From Fibrobacteria bacterium GUT307 (GTDB lineage: Bacteria > Fibrobacterota > Fibrobacteria > Fibrobacterales > Fibrobacteraceae), in contig LIUI01000026.1 of NCBI GenBank assembly GCA_001462235.1, positions 1 to 34,255 of the forward strand: a stretch of 34,255 nucleotides of DNA, given 5' to 3'. Positions within the stretch are counted from its first letter, which is position 1. Each line of letters starts with the position of its first letter. The notes beneath the pieces were generated by a model. The model did no database searches and was not told the DNA's origin. It worked only from the letters and a program-made list of their open reading frames with translations. Both the position numbers and the translations under genes were made by a program. Positions 1-34,255 of this stretch are shown here, piece by piece.

Positions 1-199
1 TTTTAGGGAATTTAGGATTATCGGCTTCAAAAGGCATAACGGCTATGCGTTTGATACCGGTTGTATTTAAGGTTGATGGTCGTTCCACTTCCACTGGAAT
101 TTTGGTAGGACCACAACCTGTGAGCATTAAAACCAATAACACGAACAGTGTTATAGTTTTTCCATTAGCAGTTAATTCTGCAGTTATTGATCTATTCAT
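1..199 (-). CDS. Lipoprotein, N-terminal part only (runs off the left edge)
   Basis: The reverse strand reads MNRSITAELT..., a hydrophobic stretch and then the lipobox LTGC, so this is a lipoprotein precursor with Cys about residue 28. After the Cys comes a short linker and then GIKRIAVMPFE. That pattern is common at the start of the periplasmic fold of CsgG/LpoB/FlgO-like lipoproteins, but too little is visible to name the family. The start at 199 is supported by a textbook AAGGAGG site 4 bases upstream. It lies about 40 bp downstream of the LPP20-type gene on the same strand, so the two probably form an operon that makes outer-membrane-associated lipoproteins. The gene is cut by the window edge and is absent from the ORF track. 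Confidence 0.75.
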   Translation of the reverse strand, partial: MNRSITAELTANGKTITLFVLLVLMLTGCGPTKIPVEVERPSTLNTTGIKRIAVMPFEADNPKFPK

Positions 200-239
200 A
201 ATAACCTCCTTAGTTTATTGGTATTTGAACTTGCCATAT

Positions 240-1289
240 TCATAAATCTCCCAGAATTTTATCCTTAACACTAGCCCACACTTCCGAAGCAGCAGATCTG
301 AACGCTTTTTCTCCTGCGTTTTCAACGCTCAAACCACCCTCTTTTGGTCCTGTAATGCTTGCGGTAATTTCGTTTGCTTTGGTTTTTGTATTTGTCAAAA
401 TCACATTCACACACGCATTTGCATAGTGAAAATTCTTATTTGCTCTCAAATTGCAAACTTTAGCATCTATTTCAAGAATATAGCCAGCCTTATTTCGATT
501 TTCGGCCACCGCGACATCATTCTCGGAAAGAATTGCCCGCAGATCAGACACTATAATATCTGTACCTGTGATAAAAACGGGCATGGCTTCGAATTTTGCT
601 TTGGCTTTAGTCTTGGCTTTGATTTGCGTTGTCGCAATCTCATTTAAAAGCTCGTTTATTCGCTCACCTTGTGACCGCTCTGTACCATTTTGGGAATCCA
701 CGATTATCAGCAATGACCTGTAATATGCGGTAGAATCAATAACCTTTTTGCTGCCGTCCAATTTTTCAAGAGCTTCTTTTCTTTTATCCAGTTCAAGCAA
801 TTGCTTGGAAAGTTCAATGCCTCGCTGTGCTTCGTTCAAGTAAAATTCTATCCGCGTGGCGTAATAGTCTGCCAAATCAGATTTTCTGACTGCAGCAAAG
901 GCGTAGATAATGTTGTTTCTAGCATCGTGATAAGAGTAAGTCTGGGCTTTGGCTATTTCTGCGCTGGTTGACATCTGTATTTGTTGGGCGTAGTTTTGGT
1001 CTATGGTTTCGCTGCTGTTTTTGCCGCCTTGTTTGCTTGCCATTTTCGTTTGCAAGGTTGAGCTTCCGCTTATGCGGACATTGATGCTTTCTATGAGTTT
1101 TTTTTGGGCTTCTTTTTCTATGCTTTGGTAGGTTTCTGAATTAGGCTGGCCTTTTATGTTATTCCCCGCAAAGCCTGTGTACCATTCCGCATTCGGATAG
1201 CGGGCGGCACGCCAGGATTCTTGAATCCATTGCGGGGGAGGGTTCTGGGCAAGAACGGGCAGGGCGAGGAGTAAAAGGAGCAGGGGCAT
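240..1289 (-). CDS. LPP20-family exported protein
   Basis: A 349-residue protein with a very short, uncharged N-terminus (MPLLLLLLALPVLAQ) that looks like a signal peptide with the AQ cleavage motif common in this genome. Residues about 20-130 (a Trp-rich start, then WYTGFAGNN, a helical segment rich in Glu/Lys, then INVRISGSS) resemble the LPP20 lipoprotein family, whose members sit in the cell envelope. A second, lipoprotein-like segment follows near residues 235-345. Members of this family include FlgP-like proteins linked to flagella in other phyla, but nothing here proves that role. No clear ribosome site precedes the start, and an in-frame stop lies just upstream, so the start cannot be moved far. 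It sits between the DUF898-like gene and the partial lipoprotein, all on the minus strand. Confidence 0.65.
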   Translation of the reverse strand: MPLLLLLLALPVLAQNPPPQWIQESWRAARYPNAEWYTGFAGNNIKGQPNSETYQSIEKEAQKKLIESINVRISGSSTLQTKMASKQGGKNSSETIDQNYAQQIQMSTSAEIAKAQTYSYHDARNNIIYAFAAVRKSDLADYYATRIEFYLNEAQRGIELSKQLLELDKRKEALEKLDGSKKVIDSTAYYRSLLIIVDSQNGTERSQGERINELLNEIATTQIKAKTKAKAKFEAMPVFITGTDIIVSDLRAILSENDVAVAENRNKAGYILEIDAKVCNLRANKNFHYANACVNVILTNTKTKANEITASITGPKEGGLSVENAGEKAFRSAASEVWASVKDKILGDL

Positions 1290-1315
1290 GATTAAACGTT
1301 TAGCTGTTTAGTCTT

Positions 1316-1657
1316 TTACGCTGTTGTAACAGAATTTTCTGGCACAAATGAGGTATTTTTGACCTTCCATTTTTCTAACGCAATTAAGACCCAAAAGGAA
1401 TAAATACCCAAAGTAATGATACAAAGCAACCACCACTTTATCCAGTTTCCAAATAGGCTTACAGCCGAACCATTGAATTGCAACCTACGCCCTTCGATTA
1501 TGGTATGATTAATTTTCCAGCCATAAATCATGCAAACTGCCCATGGAAAACATATACCAAACGTAAACATAGTAATAAGCCAACCAAGAATACTCCAGCC
1601 GATAAGCTGAAGCAATCCACCATCGAAGTACGAATTTTGATCTTCTGCGACGCTCAT
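1316..1657 (-). CDS. DUF898-like small membrane protein
   Basis: A 113-residue protein with two strongly hydrophobic pairs of segments (about 14-48 and 68-92). It contains the phrases YFDGGLLQLIGW, INHTIIEGRRLQFNG and GNWIKWW followed by an ALEKWKVKNT tail. This resembles the short form of the DUF898 (YjgN-type) membrane family, whose function is unknown. The start at 1657 has an AGGAG site about 7 bases upstream. A minus-strand TATATT box lies at about 1775 in the 218-bp gap to the XRE gene and may be its promoter. It is followed 26 bp later by the LPP20-type gene. The match is from memory of the family sequence pattern. Confidence 0.65.
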   Translation of the reverse strand: MSVAEDQNSYFDGGLLQLIGWSILGWLITMFTFGICFPWAVCMIYGWKINHTIIEGRRLQFNGSAVSLFGNWIKWWLLCIITLGIYSFWVLIALEKWKVKNTSFVPENSVTTA

Positions 1658-1875
1658 AAAAAACTCCTTTCTCCCGCTAATTCACTCAGCGAACTTTTCG
1701 CTAAATCTTGCTCCAAGACCACAAGACTATCATAAAAAATTCTAATTTCTATATTAGACATACTCGTAAATATAGTAAATTTTTCTGAAAAAAACTAGGA
1801 GGGAATGAAAAAAAGTGATTTTTTCTTTATTTTTATTGAAATTTTGCCTAAATTTCTTAAAAAGGGGTCTTTATA

Positions 1876-2187
1876 GTGTCAAAAATTGACTTTTTAAGCT
1901 TTATGAATAGGCAAAAAATTTCCCAAACGGAACTTGCCGAAGCTTTGGGTGTTCACCAATCTGCCGTTAGCCAATACGTAAGCGGTAAATCCGGTGTGGT
2001 TTTTGACAAAGTGGAAAAACTCGTAGAGTTGGGAATAACTCCGGAAGAACTATTCGGCGAAACTATGGGTAAAAAAATGAGAGATGCCATAATTAGGGAC
2101 TACTTGTCAAAATCTGGAGAAACAACAAATCAAAATCCACTTGAAATAGTTAAGGAAGGTCTAATTGAGATTTTGAGAAGGGTTTGA
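1876..2187 (+). CDS. Small XRE-type HTH regulator
   Basis: A 103-residue protein starting with GTG. Residues about 12-60 form a Cro/CI-type helix-turn-helix: ISQTELAEALGVHQSAVSQY is the helix 2/helix 3 pair, followed by SGKSGVVFDKVEKLVELG. The family binds DNA as a dimer and often regulates its own gene or an adjacent one. The rest (61-103) is a short charged tail with no domain I recognise. An AT-rich 218-bp region separates it from the DUF898-like gene on the opposite strand, and a TAAATT box lies 21 bp upstream. The start follows a weak purine stretch (AAAGGGG). Its targets cannot be told from the sequence. Confidence 0.75.
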   Translation: MSKIDFLSFMNRQKISQTELAEALGVHQSAVSQYVSGKSGVVFDKVEKLVELGITPEELFGETMGKKMRDAIIRDYLSKSGETTNQNPLEIVKEGLIEILRRV

Positions 2188-2218
2188 AACGCTAGAAATC
2201 CCACAAAGCAAATTTTTC

Positions 2219-2224
2219 TATATT
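2219..2224 (+). promoter_or_regulatory. -10-like TATATT box with no annotated gene
   Basis: TTTTTCTATATTT matches the -10 style found before many genes in this window. No convincing -35 is seen. It precedes a short hairpin (TTGAAAA-tgagg-TTTTCAA, 2231-2249) and a 15-codon ORF, so it may drive a small transcript. Confidence 0.4.
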
Positions 2225-2250
2225 TGTAAATTGAAAATGAGGTTTTCAAT

Positions 2251-2298
2251 ATGCAAAGATATATTAGAATCCCTTGCTGGCAGGGTAGGCTTTATTGA
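2251..2298 (+). CDS. Possible 15-residue mini-ORF
   Basis: ATG at 2251 reads MQRYIRIPCWQGRLY and stops. It is preceded by TGAGGTTTTCAAT, the same layout as the GAGGTATTTT ribosome site before the two OmpA genes, and by a TATATT box 26 bp upstream. It ends 21 bp before the tRNA-Phe -35 box. It is too short to judge by composition and may be chance. The alternative is a small RNA, since two small hairpins occur in 2231-2285. Confidence 0.2.
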   Translation: MQRYIRIPCWQGRLY

Positions 2299-2318
2299 AC
2301 AAAAACGACACATAACAC

Positions 2319-2347
2319 TTGACAAGTGTTTAAATTTTTGCTATATT
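2319..2347 (+). promoter_or_regulatory. Promoter of tRNA-Phe (TTGACA-17-TATATT)
   Basis: TTGACA at 2319-2324, a 17-base spacer and TATATT at 2342-2347 make a near-perfect housekeeping promoter. Transcription should start a few bases before the mature tRNA at 2357. Confidence 0.85.
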
Positions 2348-2356
2348 TACCTATAT

Positions 2357-2429
<73 letters not shown>

Positions 2430-2457
2430 CTAAAGGCCACTAGAAATTCGGGGTATT

Positions 2458-3798
2458 TTATATTCCTCTTACCATGATTTTTGAATTTCTGTTCTGGTTG
2501 TATTTTTCCATTTTTAATTTTGGCAGGTCTTCCAGAGAGCCATCCTTGAAGCCTAGGGTGTAGAACCAGTCGGAGGCTTGGGTTGTTAAAAGAAAGAGTT
2601 TCTTTGCTTTTAATTTTTTTGCCTTCTCTATCAAAAAATTCACAACAGCTTCGCCTATGCCGGCATCTTTATAATTTGCGTCAACGGCAATGGCCGCAAT
2701 TTCGTAGCTATGATTTTCAAAGGCGTGCAATGCGCCGCAACCGTGGATAGCATTATCCACAGCGTAAACTACATAGTCGCTTAGTTTTTCTTCAATGTCT
2801 TCTTGGCTTCTTGCAAGCAAAAGCCCGCGTTCCACATAATTCTGCATAATGCCGAGCATATCCGGAATATCCTCAATGATTGCGGTACGCAAGTTCAAAT
2901 AATCATTTGCATAAACCATAGTTCCATTGCCTCGGCTGGAGAACACTTCTTGCAAAATGCTTCCCTGCCATATACCGTGAACCAAATGAATTCTCTTTAC
3001 CCCTGCACGGCAGGCTTTTATGGCATTTTCCAGATAGTCGCGTTGCGCAAAGGGCAGTTGCGGATTTAATTCCAGAATTTCTGTGGCTTGGCTAATGTCT
3101 AGCGCAGAGATTAAGCCGTGGTTGGAGAGTTCCAATTTCTTTGTAAATTTGCCACGCACAAGCCCTTCGGTTTTTATTCCTCCTTCTTCCCCTATAAAAA
3201 ATAATTTCCCAACGGAAAGATAGCGGCTGAATTCGGTTGCAAGCTCTGTGCTGGAAATGTTGTAAGCATGCCCAAGTTTGTTCCAGCCAATGGGCGGCAA
3301 AATAGGGATAAACCCCTCTTGCAGGAGCTTTTCTATAATGGTTTTTTCAATGCGTTCTATCTTCCCGGTTTGCATATAATCTACGCCGTTTATAACGCCT
3401 AAACTCCGTGCCTGCACCCAATTCCCCTGAATGCCGTTAATTCCGTTTGCCGTTAAATGAGAGAGTATGCGTTGTGCCGCCCCTAGCGATGCCTGCTCTG
3501 CCAAAGGCAATGCTTCTTGCGAGGTTAAGCGAATTCCATTTTGGAAAACGGATTGCAACCCATAAGCATCGAGTTGGCGGTCTATGCTATTCCTTGTGCC
3601 CGGCACTATCAAGATTTTTATGCCCACGCTATGCAACTGCGCAATATCACGCACAAGCACCGGAAATGCCGGGTTATCCAGAAGAGAATCTTCAATTTTT
3701 AATATGAACAACTGCCCTTTGAACCTAGAAATGTAAGAAAACACTTCCCTGATTGAACTTGCAAGGGCATTGTTAAAATGATTATTTGCTACAGGCAT
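2458..3798 (-). CDS. argA: Amino-acid N-acetyltransferase (N-acetylglutamate synthase)
   Basis: A 446-residue protein, close to the usual ArgA length. Residues about 20-280 are an amino-acid-kinase fold (VGIKILIVPGTRNSIDRQL near the start, SSTELATEFSRYL in the middle). Residues about 300-445 are a GNAT acetyltransferase domain with the acetyl-CoA loop ANYKDAGIGEAVV and the TTQASDWFYTLGF segment. ArgA transfers acetyl from acetyl-CoA to glutamate as the first step of arginine synthesis, and the kinase-like domain normally senses arginine. The first residues RFKGQLFILKIEDS fit the ArgA start. There is no Shine-Dalgarno site. A TACCTT -10 box ends 6 bases before the ATG, which suggests a leaderless mRNA. 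It is divergent from secA. Confidence 0.9.
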   Translation of the reverse strand: MPVANNHFNNALASSIREVFSYISRFKGQLFILKIEDSLLDNPAFPVLVRDIAQLHSVGIKILIVPGTRNSIDRQLDAYGLQSVFQNGIRLTSQEALPLAEQASLGAAQRILSHLTANGINGIQGNWVQARSLGVINGVDYMQTGKIERIEKTIIEKLLQEGFIPILPPIGWNKLGHAYNISSTELATEFSRYLSVGKLFFIGEEGGIKTEGLVRGKFTKKLELSNHGLISALDISQATEILELNPQLPFAQRDYLENAIKACRAGVKRIHLVHGIWQGSILQEVFSSRGNGTMVYANDYLNLRTAIIEDIPDMLGIMQNYVERGLLLARSQEDIEEKLSDYVVYAVDNAIHGCGALHAFENHSYEIAAIAVDANYKDAGIGEAVVNFLIEKAKKLKAKKLFLLTTQASDWFYTLGFKDGSLEDLPKLKMEKYNQNRNSKIMVRGI

Positions 3799-3804
3799 AG
3801 AAGG

Positions 3805-3826
3805 AAGGTAGAAAATTTTCTATATT
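3805..3826. promoter_or_regulatory. Overlapping divergent promoters of argA and secA
   Basis: A perfect 14-bp palindrome TAGAAAATTTTCTA (3809-3822) supplies the TTTTC upstream edge of two outward -10 boxes. These are TACCTT on the minus strand (3805-3810, 6 nt before the argA ATG) and TATATT on the plus strand (3821-3826, 30 nt before the secA ATG). The two -10 boxes lie back to back, so the -35 region of each falls inside the other gene's leader or coding region. Confidence 0.7.
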
Positions 3827-3856
3827 ACCGCCTCACATCATTCCCAACGGATAACA

Positions 3857-6637
3857 ATGAGCATACTAGATAAATTGCTTTATAAAATGTTTGGCACGCC
3901 TCATGCGAGAAAAGTTAAACGCTTGCAGCCAACGCTTGACGCTATTAGCGCAAAACTCGCAGAATGTCAAAAATTGAACGATTCCGAACTCGCTGCAAAA
4001 ACCGCAGAGTTCAAAGAACGCCTAAATAAGGGGCAAACTCTGGAAGACATTAAAGCAGAAGCCTTTGCTGTTAGCCAAGAAGCCTGCGATAGGCGGCTCG
4101 GTATCTTTAATGTATTTGACCCCCAGTATGAATTTGATTTTTCAAAACTTTCTGCTGCACGGCAAAAAGAAGCAGAGGCGGCAAAAGAGCTTTTGGCAAA
4201 CGGAACATCTGAATGGGAAGTTCACCTCTCGGCAGATTTTTATGCGGAAATTCGCGAACTCTATCCGGAATCCGTAAAACCTTTTAGAATGATGCCCTTC
4301 CCTGTGCAAATAATAGGCGGCTTAATTTTACACGAAGGCGCAATCGCAGAAATGGCAACCGGCGAAGGTAAAACCTTGGCGGCGGCTTGCCCGGTGTACT
4401 TAAACGCACTCTCCGGCGATGGTGTTCATGTGGTAACCGTGAACGATTACTTGGCGGGGCGCGATGCCAAAAATATGGGCAGGGTTTATAAATTTCTGGG
4501 CTTGCAGGTAGGCTTAATAGTTCATGGCTTAGACAACGAACAACGCAGAACCAGCTATAACTCCGATGTTGTTTACGGAACAAACAACGAATTTGGCTTT
4601 GACTATTTACGCGACAATATGGCAATCCAAAAAGAAGACCTTGTGCAAAGGGTTCTAAATTTTTGCATAGTGGACGAAGTGGATTCCATTTTAATAGACG
4701 AAGCCCGCACTCCACTTATCATTTCTGGAGCGGCAGAAGATGCAACAGATAAATACCGCAAAGCAAACGACTTAATAAAACGCCTTAAAAGAGATGATGA
4801 CTATACCATAGACGAAAAGCACAAGAATGTGCAAATCACAGAAAAAGGCGTAAATAGTATTGAATCAATAATGGGCATAAAAGGGCTTTACGGGGAACAC
4901 GCAGACTGGGTGCATTATATTTTGCAGGCAATAAAAGCACACAATGTTTTTGTAAAAGATGTTGACTACATTGTCCGGGATAGCGAAATTGTAATTGTGG
5001 ACGAAAACACAGGCCGCCTTATGGAAGGGCGCCGCTACTCCGAGGGCATTCACCAATCCATTGAAGCAAAAGAAAATGTGCAAATTCGCAGGGAAAACCA
5101 AACCCTTGCAACAATAACCTTCCAAAACCTGTTCCGCATGTATAAAAAACTCTCCGGCATGACAGGCACAGCAGAAACCGAGGCTACGGAATTTTTGAAA
5201 ATCTACAATATGCCAACTTGGGTTATACCAACGCACAAACCTTGTATTCGCAACGATATGCAAGACCAGATTTACAAAACAGCAGATGCAAAATGGAAAG
5301 CGATTGTAGCAGACATAAAAGAAAGGCACACAAAAGGGCAACCTATTTTGGTTGGAACAATATCGGTAGAAAAATCAGAAAAACTTTCCAAATTGCTCCG
5401 CATTGAGGGAATTCCCCACGATGTTTTAAATGCAAAAAACCACGGAAGAGAAGCGGAAATTATCCAGTTTGCAGGCCATAATGGAAAAGTAACCGTTGCC
5501 ACCAATATGGCAGGCCGCGGAACAGATATAGCTCTTGGTCCCGGCGTTATTGAGCTTGGAGGCTTGCACGTTCTTGGCACAGAAAGGCACGAAAGCCGCC
5601 GCATAGATAACCAACTCCGAGGCCGCTCCGGCAGGCAAGGAGACCCAGGCTCTTCGCAATATTATTTATCTCTAGATGACGATTTAATGCGAATTTTTGG
5701 CGGCGATAATGTTAAAAGAATAATGGACAGATTTGGATTCAAGGACGACGATGTAATTGAGCATCCTTGGGTTACAAAGAGTGTTCGCAACGCACAGCGC
5801 CGCATTGAAGGGCAAAATTTTGATGCACGTAAACATCTGCTAGATTACGATAACGTTATGAACGAGCAAAGAAAGGTTATCTATTCCTTGCGCCGTAGCA
5901 TCCTTATGGGCGAAGACATCAAAAACGAAATTTCAAACCGCATAGAAGACGCCGCAGACATAAAGGTGAGCAAATACGTTGTAGCAAATTCCTACCCGGA
6001 AACCTGGGATATGGAAGGCTTAGAAACAGACCTAAAAAGAAGCATGGGTCTTGACTATAAACCCGAACCTGAAAAACTCGCAGGCATGAGCGCAGAGCAG
6101 GTTTTAGACGATGTTATTAAACTGTATCAAGAACGCTATGCAAAATTAGCTTTAATGCTTCCTCCGGATGCACTCTCCGGCTTTGAGCGCACAGTTCTTT
6201 TGCACTGCATAGATTCGCAATGGAAAGAGCATCTTTACGGAATGGACCATTTGCGGGAAGCAACTCGCTTCCACGGCTATGCGCAAAGAGACCCGCTCAT
6301 TGTGTATAAAGGCGAAGGTTTTAAGATGTTTCAAGAATGTTTGGAAAACATAGCTTCTAACACTATTGCTGGAATTTTAAATGCACGTGTTGAAGTAAGC
6401 GGGCAATCCGTTCCAATCGCATCAGTTCCAACTCCGCAAAAACCAACCATGACTTTTGAAAACAGAAGTGACTCCGGCGAAACAACTCCTCCTTCTGGCA
6501 TCAATGTTCCGCTTAGGCAGCAGCAACGTCCGGTTTCAAAACCAGCTCCCGTTGTAAATAAAACGCAAAAGGTTGGCCGTAATGACCCCTGCCCCTGTGG
6601 CAGCGGAAAAAAGTTTAAGCAGTGCCACGGGCCTTGA
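3857..6637 (+). CDS. secA: Protein translocase subunit SecA
   Basis: A 926-residue protein of normal SecA length. It is the ATPase motor that pushes unfolded preproteins through SecYEG. Visible landmarks are Walker A MATGEGKT (about residue 167), the DEAD-type [16 protein letters not shown] (about 272), [15 protein letters not shown], helicase motifs [15 protein letters not shown] and [15 protein letters not shown], the helical scaffold [19 protein letters not shown], and a C-terminal zinc motif [13 protein letters not shown] (SecB/membrane contact). The start ATG lies 30 nt past the TATATT box and has no clear Shine-Dalgarno site. Its last 23 bp overlap the convergent sua5 gene, and its codons for the zinc tail are antisense to the end of sua5. 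Confidence 0.98.
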
Positions 6638-7550
6638 GCAATCTGTCGTTTATCGCATTGCCCAAACCTGCTTTGGGCAATAGCGTTGCAAAAATTTTGC
6701 TGAGTTTGCATGAATCAAGTTTATGCAGCATACCGTATAAATTAACTGCCGCCTCTATAGGGTTCCCATTTTCCGATAAATTCAAAATTTTCGCAAATCT
6801 GCTTGAATTCTCCGGCAATTTTCCAAAAGCCAGCAATCCCGAATTTGGCGGAATCTCGTTTGGCAATTCAAGGCACAAAGGAGTATTTGGGCTATAATGT
6901 TTTTCCAATAAACCTGGTGAGATTAAATTCCCCTCTTTTAGAGGGGTGGCAGCAAAGCTGACGGGGTGTCCTATCATTTCCATTGCTACCCCCCCGGGTC
7001 TGTATATTATAGGCGTTTCATTTTCAAAACCTATAACGGTGCTCTCAATGCCAACCTCACAGGCACCCCCATCAACAATACCATCTATCCGCCCCCCCAG
7101 TTGCTCAAAAACGTGTTCTGCGCTTGTTGGGCTTAGGTGCTGAAACATATTTGCGCTTGGAGCCGCAAGAGGAAAACCGGCGAGTTTAATTATATCTCTA
7201 GCTATTTGTTTTTTAGGCATTCTAACGGCAACAGTTGAAAGCCCGCCTGTGGTTAAATTTGGAACTTTGTCTTTTTTTGGCAAAACTAGCGTTAGAGGGC
7301 CGGGCCAAAACTTTTCTGCGAGTATTTTTGCATTTTTCGGTATTTCTGCCACTAATTCCTCAATTTCGCCAAATTCCGCTATGTGTACAATCAAAGGGTC
7401 AAAAAAAGGGCGCTCTTTTGCTGCAAAAATCTTAGCAACGGCGGTTTCATCAAAGGCATTGCCGGCAAGCCCGTAAACCGTTTCCGTTGGGATAGCTACT
7501 ATTCCGCCTCCCTTTAAGATTTCTGCGGCTTTGTTAATTGAAATATACAC
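6615..7550 (-). CDS. Threonylcarbamoyl-AMP synthase, Sua5 long form
   Basis: A 311-residue protein made of an N-terminal YrdC/TsaC domain (residues about 8-190) and a C-terminal Sua5 domain. YrdC features include [32 protein letters not shown] and the [17 protein letters not shown] region. The enzyme makes threonylcarbamoyl-AMP from Thr, bicarbonate and ATP for the t6A37 modification of ANN-decoding tRNAs. The linker [11 protein letters not shown] and [15 protein letters not shown] mark the Sua5-type extension. The start is GTG with no Shine-Dalgarno site. A TACCTT box ends 8 bases upstream, suggesting a leaderless message. Its 3' end overlaps secA by 23 bp on the other strand, so there is no room for a terminator between them. 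Confidence 0.92.
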
Positions 7551-7558
7551 GGAATTGC

Positions 7559-7579
7559 AAGGTAGAAAATTTCTATCTT
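7559..7579. promoter_or_regulatory. Divergent promoters of sua5 and the VIT/VWA lipoprotein
   Basis: A TAGAAAATTTCTA core (palindromic around a central A) is flanked by TACCTT on the minus strand (7559-7564, 8 nt from the sua5 GTG) and TATCTT on the plus strand (7574-7579, 6 nt from ATG 7586). This is the same arrangement as the argA/secA divergence. It is also why the track start at 7538 is rejected for the plus-strand gene. Confidence 0.65.
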
Positions 7580-7585
7580 ATAATT

Positions 7586-10500
7586 ATGTCCATTCGTTCA
7601 TTGTTCACTCGCACATTCCTGCCGTTTTTGCTCTGCATGTTAAGCGTACTTTTGAACTCCTGTTCTCCGCCAGAAAAGAAAATTGTTCAGCAATATGCAC
7701 AAGAGCAAGCACCTCAAGCACCCTATACTGTCGATACCGTAACCTCAGATACAATTTTGCAACAAGCGCAACTGCCTGTTCTGAAGATTGACAGGAAGGA
7801 AAATCCCGATGTTTATCTGCAATCGCTTGATATTCAAGTAGAAGTAACAGGAAACATCGCTTCCACACGCTACACAATGGTTTTCAAAAACAAAACCGAT
7901 CGCATTTTGGAGGGCGAACTGACTTTTCCATTGCCGGATGGACGCACCGTAACATCTTATGCGTTGGATATTAACGGCAAAATGCGTGATGCTGTGCCTG
8001 TGGAAAAGGCAAAAGCAACACAGGTTTTTGAGGAAATAGAACAAAGGCAGGTGGACCCCGGCTTGCTTGAAAGAGTGGAGGGTAACAATTTCCGCACCCG
8101 CATCTATCCCATTCCTTCAAATGGAATACGCACAATTTCAATTGGCTACGAAGAAGAATTGGCACTTGAACGAGGTTTGCAGTATTACCGCTTGCCTATG
8201 GCTTACCCGGATTCGCTGGAGAAATTCGCTGTAAAAGCAACTGTTTGGAAGAGTAGCCAAAAGCCGCTTGTGCCAGAATCCGATGATGAAATTCGCTTTG
8301 ACATAGCAGGCGAAAATTATGTAGCCTCGCTTGCCCGCGAAAATTATCGCCCTTCCCGTGCATTGATTTTCGCATTGCCGGTCCCAACTGATATTCCCCA
8401 AGTGATGATGCAGCCAGCACAGGGAAGCCACTACTTTTTTGCATCAGTTGCTCCTAAAATGGAAACACGCAAAAAGCAATGGGACAGCGATTTGGCAATA
8501 ATATGGGATGTTTCCCTAAGCGGCTCGCAACGCAATTTGGAACGCGAAATGGAGATACTGGACATTATTTTTGCCGAGAAGAAAAATGCAGATGTCAATC
8601 TTTATCTTTTGAACAATAAATTAAACGGCAAGGGCAAATACAAAGTAGCGAATGGAAATTGGGACGAATTAAAAAATGCTTTGAATACGGCAATATTCGA
8701 CGGCGGCACGGATTTCTCAAAAATAGACTTAAATAATATTGCGGGAAATGAGATATTGTTTTTCTCTGACGGGATTTCCACTTTGAGCGATGCCGATTTC
8801 TTAAAAAATGCCAAGTTGAACCGCCCCGTGCATAGCTTTGTGTCTTCTTCAAAAGCCGATTACAGCACAATGAAATTGATTGCTGGCAAAACGAAAGGCA
8901 AATTTGTTAATATCAATGCTTTGTCTCCGGAAAGATTGAAAACCGAATTGCTGAACGAGACTTTGCAATTTTTAGGCACAGAGCATGGAAATGCTGTTAG
9001 CGAGGTATATCCTAGCATTGCTACGCCAGTTCATGGCAATTTTTCGGTGGCAGGCATTTCAAGCGTAAATGATGCAGAACTGACTTTGCTTTTTGGTTTT
9101 GGCAATAAGGTAGAGAAGCGTATAAAGGTTCAATTAGATGCCAAAAAAGCAGTTGGTCAAGGAAATGTGTATAAGATTTGGGCACAGAAGAAAATCACGG
9201 AGCTTGATTTGAGCTATGAAAAGAACCGCACCGAGCTTGCCGAGCTTGGCCAGCAATTTGGCATTGTTACACGGAACACTTCGCTCATTGTGCTTGAAAC
9301 CATCAGTGACTATGTTCTCTATGGCATTGAACCGCCGGCTACCGAACCCGGACTGCGAACAGAATACCTGCGCAGAGCAAAAGGACGTGAAGACAGGCAA
9401 CAAGATACGGGATACAATCTGCTCAAATATGCGGTAGCCGCCGCCGAAAAAATAAAAATATGGTGGAACACCGATTTTACGTCCAAAAAACCTAAATATC
9501 CAACGCCAGATAATATGGAAAGACCGGTTTCGTTATCTCAGGCCGATACTTCCGCACGGAATAATATCCCTAAGGGCATGAACGTCGAGGCAGTTGATGT
9601 TGTTGGGTGGATGGACAATCCGAGTGCCGATTTTGTTCTTGATCAAGCTACAGAAGGCTCGGGTACTTTACCTGATTTAATGGGCGGTCTTCTTATGAGC
9701 GGGCCTACAGGGAGCAAATCTCAGCCTACCATCACAATTAAACCTATTAAACAAGATAATGATTATTTGAACAAACTCACGGGAAAAACCGCAGATGATT
9801 ATCAAATATATTTAAAATTAAGGAATGATTATGCCAATTCGCCAACTTTTTATTTTGATATGGCAAACTGGTTTTATACGCACAACGATAGGGAAACCGC
9901 GCTTCGCGTACTTACATCCATTGCAGATTTGGAACTTGAAAATGCCTCGCTTTATCGTTTGCTTGGCTATAGGCTCAAAGAATATGGCGAGTATGCATTA
10001 GAGAAGTTTGTTTGCCAAAAGGTGATTGAATGGCGGCCAATGGAACCGCAAAGCTATCGCGACTACGCCTTAGCCCTTGCAGACAACGGAGAGGCACAAG
10101 CGGCACTTGATACGCTCTATTCTACGCTCACAAAATCCTATTCGGAAAACCTTGGCAGACGTAACCTCGGAATAGCAGAAGTTGTGATTATGGAAATAAA
10201 TCATTTAATTGCTAAAAATCCAAGCCTGAATACTTCAAGGATTGACAAACGCCTAATAATAAATATCCCTGTTGATATTCGCGTGGTTATAAACTGGAAT
10301 ATGGACAACACAGATATTGACCTACATGTGAAAGACCCAAACAACGAACAATGCTATTACAGAAAACTCGAAACGAGCATTGGCGGGCGTATAAGCGATG
10401 ATATTACAAGCGGCTATGGACCTGAGCAGTTCCTTTTGAAAAAGGCGGTAAAGGGGAAATATCGAGTTTATGTCAATTATTACGGAGACCGCCAATTTAC

Positions 10501-10639
10501 CCAAGCCGGGCCATCCACCATTATGGCAGAAATTTTCACAAAATACGCAGACAAAACCGAACAACGGAAAATTGTATCTTTGCAAATGTCAAACGCAAAA
10601 AAGGACAGAATGGTGGAGGTAGCAGAATTTGAATTTTAA
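7586..10639 (+). CDS. VIT / von Willebrand A / DUF2135 lipoprotein
   Basis: About 1017 residues from ATG 7586. The track start at 7538 lies upstream of the promoter and inside sua5. The N-terminus is a signal peptide ending in the lipobox LLNSC. Residues about 60-200 are a VIT domain (VQVEV-type strands, ENKTDRILEGEL-like, LPDGRTVTSYALDINGK). Residues about 300-460 are a VWA-like domain with a MIDAS-type DVSLSGS. Residues about 735-865 carry TPR-like helices (ETALRVLTSIADLE). Residues about 895-990 are a DUF2135 beta domain (VINWNMDNTDIDLHVKDP). VIT+VWA proteins usually bind metal and other proteins at the cell surface. The next gene, a FISUMP protein, starts 11 bp before its stop. Function beyond surface binding is unknown. 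Confidence 0.88.
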   Translation: MSIRSLFTRTFLPFLLCMLSVLLNSCSPPEKKIVQQYAQEQAPQAPYTVDTVTSDTILQQAQLPVLKIDRKENPDVYLQSLDIQVEVTGNIASTRYTMVFKNKTDRILEGELTFPLPDGRTVTSYALDINGKMRDAVPVEKAKATQVFEEIEQRQVDPGLLERVEGNNFRTRIYPIPSNGIRTISIGYEEELALERGLQYYRLPMAYPDSLEKFAVKATVWKSSQKPLVPESDDEIRFDIAGENYVASLARENYRPSRALIFALPVPTDIPQVMMQPAQGSHYFFASVAPKMETRKKQWDSDLAIIWDVSLSGSQRNLEREMEILDIIFAEKKNADVNLYLLNNKLNGKGKYKVANGNWDELKNALNTAIFDGGTDFSKIDLNNIAGNEILFFSDGISTLSDADFLKNAKLNRPVHSFVSSSKADYSTMKLIAGKTKGKFVNINALSPERLKTELLNETLQFLGTEHGNAVSEVYPSIATPVHGNFSVAGISSVNDAELTLLFGFGNKVEKRIKVQLDAKKAVGQGNVYKIWAQKKITELDLSYEKNRTELAELGQQFGIVTRNTSLIVLETISDYVLYGIEPPATEPGLRTEYLRRAKGREDRQQDTGYNLLKYAVAAAEKIKIWWNTDFTSKKPKYPTPDNMERPVSLSQADTSARNNIPKGMNVEAVDVVGWMDNPSADFVLDQATEGSGTLPDLMGGLLMSGPTGSKSQPTITIKPIKQDNDYLNKLTGKTADDYQIYLKLRNDYANSPTFYFDMANWFYTHNDRETALRVLTSIADLELENASLYRLLGYRLKEYGEYALEKFVCQKVIEWRPMEPQSYRDYALALADNGEAQAALDTLYSTLTKSYSENLGRRNLGIAEVVIMEINHLIAKNPSLNTSRIDKRLIINIPVDIRVVINWNMDNTDIDLHVKDPNNEQCYYRKLETSIGGRISDDITSGYGPEQFLLKKAVKGKYRVYVNYYGDRQFTQAGPSTIMAEIFTKYADKTEQRKIVSLQMSNAKKDRMVEVAEFEF

Positions 10640-11225
10640 GATACTAATAATCGCAACTGTTTTGGCTCAGCAGGTTTTTTCTGCTGGGCAAACTGCCATG
10701 ATGGCGGATTACAGAGACGGCAAGAGATATGAAACCGTCAAAATAGGCACCCAAACTTGGATGGCAGAGAATTTGAATTACGATCTAAACGGCAGTATAT
10801 GCTATGGCAACAACCCTGCCAACTGTGCAATATACGGCGGATTGTATAATTGGGAAAGAGCTATGAAAGCTTGCCCCTCCGGCTGGCATTTGCCAACTAA
10901 AGAGGAATGGGAAGTGATGACATCTTATATTGGCGGAGCCGAAAAAGAAGGAAAAAGACTAAAAGCGGCAAACGGCTGGAATAGAAGCGGCTGGAGCAAG
11001 AACGGCATTGGTACGGACAGCTACAACTTTTCTGCGCTGCCGGGCGGCAGCGGCAACTCGGGTGGCAGTTTCTACGGTTTAGGCAGCAATGGCTACTGGT
11101 GGAGTTCCAGCGAGAGCAGTAATCGCACCGCCTACCGCCGGTTTATGCATTACCTCAGCGAATCTGCTATTTGGAAAAGCGAAGATAAGAATGAATTGTT
11201 CAGCGTTCGTTGTTTGAAAAACTAA
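10629..11225 (+). CDS. Secreted FISUMP-domain protein
   Basis: A 198-residue protein with a TTG start and a signal peptide (MNFKILIIATVLAQQVFSAG). Almost all the rest is one FISUMP domain, the 'Fibrobacter succinogenes major paralogous' domain. Its signature pieces are YRDGKRYETVKIGTQTWMAE, NLNYD, CYGNNPANC, YGGLYNWERAM, CPSGWHLPTKEEW, FSALPGG, GYWWSSSE and the final FSVRCLKN. The domain is of unknown function, C-type-lectin-like in pattern and abundant in this phylum. The gene overlaps the VIT/VWA lipoprotein by 11 bp and has GGAGGT about 9 nt ahead of TTG, so translation is coupled. I infer that the two products act together at the surface. It ends 19 bp before the convergent holA. Confidence 0.92.
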   Translation: MNFKILIIATVLAQQVFSAGQTAMMADYRDGKRYETVKIGTQTWMAENLNYDLNGSICYGNNPANCAIYGGLYNWERAMKACPSGWHLPTKEEWEVMTSYIGGAEKEGKRLKAANGWNRSGWSKNGIGTDSYNFSALPGGSGNSGGSFYGLGSNGYWWSSSESSNRTAYRRFMHYLSESAIWKSEDKNELFSVRCLKN

Positions 11226-11244
11226 GCGGTTTTGATCAGATACT

Positions 11245-12204
11245 TTACAAAATCAATCCGCAAATCGCAAGTTCAAATGATGCCAAATCATAGCGAAAGC
11301 CAACTTTTTTGCCGTAAGAAATCTCGTCAAGCCGCAGAATTGCTCTTCGCAAACCCTCAGCGTTCCAATAGGTGCTTTGCTCCGGCAAGCGGTTTTTCTG
11401 ATAGGAAAAAACTCGATTTGGGGGCAAAACTTTAGCGGCTATTTCGCTATCTGGAATTCTTTTTTTTCGCATAGTTTGTATGTGCAAAAGGGTAAGGCAA
11501 TGGCTTCTGAGCGTATCAATTACTCCCATGAAGGCTTTTTCCCAATTATCTTGCCTAAGCGTAACTCCGCGAAATTTAGGCACAAAGGCCTTTATATTCC
11601 TAAAACCAAAAGGCTCCTGCAATTCATAAAGCGGGAGCACTCTATTTGGCTTTATAAACAGCAAACAATGTTGAACACCTATTTCTTGTATGCTATTATC
11701 GAATAAGAGTATTTTTTTTATCTCGTTGTGTATGCGTTTGGTATCTTTGCCAATGGCATCTGCTATGCATTGTGCGGCAGCTGGGTTTATTTTTCTCTTA
11801 AAATATTTTTGCACATGGTCTATTATCCATTTATCGATATATTTTGGAGGCTCAAAAAGTTCTGCATTTCCTTGCTTCTCAAGGAATTTCCACAGAACGC
11901 TTCTTTTATCTAGTTCAGAAAAATCCAGAGCCAGATTTCCCTGAAAATTGCTCAAAAAATTTACAAGCGAACGCTGCACATCTGCAAGCATAAATTCGCA
12001 GTGCCTAACCAGAACGCTCGCAGCCGGTTCAAAAAAAGAAGGAGTTAAAGCCTGTGCTATACCTGCTACCAAAGGACTCTCGTTCTGAGACTCTGTGGCA
12101 AAAAATACCCTGCGCTGCGAGCCTCCGGTCAAAGATTCTGCCCAGAACTTGGCAATTCTTTCTTCCTTGGCAATCTCGTTTAAACCTACTAGTGCAAGAA
12201 GCAT
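11245..12204 (-). CDS. holA: DNA polymerase III delta subunit (clamp loader)
   Basis: A 319-residue protein with the layout of the delta subunit. The N-terminal ATPase-like fold is divergent and lacks a P-loop. A middle helical domain contains IDKWIIDHVQKYFKRKINPAAA and IGKDTKRIHNEIKKIL. The C-terminal collar has the pattern AKVLPPNRVFSYQKNRLPEQ followed by LRRAILRLDEISYGKKVG. Delta opens the sliding clamp during loading. Identification rests on the C-terminal pattern, so it is a good but not certain call. There is no Shine-Dalgarno site, and a TACATT box ends 6 nt before the ATG. It is divergent from gatC and convergent with the FISUMP gene. Confidence 0.78.
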   Translation of the reverse strand: MLLALVGLNEIAKEERIAKFWAESLTGGSQRRVFFATESQNESPLVAGIAQALTPSFFEPAASVLVRHCEFMLADVQRSLVNFLSNFQGNLALDFSELDKRSVLWKFLEKQGNAELFEPPKYIDKWIIDHVQKYFKRKINPAAAQCIADAIGKDTKRIHNEIKKILLFDNSIQEIGVQHCLLFIKPNRVLPLYELQEPFGFRNIKAFVPKFRGVTLRQDNWEKAFMGVIDTLRSHCLTLLHIQTMRKKRIPDSEIAAKVLPPNRVFSYQKNRLPEQSTYWNAEGLRRAILRLDEISYGKKVGFRYDLASFELAICGLIL

Positions 12205-12210
12205 AACGAT

Positions 12211-12230
12211 AATGTAGAATTTTCTAAGTT
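12211..12230. promoter_or_regulatory. Divergent promoters of holA and gatC
   Basis: TAGAATTTTCTA (near-palindrome, 12215-12226) joins TACATT on the minus strand (12211-12216, 6 nt from the holA ATG) and TAAGTT on the plus strand (12225-12230, 7 nt from the gatC ATG). Only 33 bp separate the two start codons, so both messages should be leaderless if these boxes are used. Confidence 0.6.
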
Positions 12231-12237
12231 ACAAGGC

Positions 12238-12513
12238 ATGAGTGAGTCTATAGATATAGATAAGTTGGCAAAGCTTTCTAGGTTAACCCTTTCTGAGAGG
12301 GAAGCTGCGCAGGCTAAAGAAAGGTTGCAGGAATTGCTTAAACTTATGGAAAACTTAAAGGAGTTGGATTTGAAAAATGTTGAGCCTATGGTTGCAGATG
12401 AGGCTTCTGCATTAAGGGAAGATATTCCTTTGCAAGGCTTCTCGCACAAGCAAGCTTTTATGAACGCGCCGCAAGAAGAAAACCACCATTTTGCAATCCC
12501 AAAAGTGATATAA
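12238..12513 (+). CDS. gatC: Asp/Glu-tRNA amidotransferase subunit C
   Basis: A 91-residue protein with the GatC pattern: IDKLAKLSRLTLSEREAA at the start, a helix with LQELLKLMENLKELDL, then VEPMVADEASALREDIP and the end NHHFAIPKVI. GatC wraps around GatA and GatB in the complex that converts Glu-tRNA(Gln) and Asp-tRNA(Asn) to the amidated forms. gatA and gatB are not in the window. The start lies 7 nt after a TAAGTT box with no Shine-Dalgarno site. The receiver-PilZ gene follows after 3 bp, so the two are co-transcribed. Confidence 0.93.
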   Translation: MSESIDIDKLAKLSRLTLSEREAAQAKERLQELLKLMENLKELDLKNVEPMVADEASALREDIPLQGFSHKQAFMNAPQEENHHFAIPKVI

Positions 12514-12516
12514 ATT

Positions 12517-13248
12517 ATGGCTATAGGCTCTAAAATTCTCATCTATTCAAGCGATGCGGTAGAAAGCGAAAAGTATATCCGCCTTCTTATGTATCAAAAA
12601 TTTGTGCCTAAGGCGGTGGAATCAATATCATACGTAACTCTGGCTTTGGTATCTGGCGAGTTTCCAATATTTTTGTGCACCTACGCCCCAGAAGATACTG
12701 CAACTTTTGATTTCCTAAAATTCATGAGGCAAGATGCCCAAATGCGTTCTGTTATTCCTGTTGTGATACTAACTAAGCCAACGCATGATAGCGTTTCTGA
12801 CCTTATAAAAGCGGGTTGTTCAAATTTTATTTTGGAAGGCGCAGGCCAGCAAGTATTCATAGATAAAATTGACGCAATAGCAGCATCTATCGGTGATATA
12901 CGCGATAAAAGGCAGTTTGCCCGTGTTCAAATTCCCGAATATGAAAATGCGCAGCTTTTGGTAACTGCAAAAAACGGAAATAAATATCCTATGCGGGTTA
13001 GCAATATATCCATGGGTGGTTTGCAGCTCACTTGGTCTCCGGGAAAAACGTCTGTGCAAAAAATGGTTGCAGGCGATACTCTTATGAACTGCCTTTTGGT
13101 AGCAAAAAATCTAGACCTTTATGTGGACTTAAAAGTCATTTCCGTTTTCAATTACAAAATAGGTTCGCAATTCTTTGGCTTAAACGAAGAACGCCTATCC
13201 AAACTTTGTGATTTTGTTTACGAGAAATTTTTATCCGAGAAGATTTAG
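12517..13248 (+). CDS. Degenerate receiver + PilZ domain protein
   Basis: A 243-residue protein with two domains. Residues about 6-125 have the order of a CheY-type receiver (KILIYSSD, then FPIFLCTY, VIPVVILTKP, SVSDLIKAGCSNFILEG). The strand that should end in the phospho-acceptor Asp reads FLCTYAPED, and the Lys near the end is absent, so it is probably not phosphorylated. Residues about 130-240 are a PilZ domain with the c-di-GMP-binding motifs RQFAR (RxxxR) and SNISMGG (N/DxSxxG). I infer a c-di-GMP-responsive adaptor. It sits 3 bp after gatC and converges with pdxJ, overlapping it by 18 bp. Confidence 0.85.
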   Translation: MAIGSKILIYSSDAVESEKYIRLLMYQKFVPKAVESISYVTLALVSGEFPIFLCTYAPEDTATFDFLKFMRQDAQMRSVIPVVILTKPTHDSVSDLIKAGCSNFILEGAGQQVFIDKIDAIAASIGDIRDKRQFARVQIPEYENAQLLVTAKNGNKYPMRVSNISMGGLQLTWSPGKTSVQKMVAGDTLMNCLLVAKNLDLYVDLKVISVFNYKIGSQFFGLNEERLSKLCDFVYEKFLSEKI

Positions 13249-13956
13249 CATTTCTTTCACCGCTCTTTCCATTCCAACAAGAGCCGCACGTGCTACTATG
13301 CTATGCCCTATATTGAGTTCCTCTATACCATTCAGTTCTGATATCCGCTTTACATTGCGGTAATTCAAGCCATGCCCGGCGTTTACTCTTAACCCGCTCT
13401 TAGAGGCAAAGGTGATTTGGTCTTGCAATTTTGAAAGCTCCAATTCTATCTCATTTTCATTGCGCCGCTCAAAGGCATCTGCGTAAGGGCCTGTGTGAAA
13501 TTCAACATAGTCTGCGCCTGCTTTGCGAGCAGCCTTAACCTGTTCGGTTTTAGGGTCTATGAACAAACTCACCAGAATGCCAGAGGCACGCAGATTTTGA
13601 ACCGCAGCGGTAATCTCAGAGATACCTGCTTCCACATTCAAGCCACCCTCCGTAGTAAGCTCGTTTGGACCTTCCGGTACAAGGGTTACCATATTGGGAA
13701 GCACGGTTTTTGCAAACTGCACCATTTCTGCGGTTGGGGTCATCTCCAAATTCAGGGAACCCGTGACGGTATGGCGCAAAAGATGCACATCGCCATCGTT
13801 TATATGGCGGCGGTCTTGCCTTAGGTGCACGGTTATGCCATGGCAGCCTGCAAGTTCTGCTATTATAGCCGCAGCTACAGGCTCAGGCTCTCTCACCTTG
13901 CGAGCTTCCCTGATTGTCGCAATGTGGTCAATGTTTACGCATAAATATTTAGCCAT
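13231..13956 (-). CDS. pdxJ: Pyridoxine 5'-phosphate synthase
   Basis: About 241 residues from ATG 13956, with GGGG about 8 nt ahead. The track uses a TTG four codons earlier. PdxJ condenses 3-amino-2-oxopropyl phosphate with deoxyxylulose 5-phosphate to form pyridoxine phosphate. Signature segments are LCVNIDHIATIREARK, GITVHLRQDRRHI, LNLEMTPTAEM, VTLVPEGPNELTTEGG, GADYVEFHTGPYA, VNAGHGLNYRNV and ELNIGHSIVARA, all as expected for this TIM-barrel enzyme. The 3' end overlaps the convergent receiver-PilZ gene by 18 bp. Confidence 0.96.
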   Translation of the reverse strand: MAKYLCVNIDHIATIREARKVREPEPVAAAIIAELAGCHGITVHLRQDRRHINDGDVHLLRHTVTGSLNLEMTPTAEMVQFAKTVLPNMVTLVPEGPNELTTEGGLNVEAGISEITAAVQNLRASGILVSLFIDPKTEQVKAARKAGADYVEFHTGPYADAFERRNENEIELELSKLQDQITFASKSGLRVNAGHGLNYRNVKRISELNGIEELNIGHSIVARAALVGMERAVKEMLNLLG

Positions 13957-14011
13957 GGTATTCCCCAAGCAAGTTTTGGCGTAAAATTAGAATTTTTTAA
14001 AAAAAATTATC

Positions 14012-14017
14012 TATATT
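14012..14017 (+). promoter_or_regulatory. -10 box of the first OmpA gene
   Basis: ATTATCTATATTTC carries TATATT 28 nt before ATG 14046, and a GAGG ribosome site lies between them. No clear -35 is seen in the A-rich tract upstream. Confidence 0.6.
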
Positions 14018-14045
14018 TCTCACTCATTCCCCAATGAGGTATTTT

Positions 14046-15716
14046 ATGAAGAAAACATTTTTGACGTTACTTTTGGTTCTCTGCGCAGGCATCCACGCTC
14101 AGAGTAGGCACGAATTCTCATTATATGGCGGTGTTGGTTGGTCAACTATGCTATATGATAATGAATTGGGAAAAGGTACTAGCGAAATAGGCGGCGGATT
14201 ATTCGGGCTAGGGTACACCTTTTTCTTTTCCGAATATTTAGGATTGGGATCGGGAGCCGAATATGCCTATTACCGAAATAAAGAAGAAAGCGGAGGTGAA
14301 GACCTTCACAAACAACGAGTTCATCAGCTTCAGATTCCGCTAATGCTTCAGTTTCAGATAGGTGACTGGCATAAGTACTATCTTGCAGCAGGGGCTAAAG
14401 TTGGAATACCTTTAGATATATCCTCTGAATTTGTATCCCCTAAATTCGAAGTAGGCGGAAAAGATTATTCCGACGATCTCCGAACAACCTTTCTGGCATC
14501 TGCAGAAACAGGTATGAAATGGCAGTTAAAAGAACATCTGTATTTATATACAGGAGCTTATTTGGACTATGGGCTGAATTCTTTTGTCAAAGATGTTAAG
14601 AGTAAGCCGTTTGCGGTTGGGCTTAAATTAAAATTGGCTTTTGGAAGCGGTTCTGTTGTAGATTCGCTTCATTTGAAATTCAGCGCAGGGGCCGATTCCA
14701 TACAAATGGGAGAAAGCACTGTTTTGAATTGGATTGCCATAAACGCAAACGAAGCTAGCATAGAAGGCATAGGGCCTGTTCCGGTAGAAGGTTCAATTAA
14801 GGTCAATCCTTCCCAAACTACTAGATATACCATCACTGCAAAAGGCAAGGGTGGCGAAAAAACAGAATCTGTAATTGTTGCGGTAAAACTTCCGCCACCT
14901 CCCTCAATTGTGTTTACAGTAAGCCCAAAAACAATACAAGCAGGGCAGGTTGCCGCACTGAATTGGATGGTTTCCAATGCCGATGAAATTATCATAAAAG
15001 ATGTAGGGGCTGTTCCCGACAAAGGTACAGCGGAAGTAAAACCTTCGGAAACAATAAGATATACTATTATCGCGAAGGGCAAAGGTGGCGAAAAAACAGA
15101 AACTGTGGAGCTAGTTGTAGAGCCTCCGCCAGGCCCTTCTGTTATATTCAATGCTGTTCCGGGGTCAATATATAGAGGGCAAATTGCTACATTGAACTGG
15201 ATTACCACGGATGCAGACGAAGTGAGCATAGAAGGAATTGGCTCTGTTCCTCTTAAAGGCACAAGTGAAGTAAAGCCTTCCGAAACCACTAAATATACTC
15301 TTATCGCAAAAGGAAATGGCGTAACTAAAACGCAAATTGCAGAGGTTATAGTGGAAGAGCCGCCACCCATAGAAGAAAAAGTCAACTTGAAAGGCGTAAA
15401 CTTCCTTTCTGGCAAAGCTGAGCTTTCGCTTGATGCCAAGAAAGTACTGGATGGAGTCGCAGAACAACTTTTGACATACCCTAATGTTAAAATTGAAATT
15501 CACGGATACACGGATAATGTAGGCCAGGCAGTTACAAACCAGAAATTATCCGAAGCCCGTGCAAAATCGGTTATGAATTATTTGGTTAGCAAAGGCGTTA
15601 AATCGAATAGAATGAAAGCGACTGGCTATGGACCAAAGCAACCCATCGCAGACAATTCAACCGAAGAAGGCCGTGCACTTAACCGCCGTATAGAGATGGT
15701 AAGGGTAGATAAATAA
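14046..15716 (+). CDS. Outer-membrane OmpA protein with three Ig-like repeats (copy 1)
   Basis: About 556 residues from ATG 14046, chosen because GAGG sits 8 nt ahead and the paralogue starts at the same point. The track's 14034 start lies on the ribosome site. After the signal peptide (ending HAQ) comes a beta-barrel of about 180 residues with alternating aromatic strands. Three tandem Ig-like repeats of about 75 residues follow, each with a G-Q/E-x-A-xLNW core and ending in YTI(T/I)AKGKGGEKTE. The last about 110 residues are an OmpA/MotB peptidoglycan-binding domain (VKIEIHGYTDNVG, NQKLSEARAKSV, LNRRIEMV). The likely role is a tether between outer membrane and wall. It is a tandem duplicate of the next gene. 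Confidence 0.88.
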   Translation: MKKTFLTLLLVLCAGIHAQSRHEFSLYGGVGWSTMLYDNELGKGTSEIGGGLFGLGYTFFFSEYLGLGSGAEYAYYRNKEESGGEDLHKQRVHQLQIPLMLQFQIGDWHKYYLAAGAKVGIPLDISSEFVSPKFEVGGKDYSDDLRTTFLASAETGMKWQLKEHLYLYTGAYLDYGLNSFVKDVKSKPFAVGLKLKLAFGSGSVVDSLHLKFSAGADSIQMGESTVLNWIAINANEASIEGIGPVPVEGSIKVNPSQTTRYTITAKGKGGEKTESVIVAVKLPPPPSIVFTVSPKTIQAGQVAALNWMVSNADEIIIKDVGAVPDKGTAEVKPSETIRYTIIAKGKGGEKTETVELVVEPPPGPSVIFNAVPGSIYRGQIATLNWITTDADEVSIEGIGSVPLKGTSEVKPSETTKYTLIAKGNGVTKTQIAEVIVEEPPPIEEKVNLKGVNFLSGKAELSLDAKKVLDGVAEQLLTYPNVKIEIHGYTDNVGQAVTNQKLSEARAKSVMNYLVSKGVKSNRMKATGYGPKQPIADNSTEEGRALNRRIEMVRVDK

Positions 15717-15721
15717 TTATC

Positions 15722-15727
15722 TACATT
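15722..15727 (+). promoter_or_regulatory. -10 box between the two OmpA genes
   Basis: ATTATCTACATT sits in the 28-bp gap between the genes, 17 nt before ATG 15745. It resembles the box before copy 1, so the promoter appears to have been duplicated together with the gene. Confidence 0.45.
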
Positions 15728-15744
15728 AGGGAACGAGGTATTTT

Positions 15745-17460
15745 ATGAAAAAAACGTTTTTGATGTTACTTTTGGTGCTCTGTGCAGGTCTTCATGCTCA
15801 GAGCAGGCATGAATTCTCGTTATATGGCGGTGCCGGTTGGGCTACTTTGCTTTATGATGATGTGGCTACCGATAAATTTAATAAGTTTAAAGGCAGAACA
15901 GACTTTGGCGCCTTAGGCGGGTTAGGGTACACCTTCTTCTTTAACGAATATTGCGGTTTGGGGTTAGGAGCCGAATATGCTCTTTACAACAGTGAACCCG
16001 AATTTGGCGATCCTATTGAACGAGCAAAATTGCAACTCATGGCAGTTCAAATTCCGCTTATGCTTCAAGTACAGGTAGGCGGCTGGCACAAGTTCTTTCT
16101 TGCAGCAGGAGGTAAGCTAGGATTGCCCATTGATGCAAGTTCCAAATCAAAAAAAGATGGCTATAAAGATTGGCCAGAAAAGCCCAAACTTGAAGTAACA
16201 GATGCTATCATTTCTGCGGAAATGGGAGCGAAATGGAAGTTTAAGGAGGGTATATATCTTTATTCCGGATTTTATTTGGATTACGGAGTGAACAGCATGC
16301 TAAAGAGTGGATACAGAAATGCAACCAAAGAAAATCCGGATATGACGCCGCTTGCAGCCGGGTTTAAGCTTAGACTAGCCTTAGGGGGCGGTTCTGTACT
16401 CGATCCGCCTGTTTTGGAATTCGTCACAGGGCAAGATTCTATATCTGCCGGGCAAAGCGCTGTTTTAAAATGGATTGCTTCCAATGCAGATACGGTATAT
16501 ATAGACGGCGTAGGGGCTGTTCCGGCCCAAGGCTCGGCAGAAGTAAGCCCTTCCCAGACAGAAAGATATACCATCACTGCCAAAGGCAGGGGCGGCGTAG
16601 AGACAAAGTCCGTGCTTGTTGCGGTAAAACCTTTGCCTATTCCCTCAGTAGCATTTAGCATAAGTCCAAAAACCATACTGAAGGGGCAAGCTGCTACTCT
16701 AACCTGGATGGTTTCTGATGCAGATCAAATTAACATGGTTGGCGTTGGACTCATGCCAGACAAAGGCACTATGGAAGTAAAACCCTCGGAAACAACTAAA
16801 TACATTCTTACCGCTAAAGGAAAAGGTGGTGAGAAAACGGAATTTGTAGAAGTAGTTGTAGAGATTCCACCTGGCCCATCGGTTATATTCAATGCAACTT
16901 CCCCGATAATACAAAAGGGACAATCTGCTACTTTGAATTGGATTACCACAGATGCAGAAAGTGTGAGCATAGAAGGAATAGGGCCTGTCCCTGATAAGGG
17001 CACTAGAACTGTGAAGCCTACTCAAACCACTAAGTATGTTCTTACCGCAAAGGGAAAGGATGAGGTTAAAACAGAAATGATGGTGGAAATCATCGTGGAA
17101 GAACCACCTCCCATAGAGGAAAAAGTCAACTTAAAGGGTGTAAACTTCCTTCCGGGCAAATCAGTGCTTTCGCTAGATGCCAAGAGGGTGTTGGATGGAG
17201 TTGTAGAACAGCTTTTGGCGTATCCTAATGTTAGAATTGAAATTCAGGGTCACACAGATAATTTGGGCAAGGCAGTTACAAACCAGAAATTATCAGAAGC
17301 CCGTGCCAAGGCAGTTGTGGCTTATTTGGCTAGCAAAGGCATTAAACTGAATAGAATGAAAGCGGTTGGCTATGGACCAAACCAACCAATAGCAGACAAT
17401 TCAACCGAAGAAGGCCGTGAGCTTAACCGCCGTATAGAGATGATCAGAGTAGATAAATAA
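15745..17460 (+). CDS. Outer-membrane OmpA protein with three Ig-like repeats (copy 2)
   Basis: A 571-residue paralogue of the preceding gene with the same order: signal peptide MKKTFLMLLLVLCAGLHAQ, a beta-barrel (about 20-215), three Ig-like repeats (about 220-450, joined by short Pro-rich linkers such as EEPPPIEEK) and an OmpA C-domain (VRIEIQGHTDNLG, LSEARAKAVVAY, ELNRRIEMI). The signal peptide and C-terminal domain are nearly the same in the two copies, while the barrels differ in length and in surface-loop-like stretches. The ribosome site GAGGTATTTT is identical to that of copy 1. It ends 2 bp before the convergent thiG stop. Confidence 0.88.
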   Translation: MKKTFLMLLLVLCAGLHAQSRHEFSLYGGAGWATLLYDDVATDKFNKFKGRTDFGALGGLGYTFFFNEYCGLGLGAEYALYNSEPEFGDPIERAKLQLMAVQIPLMLQVQVGGWHKFFLAAGGKLGLPIDASSKSKKDGYKDWPEKPKLEVTDAIISAEMGAKWKFKEGIYLYSGFYLDYGVNSMLKSGYRNATKENPDMTPLAAGFKLRLALGGGSVLDPPVLEFVTGQDSISAGQSAVLKWIASNADTVYIDGVGAVPAQGSAEVSPSQTERYTITAKGRGGVETKSVLVAVKPLPIPSVAFSISPKTILKGQAATLTWMVSDADQINMVGVGLMPDKGTMEVKPSETTKYILTAKGKGGEKTEFVEVVVEIPPGPSVIFNATSPIIQKGQSATLNWITTDAESVSIEGIGPVPDKGTRTVKPTQTTKYVLTAKGKDEVKTEMMVEIIVEEPPPIEEKVNLKGVNFLPGKSVLSLDAKRVLDGVVEQLLAYPNVRIEIQGHTDNLGKAVTNQKLSEARAKAVVAYLASKGIKLNRMKAVGYGPNQPIADNSTEEGRELNRRIEMIRVDK

Positions 17461-17462
17461 TA

Positions 17463-18230
17463 CTAATCAGACGCTAGGAATGCTGTAAGAGGACTACTTG
17501 CAGCAGCCCCGTCTCTCTGTTCTGCTAAACCAATTTCAAATGCCATTCTGCCACTTTCTACCGCTTGCTTAAAACTTTTAGCCATGAGCACGGGGTCTTT
17601 GGCAATGGCTATTGCTGTGTTCACCAAAACTGCGCTTGCGCCTATTTCCATAGCGAGGCAAGCATGGGAGGGCGCACCAATTCCAGCATCAATCACAACA
17701 GGAATTTTGCTTTGAGCTATTATTATTTTTAGCATGGCTTCTGTTTGCAAGCCCTTATTGCTGCCTATTGGTGCTCCGAGCGGCATTACCGCTACGCAAC
17801 CGCAATCTTCCAATCGTTTGCAAAGAACAGGGTCTGCTGGGATGTATGGCAAAACCACAAAGCCATCTTTTGCGAGTTCGTTGGCGGCATTTAATGTTTC
17901 AATTGGGTCTGGTAGCAGATATTTTTGGTCTGGGTGAATTTCCAGTTTAAGCCAGTTGGTTCCCAGGGCTTCTCTTGCCATTTGCGCAGCAAACACTGCT
18001 TCTTTTGCGGTGCGTGCTCCGGATGTGTTAGGCAAAATTTGCCCTTTGAAATCTTTTAACGCATCTAAAATGGAATCTTCTTTTTGGTTTTTGCCAATTC
18101 GTTTTAAGGCAAGCGTTATCATTTCACTTTGGGATTCCTGCAATGCAAGCACCATTTCTTTTGGCGATGCAAATTTGCCACTACCGAGGAAAAGCCGAGA
18201 ATTGAAAGTTCTATTTGCAATTTGGAGCAT
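17463..18230 (-). CDS. thiG: Thiazole synthase
   Basis: About 255 residues from ATG 18230 ([20 protein letters not shown]). The track start 57 bp upstream would cross the promoter box. ThiG makes the thiazole phosphate of thiamine from deoxyxylulose phosphate, dehydroglycine and ThiS-thiocarboxylate. Visible motifs are [34 protein letters not shown] (the Lys of the KLE motif is the Schiff-base residue in the family), [34 protein letters not shown]-like [34 protein letters not shown] and VLVNTAIA. Other thi genes are not nearby. A TACATT box ends 7 nt before the ATG and there is no Shine-Dalgarno site. Confidence 0.95.
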
Positions 18231-18237
18231 TGCATTG

Positions 18238-18243
18238 AATGTA
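18238..18243 (-). promoter_or_regulatory. -10 box of thiG
   Basis: TTTTTCTACATT on the minus strand ends 7 nt before the thiG ATG. This fits the leaderless pattern and leaves no room for a TPP riboswitch between promoter and start codon. Confidence 0.55.
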
Positions 18244-18280
18244 GAAAAATTTACCATTGAATGACAATTGGGCCAAAACC

Positions 18281-18309
18281 TTGACATTTGTCATAAAAAA
18301 TGCTATATT
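18281..18309 (+). promoter_or_regulatory. Promoter of the Ser-linker lipoprotein (TTGACA-17-TATATT)
   Basis: TTGACA at 18281-18286, a 17-base spacer and TATATT at 18304-18309 form a consensus-like promoter, 31 nt before ATG 18341. It supports the later start over the track start at 18257, which precedes the promoter. Confidence 0.85.
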
Positions 18310-18340
18310 TATAGCTGATTTAACCTTTGGAGATGCAATT

Positions 18341-18925
18341 ATGAAAAAAGCATCAAAATTCTTGGCTTTTGTAGTCTTTATTGCAGTCATAGCTGCTTGC
18401 AGCAGCGGCAATGACAATAACGATGAAAACAGCGGCAACCTTTCATCCTCTTCGGGTGGCGGTAGCAACATATCTTCTTCCAGTGACGTTGGCAACAACA
18501 CGCCATCTTCAAGCAGCGATGGCGCACCCTCTTCTAGCAGCGGTGGTAACATTGGCGATGGCGGAGCGTGCTATCTCAATATTAATTTATTCGGACTTGT
18601 CAATGTAGGTACATGTGCAGAAGGACAGCTCATGAGTCAAGAAGAATGCGATTTAGCAGCGGAAGAAGCAGAAGCGGAGGGATTAGAATATGAATTTGAA
18701 TATGGGACTTCTTGCCCATCCGATTACGCACTTGACTGCGGGATAGATGATGAAGGTCTCCATGTTTATGTATATGGCGATGCTACCGTTCTTGCAGCAT
18801 TAGGAATGGCAACTTGCGAAGATCTTGAAGAAGATGATGGAGAAGAGTATTATGCTAAAAAAACATCTTCCTCCAAAAAACATTTTTCTCCTATTAAAAA
18901 ACTTTCCCCCTTGACAAAGTTTTAA
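18341..18925 (+). CDS. Lipoprotein with Ser-rich linker, unknown function
   Basis: About 194 residues from ATG 18341. GGAG lies 9 nt ahead and the promoter just upstream. The signal peptide ends in the lipobox VIAAC. Residues about 20-75 are a low-complexity linker with four SSSS/SSSSS blocks split by Gly/Asn/Asp, a style seen in Fibrobacter surface lipoproteins. The remainder has six Cys (ACYLN, GTCAE, EECD, TSCPS, LDCG, ATCED) and is very acidic before a basic C-terminal tail rich in Ser and Lys. I do not recognise the domain. The even Cys count suggests disulfides outside the cytoplasm. Its stop codon overlaps the -35 of the next promoter. Confidence 0.8.
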   Translation: MKKASKFLAFVVFIAVIAACSSGNDNNDENSGNLSSSSGGGSNISSSSDVGNNTPSSSSDGAPSSSSGGNIGDGGACYLNINLFGLVNVGTCAEGQLMSQEECDLAAEEAEAEGLEYEFEYGTSCPSDYALDCGIDDEGLHVYVYGDATVLAALGMATCEDLEEDDGEEYYAKKTSSSKKHFSPIKKLSPLTKF

Positions 18926-18939
18926 ATTTTTTCTATATT
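18911..18939 (+). promoter_or_regulatory. Promoter of the P-II/amt operon (TTGACA-17-TATATT)
   Basis: TTGACA at 18911-18916, 17 bases, TATATT at 18934-18939. The -35 lies within the last codons of the upstream lipoprotein gene. There is no sigma-54 -24/-12 (GG-N10-GC) site in the leader, so the operon seems to use the housekeeping promoter with control downstream of initiation. Confidence 0.85.
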
Positions 18940-18947
18940 TTACCCAA

Positions 18948-19036
18948 GTAACCCATGAGTATGGGTTACACACACAAAGGCGTGTGTTTGTCTATGGCTG
19001 TCTTTAGGTAGCTGTAGGGGAACACGCGCCTTTTTT
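18948..19036 (+). promoter_or_regulatory. Attenuator-like leader of the P-II/amt operon
   Basis: The leader holds two hairpins. The first is GTAACCCAT-gagt-ATGGGTTAC (18948-18969). The second is a terminator, GGCGTGTGTT (18979-18988) pairing with AACACGCGCC (19021-19030) and followed by TTTTTT, with an inner stem CTATGGCT/AGCTGTAG. The ACACAC at 18970-18975 can instead pair with GTGTGT (18982-18987) inside the terminator's 5' arm, which gives a mutually exclusive antiterminator. The geometry fits a riboswitch or protein-dependent attenuator. I do not recognise the class, and it does not match what I know of the glutamine riboswitches. Confidence 0.6.
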
Positions 19037-19055
19037 ATTTAGAGGAGATTGCAAA

Positions 19056-19397
19056 ATGAAGCTCATAACAGCATACGTCCAGCCAGATAGGCTCAATGAT
19101 GTAAAAAAGGCGCTCTACGAGAGCCAGATTTACAAAATGTCAATAACAAACGTTCTCGGATGCGGCCAGCAAAAAGGCTACGTAGAATCCTACAGAGGCG
19201 CAGAAATAGAGGTGAACTTGCTCAAAAAAGTTCGCATAGATATTGGCGTAAACGACGACTTTGTGGATAGCTGCATAGCAGCCATAGTAAAAGGTGCACG
19301 CTCCGGGAATATAGGAGACGGAAAAATATTCGTTTCTCCCTTGGAAAAGTGCATAAGAATAAGAACAGGTGAAACCGGGCCAGAGGCCATAGGCTAA
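19056..19397 (+). CDS. P-II nitrogen regulatory protein
   Basis: A 113-residue P-II protein of normal length. These trimers sense 2-oxoglutarate and ATP/ADP and, next to amt, typically plug the ammonium channel. Motifs are [20 protein letters not shown] at the start, the T-loop [17 protein letters not shown], and the nucleotide-binding end [20 protein letters not shown]. Position 51, the uridylylated Tyr of enteric GlnB/GlnK, is Ile, while Tyr46 is kept. Control by GlnD is therefore unlikely. The ribosome site GAGGAG lies 8-9 nt ahead. The amt gene follows after 10 bp. It could be called glnB or glnK; sequence alone does not decide. Confidence 0.95.
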
Positions 19398-19407
19398 GGA
19401 GGCAACA

Positions 19408-20730
19408 ATGAAGAAGATACTAACAATTACCGCAACCCTCTTGCTTTGCGCCACAAGCGTAATGGCACAGGATTTAAAGGCACCGGATTATGCAAGCGAT
19501 TTTGTGGGCGTGAATTTCACATTCACAAACATCTGGATTATGCTCTGCGCACTCTTGGTGTTCATAATGGGCCTTGGCTTTGCGCTCTTAGAAAGCGGCT
19601 TAACCAGAGCTAAAAATACAACCAACATTCTTTTCAAGAATTTGGTAACCCCCGCCATTGGCGTTACTACCTATGCCCTTTTGGGTTTTAACCTTATGTA
19701 TCCCGGTGATGCTTGGATTATCCCAAACGTCTTGGGCTTTGGCGGGTTTGGCTTGCCGGGCATTGGAGACGATGCTTCTTTCACGGCAGCATACAACCCA
19801 GGCTACACCTACCTCTCTGACTTCCTTTTCCAGAGCATGTTTGCAGCTACTGCCGCAACAATAGTTTCTGGTGCGGTTGCAGAGAGAATAAAATTGCACG
19901 CATACCTTGTGTTCACGCTAATCTACGTTGCATTCGTCTATCCATTTGTGGGTAGCTGGAACTGGGGCGGCGGTTGGTTAGATGCAAGAGGTTTCCACGA
20001 TTTAGCCGGTTCTACCCTTGTTCATAGCGTTGGCGGCTGGGGTGCTTTGGCAGGTGCCATTGTTCTTGGACCTCGTTTAGGCCGCTATATTGGCGGGAAA
20101 GCAAAGGCCGTGCCCGGCCATAATTTGACTTTTGCTACCATAGGCGTGTTTATATTGTGGTTTGGATGGTGGGGCTTTAACGGTGGCTCAGCTTTGAGCA
20201 GCAGCCCAAAAGATACCGCTTGGATTTTGGTGACCACTAATATAGCTTGCGTATGCGGAATTTTGGGTGCCATGCTTACAAGCTGGTTTGTCCAAAAGAA
20301 GCCAGATTTGACCATGGTTTTGAACGGCGCACTTGCAGGTTTGGTTGCAATTACGGCTCCTGCAGACGTTGTAAGCGTTCCTGCTGCAGCTATAATAGGC
20401 GCTATCGCGGGCATTTTGGTTGTTTTCAGCGTGTTATTCTTTGACAAGGTGAAAATTGACGATCCTGTTGGTGCAATTTCCGTTCATTTAGTCTGCGGAA
20501 TTTGGGGAACCATTGCTGTTGGAATCTTCGGTGAATTCAGCATTCTAACCCAGTTGATAGGCGTTTTGGCTTATGGTGCGGTTTGTTTCCCGGTGGCATT
20601 TGCAATATTCTTTGCCATAAAGAAAACAATCGGCTTAAGAGTAAGCGAGCGCGAGGAATTGCGTGGTCTTGACCTTGGCGAACACGGACAAGAAGCGTAC
20701 AACGGTTTCCAGATATTTACCAATACTTAA
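19408..20730 (+). CDS. amt: Ammonium transporter
   Basis: A 440-residue Amt/Mep/Rh channel in the inner membrane. A cleavable-looking signal peptide (ending MAQ) is followed by 11 hydrophobic segments. The first conserved pore His is in STLVHSVGGWGALAGA and the second in AISVHLVCGIWGTIA, matching the twin-His arrangement. FGWWGFNGGSAL and AGAVAERIKLHAYLVF-like segments are also typical. The C-terminal tail (LRVSEREELRGLDLGEHGQEAY) is the conserved gating tail that contacts P-II. The ribosome site AAGGAGG lies 5 nt ahead of ATG, and the gene is co-transcribed with the P-II gene. It ends 22 bp before a strong terminator hairpin. Confidence 0.97.
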   Translation: MKKILTITATLLLCATSVMAQDLKAPDYASDFVGVNFTFTNIWIMLCALLVFIMGLGFALLESGLTRAKNTTNILFKNLVTPAIGVTTYALLGFNLMYPGDAWIIPNVLGFGGFGLPGIGDDASFTAAYNPGYTYLSDFLFQSMFAATAATIVSGAVAERIKLHAYLVFTLIYVAFVYPFVGSWNWGGGWLDARGFHDLAGSTLVHSVGGWGALAGAIVLGPRLGRYIGGKAKAVPGHNLTFATIGVFILWFGWWGFNGGSALSSSPKDTAWILVTTNIACVCGILGAMLTSWFVQKKPDLTMVLNGALAGLVAITAPADVVSVPAAAIIGAIAGILVVFSVLFFDKVKIDDPVGAISVHLVCGIWGTIAVGIFGEFSILTQLIGVLAYGAVCFPVAFAIFFAIKKTIGLRVSEREELRGLDLGEHGQEAYNGFQIFTNT

Positions 20731-20746
20731 TTTGTTAACACTCTCT

Positions 20747-20812
20747 CAAAAGCCCGCCGTCCTAACCTACTGGTTATCTTCTTGCCAGGTTATGGACGGC
20801 GGGTGCCTTTTT
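20747..20812 (+). terminator. Rho-independent terminator (or attenuator) between amt and the ATP-grasp gene
   Basis: CCCGCCGTCC (20753-20762) pairs with GGACGGCGGG (20794-20803). The stem continues as TAACCT/AGGTTA with one bulged T, around an 18-nt loop, and a CTTTTT tract follows. It is by far the strongest intrinsic terminator I found in the window. Since no promoter box is evident between it and the next start, it may act as a partial terminator or a leader attenuator for the ATP-grasp gene. Confidence 0.8.
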
Positions 20813-20832
20813 GTTTGATGGAGGATAGGGAT

Positions 20833-22173
20833 ATGGACATGCTTTCTACAACCGCTGCTCATGAAATCAACAAGTTGATGGTGAGATATGGTGTGAAATT
20901 TGGAATTTACAAGAACGGAAAGTTCATAGAACAGCTATTTCCTTATGATGCTATTCCACGAATTATCCCCCACGAGGAATTTGCCCTTTTAAACAAGGGC
21001 CTTGTTCAGAGAGTGGATGCCCTAAATTGTTTTTTAGCGGATGTTTATTCCAAGGGGCGCATTATAGCAGACAAAGTGGTGCCCGAGGAATTTGTTTATA
21101 TTTCAAAGGGTTATTTGCCGGAATGCAAAAATATAGCTCCTCCTAAAAATGTGTATAGCCATATTTCCGGCATAGACCTTGTTCAAGCAAAAAGCGGTGC
21201 ATGGTACATATTGGAAGATAATTTGCGAGTGCCTTCCGGTGCTTCTTATCCGCTTATTGCCAGAGAGCTTTGCCGCATAGCAAATCCGGATGCTTTTTCC
21301 GACAATAATGTAATAGACAATCGCAATTATTCCGATATGCTACGCGAAACTATGGATAATGTAAACTGCGGGGGTTTAAACGTGATACTTACGCCCGGCA
21401 GGTATAATGCCGCCTATTTTGAGCATTCATATCTTGCAGAGCGTACAGGTGCTTTGCTAGTTGGGGCATCTGATCTTATTGTTGAAAATGCTATGCTGTA
21501 TGTAAAGGATTATCTTGGCGTAAAGGCAAAAGTAGGTGCAATATATAGGCGAATTTCCGATGAATACCTAGACCCAATGACATTCCAAGCGGATTCTCTT
21601 ATTGGCGTGCCGCACATAATGGATACATACCGCACAGGTAATTTAGCGATAATAAATGCACCCGGCAATGGCGTAGCAGACGACAAGGGCATTTATTACT
21701 TTGTGCCAAAGATGGTAAAATACTATCTAGGCGAAGACCCAATATTGGAAAACGCGCCAACATATTTGCCCTATTACGAGGAAGACCTTAAATACACGTT
21801 GGATAACATACAGAAGCTGGTTATCAAAGATGTTTCTGAGGCGGGTGGCTATGGCGTTGTATTTGGCAGTGAACTTTCTGCAGAAAAACTTTCCGATTTC
21901 AAAGCCTTAATTCAGCGTGAACCAAGGCGTTTTATTTCGCAAGAAGTAATAGATTTCATAGACCTTGACATAATGGAAGAGGACGGCAGCTGCATTGCCA
22001 GAAAAGCCGATTTAAGGGCATTTGTGCTTACAGGCAGCACCACACGTGTATGGCCAAGCGGGCTTACGCGTTTCTCACGCATTGAAGGTTCGTTTATAGT
22101 CAATTCTTCGCAAGGCGGCGGTTTTAAGGATACTTGGGTGTTGAATGAGATTTCTAAATTGCCCGTATGTTAA
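20833..22173 (+). CDS. Circularly permuted ATP-grasp protein (COG2308-type), orphan
   Basis: About 446 residues. I chose ATG 20833 because GGAGG lies 8 nt ahead. The track start at 20782 lies inside the terminator stem. Features of the type 2 circularly permuted ATP-grasp family are RVDALNCFLADVYSKGRI, YISGIDLVQ-like ISGIDLVQAKSGAWYILEDNLRVPSG, RTGALLVGASDLIVE, FVPKMVKYYLGEDPILENAPTY, EAGGYGVVFG and FVLTGSTTRVWPSGLTRFS. These enzymes are thought to form amide or peptide-like bonds using ATP. Usually alpha-E, transglutaminase and protease-like genes are adjacent; here it follows amt and precedes ispF. The last 7 bp overlap ispF. Substrate unknown. Confidence 0.85.
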   Translation: MDMLSTTAAHEINKLMVRYGVKFGIYKNGKFIEQLFPYDAIPRIIPHEEFALLNKGLVQRVDALNCFLADVYSKGRIIADKVVPEEFVYISKGYLPECKNIAPPKNVYSHISGIDLVQAKSGAWYILEDNLRVPSGASYPLIARELCRIANPDAFSDNNVIDNRNYSDMLRETMDNVNCGGLNVILTPGRYNAAYFEHSYLAERTGALLVGASDLIVENAMLYVKDYLGVKAKVGAIYRRISDEYLDPMTFQADSLIGVPHIMDTYRTGNLAIINAPGNGVADDKGIYYFVPKMVKYYLGEDPILENAPTYLPYYEEDLKYTLDNIQKLVIKDVSEAGGYGVVFGSELSAEKLSDFKALIQREPRRFISQEVIDFIDLDIMEEDGSCIARKADLRAFVLTGSTTRVWPSGLTRFSRIEGSFIVNSSQGGGFKDTWVLNEISKLPVC

Positions 22174-22637
22174 GAATAGGCATTGGTTTTGATGTTCACC
22201 GTTTGGTTGAAGGGCGAAAATGCATAATTGGCGGAGTGGAAATTGAGCATTCCAAAGGGCTTTTGGGGCATAGCGATGCAGATGTGCTTACCCATGCTAT
22301 TTGCGATGCCTTGCTCGGAGCGGCTGGCCTTGGAGATATAGGCACTTATTTTCCAGACACAGACCAAAAATTCAAAGACATGGACAGCCAAATTCTTTTG
22401 AAACAAGTTAAAGAGGAAATTTCAAAACTCGGCTTTAAAATAGAGAATATAGATAGCATTGTAATGGCAGAAAAGCCAAAAATCAATCCGCACCGCATGG
22501 CTATGAAAACCATCCTGTCCAAAACCCTTGAAATAGAAGAATCAAAAATTGGCATTAAAGCTACAACCACGGAAAAATTGGGCTTCACAGGCAGAGAAGA
22601 AGGCATAGCCGCCCAAGCAGTAGCCCTGCTTACCTAG
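22167..22637 (+). CDS. ispF: 2-C-methyl-D-erythritol 2,4-cyclodiphosphate synthase
   Basis: A 156-residue IspF of normal length. It cyclises the diphosphocytidyl intermediate of the MEP isoprenoid pathway with loss of CMP. The metal ligands are visible as GIGFDVHRL and LGHSDADVLTHAICDALLGA. GLGDIGTYFPDTD, IVMAEKPKINPHRMAM and GIKATTTEKLGFTGREEGIAAQAV complete the signature. The ATG overlaps the end of the ATP-grasp gene, so it is read from the same message. Its TAG stop and the stop of the convergent gene share the palindrome CTAG. Confidence 0.97.
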   Translation: MLRIGIGFDVHRLVEGRKCIIGGVEIEHSKGLLGHSDADVLTHAICDALLGAAGLGDIGTYFPDTDQKFKDMDSQILLKQVKEEISKLGFKIENIDSIVMAEKPKINPHRMAMKTILSKTLEIEESKIGIKATTTEKLGFTGREEGIAAQAVALLT

Positions 22638-23434
22638 TCCCTGCTCTCGGAATAAAATTTATCCCACGCTTCGTACTTTCCATTGCGGGTTATTTCTACA
22701 GAGATAAAAGCCGTATCCCGCGGAGGCAAAAAACCAAGAGCAAGGTCTGTGGAAACTATGCCGCCTGCATAAGCATAATCGCTCAATTTACCCAAACCGC
22801 TTGTTTTTGAATATATATTTTCTCCGTGGTAAATTGTAATCGAAAAAAGAGAATCCTGCTCTACACTTAAAATTTTTCCCGGCAAAATTGCATTCACTGG
22901 AGCTTTACCTATAGCGCTGAATCTATTTCTGAAAATTTGCTCTGCGTTGTTGAATTCCCTAGCAAATTCCTGTGGAATAGCAGAACCTTTTAGTGGTATT
23001 ACTGGGCAAGGACCGGGAAATTTGCAACCGTTTTTCCTATTTCGCCAACCGGAATTTTTATCTCTGGTAATCTCTATGCTTGTTCCGGAAATCCCTATTG
23101 AATCTGCGGTTTTGCCGGGAAAGGAAAAAATGTGCCTAACCCTTATGGGAAGCTCGTTTGGAAATCTATCTCCTATAAACTTTACCATTGGAATGTAAAG
23201 AGTATCTGCACCCTGCGGGTTTGCCGGAAAATCGAAATTTGATTCAAAATGCAAAAAACATTCTACCATGTCATTTTTATTTGAATGTATTTTAATCTCG
23301 TTGCAATTAGGGTTTTGCTCTGCATAGCTCTGCGCATCTTGTACAGGCTTTGATTCTTTTGCAAAAAAAGTGACTGCAAAGAGAGCAAAAACAGCTAAGA
23401 ACAGCGTAAGGAGCAGGGTTCTTAAACTTGGCAT
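22634..23434 (-). CDS. Membrane-anchored periplasmic protein, unknown
   Basis: A 266-residue protein. Residues about 5-25 form one hydrophobic segment (LLLTLFLAVFALFAVTFFA) that is either an uncleaved anchor or a signal peptide. The rest is polar with several Cys (NPNCNEI, VECFL, NGCKFPGPCP), suggesting a disulfide-bonded periplasmic domain. I do not recognise the family. The ATG lies 1 bp after the stop of the double-STAS gene, so it is the third gene of a fapA-STAS-unknown operon and is probably translated by coupling. Its 3' end shares a CTAG with the ispF stop. Confidence 0.7.
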   Translation of the reverse strand: MPSLRTLLLTLFLAVFALFAVTFFAKESKPVQDAQSYAEQNPNCNEIKIHSNKNDMVECFLHFESNFDFPANPQGADTLYIPMVKFIGDRFPNELPIRVRHIFSFPGKTADSIGISGTSIEITRDKNSGWRNRKNGCKFPGPCPVIPLKGSAIPQEFAREFNNAEQIFRNRFSAIGKAPVNAILPGKILSVEQDSLFSITIYHGENIYSKTSGLGKLSDYAYAGGIVSTDLALGFLPPRDTAFISVEITRNGKYEAWDKFYSESRD

Positions 23435-23435
23435 A

Positions 23436-24080
23436 TTATAGGAGTTTCACTTTTCCGTATATGAGCTTTTGGCGAAACTGCTCAACAAATTCCGGGCTTG
23501 CTCCGGTAATGGAAACCGTACGGTTATTGGCAATTTTGTCTAAAAAGGTTAAGGATTCGGAATCTATTGATTGCAAATCTGAAAAATCAAAGTTTATGCA
23601 AAAAAAGTCCAAAATGCTTTTTTGAAGTTCTTCCAGTTGTTCGCCTGCAAACATATTTCCCTTGCATACAACAGTTGCAGAATCATTTTCGGTTTTTGTT
23701 ATTTGCCATTCAAAACTTAACTCTGTTTGTTGTTCGGTACTCATGGATTTTAAGGTTTTTACAAAATCTTCTAAAGTTTCATATATGAAAAAAATACTGT
23801 CTAATTGGGTTATTTGCAATAAATTTCTTATCTCTGGAGAAACATCGGAAATAACAAAATGCAGGTTGTTTTTATGCATCACCTGGTGCATTCTAACCAG
23901 CACTGCAAGGTGCGAACTATAAAGCACACCAACCGACGCAAGCGACATGAGCACATCTTGCTTTTTTGCTTTTAGAGCATTCTCTATTTTTGGAAAAATA
24001 TCATGAAAATTTTCGGCCTCAAAATCAAAATCAATGATTTGGTGATAACCGCCTCTATCTTTAATAACACATTCTGCCAT
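23436..24080 (-). CDS. Tandem STAS-domain protein
   Basis: About 214 residues from ATG 24080. A GGAGG lies 7 nt ahead, and the track start seven codons earlier overlaps that site. Residues about 10-110 form a SpoIIAA-like STAS fold (VLMSLASVGVLYSSHLAVLVRMHQVM then LHFVISDVSPEIRNLLQITQLDSIFFIY). The position that normally carries the phosphorylatable Ser lies in the VLYSSHLAVL turn. Residues about 115-210 look like a second, weaker STAS unit (FDFSDLQSIDSESLTFLDKI). Such proteins transmit partner-switching signals. It sits between fapA and a membrane protein. The second domain assignment is tentative. Confidence 0.75.
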   Translation of the reverse strand: MAECVIKDRGGYHQIIDFDFEAENFHDIFPKIENALKAKKQDVLMSLASVGVLYSSHLAVLVRMHQVMHKNNLHFVISDVSPEIRNLLQITQLDSIFFIYETLEDFVKTLKSMSTEQQTELSFEWQITKTENDSATVVCKGNMFAGEQLEELQKSILDFFCINFDFSDLQSIDSESLTFLDKIANNRTVSITGASPEFVEQFRQKLIYGKVKLL

Positions 24081-24119
24081 ACCTTTGCCTCCGTTGAGCA
24101 ATGCTCAAAATACAAAATT

Positions 24120-25742
24120 TTACATAGAGTCCATTTTAATTGTGCCTTTTCTCCAACCTATTCTCAAATTTAACAATTCTTGCTTAAATTCTCTTTCAAA
24201 ATCAAATATTGAGACCTTAAGAATGGGGAAAAGCGTGTGAGCACTTATCATAGCGTCCTTATCTGGCATGGTTTCTATAAGTCTTATGAGTTTTTTGCGT
24301 TTTTCCGTAAGTTGCTCTTTGCTGTTATTGCAACTGAATAGCTGCGAGACCAAGAGCTTTTTTTGGTTTTCAAGTTCTGGGGTTAAGGTGGTAATTTCTG
24401 AATTTATTGGGAGTAGCTTGGACTCCAAAAGCTCTATGGTGGCATTCAATTTTAGCAAAAGGTCGGTTAGTTTTTGGAGTTCTTTTTTGTAGTTGTCGCG
24501 TTCGTTTTCAACAAAGGTAAATTCATTTACAGATTCTATTTTGCCGCCTATGCTTCCGCATTTTAAGCTTCCTCTAAAAGCTATGGAACTGCCTATAATT
24601 TGCCCGCTAAACGGCATATTTAGATTTTCAAGTTCAATTTTGCAGTTGCGAATTTGCCCTTTAACCGTAAGTGTTTTGCCAATTTTAATGGTGGCATCTT
24701 GGAGGTTTTCTGCAGTCATGTTTTTTTCTGCTATTATATTTGCGTTGTTTTGCCCAAATACGGAGTTTTTTATGAATATATTGCCGGTTTTTGATTCTAC
24801 ATGGGCAGATTCAACGGAGCCTTCGACGGATATATTCCCGCCTGCTATAACGGAAAAACCCGCGTTTACGTTTCCCCTAATAAGAACATCGCCTGAGTAA
24901 TCTATGTTCCCTGTTTTAAAACATACATCTTCTTTTATTATATAAAGGCCGCCAACGCAAATATCGCGCCCGTTTCTATAAAGGAAGCCTTCTATGGTGG
25001 CTACGAGTTTTGTTTCATGGTCTATGACTCTGGTATTCATCCCTCTTGGCAAACTATAATCTTCGCCCGGAGTTGGCGATAGAGGATGGCCAAACACACT
25101 AATGCCGGGAATGCCGGGTGTTGGCGGAGTGCGGGTGCATATAACTTCGCCTTTATTTATTTGCCTTATATTATCCCATCTTTTATAATCAACAGAACCG
25201 TCTTCATTTAAGAATGGTCTTGCATCCGGGTCTATGGGTTGTACTTCGGTTACAACAGCATCCCTGCCTGCCACAGGCGGGTCTGCAGAGGCTATTATAA
25301 ATTCCTGCCCATAAAACTGCTTTGATATAATCTCGTCTATAGTTTCGTAATCTATTCCGTAAACAACGGATTTTTCTGCCAGAACAAATAATACATCGGC
25401 ATTTGTTATATGATAATCGGTTTTCAACACTTCCATATTTATGGAAAAGCGGGCTTGCATGGGTGTAACATGTAGGTACATGTATCTGCGCTTTCCCTCT
25501 TCAAAGAGTTCTAGCGGGCCGCCTATATACTCCATTGTTCCAGAAGCGGCTTTTATAACGCTTTCAATTCTTGCAATATCAAAATCAATCACCTTGTTTT
25601 TGACAAGGGTTTTTCTGATTTCGTTTATGTCCCATTTTTCTGGAACAAGTTCTGGAATAACGGTTAAATATGTGCCTTCTGGCAATATTTTCCACAAAAG
25701 CCATCTAGGACCCTCAACATCAAGGTTATTAGGAAACGCCAT
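24120..25742 (-). CDS. FapA/DUF342-type polymer-forming protein
   Basis: A 540-residue protein. The N-terminal third has the DUF342 pattern. The region KGEVICTRTPPTPGIPGISVFG followed by GLPLPRG-like YSLPRGMNTRV is the family signature. Residues about 255-400 form a right-handed beta-helix with hexapeptide-style repeats (SGDVLIRGNVNAGFSVIAGGNISVEGSV...). Residues about 410-500 are a coiled coil (KELQKLTDLLLKLNATIELLESK). FapA-type proteins are linked to flagellar or envelope assembly, but the exact role is not settled. Only a TAAATT box 9 nt ahead precedes the ATG, with no Shine-Dalgarno site. The STAS gene follows after 39 bp. Confidence 0.85.
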   Translation of the reverse strand: MAFPNNLDVEGPRWLLWKILPEGTYLTVIPELVPEKWDINEIRKTLVKNKVIDFDIARIESVIKAASGTMEYIGGPLELFEEGKRRYMYLHVTPMQARFSINMEVLKTDYHITNADVLFVLAEKSVVYGIDYETIDEIISKQFYGQEFIIASADPPVAGRDAVVTEVQPIDPDARPFLNEDGSVDYKRWDNIRQINKGEVICTRTPPTPGIPGISVFGHPLSPTPGEDYSLPRGMNTRVIDHETKLVATIEGFLYRNGRDICVGGLYIIKEDVCFKTGNIDYSGDVLIRGNVNAGFSVIAGGNISVEGSVESAHVESKTGNIFIKNSVFGQNNANIIAEKNMTAENLQDATIKIGKTLTVKGQIRNCKIELENLNMPFSGQIIGSSIAFRGSLKCGSIGGKIESVNEFTFVENERDNYKKELQKLTDLLLKLNATIELLESKLLPINSEITTLTPELENQKKLLVSQLFSCNNSKEQLTEKRKKLIRLIETMPDKDAMISAHTLFPILKVSIFDFEREFKQELLNLRIGWRKGTIKMDSM

Positions 25743-25751
25743 ACTCTATGT

Positions 25752-25757
25752 AATTTA
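25752..25757 (-). promoter_or_regulatory. -10 box of fapA
   Basis: TTTTCTAAATT on the minus strand sits in the 20-bp gap between the stop of the large secreted protein and the fapA ATG, ending 9 nt before that ATG. This suggests fapA has its own promoter rather than relying on the upstream gene. Confidence 0.5.
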
Positions 25758-25762
25758 GAAAA

Positions 25763-28186
25763 TTAATTTACAATTTTCATGTGAATCCTCCTGTTTCCGG
25801 ATTTGATTTGCACGATTTGCGGGCAATTTTGCCTGAGTTTCACAAAAACCGAGCCTTTGGCATTGGCTTTTTCCCTTTGAATTTCCACGCCATTGAAGTT
25901 ATATGCCCGGAGTTCAAATTCGCCACTTAAACCACTGATTTGCAAACCATTCTTGGTGTGCATGGCATTTAGGTTTTGAATCTGTGAATTTGCAATTATG
26001 GGGCTTGTATCGGGCACCGGCATAAGAGTTATTTTGCGGTGCTTTATTTGCCCGTTCTCTGTGTAGGCAATGGATATATCTGCTACATCAACCTTTAATA
26101 TGTGCAGATAATCGCCAATAATTTCTGCATAAACTCCTAGCATATCTTGAGTTATATCGTAGGTGTAAATATTCCCGCTTGAATTTGAGCGGGGCAAGGC
26201 TATGTATTTTTTTTGAGCAGTGTTCCAAATAGTGTCATTGCCGGGATTTGCCTGAATTCCGTTGTAAAGAACTTTGGATGAATCTGCTACGTGCAAGCGA
26301 AGAATATGATTTTCTGTTGTTAAAAGACCAATAGATAAAGTGAAAATAAGCGTATCTATGCCTTCTTTTTGAGAGAATGGAGTTATCGAAAGCCCTTCTT
26401 CCAAACTACCAGTAGCGGCGCTCAATCTTAACCTATTTGCGTTCCAACTTATACCAGTGCTGTCCAAATCAGGATTTTTAAAGTAAGAACGAGATTTTAA
26501 ATCGTTTAAATTTACCTGCCCGTAATACGGAATAATTATGTTTTTTGGAATCCTAAGCACAGTACTCGGCTTTTTGTCTGTGGAATGCACATGAACAAAA
26601 ATTGTATCCTTTCTTTTGCAAATTTTGTATGAGTCACAGCTACCGCTGCTGGAAAGTTCTATGCTGCTCCAGGAATCAATGGCTTTTTCTTCGCCAAGAC
26701 ACAAAAGATTGCCGCTTTCAATCTTGCAGTTCACAGACCCAGAAAGGTTTTTTGCCGAAAAACCTGTAGTTCCGCTTCTGTAAAAAAGGCTATCTATGTT
26801 CGCCACTGTTTCCTGTTCACCTGCTTTTATGGAAAAATTCTTTGAAGCATCCGCATCCATAATCGTAAAAATCGCCATTGAATGGATAGTATTACCAGGG
26901 TAGCTGTTATAAATTACGGCCTGTGCAATAAAATGCAAATCGTTTTTATGATTTTTTATCGCTATGGGATTAGAATAAACATTATAGACGGCCTGCGCTG
27001 GTGCTTTTGTGCTTATTTTCTCTGAGGATAATATGGAGCTATTTAAAATATTTCCGGTTGGATCTAAAACTATATCTTTTATAATTATGATGCTAGAAAT
27101 ATCGCCATTGTTGCCGCCAGACACGGATAGTTTACAAGAAACAAGCAGATGAGTTGTTTCGTCTTCCCAATTTGCCACTCCTAATCCACCGCAATTTTGA
27201 CTTTGCTCAGGATTTTCCAGCCAAGGTTTTAAAGAACTTGCTATCACTATAGGTTGTTCCGTGCTTGGGGTCCAGTCGTTAATCATTTTGAATATGTAGA
27301 GTGCACTGTTGGGAAATGTCGTGGAAATAGGCAGCAAAACAGCAAGTGCTTTTCCACCTTTTTTGTCAAAATTATCAATTACGGCTAAGTCTTTTCCAAA
27401 ATAAGTATTTTCGCTAAAGAAATACCCGTCTTTTCCGTCAGTTAAACCATTTTTATTTGGTTGATAAAACGCCCAGGAATTCTCCGTTATATTAAAGAAA
27501 TCAACTCTGCCGCTTTTTTCATAAATTCCATTTTTGCTGTAGGGATTTCCTGTTGCCAAATGATAAGTTTTATCTGTGTTGCTTTGGCTTGTTCCCAAAA
27601 GAGCAAGCCGCCTTGTATAGTTTCCAAGATTCTGAGATACATTGTAATTTCCATCTACTTCCCACATAGATTCCGGCATATCCATATTGCTTAAAATGCT
27701 GAAGTTTATGCTATTTGCACTGCTTATGGTTATCCGCATTACAATTAGTTTTCTCAAGCTCGCAAAAAGCACGATTGCTGTGTTTTTGCTGTTGTTAAGC
27801 GAATCCAAAACAACTACTGCCGTAGCACTGTTGTCGTGGATTTCATCGCCATTTGGCATGAAAAAAACATTTGGCACGCTAATAGGGTGCACAATTCCCA
27901 GAACATTGCCATGGCTGTTCACAACATTATAAGTGCCAACACTTTTTTGCCCTTCTATAAATGAGGTGTCTCTGCCGCCAAGCAACATTAAATTTGCATA
28001 ACTTGAGTTTTTCTCTCCCAAAGCTGCTATTTGTTTTAAACTCGGGTAATATCCATATTTTTTGCCAGATATACTTGATATGGTGCCGGTTCGCAATGTA
28101 TCCGGCTCTATGGTTGTGAACCTTTGCGCAAAAACCTGCGCACTCAAAACCAGAAGTAGGCAAAAACCCATTTTCAAAGTTTTCAT
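25763..28186 (-). CDS. Large secreted protein with possible C-terminal sorting domain
   Basis: An 807-residue protein with a clear signal peptide (MKTLKMGFCLLLVLSAQVFAQ). The middle is beta-rich with repeated VVVLDSLNN- and IFTIMDADA-like strands, possibly a propeller, but I cannot name a family. The end (FELRAYNFNGVEIQREK, then GSVFVKLRQ and PQIVQIKSGNRRIHMKIVN) has the look of the short beta-sandwich sorting tails of type IX secretion substrates, a system reported in Fibrobacter. That is inference. A good ribosome site AAGGAG precedes the ATG by 7 nt, and TATATA lies further up. It is the first gene before the fapA group. Confidence 0.75.
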   Translation of the reverse strand: MKTLKMGFCLLLVLSAQVFAQRFTTIEPDTLRTGTISSISGKKYGYYPSLKQIAALGEKNSSYANLMLLGGRDTSFIEGQKSVGTYNVVNSHGNVLGIVHPISVPNVFFMPNGDEIHDNSATAVVVLDSLNNSKNTAIVLFASLRKLIVMRITISSANSINFSILSNMDMPESMWEVDGNYNVSQNLGNYTRRLALLGTSQSNTDKTYHLATGNPYSKNGIYEKSGRVDFFNITENSWAFYQPNKNGLTDGKDGYFFSENTYFGKDLAVIDNFDKKGGKALAVLLPISTTFPNSALYIFKMINDWTPSTEQPIVIASSLKPWLENPEQSQNCGGLGVANWEDETTHLLVSCKLSVSGGNNGDISSIIIIKDIVLDPTGNILNSSILSSEKISTKAPAQAVYNVYSNPIAIKNHKNDLHFIAQAVIYNSYPGNTIHSMAIFTIMDADASKNFSIKAGEQETVANIDSLFYRSGTTGFSAKNLSGSVNCKIESGNLLCLGEEKAIDSWSSIELSSSGSCDSYKICKRKDTIFVHVHSTDKKPSTVLRIPKNIIIPYYGQVNLNDLKSRSYFKNPDLDSTGISWNANRLRLSAATGSLEEGLSITPFSQKEGIDTLIFTLSIGLLTTENHILRLHVADSSKVLYNGIQANPGNDTIWNTAQKKYIALPRSNSSGNIYTYDITQDMLGVYAEIIGDYLHILKVDVADISIAYTENGQIKHRKITLMPVPDTSPIIANSQIQNLNAMHTKNGLQISGLSGEFELRAYNFNGVEIQREKANAKGSVFVKLRQNCPQIVQIKSGNRRIHMKIVN

Positions 28187-28314
28187 AATAGTCTCCTTTT
28201 TTGTTGTCTATATACTTAGACGCGTTTCAGAGGAAAAAAGTTCCAATAAGCCGCATTTTGCAACAACTGTTGACACTTTTTTTCATTTTTTTTATTTTGG
28301 TGCATTTTTTTTTC

Positions 28315-28320
28315 TACATT
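28315..28320 (+). promoter_or_regulatory. -10 box of fliF
   Basis: TTTTCTACATT ends 7 nt before the fliF ATG. The upstream region is a long T-rich tract (28277-28314) that leaves no obvious -35. TTGACA at 28270 is too far away (39 bases) to pair with it. Confidence 0.5.
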
Positions 28321-28327
28321 CCCTCTC

Positions 28328-29887
28328 ATGTCTGAATTTTTTCGGCAATTATTAACCCAGTTCAGGGATATATGGCAAAGATTTAATGCGGTGCAGAAGG
28401 CAATTCTAGCATCTTCCATGGTTTTGATGTTTGCCGGCGTGGTGGTGGTGGTATCGCTCCAGGCCGTGAATGCAACGGATGCCCGCATGGCAACGCTCTT
28501 TGCGAACATGGAAGTATCTGCCGCTGCAGACATTACCGCTTTTTTGACCGAGAATAAATACGAGTATAAATTGGATAACGACGGCCGCACAATCTTGGTT
28601 CCAAAGGAAAACCTTTACGAAGTTCGAATGTCTTTGGCGAGGAACGGGCTACCCAGGTCCCAGAACAAAGGCTATGAGCTTTTTGATAAAAACCAGCTTG
28701 GCATGACGGATTTTGCCCAGAATTTGAATTATCGCCGCGCCGTAGAAGCAGAACTGGCACGTTCCATTGAAACCTTTAGCGAGGTTGAGCAGGCAAGGGT
28801 TCATGTGAGTATTCCCAAACAGACCCTTTTTATGGAAAAAAAGGAAGAAGCTACCGCAAGCGTTATAATCAAACTGCGCCCGGGCGGAGATTTGCAGGAT
28901 AGGCAGATAAGAGGTATTCAGCATTTGATTTCAAGCGCTGTGGAGGGCTTGAAGTCCAGGCAGGTGACCGTTTTAGACGATAATGGAAATATGCTCACAA
29001 AGGGATACGCAGATAACGCCGTTGCCGAGCATACGGACCACAATATGGAACTTCGCCGCTCCACGGAAGAACGCTTTAAAAGGCAGGTTCTCAAAATGCT
29101 GGATGGGGTTTTGGGCCCCAACAAAGCAACAGTAGAAGTTTCCGTAGATTTGGATTTTGACCAGATAAGCAGAACAGAAGAACGCTATGACCCCACAAAA
29201 AGAGTAGTCCGCTCCGAGCAGCGAGAAGATGGCACTCGCTCAAATGTTCCACCAGAAGCCGGCAACGAAACAAGGGAAAGCTCAATTGCCAACTACGAGG
29301 TGAATAGAATAGTTGCGCAAATAATAAGCAGCCCCGGCACAACCAAAAGGCTTTCCGTTTCTGTAATGGTAGATGGCCTTTACGATAGAGACAGTCTTTC
29401 CGGGCGAAGAATTTACCGCCCTCGTTCCGAAGAAGAAATATTAATACTTACCCAAGCGGTTAAAAACGCCGTTGGTTTTTCACAAGAGAGAAATGATAGC
29501 GTTTATGTTGCCAATATGCAATTTGACCGCAGTTATTGGGAAGAAGAGCGTGAGGCTATGGAACAATTGGGCAATAAGGAATTGTGGGAAACATGGGCTT
29601 TAAGAATTACGATAGTTTTAATAGTGATTTTGGCTTTTGTATTCCTAAGAATAGTTGCGGAGAGTTTGCTGCGGTCTATGAACCCGCCTGTGCCTCCCCA
29701 CGAAAAGATTGCCATTGAAGCAGAAACCGAAGACATCCCGGAACCTGTTCGAAAGCAAAACGAGCTTATACAAAAACTGGAAGATTGGACAATAGCCAAC
29801 CCGGACAATGCGGCTAATCTGCTAAAACTGTGGCTTGCAGAGGGAGCAGAAGCACAGAGCCCCAGCAGCAGCAAAAAGAAGAGGTAG
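28328..29887 (+). CDS. fliF: Flagellar M-ring protein FliF
   Basis: A 519-residue FliF, the membrane ring at the base of the flagellum. Residues about 25-48 and 420-445 are the two membrane spans. The ring-building motifs between are intact: YEVRMSLARNGLPRSQNKGYELFD, MTDFAQNLNYRRAVEAELARSIE, VEQARVHVSIPKQTLF, ATASVIIKLRPG and VTVLDDNGNML. The C-terminal stretch IANPDNAANLLKLWLAEG matches the FliG-binding tail, so the protein should be functional. There is no Shine-Dalgarno site. No other flagellar ring or motor gene follows, because metH converges 7 bp after the stop. Confidence 0.95.
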   Translation: MSEFFRQLLTQFRDIWQRFNAVQKAILASSMVLMFAGVVVVVSLQAVNATDARMATLFANMEVSAAADITAFLTENKYEYKLDNDGRTILVPKENLYEVRMSLARNGLPRSQNKGYELFDKNQLGMTDFAQNLNYRRAVEAELARSIETFSEVEQARVHVSIPKQTLFMEKKEEATASVIIKLRPGGDLQDRQIRGIQHLISSAVEGLKSRQVTVLDDNGNMLTKGYADNAVAEHTDHNMELRRSTEERFKRQVLKMLDGVLGPNKATVEVSVDLDFDQISRTEERYDPTKRVVRSEQREDGTRSNVPPEAGNETRESSIANYEVNRIVAQIISSPGTTKRLSVSVMVDGLYDRDSLSGRRIYRPRSEEEILILTQAVKNAVGFSQERNDSVYVANMQFDRSYWEEEREAMEQLGNKELWETWALRITIVLIVILAFVFLRIVAESLLRSMNPPVPPHEKIAIEAETEDIPEPVRKQNELIQKLEDWTIANPDNAANLLKLWLAEGAEAQSPSSSKKKR

Positions 29888-29894
29888 CCCGGCC

Positions 29895-32588
29895 TTAGAA
29901 ATCAAGATTTAAGCCTCTTTCTCTGGCTTCTTCAATAGGGGTAAGGGGCTTTTCTTCCTTACGGCTCAGGGTATCGCGGAGTTTTTGCTGTTTTTCGTAG
30001 TTCTCTTGCAAGAATGCGTTTTGTTTGGATTTGTTCAAAATGGACTGTGCTACAAAGACAGCTCTCCCGGCATCAGGGACATAGACAACGGGTTGTTTGC
30101 CAAGCGGTGCTATTTTTGCCGCGGTGTGCAAAGCAGAAGTTGTTGCACCGCCTATCATAACGGGAATATCAAGATTCTCTTTTGAGAGAATTTCCACAAC
30201 AAAACTCATTTCTGCGAGGCTTGGAGTTATAAGCCCGGAAAGCCCAACCAAATTCGGAGTGTGTTCCTTGACTGCTTCCAAAATTTTTTCTGCGGGGCAC
30301 ATTACGCCTAGGTCTATTATTTCGTAGTTATTGCAGGCTAGCACAACTGCTACTATATTTTTTCCAATATCGTGAACATCGCCTTTTACGGTTGCCAGCA
30401 ATACCTTTCCCGCCTTTGCACCCAATCCTTTGCGTTCTGCTTCAATATGGGGTTGCAAAACGGCAACCGCCTTTTTCATAACTCTTGCGCTTTTCACAAC
30501 CTGCGGCAAAAACATTTTTCCCGCACCAAAAAGTTCGCCGACTTTATTCATGCCGTTCATCAAGGGTTCTTCTATTACTTTGAGCGGGCTGCCAAAAGCG
30601 ATGCGTGCTTCTTCTGCATCAAGTTCTATAAAGGAATCCATGCCTTTAACCAGGGCATAAGAAATACGCTCTTCCAAAGGCAATTCTCTCCAAGCAAGAG
30701 CATTTGCGTTGCCCGTTGTTTCGCTTTTGCGTTCCTTGATGCTTTCTGCATATTGCAAAAGGCGGTCTGTTGCATCCGTGCGGCGGTTGAAAATAAGGTC
30801 TTCTATCAAGTCCCTTTCTATAATGGGAATATCATCGTAAATAGGGAGCTGCCCTGCGTTCACTATGCCAAAATCCATGCCGGCTTTTGAGGCGTGGTAT
30901 AAAAAGCAGGAGTGCATACTTTCACGGATTGCATTATTGCCCTTAAAAGCAAAACTCAAATTTGAAATTCCGCCTACTATGTGCGAGTGCGGCAAATTTG
31001 CCTTTATGAATTTGCAAGTCTCTATAAAATCTTTTGCATAGTCTGCGTGTTCTGCAATGCCCGTTCCTATGGAAAGAACATTTGGGTCAAAGAAAATATC
31101 GCAGGGGTTAAAATTCAATTTTTGAGTGAGCAAATCATATTGCCTTTTGCAAACCTCAATCCTTCTCTCGTAGCTATTCGCTTGTCCCTGCTCGTCAAAA
31201 GCCATGCAAACAAGGGCAAAGCCCATACGCTTTACTTCCTTCGCTTTTTTTAAGAATGCCTCTTCGCCTTCTTTTAAGCTAAGCGAATTCACAATGCCTT
31301 TTCCGGGGAAGCATTCCATTCCCGCAAGCAAAACTTCAAAGTCCGAGCTATCCACCATAATGGGGCATTTTGCCGCTGCCGGTTCGGAAACATAGAGGTT
31401 CACAAAATGCTGCATTTTTTCTTTTGAGTTTAGCAAACCGTCGTCCACATTTATATCTATGATTTGCGCGCCGTTTTCAATTTGGGTAATGGAAATAGCT
31501 ATAGCTTCGCTCCAGTTATTTTCCCGGACCATCTTTGCGAATTTCAAACTGCCCGCCATATTATTCCGTTCGCCGATATTTATAAAATTGCTGTTTTCTG
31601 TGATTTCAATGGGTTCCAAGCCGGAGAGTTTAGTTGTTTTTTTTATATCAGGGATTTTTCTCGGGGCTTTATTTTGCACTGCCTTTTTCATGGCCGCGAT
31701 AGTGTCTGGGGTAGTTCCGCAACAACCGCCCACTATGTTGAGCCATCCGTTGTCTGCAAATTTTTCAATGTGCTTTGCCATGCTTTCCGGTGTTTCGTCA
31801 TAACCGCCGAGTTGGTTTGGAAGCCCTGCGTTGGGATATGCGCTTACAAAAACATTTGCAATTCTTGAGAGTTCCGCAATATGCGCACCCATTTCTTCTG
31901 CGCCAAGGGCGCAGTTCAAACCTATGCCGAATAAATCATATTCGCAAATAGAATTCCAGAATGCTTCTAAAGTTTGCCCGGCCAAAAGCCTTCCGGAAGC
32001 ATCGCTTATAGTCCCCGAAACCATAACAGGAACTTTTATCCCTCGTTCTTCTTGTTCCAGCGAGGCGGCATATAGGGCTGCTTTGCAGTTGAGGGTATCG
32101 AATACCGTTTCTATCAAGAGAATGTGTACGCCGCCGTCTAAAAGCCCTTTTATTTGCGTTTGGTAAGCGTTTGCGAGTTCTCTAAAGCTAACACCTCTGC
32201 TTGCAGGGTCTTCTACTTTGCTTGCCATGCCGGATGCTTTTGATGTTGGGCCTATGGAGCCTGCTACAAAGTGTTTGCCACCGTGCTTTTCAATGGCTTT
32301 GCGAGCTATTTCTGCACCGGCTTTGTTCAGTTTATAGCATTCGTTTTCCATTCCATAGTCTGCTTGGCTAATGGCATTTGAGTTGAATGTGCAAGTTTCT
32401 ATGATGTCTGCACCGGCTTTAAGGTATTCGGAGTGGATGCTTTCTATAACATCCGGGTGAGAGAGCACCAGAGAATCGCTTGCTGTTAAATTGTGTTTTT
32501 GAATCATAGTTCCCATTCCGCCGTCTAGCAGCAGGATGCGTTCTTTAGCTAAGGAAAGTAAGGAAGAATAAGCGGCGGTTGGTTGCAT
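29895..32588 (-). CDS. metH: Cobalamin-dependent methionine synthase lacking the activation domain
   Basis: An 897-residue MetH, which moves the methyl group of methyltetrahydrofolate to homocysteine via cobalamin. Residues about 1-310 are the homocysteine domain with zinc ligands in GLNCALG and [10 protein letters not shown]. About 335-600 is the pterin domain ([28 protein letters not shown]). About 650-740 is the cap and about 745-880 the cobalamin domain with [11 protein letters not shown]. It ends soon after ([19 protein letters not shown]), about where the AdoMet-dependent reactivation domain begins in the 1227-residue E. coli protein. The ATG lies 8 nt after a TACCTT box, with no Shine-Dalgarno site. 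Confidence 0.96.
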
Positions 32589-32596
32589 GGGGGGTA

Positions 32597-32602
32597 AAGG
32601 TA
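32597..32602 (-). promoter_or_regulatory. -10 box of metH
   Basis: TTTTCTACCTT on the minus strand ends 8 nt before the metH ATG. The same TACCTT box precedes argA and sua5. No cobalamin riboswitch can fit between the box and the start codon. Confidence 0.55.
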
Positions 32603-32622
32603 GAAAATTTTACCCCAGCCGC

Positions 32623-33158
32623 TCAGTCTTTGACGCAACGGACAGAGAACAAAGAATGCATACCGTATTCGGTGGGAGTTGCTCCATCATTGTAGGAGCT
32701 TATAATATATACACATTTGTTCTCGGAGTTGGTAGTGCACGTTGTTCCTGCATTCCACCAGAAACCGCCGTTGCCCATATCTTGGTGATTGTTATCATAG
32801 TAGCCTCCTCCTGGCAAAGCGGAAAAGCCGTAATAGTCTTCACCATTGCCATTGTTATCCCAGCCACTTACTGCTTTAAGCCTCTTTCCAACATCTGTAG
32901 TACTGATACAATAAATTATCATTTCCTCCCACTCGGCTCTGCTTGGCAAATGCCAGCCCGTGGGACATACTGTATTAGCCACTTCCCAGTTGTAAAGCCT
33001 GCCGTACTCAACGTTTCCTCGCTGGATGAGCTGGGCGGCACCGCAACCGAACTGCTACTTGTGGGAACGCTACTGGAAGAAGGCAATGCTTCCACGCTGG
33101 AAGAGGAATTTTCCACTTCGCTTGAAGAGCTTGACGCAGCCAGTAAGAGGGGAAGATA
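32623..33158 (-). pseudogene. Decayed FISUMP lipoprotein gene
   Basis: On the minus strand a good promoter box (TTTTCTATCTT) is followed at once by LLLAASSSSSEVENSSSS..., a Ser-linker with the start codon, most of the signal peptide and the lipobox Cys missing. After the linker (SSSSEET) the frame shifts, and the other frame carries EYGRLYNWEVANTVCPTGWHLP... to FSVRCVKD, the C-terminal half of a FISUMP domain. The first half (the IGTQTWMAENLNY part) is gone. Two deletions and a frame break explain the two separate ORFs in the track (32623-32982 and 32919-33308). An intact copy elsewhere would be needed to date the decay. Confidence 0.85.
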
Positions 33159-33239
33159 GAAAATGCTCCGCAAACTTCCTTTCTCCGGTGGGGAGAAAAT
33201 TGGGGTAACTGGTGGAAGTAATTTAAAGACAGAATTTCC

Positions 33240-33245
33240 TATATT
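33240..33245 (+). promoter_or_regulatory. -10 box of the HEPN/MNT pair
   Basis: TTTCCTATATT ends 7 nt before ATG 33253, again with no Shine-Dalgarno site. It supports 33253 over the track start at 33163, which would translate through the promoter. Confidence 0.55.
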
Positions 33246-33252
33246 ACCCACT

Positions 33253-33672
33253 ATGCAAAGCATGGAATTAGATATTGCACCGCTGAAAAATGCTGTTAGA
33301 GCACTCAAAGCCAGTATTGGCGATTACAATGAGTATTCTCCCAAAGGAGGGACATTAAAAGATACTCTTCGTTCCGGTGTAATTCAGAATTTTGAAGTGG
33401 CTTACGAGCTTTCTTGGAAATTTATGAAACGATGGCTTTCTTTTAATGTTAGCCCGGAACTTATTGAAGGAGCTCCTCGTTATGAGCTTTTTAAATATGC
33501 TATGGAAAAGGATTTAATATCGGATTTAGATAAATGGTTTGATTTTCATAAGGCGAGAAACAGAACAGTTCATGAATACAACGAAACAACCGTAGAAGAA
33601 GTTCTTGGTTTTGCAAAAAAATTTGTTTCTTATGCAGAGGAATTTATCGAAAAATTAGAGGCGAAATTATGA
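33253..33672 (+). CDS. HEPN-type nucleotidyltransferase partner (HI0074 family)
   Basis: About 139 residues from ATG 33253. It is all-helical and carries FEVAYELSWKFMKRWLSF and later KARNRTVHEYNE. The second holds RNRTVH, the RX4H motif of HEPN nucleases. The family (HI0074, also called nucleotidyltransferase substrate-binding protein) pairs with the MNT protein encoded next. In related HepT/MntA toxin-antitoxin systems the HEPN protein is a ribonuclease that the MNT partner silences by AMPylation. The ATGA overlap with the next gene (33669-33672) gives tight coupling. It lies next to a decayed gene in an accessory-looking region. Confidence 0.85.
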   Translation: MQSMELDIAPLKNAVRALKASIGDYNEYSPKGGTLKDTLRSGVIQNFEVAYELSWKFMKRWLSFNVSPELIEGAPRYELFKYAMEKDLISDLDKWFDFHKARNRTVHEYNETTVEEVLGFAKKFVSYAEEFIEKLEAKL

Positions 33673-33968
33673 TTGCGATTTCAGAAAATTCTTTGAATTT
33701 GGTTAAGGATATTTTGAAAAATACAGTTCCGAACAGTGAAGTCCGAGTTTTTGGCAGCAGAGTTAACGGAACAAACAGAAAACATTCCGATTTGGATTTA
33801 GCCTTAATAGGCAAGGAAAAATTTGGAATTTCCATTCTCGGAAATGTCAAAGAAGCTTTTATGGAATCAACGCTCCCGTTCAGGGTTGATGTTTTGGATT
33901 ATAATGCTGTTTCTGAAAATTTTAGAAAAATTATAGATGCAAATTATGAGATGATAGATTTCAATTAA
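33669..33968 (+). CDS. Minimal nucleotidyltransferase (MNT, HI0073-like)
   Basis: A 99-residue protein with the polymerase-beta-like core VRVFGSRVNGTNRKHSDLDLAL. GS-R-x-x-G holds the nucleotide and S-D-L-D-L supplies two metal-binding Asp residues. A third acidic residue is offered by PFRVDVLDYNAV. Such minimal enzymes transfer AMP to their HEPN partner and act as the antitoxin in MntA/HepT systems. The start codon overlaps the HEPN stop (ATGA), so the pair is one translation unit. HEPN comes first here. All active-site positions I can check are kept, so it looks functional. Confidence 0.87.
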   Translation: MIAISENSLNLVKDILKNTVPNSEVRVFGSRVNGTNRKHSDLDLALIGKEKFGISILGNVKEAFMESTLPFRVDVLDYNAVSENFRKIIDANYEMIDFN

Positions 33969-33984
33969 GAGGTATGACAATGTA

Positions 33985-34080
33985 ATGGAAAATTACGATA
34001 TTGAACATACACTGCCAAAAGAAGATACTTTGGAGGCTTTATCTTGCATTGCTCGTAAAAACGGCGGATATATTGTATGA
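33985..34080 (+). CDS. Short ORF of 31 residues, unknown
   Basis: ATG 33985 reads MENYDIEHTLPKEDTLEALS... and stops at TGA 34078. AGAGG lies 13 nt ahead, which is rather far. The reading frame stays open for another 37 codons after the TGA (FYFTIEENGSILRC...) and then joins the next ATG in frame, so this may be a longer gene broken by one stop codon. Its place just after the HEPN/MNT pair suggests a third, decayed member, but I recognise no domain. Confidence 0.35.
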   Translation: MENYDIEHTLPKEDTLEALSCIARKNGGYIV

Positions 34081-34162
34081 TTTTATTTCACTATTGAAGA
34101 AAATGGGAGCATACTGAGATGTATAATGAAGCATAAAATAGAAAATGATTGGGCGGGTTTTC

Positions 34163-34168
34163 TATATT
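34163..34168 (+). promoter_or_regulatory. -10 box before the edge ORF
   Basis: TTTTCTATATTT, the local consensus, lies 23 nt before ATG 34192, with a GGAG site between them. This is the layout of the Shine-Dalgarno class of genes in this window. Confidence 0.55.
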
Positions 34169-34191
34169 TCCTTCAACCAAGGAGTATCAAG

Positions 34192-34251
34192 ATGAAAAAA
34201 ATCATAGCAATTATCGCTTTAGCAGCATTGCCGGCACTTTTAATTTTCTAA
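34192..34251 (+). CDS. 19-codon ORF resembling a lone signal peptide
   Basis: ATG 34192 reads MKKIIAIIALAALPALLIF and then TAA. It has a GGAG site 8 nt ahead and a good -10 box, so the start is well supported. The product is only a positively charged start plus a hydrophobic core, like a signal peptide with nothing behind it. It may be a secreted-protein gene truncated by a stop or frameshift near 34250, or a true membrane micropeptide. The window ends 4 bases later. Confidence 0.4.
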   Translation: MKKIIAIIALAALPALLIF

Positions 34252-34254
34252 ATT
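34249..34254 (+). promoter_or_regulatory. Possible -10 box at the window edge
   Basis: TTTTCTAAATT, identical to the fapA box, overlaps the stop codon of the 19-codon ORF. By the spacing seen elsewhere a leaderless start codon would fall about 6-9 nt after it, just outside the window. Confidence 0.3.
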
Positions 34255-34255
34255 A

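Follow-up and report, generated by a model that had tools for sequence, protein, structure and literature searches.

We analyzed a window of 34,255 nt that makes up contig C26 of the draft genome of the termite-gut Fibrobacteria bacterium GUT307 (2.62 Mb, 157 contigs). Near its end, the minus strand from 33163 down carries, in order, TTTTCTATCTT-CCCCTCTTA, a Ser-rich linker, FISUMP domain positions 45–176, and a stop codon at 32623. Directly downstream lies metH (29895–32588, minus strand), with a start and an element of its own, the latter being TTTTCTACCTT at 32607–32597. On the other side, 28 nt (33163–33190, plus strand) remain from the 5′ end of an AAA-ATPase-like gene (PF09820) that diverges from the FISUMP promoter; near-identical starts occur on contigs C47 and C63, and the C47 fragment matches Pfam with an E value of 2e-4. 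Farther upstream of the FISUMP remains are genes for a HEPN protein (HI0074/NTase_sub_bind; 33253–33672) and an MNT nucleotidyltransferase (33669–33968), both on the plus strand. This pair (33253–33968) contains the motifs RNRTVH and GSRVNGTNRKHSDLDL, has a promoter-like element of its own before 33253, and resembles type VII (HepT/MntA) toxin-antitoxin pairs. Elsewhere in the window, two tandem paralogous ORFs (14034–15716 and 15745–17460) of similar length and sequence apparently encode outer-membrane/OmpA-like proteins. In seven congeners, the stretch from metH to its neighbor is free of FISUMP genes, and other genes lie upstream of metH; the FISUMP gene at the metH site is therefore species-specific.

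Remains of a FISUMP gene

The downstream part (32623–33009, minus strand) is an open frame of 143 aa comprising domain positions 45–176 and the stop codon, with no stop codon inside the domain half. It matched TIGR02145 at 33009–32626 (E = 3e-27; 96.3 bits against a cut-off of 41.65), as well as PF09603 (78.6 bits against a cut-off of 33.9). The Ser-rich linker ahead of it (33009–33145, minus strand) is, by translation, in another frame, and a usable ATG start is absent from both the linker frame and the domain frame. Exported FISUMP-family proteins need a signal, and here positions 45–176 are found alone, instead of all of positions 1–176 in a single frame following such a signal. The minus-strand segment 32623–33163 is a pseudogene of a FISUMP family member and not a working member. 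The first-pass annotation had described a FISUMP lipoprotein pseudogene whose halves are out of frame, and the profile matches, the two frames, and the missing start codon agree with it on both counts. It had also put the loss at the first half of the domain; the domain is indeed truncated, but by 44 of the 176 positions, about a quarter.

Another reading of the domain half is that it yields a short functional protein from an internal GTG start. The corresponding ORF of 119 aa (32982–32623) does exist and retains SVRC, the terminal motif of the family. However, it lacks a signal peptide and, besides domain positions 1–44, several further positions, and neither a promoter-like element nor an ATG stands ahead of it. 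We find such a product hardly credible.

To locate an intact copy with the same Ser linker, as had been proposed together with a check of the deletion endpoints for short repeats, we searched the same genome and found an open-frame relative on contig C150, with an ATG start and a lipoprotein-type signal. The pseudogene linker is 92.7% identical to C150:4361–4225 over 137 nt and the 3′ tail is 93.8% identical over 48 nt, whereas the domain is only 64–69% identical. At a first junction (33144–33145, minus strand), 117 bp of C150, from the start codon to the lipobox and beyond, are missing between TCT(TA) and (TA)CTGG, with a 2-bp TA microhomology. This deletion took the start codon, the signal peptide, and the lipobox, in agreement with the annotated loss of the signal peptide start and the lipobox Cys. 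At a second junction (33008–33012, minus strand), the end of the Ser linker (GTTG) runs directly into domain position 45 (AGTACGG) in another frame. About 298 nt are lost there in C150 terms, a length that is approximate because the two domains are no more than 64–69% identical; as it is not a multiple of three, the remains read in two frames. Paralogues read N-C-x-x-Y-G-R at this site, and, with one of them reading NCVEYGR, a GTTG repeat at the ends of the second deletion is plausible but unproven. Seen against C150, the pseudogene has undergone two deletions: one took away the start codon together with the signal peptide and lipobox, the other a part of the linker and domain positions 1–44. 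At this domain identity, C150 is not for certain the exact progenitor of the pseudogene.

The broken structure could in principle be an artefact in which repetitive FISUMP copies were mis-joined in the metagenome assembly while the real gene is intact. The draft holds 88 FISUMP matches in its 157 contigs, several copies are located at the ends of contigs (C65, C70, and C147), and the window, itself a contig of this draft assembly, ends about 1.1 kb away. Conversely, the sequence is gap-free from metH to the HEPN–MNT pair, the first junction has a simple microhomology, and other broken FISUMP copies exist. The domain half has no near-identical counterpart elsewhere in the assembly (best match 69–71% identical) and so was not patched in from another assembled gene. 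We consider mis-assembly improbable.

The high identities of the linker and 3′ tail around a much less similar domain also form a mosaic of the recombination type, and the domain half is free of stop codons, as would suit a silent donor cassette, that is, a stock of domain sequence that could recombine into expressed FISUMP genes by way of their common linker and 3′ tail. However, the genome yielded no recipient with the pseudogene domain sequence, and a single mosaic can also result from one ordinary recombination or from a domain that diverged faster. A donor role appears distinctly improbable, and we prefer the reading of a gene lost by two deletions.

The promoter-like core element

The element TTTTCTATCTT (33153–33163, minus strand), a −10-like promoter core element of the dead gene, is the same as that before the C150 ATG. 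The pseudogene and C150 are identical through TTTTCTATCTT and the following CCCCTCTTA, and the C150 ATG stands 8 nt after the motif, so that the annotation was right to place the motif exactly where the start-codon region follows. The 35 nt upstream of the pseudogene element differ from those of C150, and sequence has been replaced there. What the pseudogene keeps is the promoter-like core only, intact and in place, with a foreign upstream flank. The statement that it "keeps its promoter" accordingly holds for the core element but not for the upstream region, which is unlike that of C150 and includes the divergent AAA-ATPase-like gene start.

Across the genome, TTTTCTATCTT occurs 42 times, against 8 for a reversed control. 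Among 171 ORFs, 23 have the motif TTYCTAYNTT in the 80 nt ahead of them (2.5 expected), with a peak 6–8 nt before the ATG. This suggests that TTYCTAYNTT is a −10 element for transcripts with no leader or almost none. Across 32 promoters, no conserved −35 element was seen by which the upstream flank of the pseudogene could be judged. The same arrangement of motif before start is found at metH of several congeners. The genome-wide position of the motif, of which 32607–32597 is an example in the window, also suggests that leaderless transcripts are common in the genus.

We considered whether TTTTCTATCTT might instead encode the hydrophobic core of a signal peptide, as the linker frame reads SIFYLPLLLAASSSSS there, and rejected this reading. 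In C150, the same 20 nt precede and reach the ATG, and the signal peptide proper, MQACHPNRFKHIFAIFGVAFFLSC, is encoded within the 117 bp missing from the pseudogene.

FISUMP copies and a diversity-generating retroelement

The genome has 88 FISUMP matches, and several other copies are broken or truncated: those on C67 (frameshift and stop), C65 (frameshift), and C11 (5′ truncation), a copy on C139 in which the Ser linker is joined out of frame to the domain end, and short remnants on C134, C22, and C56. These findings support the earlier statement that FISUMP genes multiply and decay in this genome.

The single RVT_1 match in the genome lies on contig C155, in a diversity-generating retroelement (C155:1029–3254) composed of an Avd-like ORF, a template (approximately 1960–2154), and a reverse transcriptase (2205–3254). 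The reverse transcriptase matched PF00078 (E = 1.5e-16) and phrog_1423 (E = 2e-82), which are general models, none of them specific to such retroelements. The Avd-like ORF matched NF033474 (E = 7e-7) and phrog_3206, "Avd protein of DGR" (E = 1e-11), with NCBIfam and Pfam bAvd scores both below the curated cut-offs. The template between them is an AAC-rich repeat that reads as a FISUMP C-terminus; its adenines all fall at codon positions 1 and 2, and 24 of its 64 codons are AAY. A reverse transcriptase, an adjacent template, and an accessory Avd are hence all present. Relatives of the reverse transcriptase include those of Candidatus Fibrimonas termitidis GUT221 and other Fibrimonadaceae, and in five congeners, as well as in other genera, the reverse transcriptase likewise follows a template repeat of this kind. 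One congener (G008) has two templates, each with its own closely matching target or targets (2–3 non-A changes).

Four FISUMP genes (C155:33580, C155:65791, C55:14899, and C93:36077) are clear targets, a term we reserve for copies with almost no non-A changes. Relative to the template, 22–36 of 65 adenines are changed in them and 0 of 130 other positions (Fisher p = 2e-12 to 1e-21); that is, their variable regions differ at adenines only. Adenine bias was significant in 35 of 77 FISUMP copies. We dropped the idea of counting these as 35 targets, as variable loops can give such bias without a retroelement, and older or unrelated divergence can contribute to it. Several known retroelements, not all, have a hairpin behind the variable region. 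Here, a strong stem stands directly 3′ of the stop codon at C155:65791, C155:76051, C155:33580, C137, and C103:1305, and it is absent or weak behind the C55 and C93 genes. The pseudogene keeps the left arm of this post-stop hairpin, TGAGCGGCTGGGGT (32612–32625, minus strand), as does C150; the hairpin is complete behind the best retroelement targets.

In the pseudogene, the equivalent of the variable region (32626–32825, minus strand; 14 gap columns) differs from the present template at 29 of 63 adenines and 43 of 129 other positions, which is no adenine bias (Fisher p = 0.06, with indels). We therefore rejected the pseudogene as a recent product of the retroelement, and its link to the element is through its family only.

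The window contains a second FISUMP gene at 10629–11225 (plus strand; TIGR02145 positions 2–176, E = 3e-54), which the first-pass annotation had used as the intact copy for comparison. The gene is open, but it has a TTG start and no lipobox Cys, and its product looks secreted rather than being a lipoprotein. That comparison also missed the variable-region-like 3′ end of the gene (11029–11223, plus strand), which is similar to a diversity-generating retroelement template and in which 30 of 65 template adenines and 24 of 130 other positions are changed (p = 6e-5). This bias comes with too many non-A changes for a recent product of the present template. An AlphaFold2 model of the protein had a mean pLDDT of 43.9, too low for reading a C-type lectin fold, and a PDB sequence search on the same question returned no significant match. 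A lipoprotein-like ORF at 18257–18925 has Ser-rich linkers like those of FISUMP genes, without the FISUMP domain.

A 22-bp repeat, TCAGAACCCCGATGCCCCCGAT, was found at 39 places in the genome (up to 3 mismatches; 0 in a reversed control), including C155:1065, C155:3210, C101:5174/5252, C93:36613/36692, and C15:15150/15291. The sites often form inverted pairs approximately 80–170 bp apart and are REP- or MITE-like. Two of them bracket the retroelement, and several follow closely on FISUMP genes; the window has none.

Interpretation and known systems

With a probability of roughly 85%, we regard the locus as a dead FISUMP surface-lipoprotein gene in a family that includes targets of one diversity-generating retroelement and whose copies are gained and lost. 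The template repeat of that retroelement encodes the FISUMP C-terminus. The members would be exported receptors or adhesins, and their binding face may be rewritten by error-prone reverse transcription fed by one template. Copies would be gained, mixed by recombination, and lost, and the pseudogene would be one such lost copy.

FISUMP (Fib_succ_major; TIGR02145, PF09603) was previously counted 70 times in IN01_307 (Fibromonadaceae; Microcerotermes gut), 116 times in Ca. Fibromonas termitidis, and 54 times in F. succinogenes S85, and the proteins were filed as cellulose-binding or possible cohesin analogues, in a text that does not mention retroelements or reverse transcriptase (PMC4704652). 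The domain and the high copy number are the same here, but the present genome has a retroelement that targets these proteins. In human microbiomes, Fib_succ_major proteins are known targets of diversity-generating retroelements (Ye 2014, PMC4159848), and that system is similar in its reverse transcriptase, template, adenine-specific changes, and C-terminal variable region, with one target being a lipoprotein. It comprised 9 target proteins across many samples, whereas here at least 4 clear targets share one template and about 35 adenine-biased paralogues occur in one Fibrobacterota genome. As in the present case, the TvpA system of Treponema denticola involves predicted surface lipoproteins and remote targets (PMC4891356), and Trichodesmium erythraeum, with 18 template/variable-region loci, has many targets per genome (PMC8867640). 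The taxa and target families of both differ from ours, in which the family is larger and most copies have diverged from the present template. We found no report of FISUMP as a retroelement target in Fibrobacterota in the open-access literature, a search scope that leaves most subscription journals outside. The pseudogene is ordinary in itself and FISUMP is already known as a retroelement target, but the Fibrobacterota case is apparently unreported.

For termite-gut Fibromonadaceae, we lean slightly towards the view that FISUMP proteins form an exported receptor or adhesin repertoire in which one retroelement template (or two) overwrites many dispersed genes while copies are steadily gained, recombined, and lost, and that such a repertoire, not a cohesin-like role, accounts for the size and variability of the family. 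The pseudogene shows that FISUMP copies are lost by small deletions, which matters little alone. The family result matters more. FISUMP is one of the most strongly expanded domains in Fibrobacterota, and a retroelement that rewrites FISUMP C-terminal ends at chosen codons points to a rapidly changing binding surface in place of the cellulose-binding or cohesin-like role proposed earlier, a question that is testable from existing termite-gut reads.
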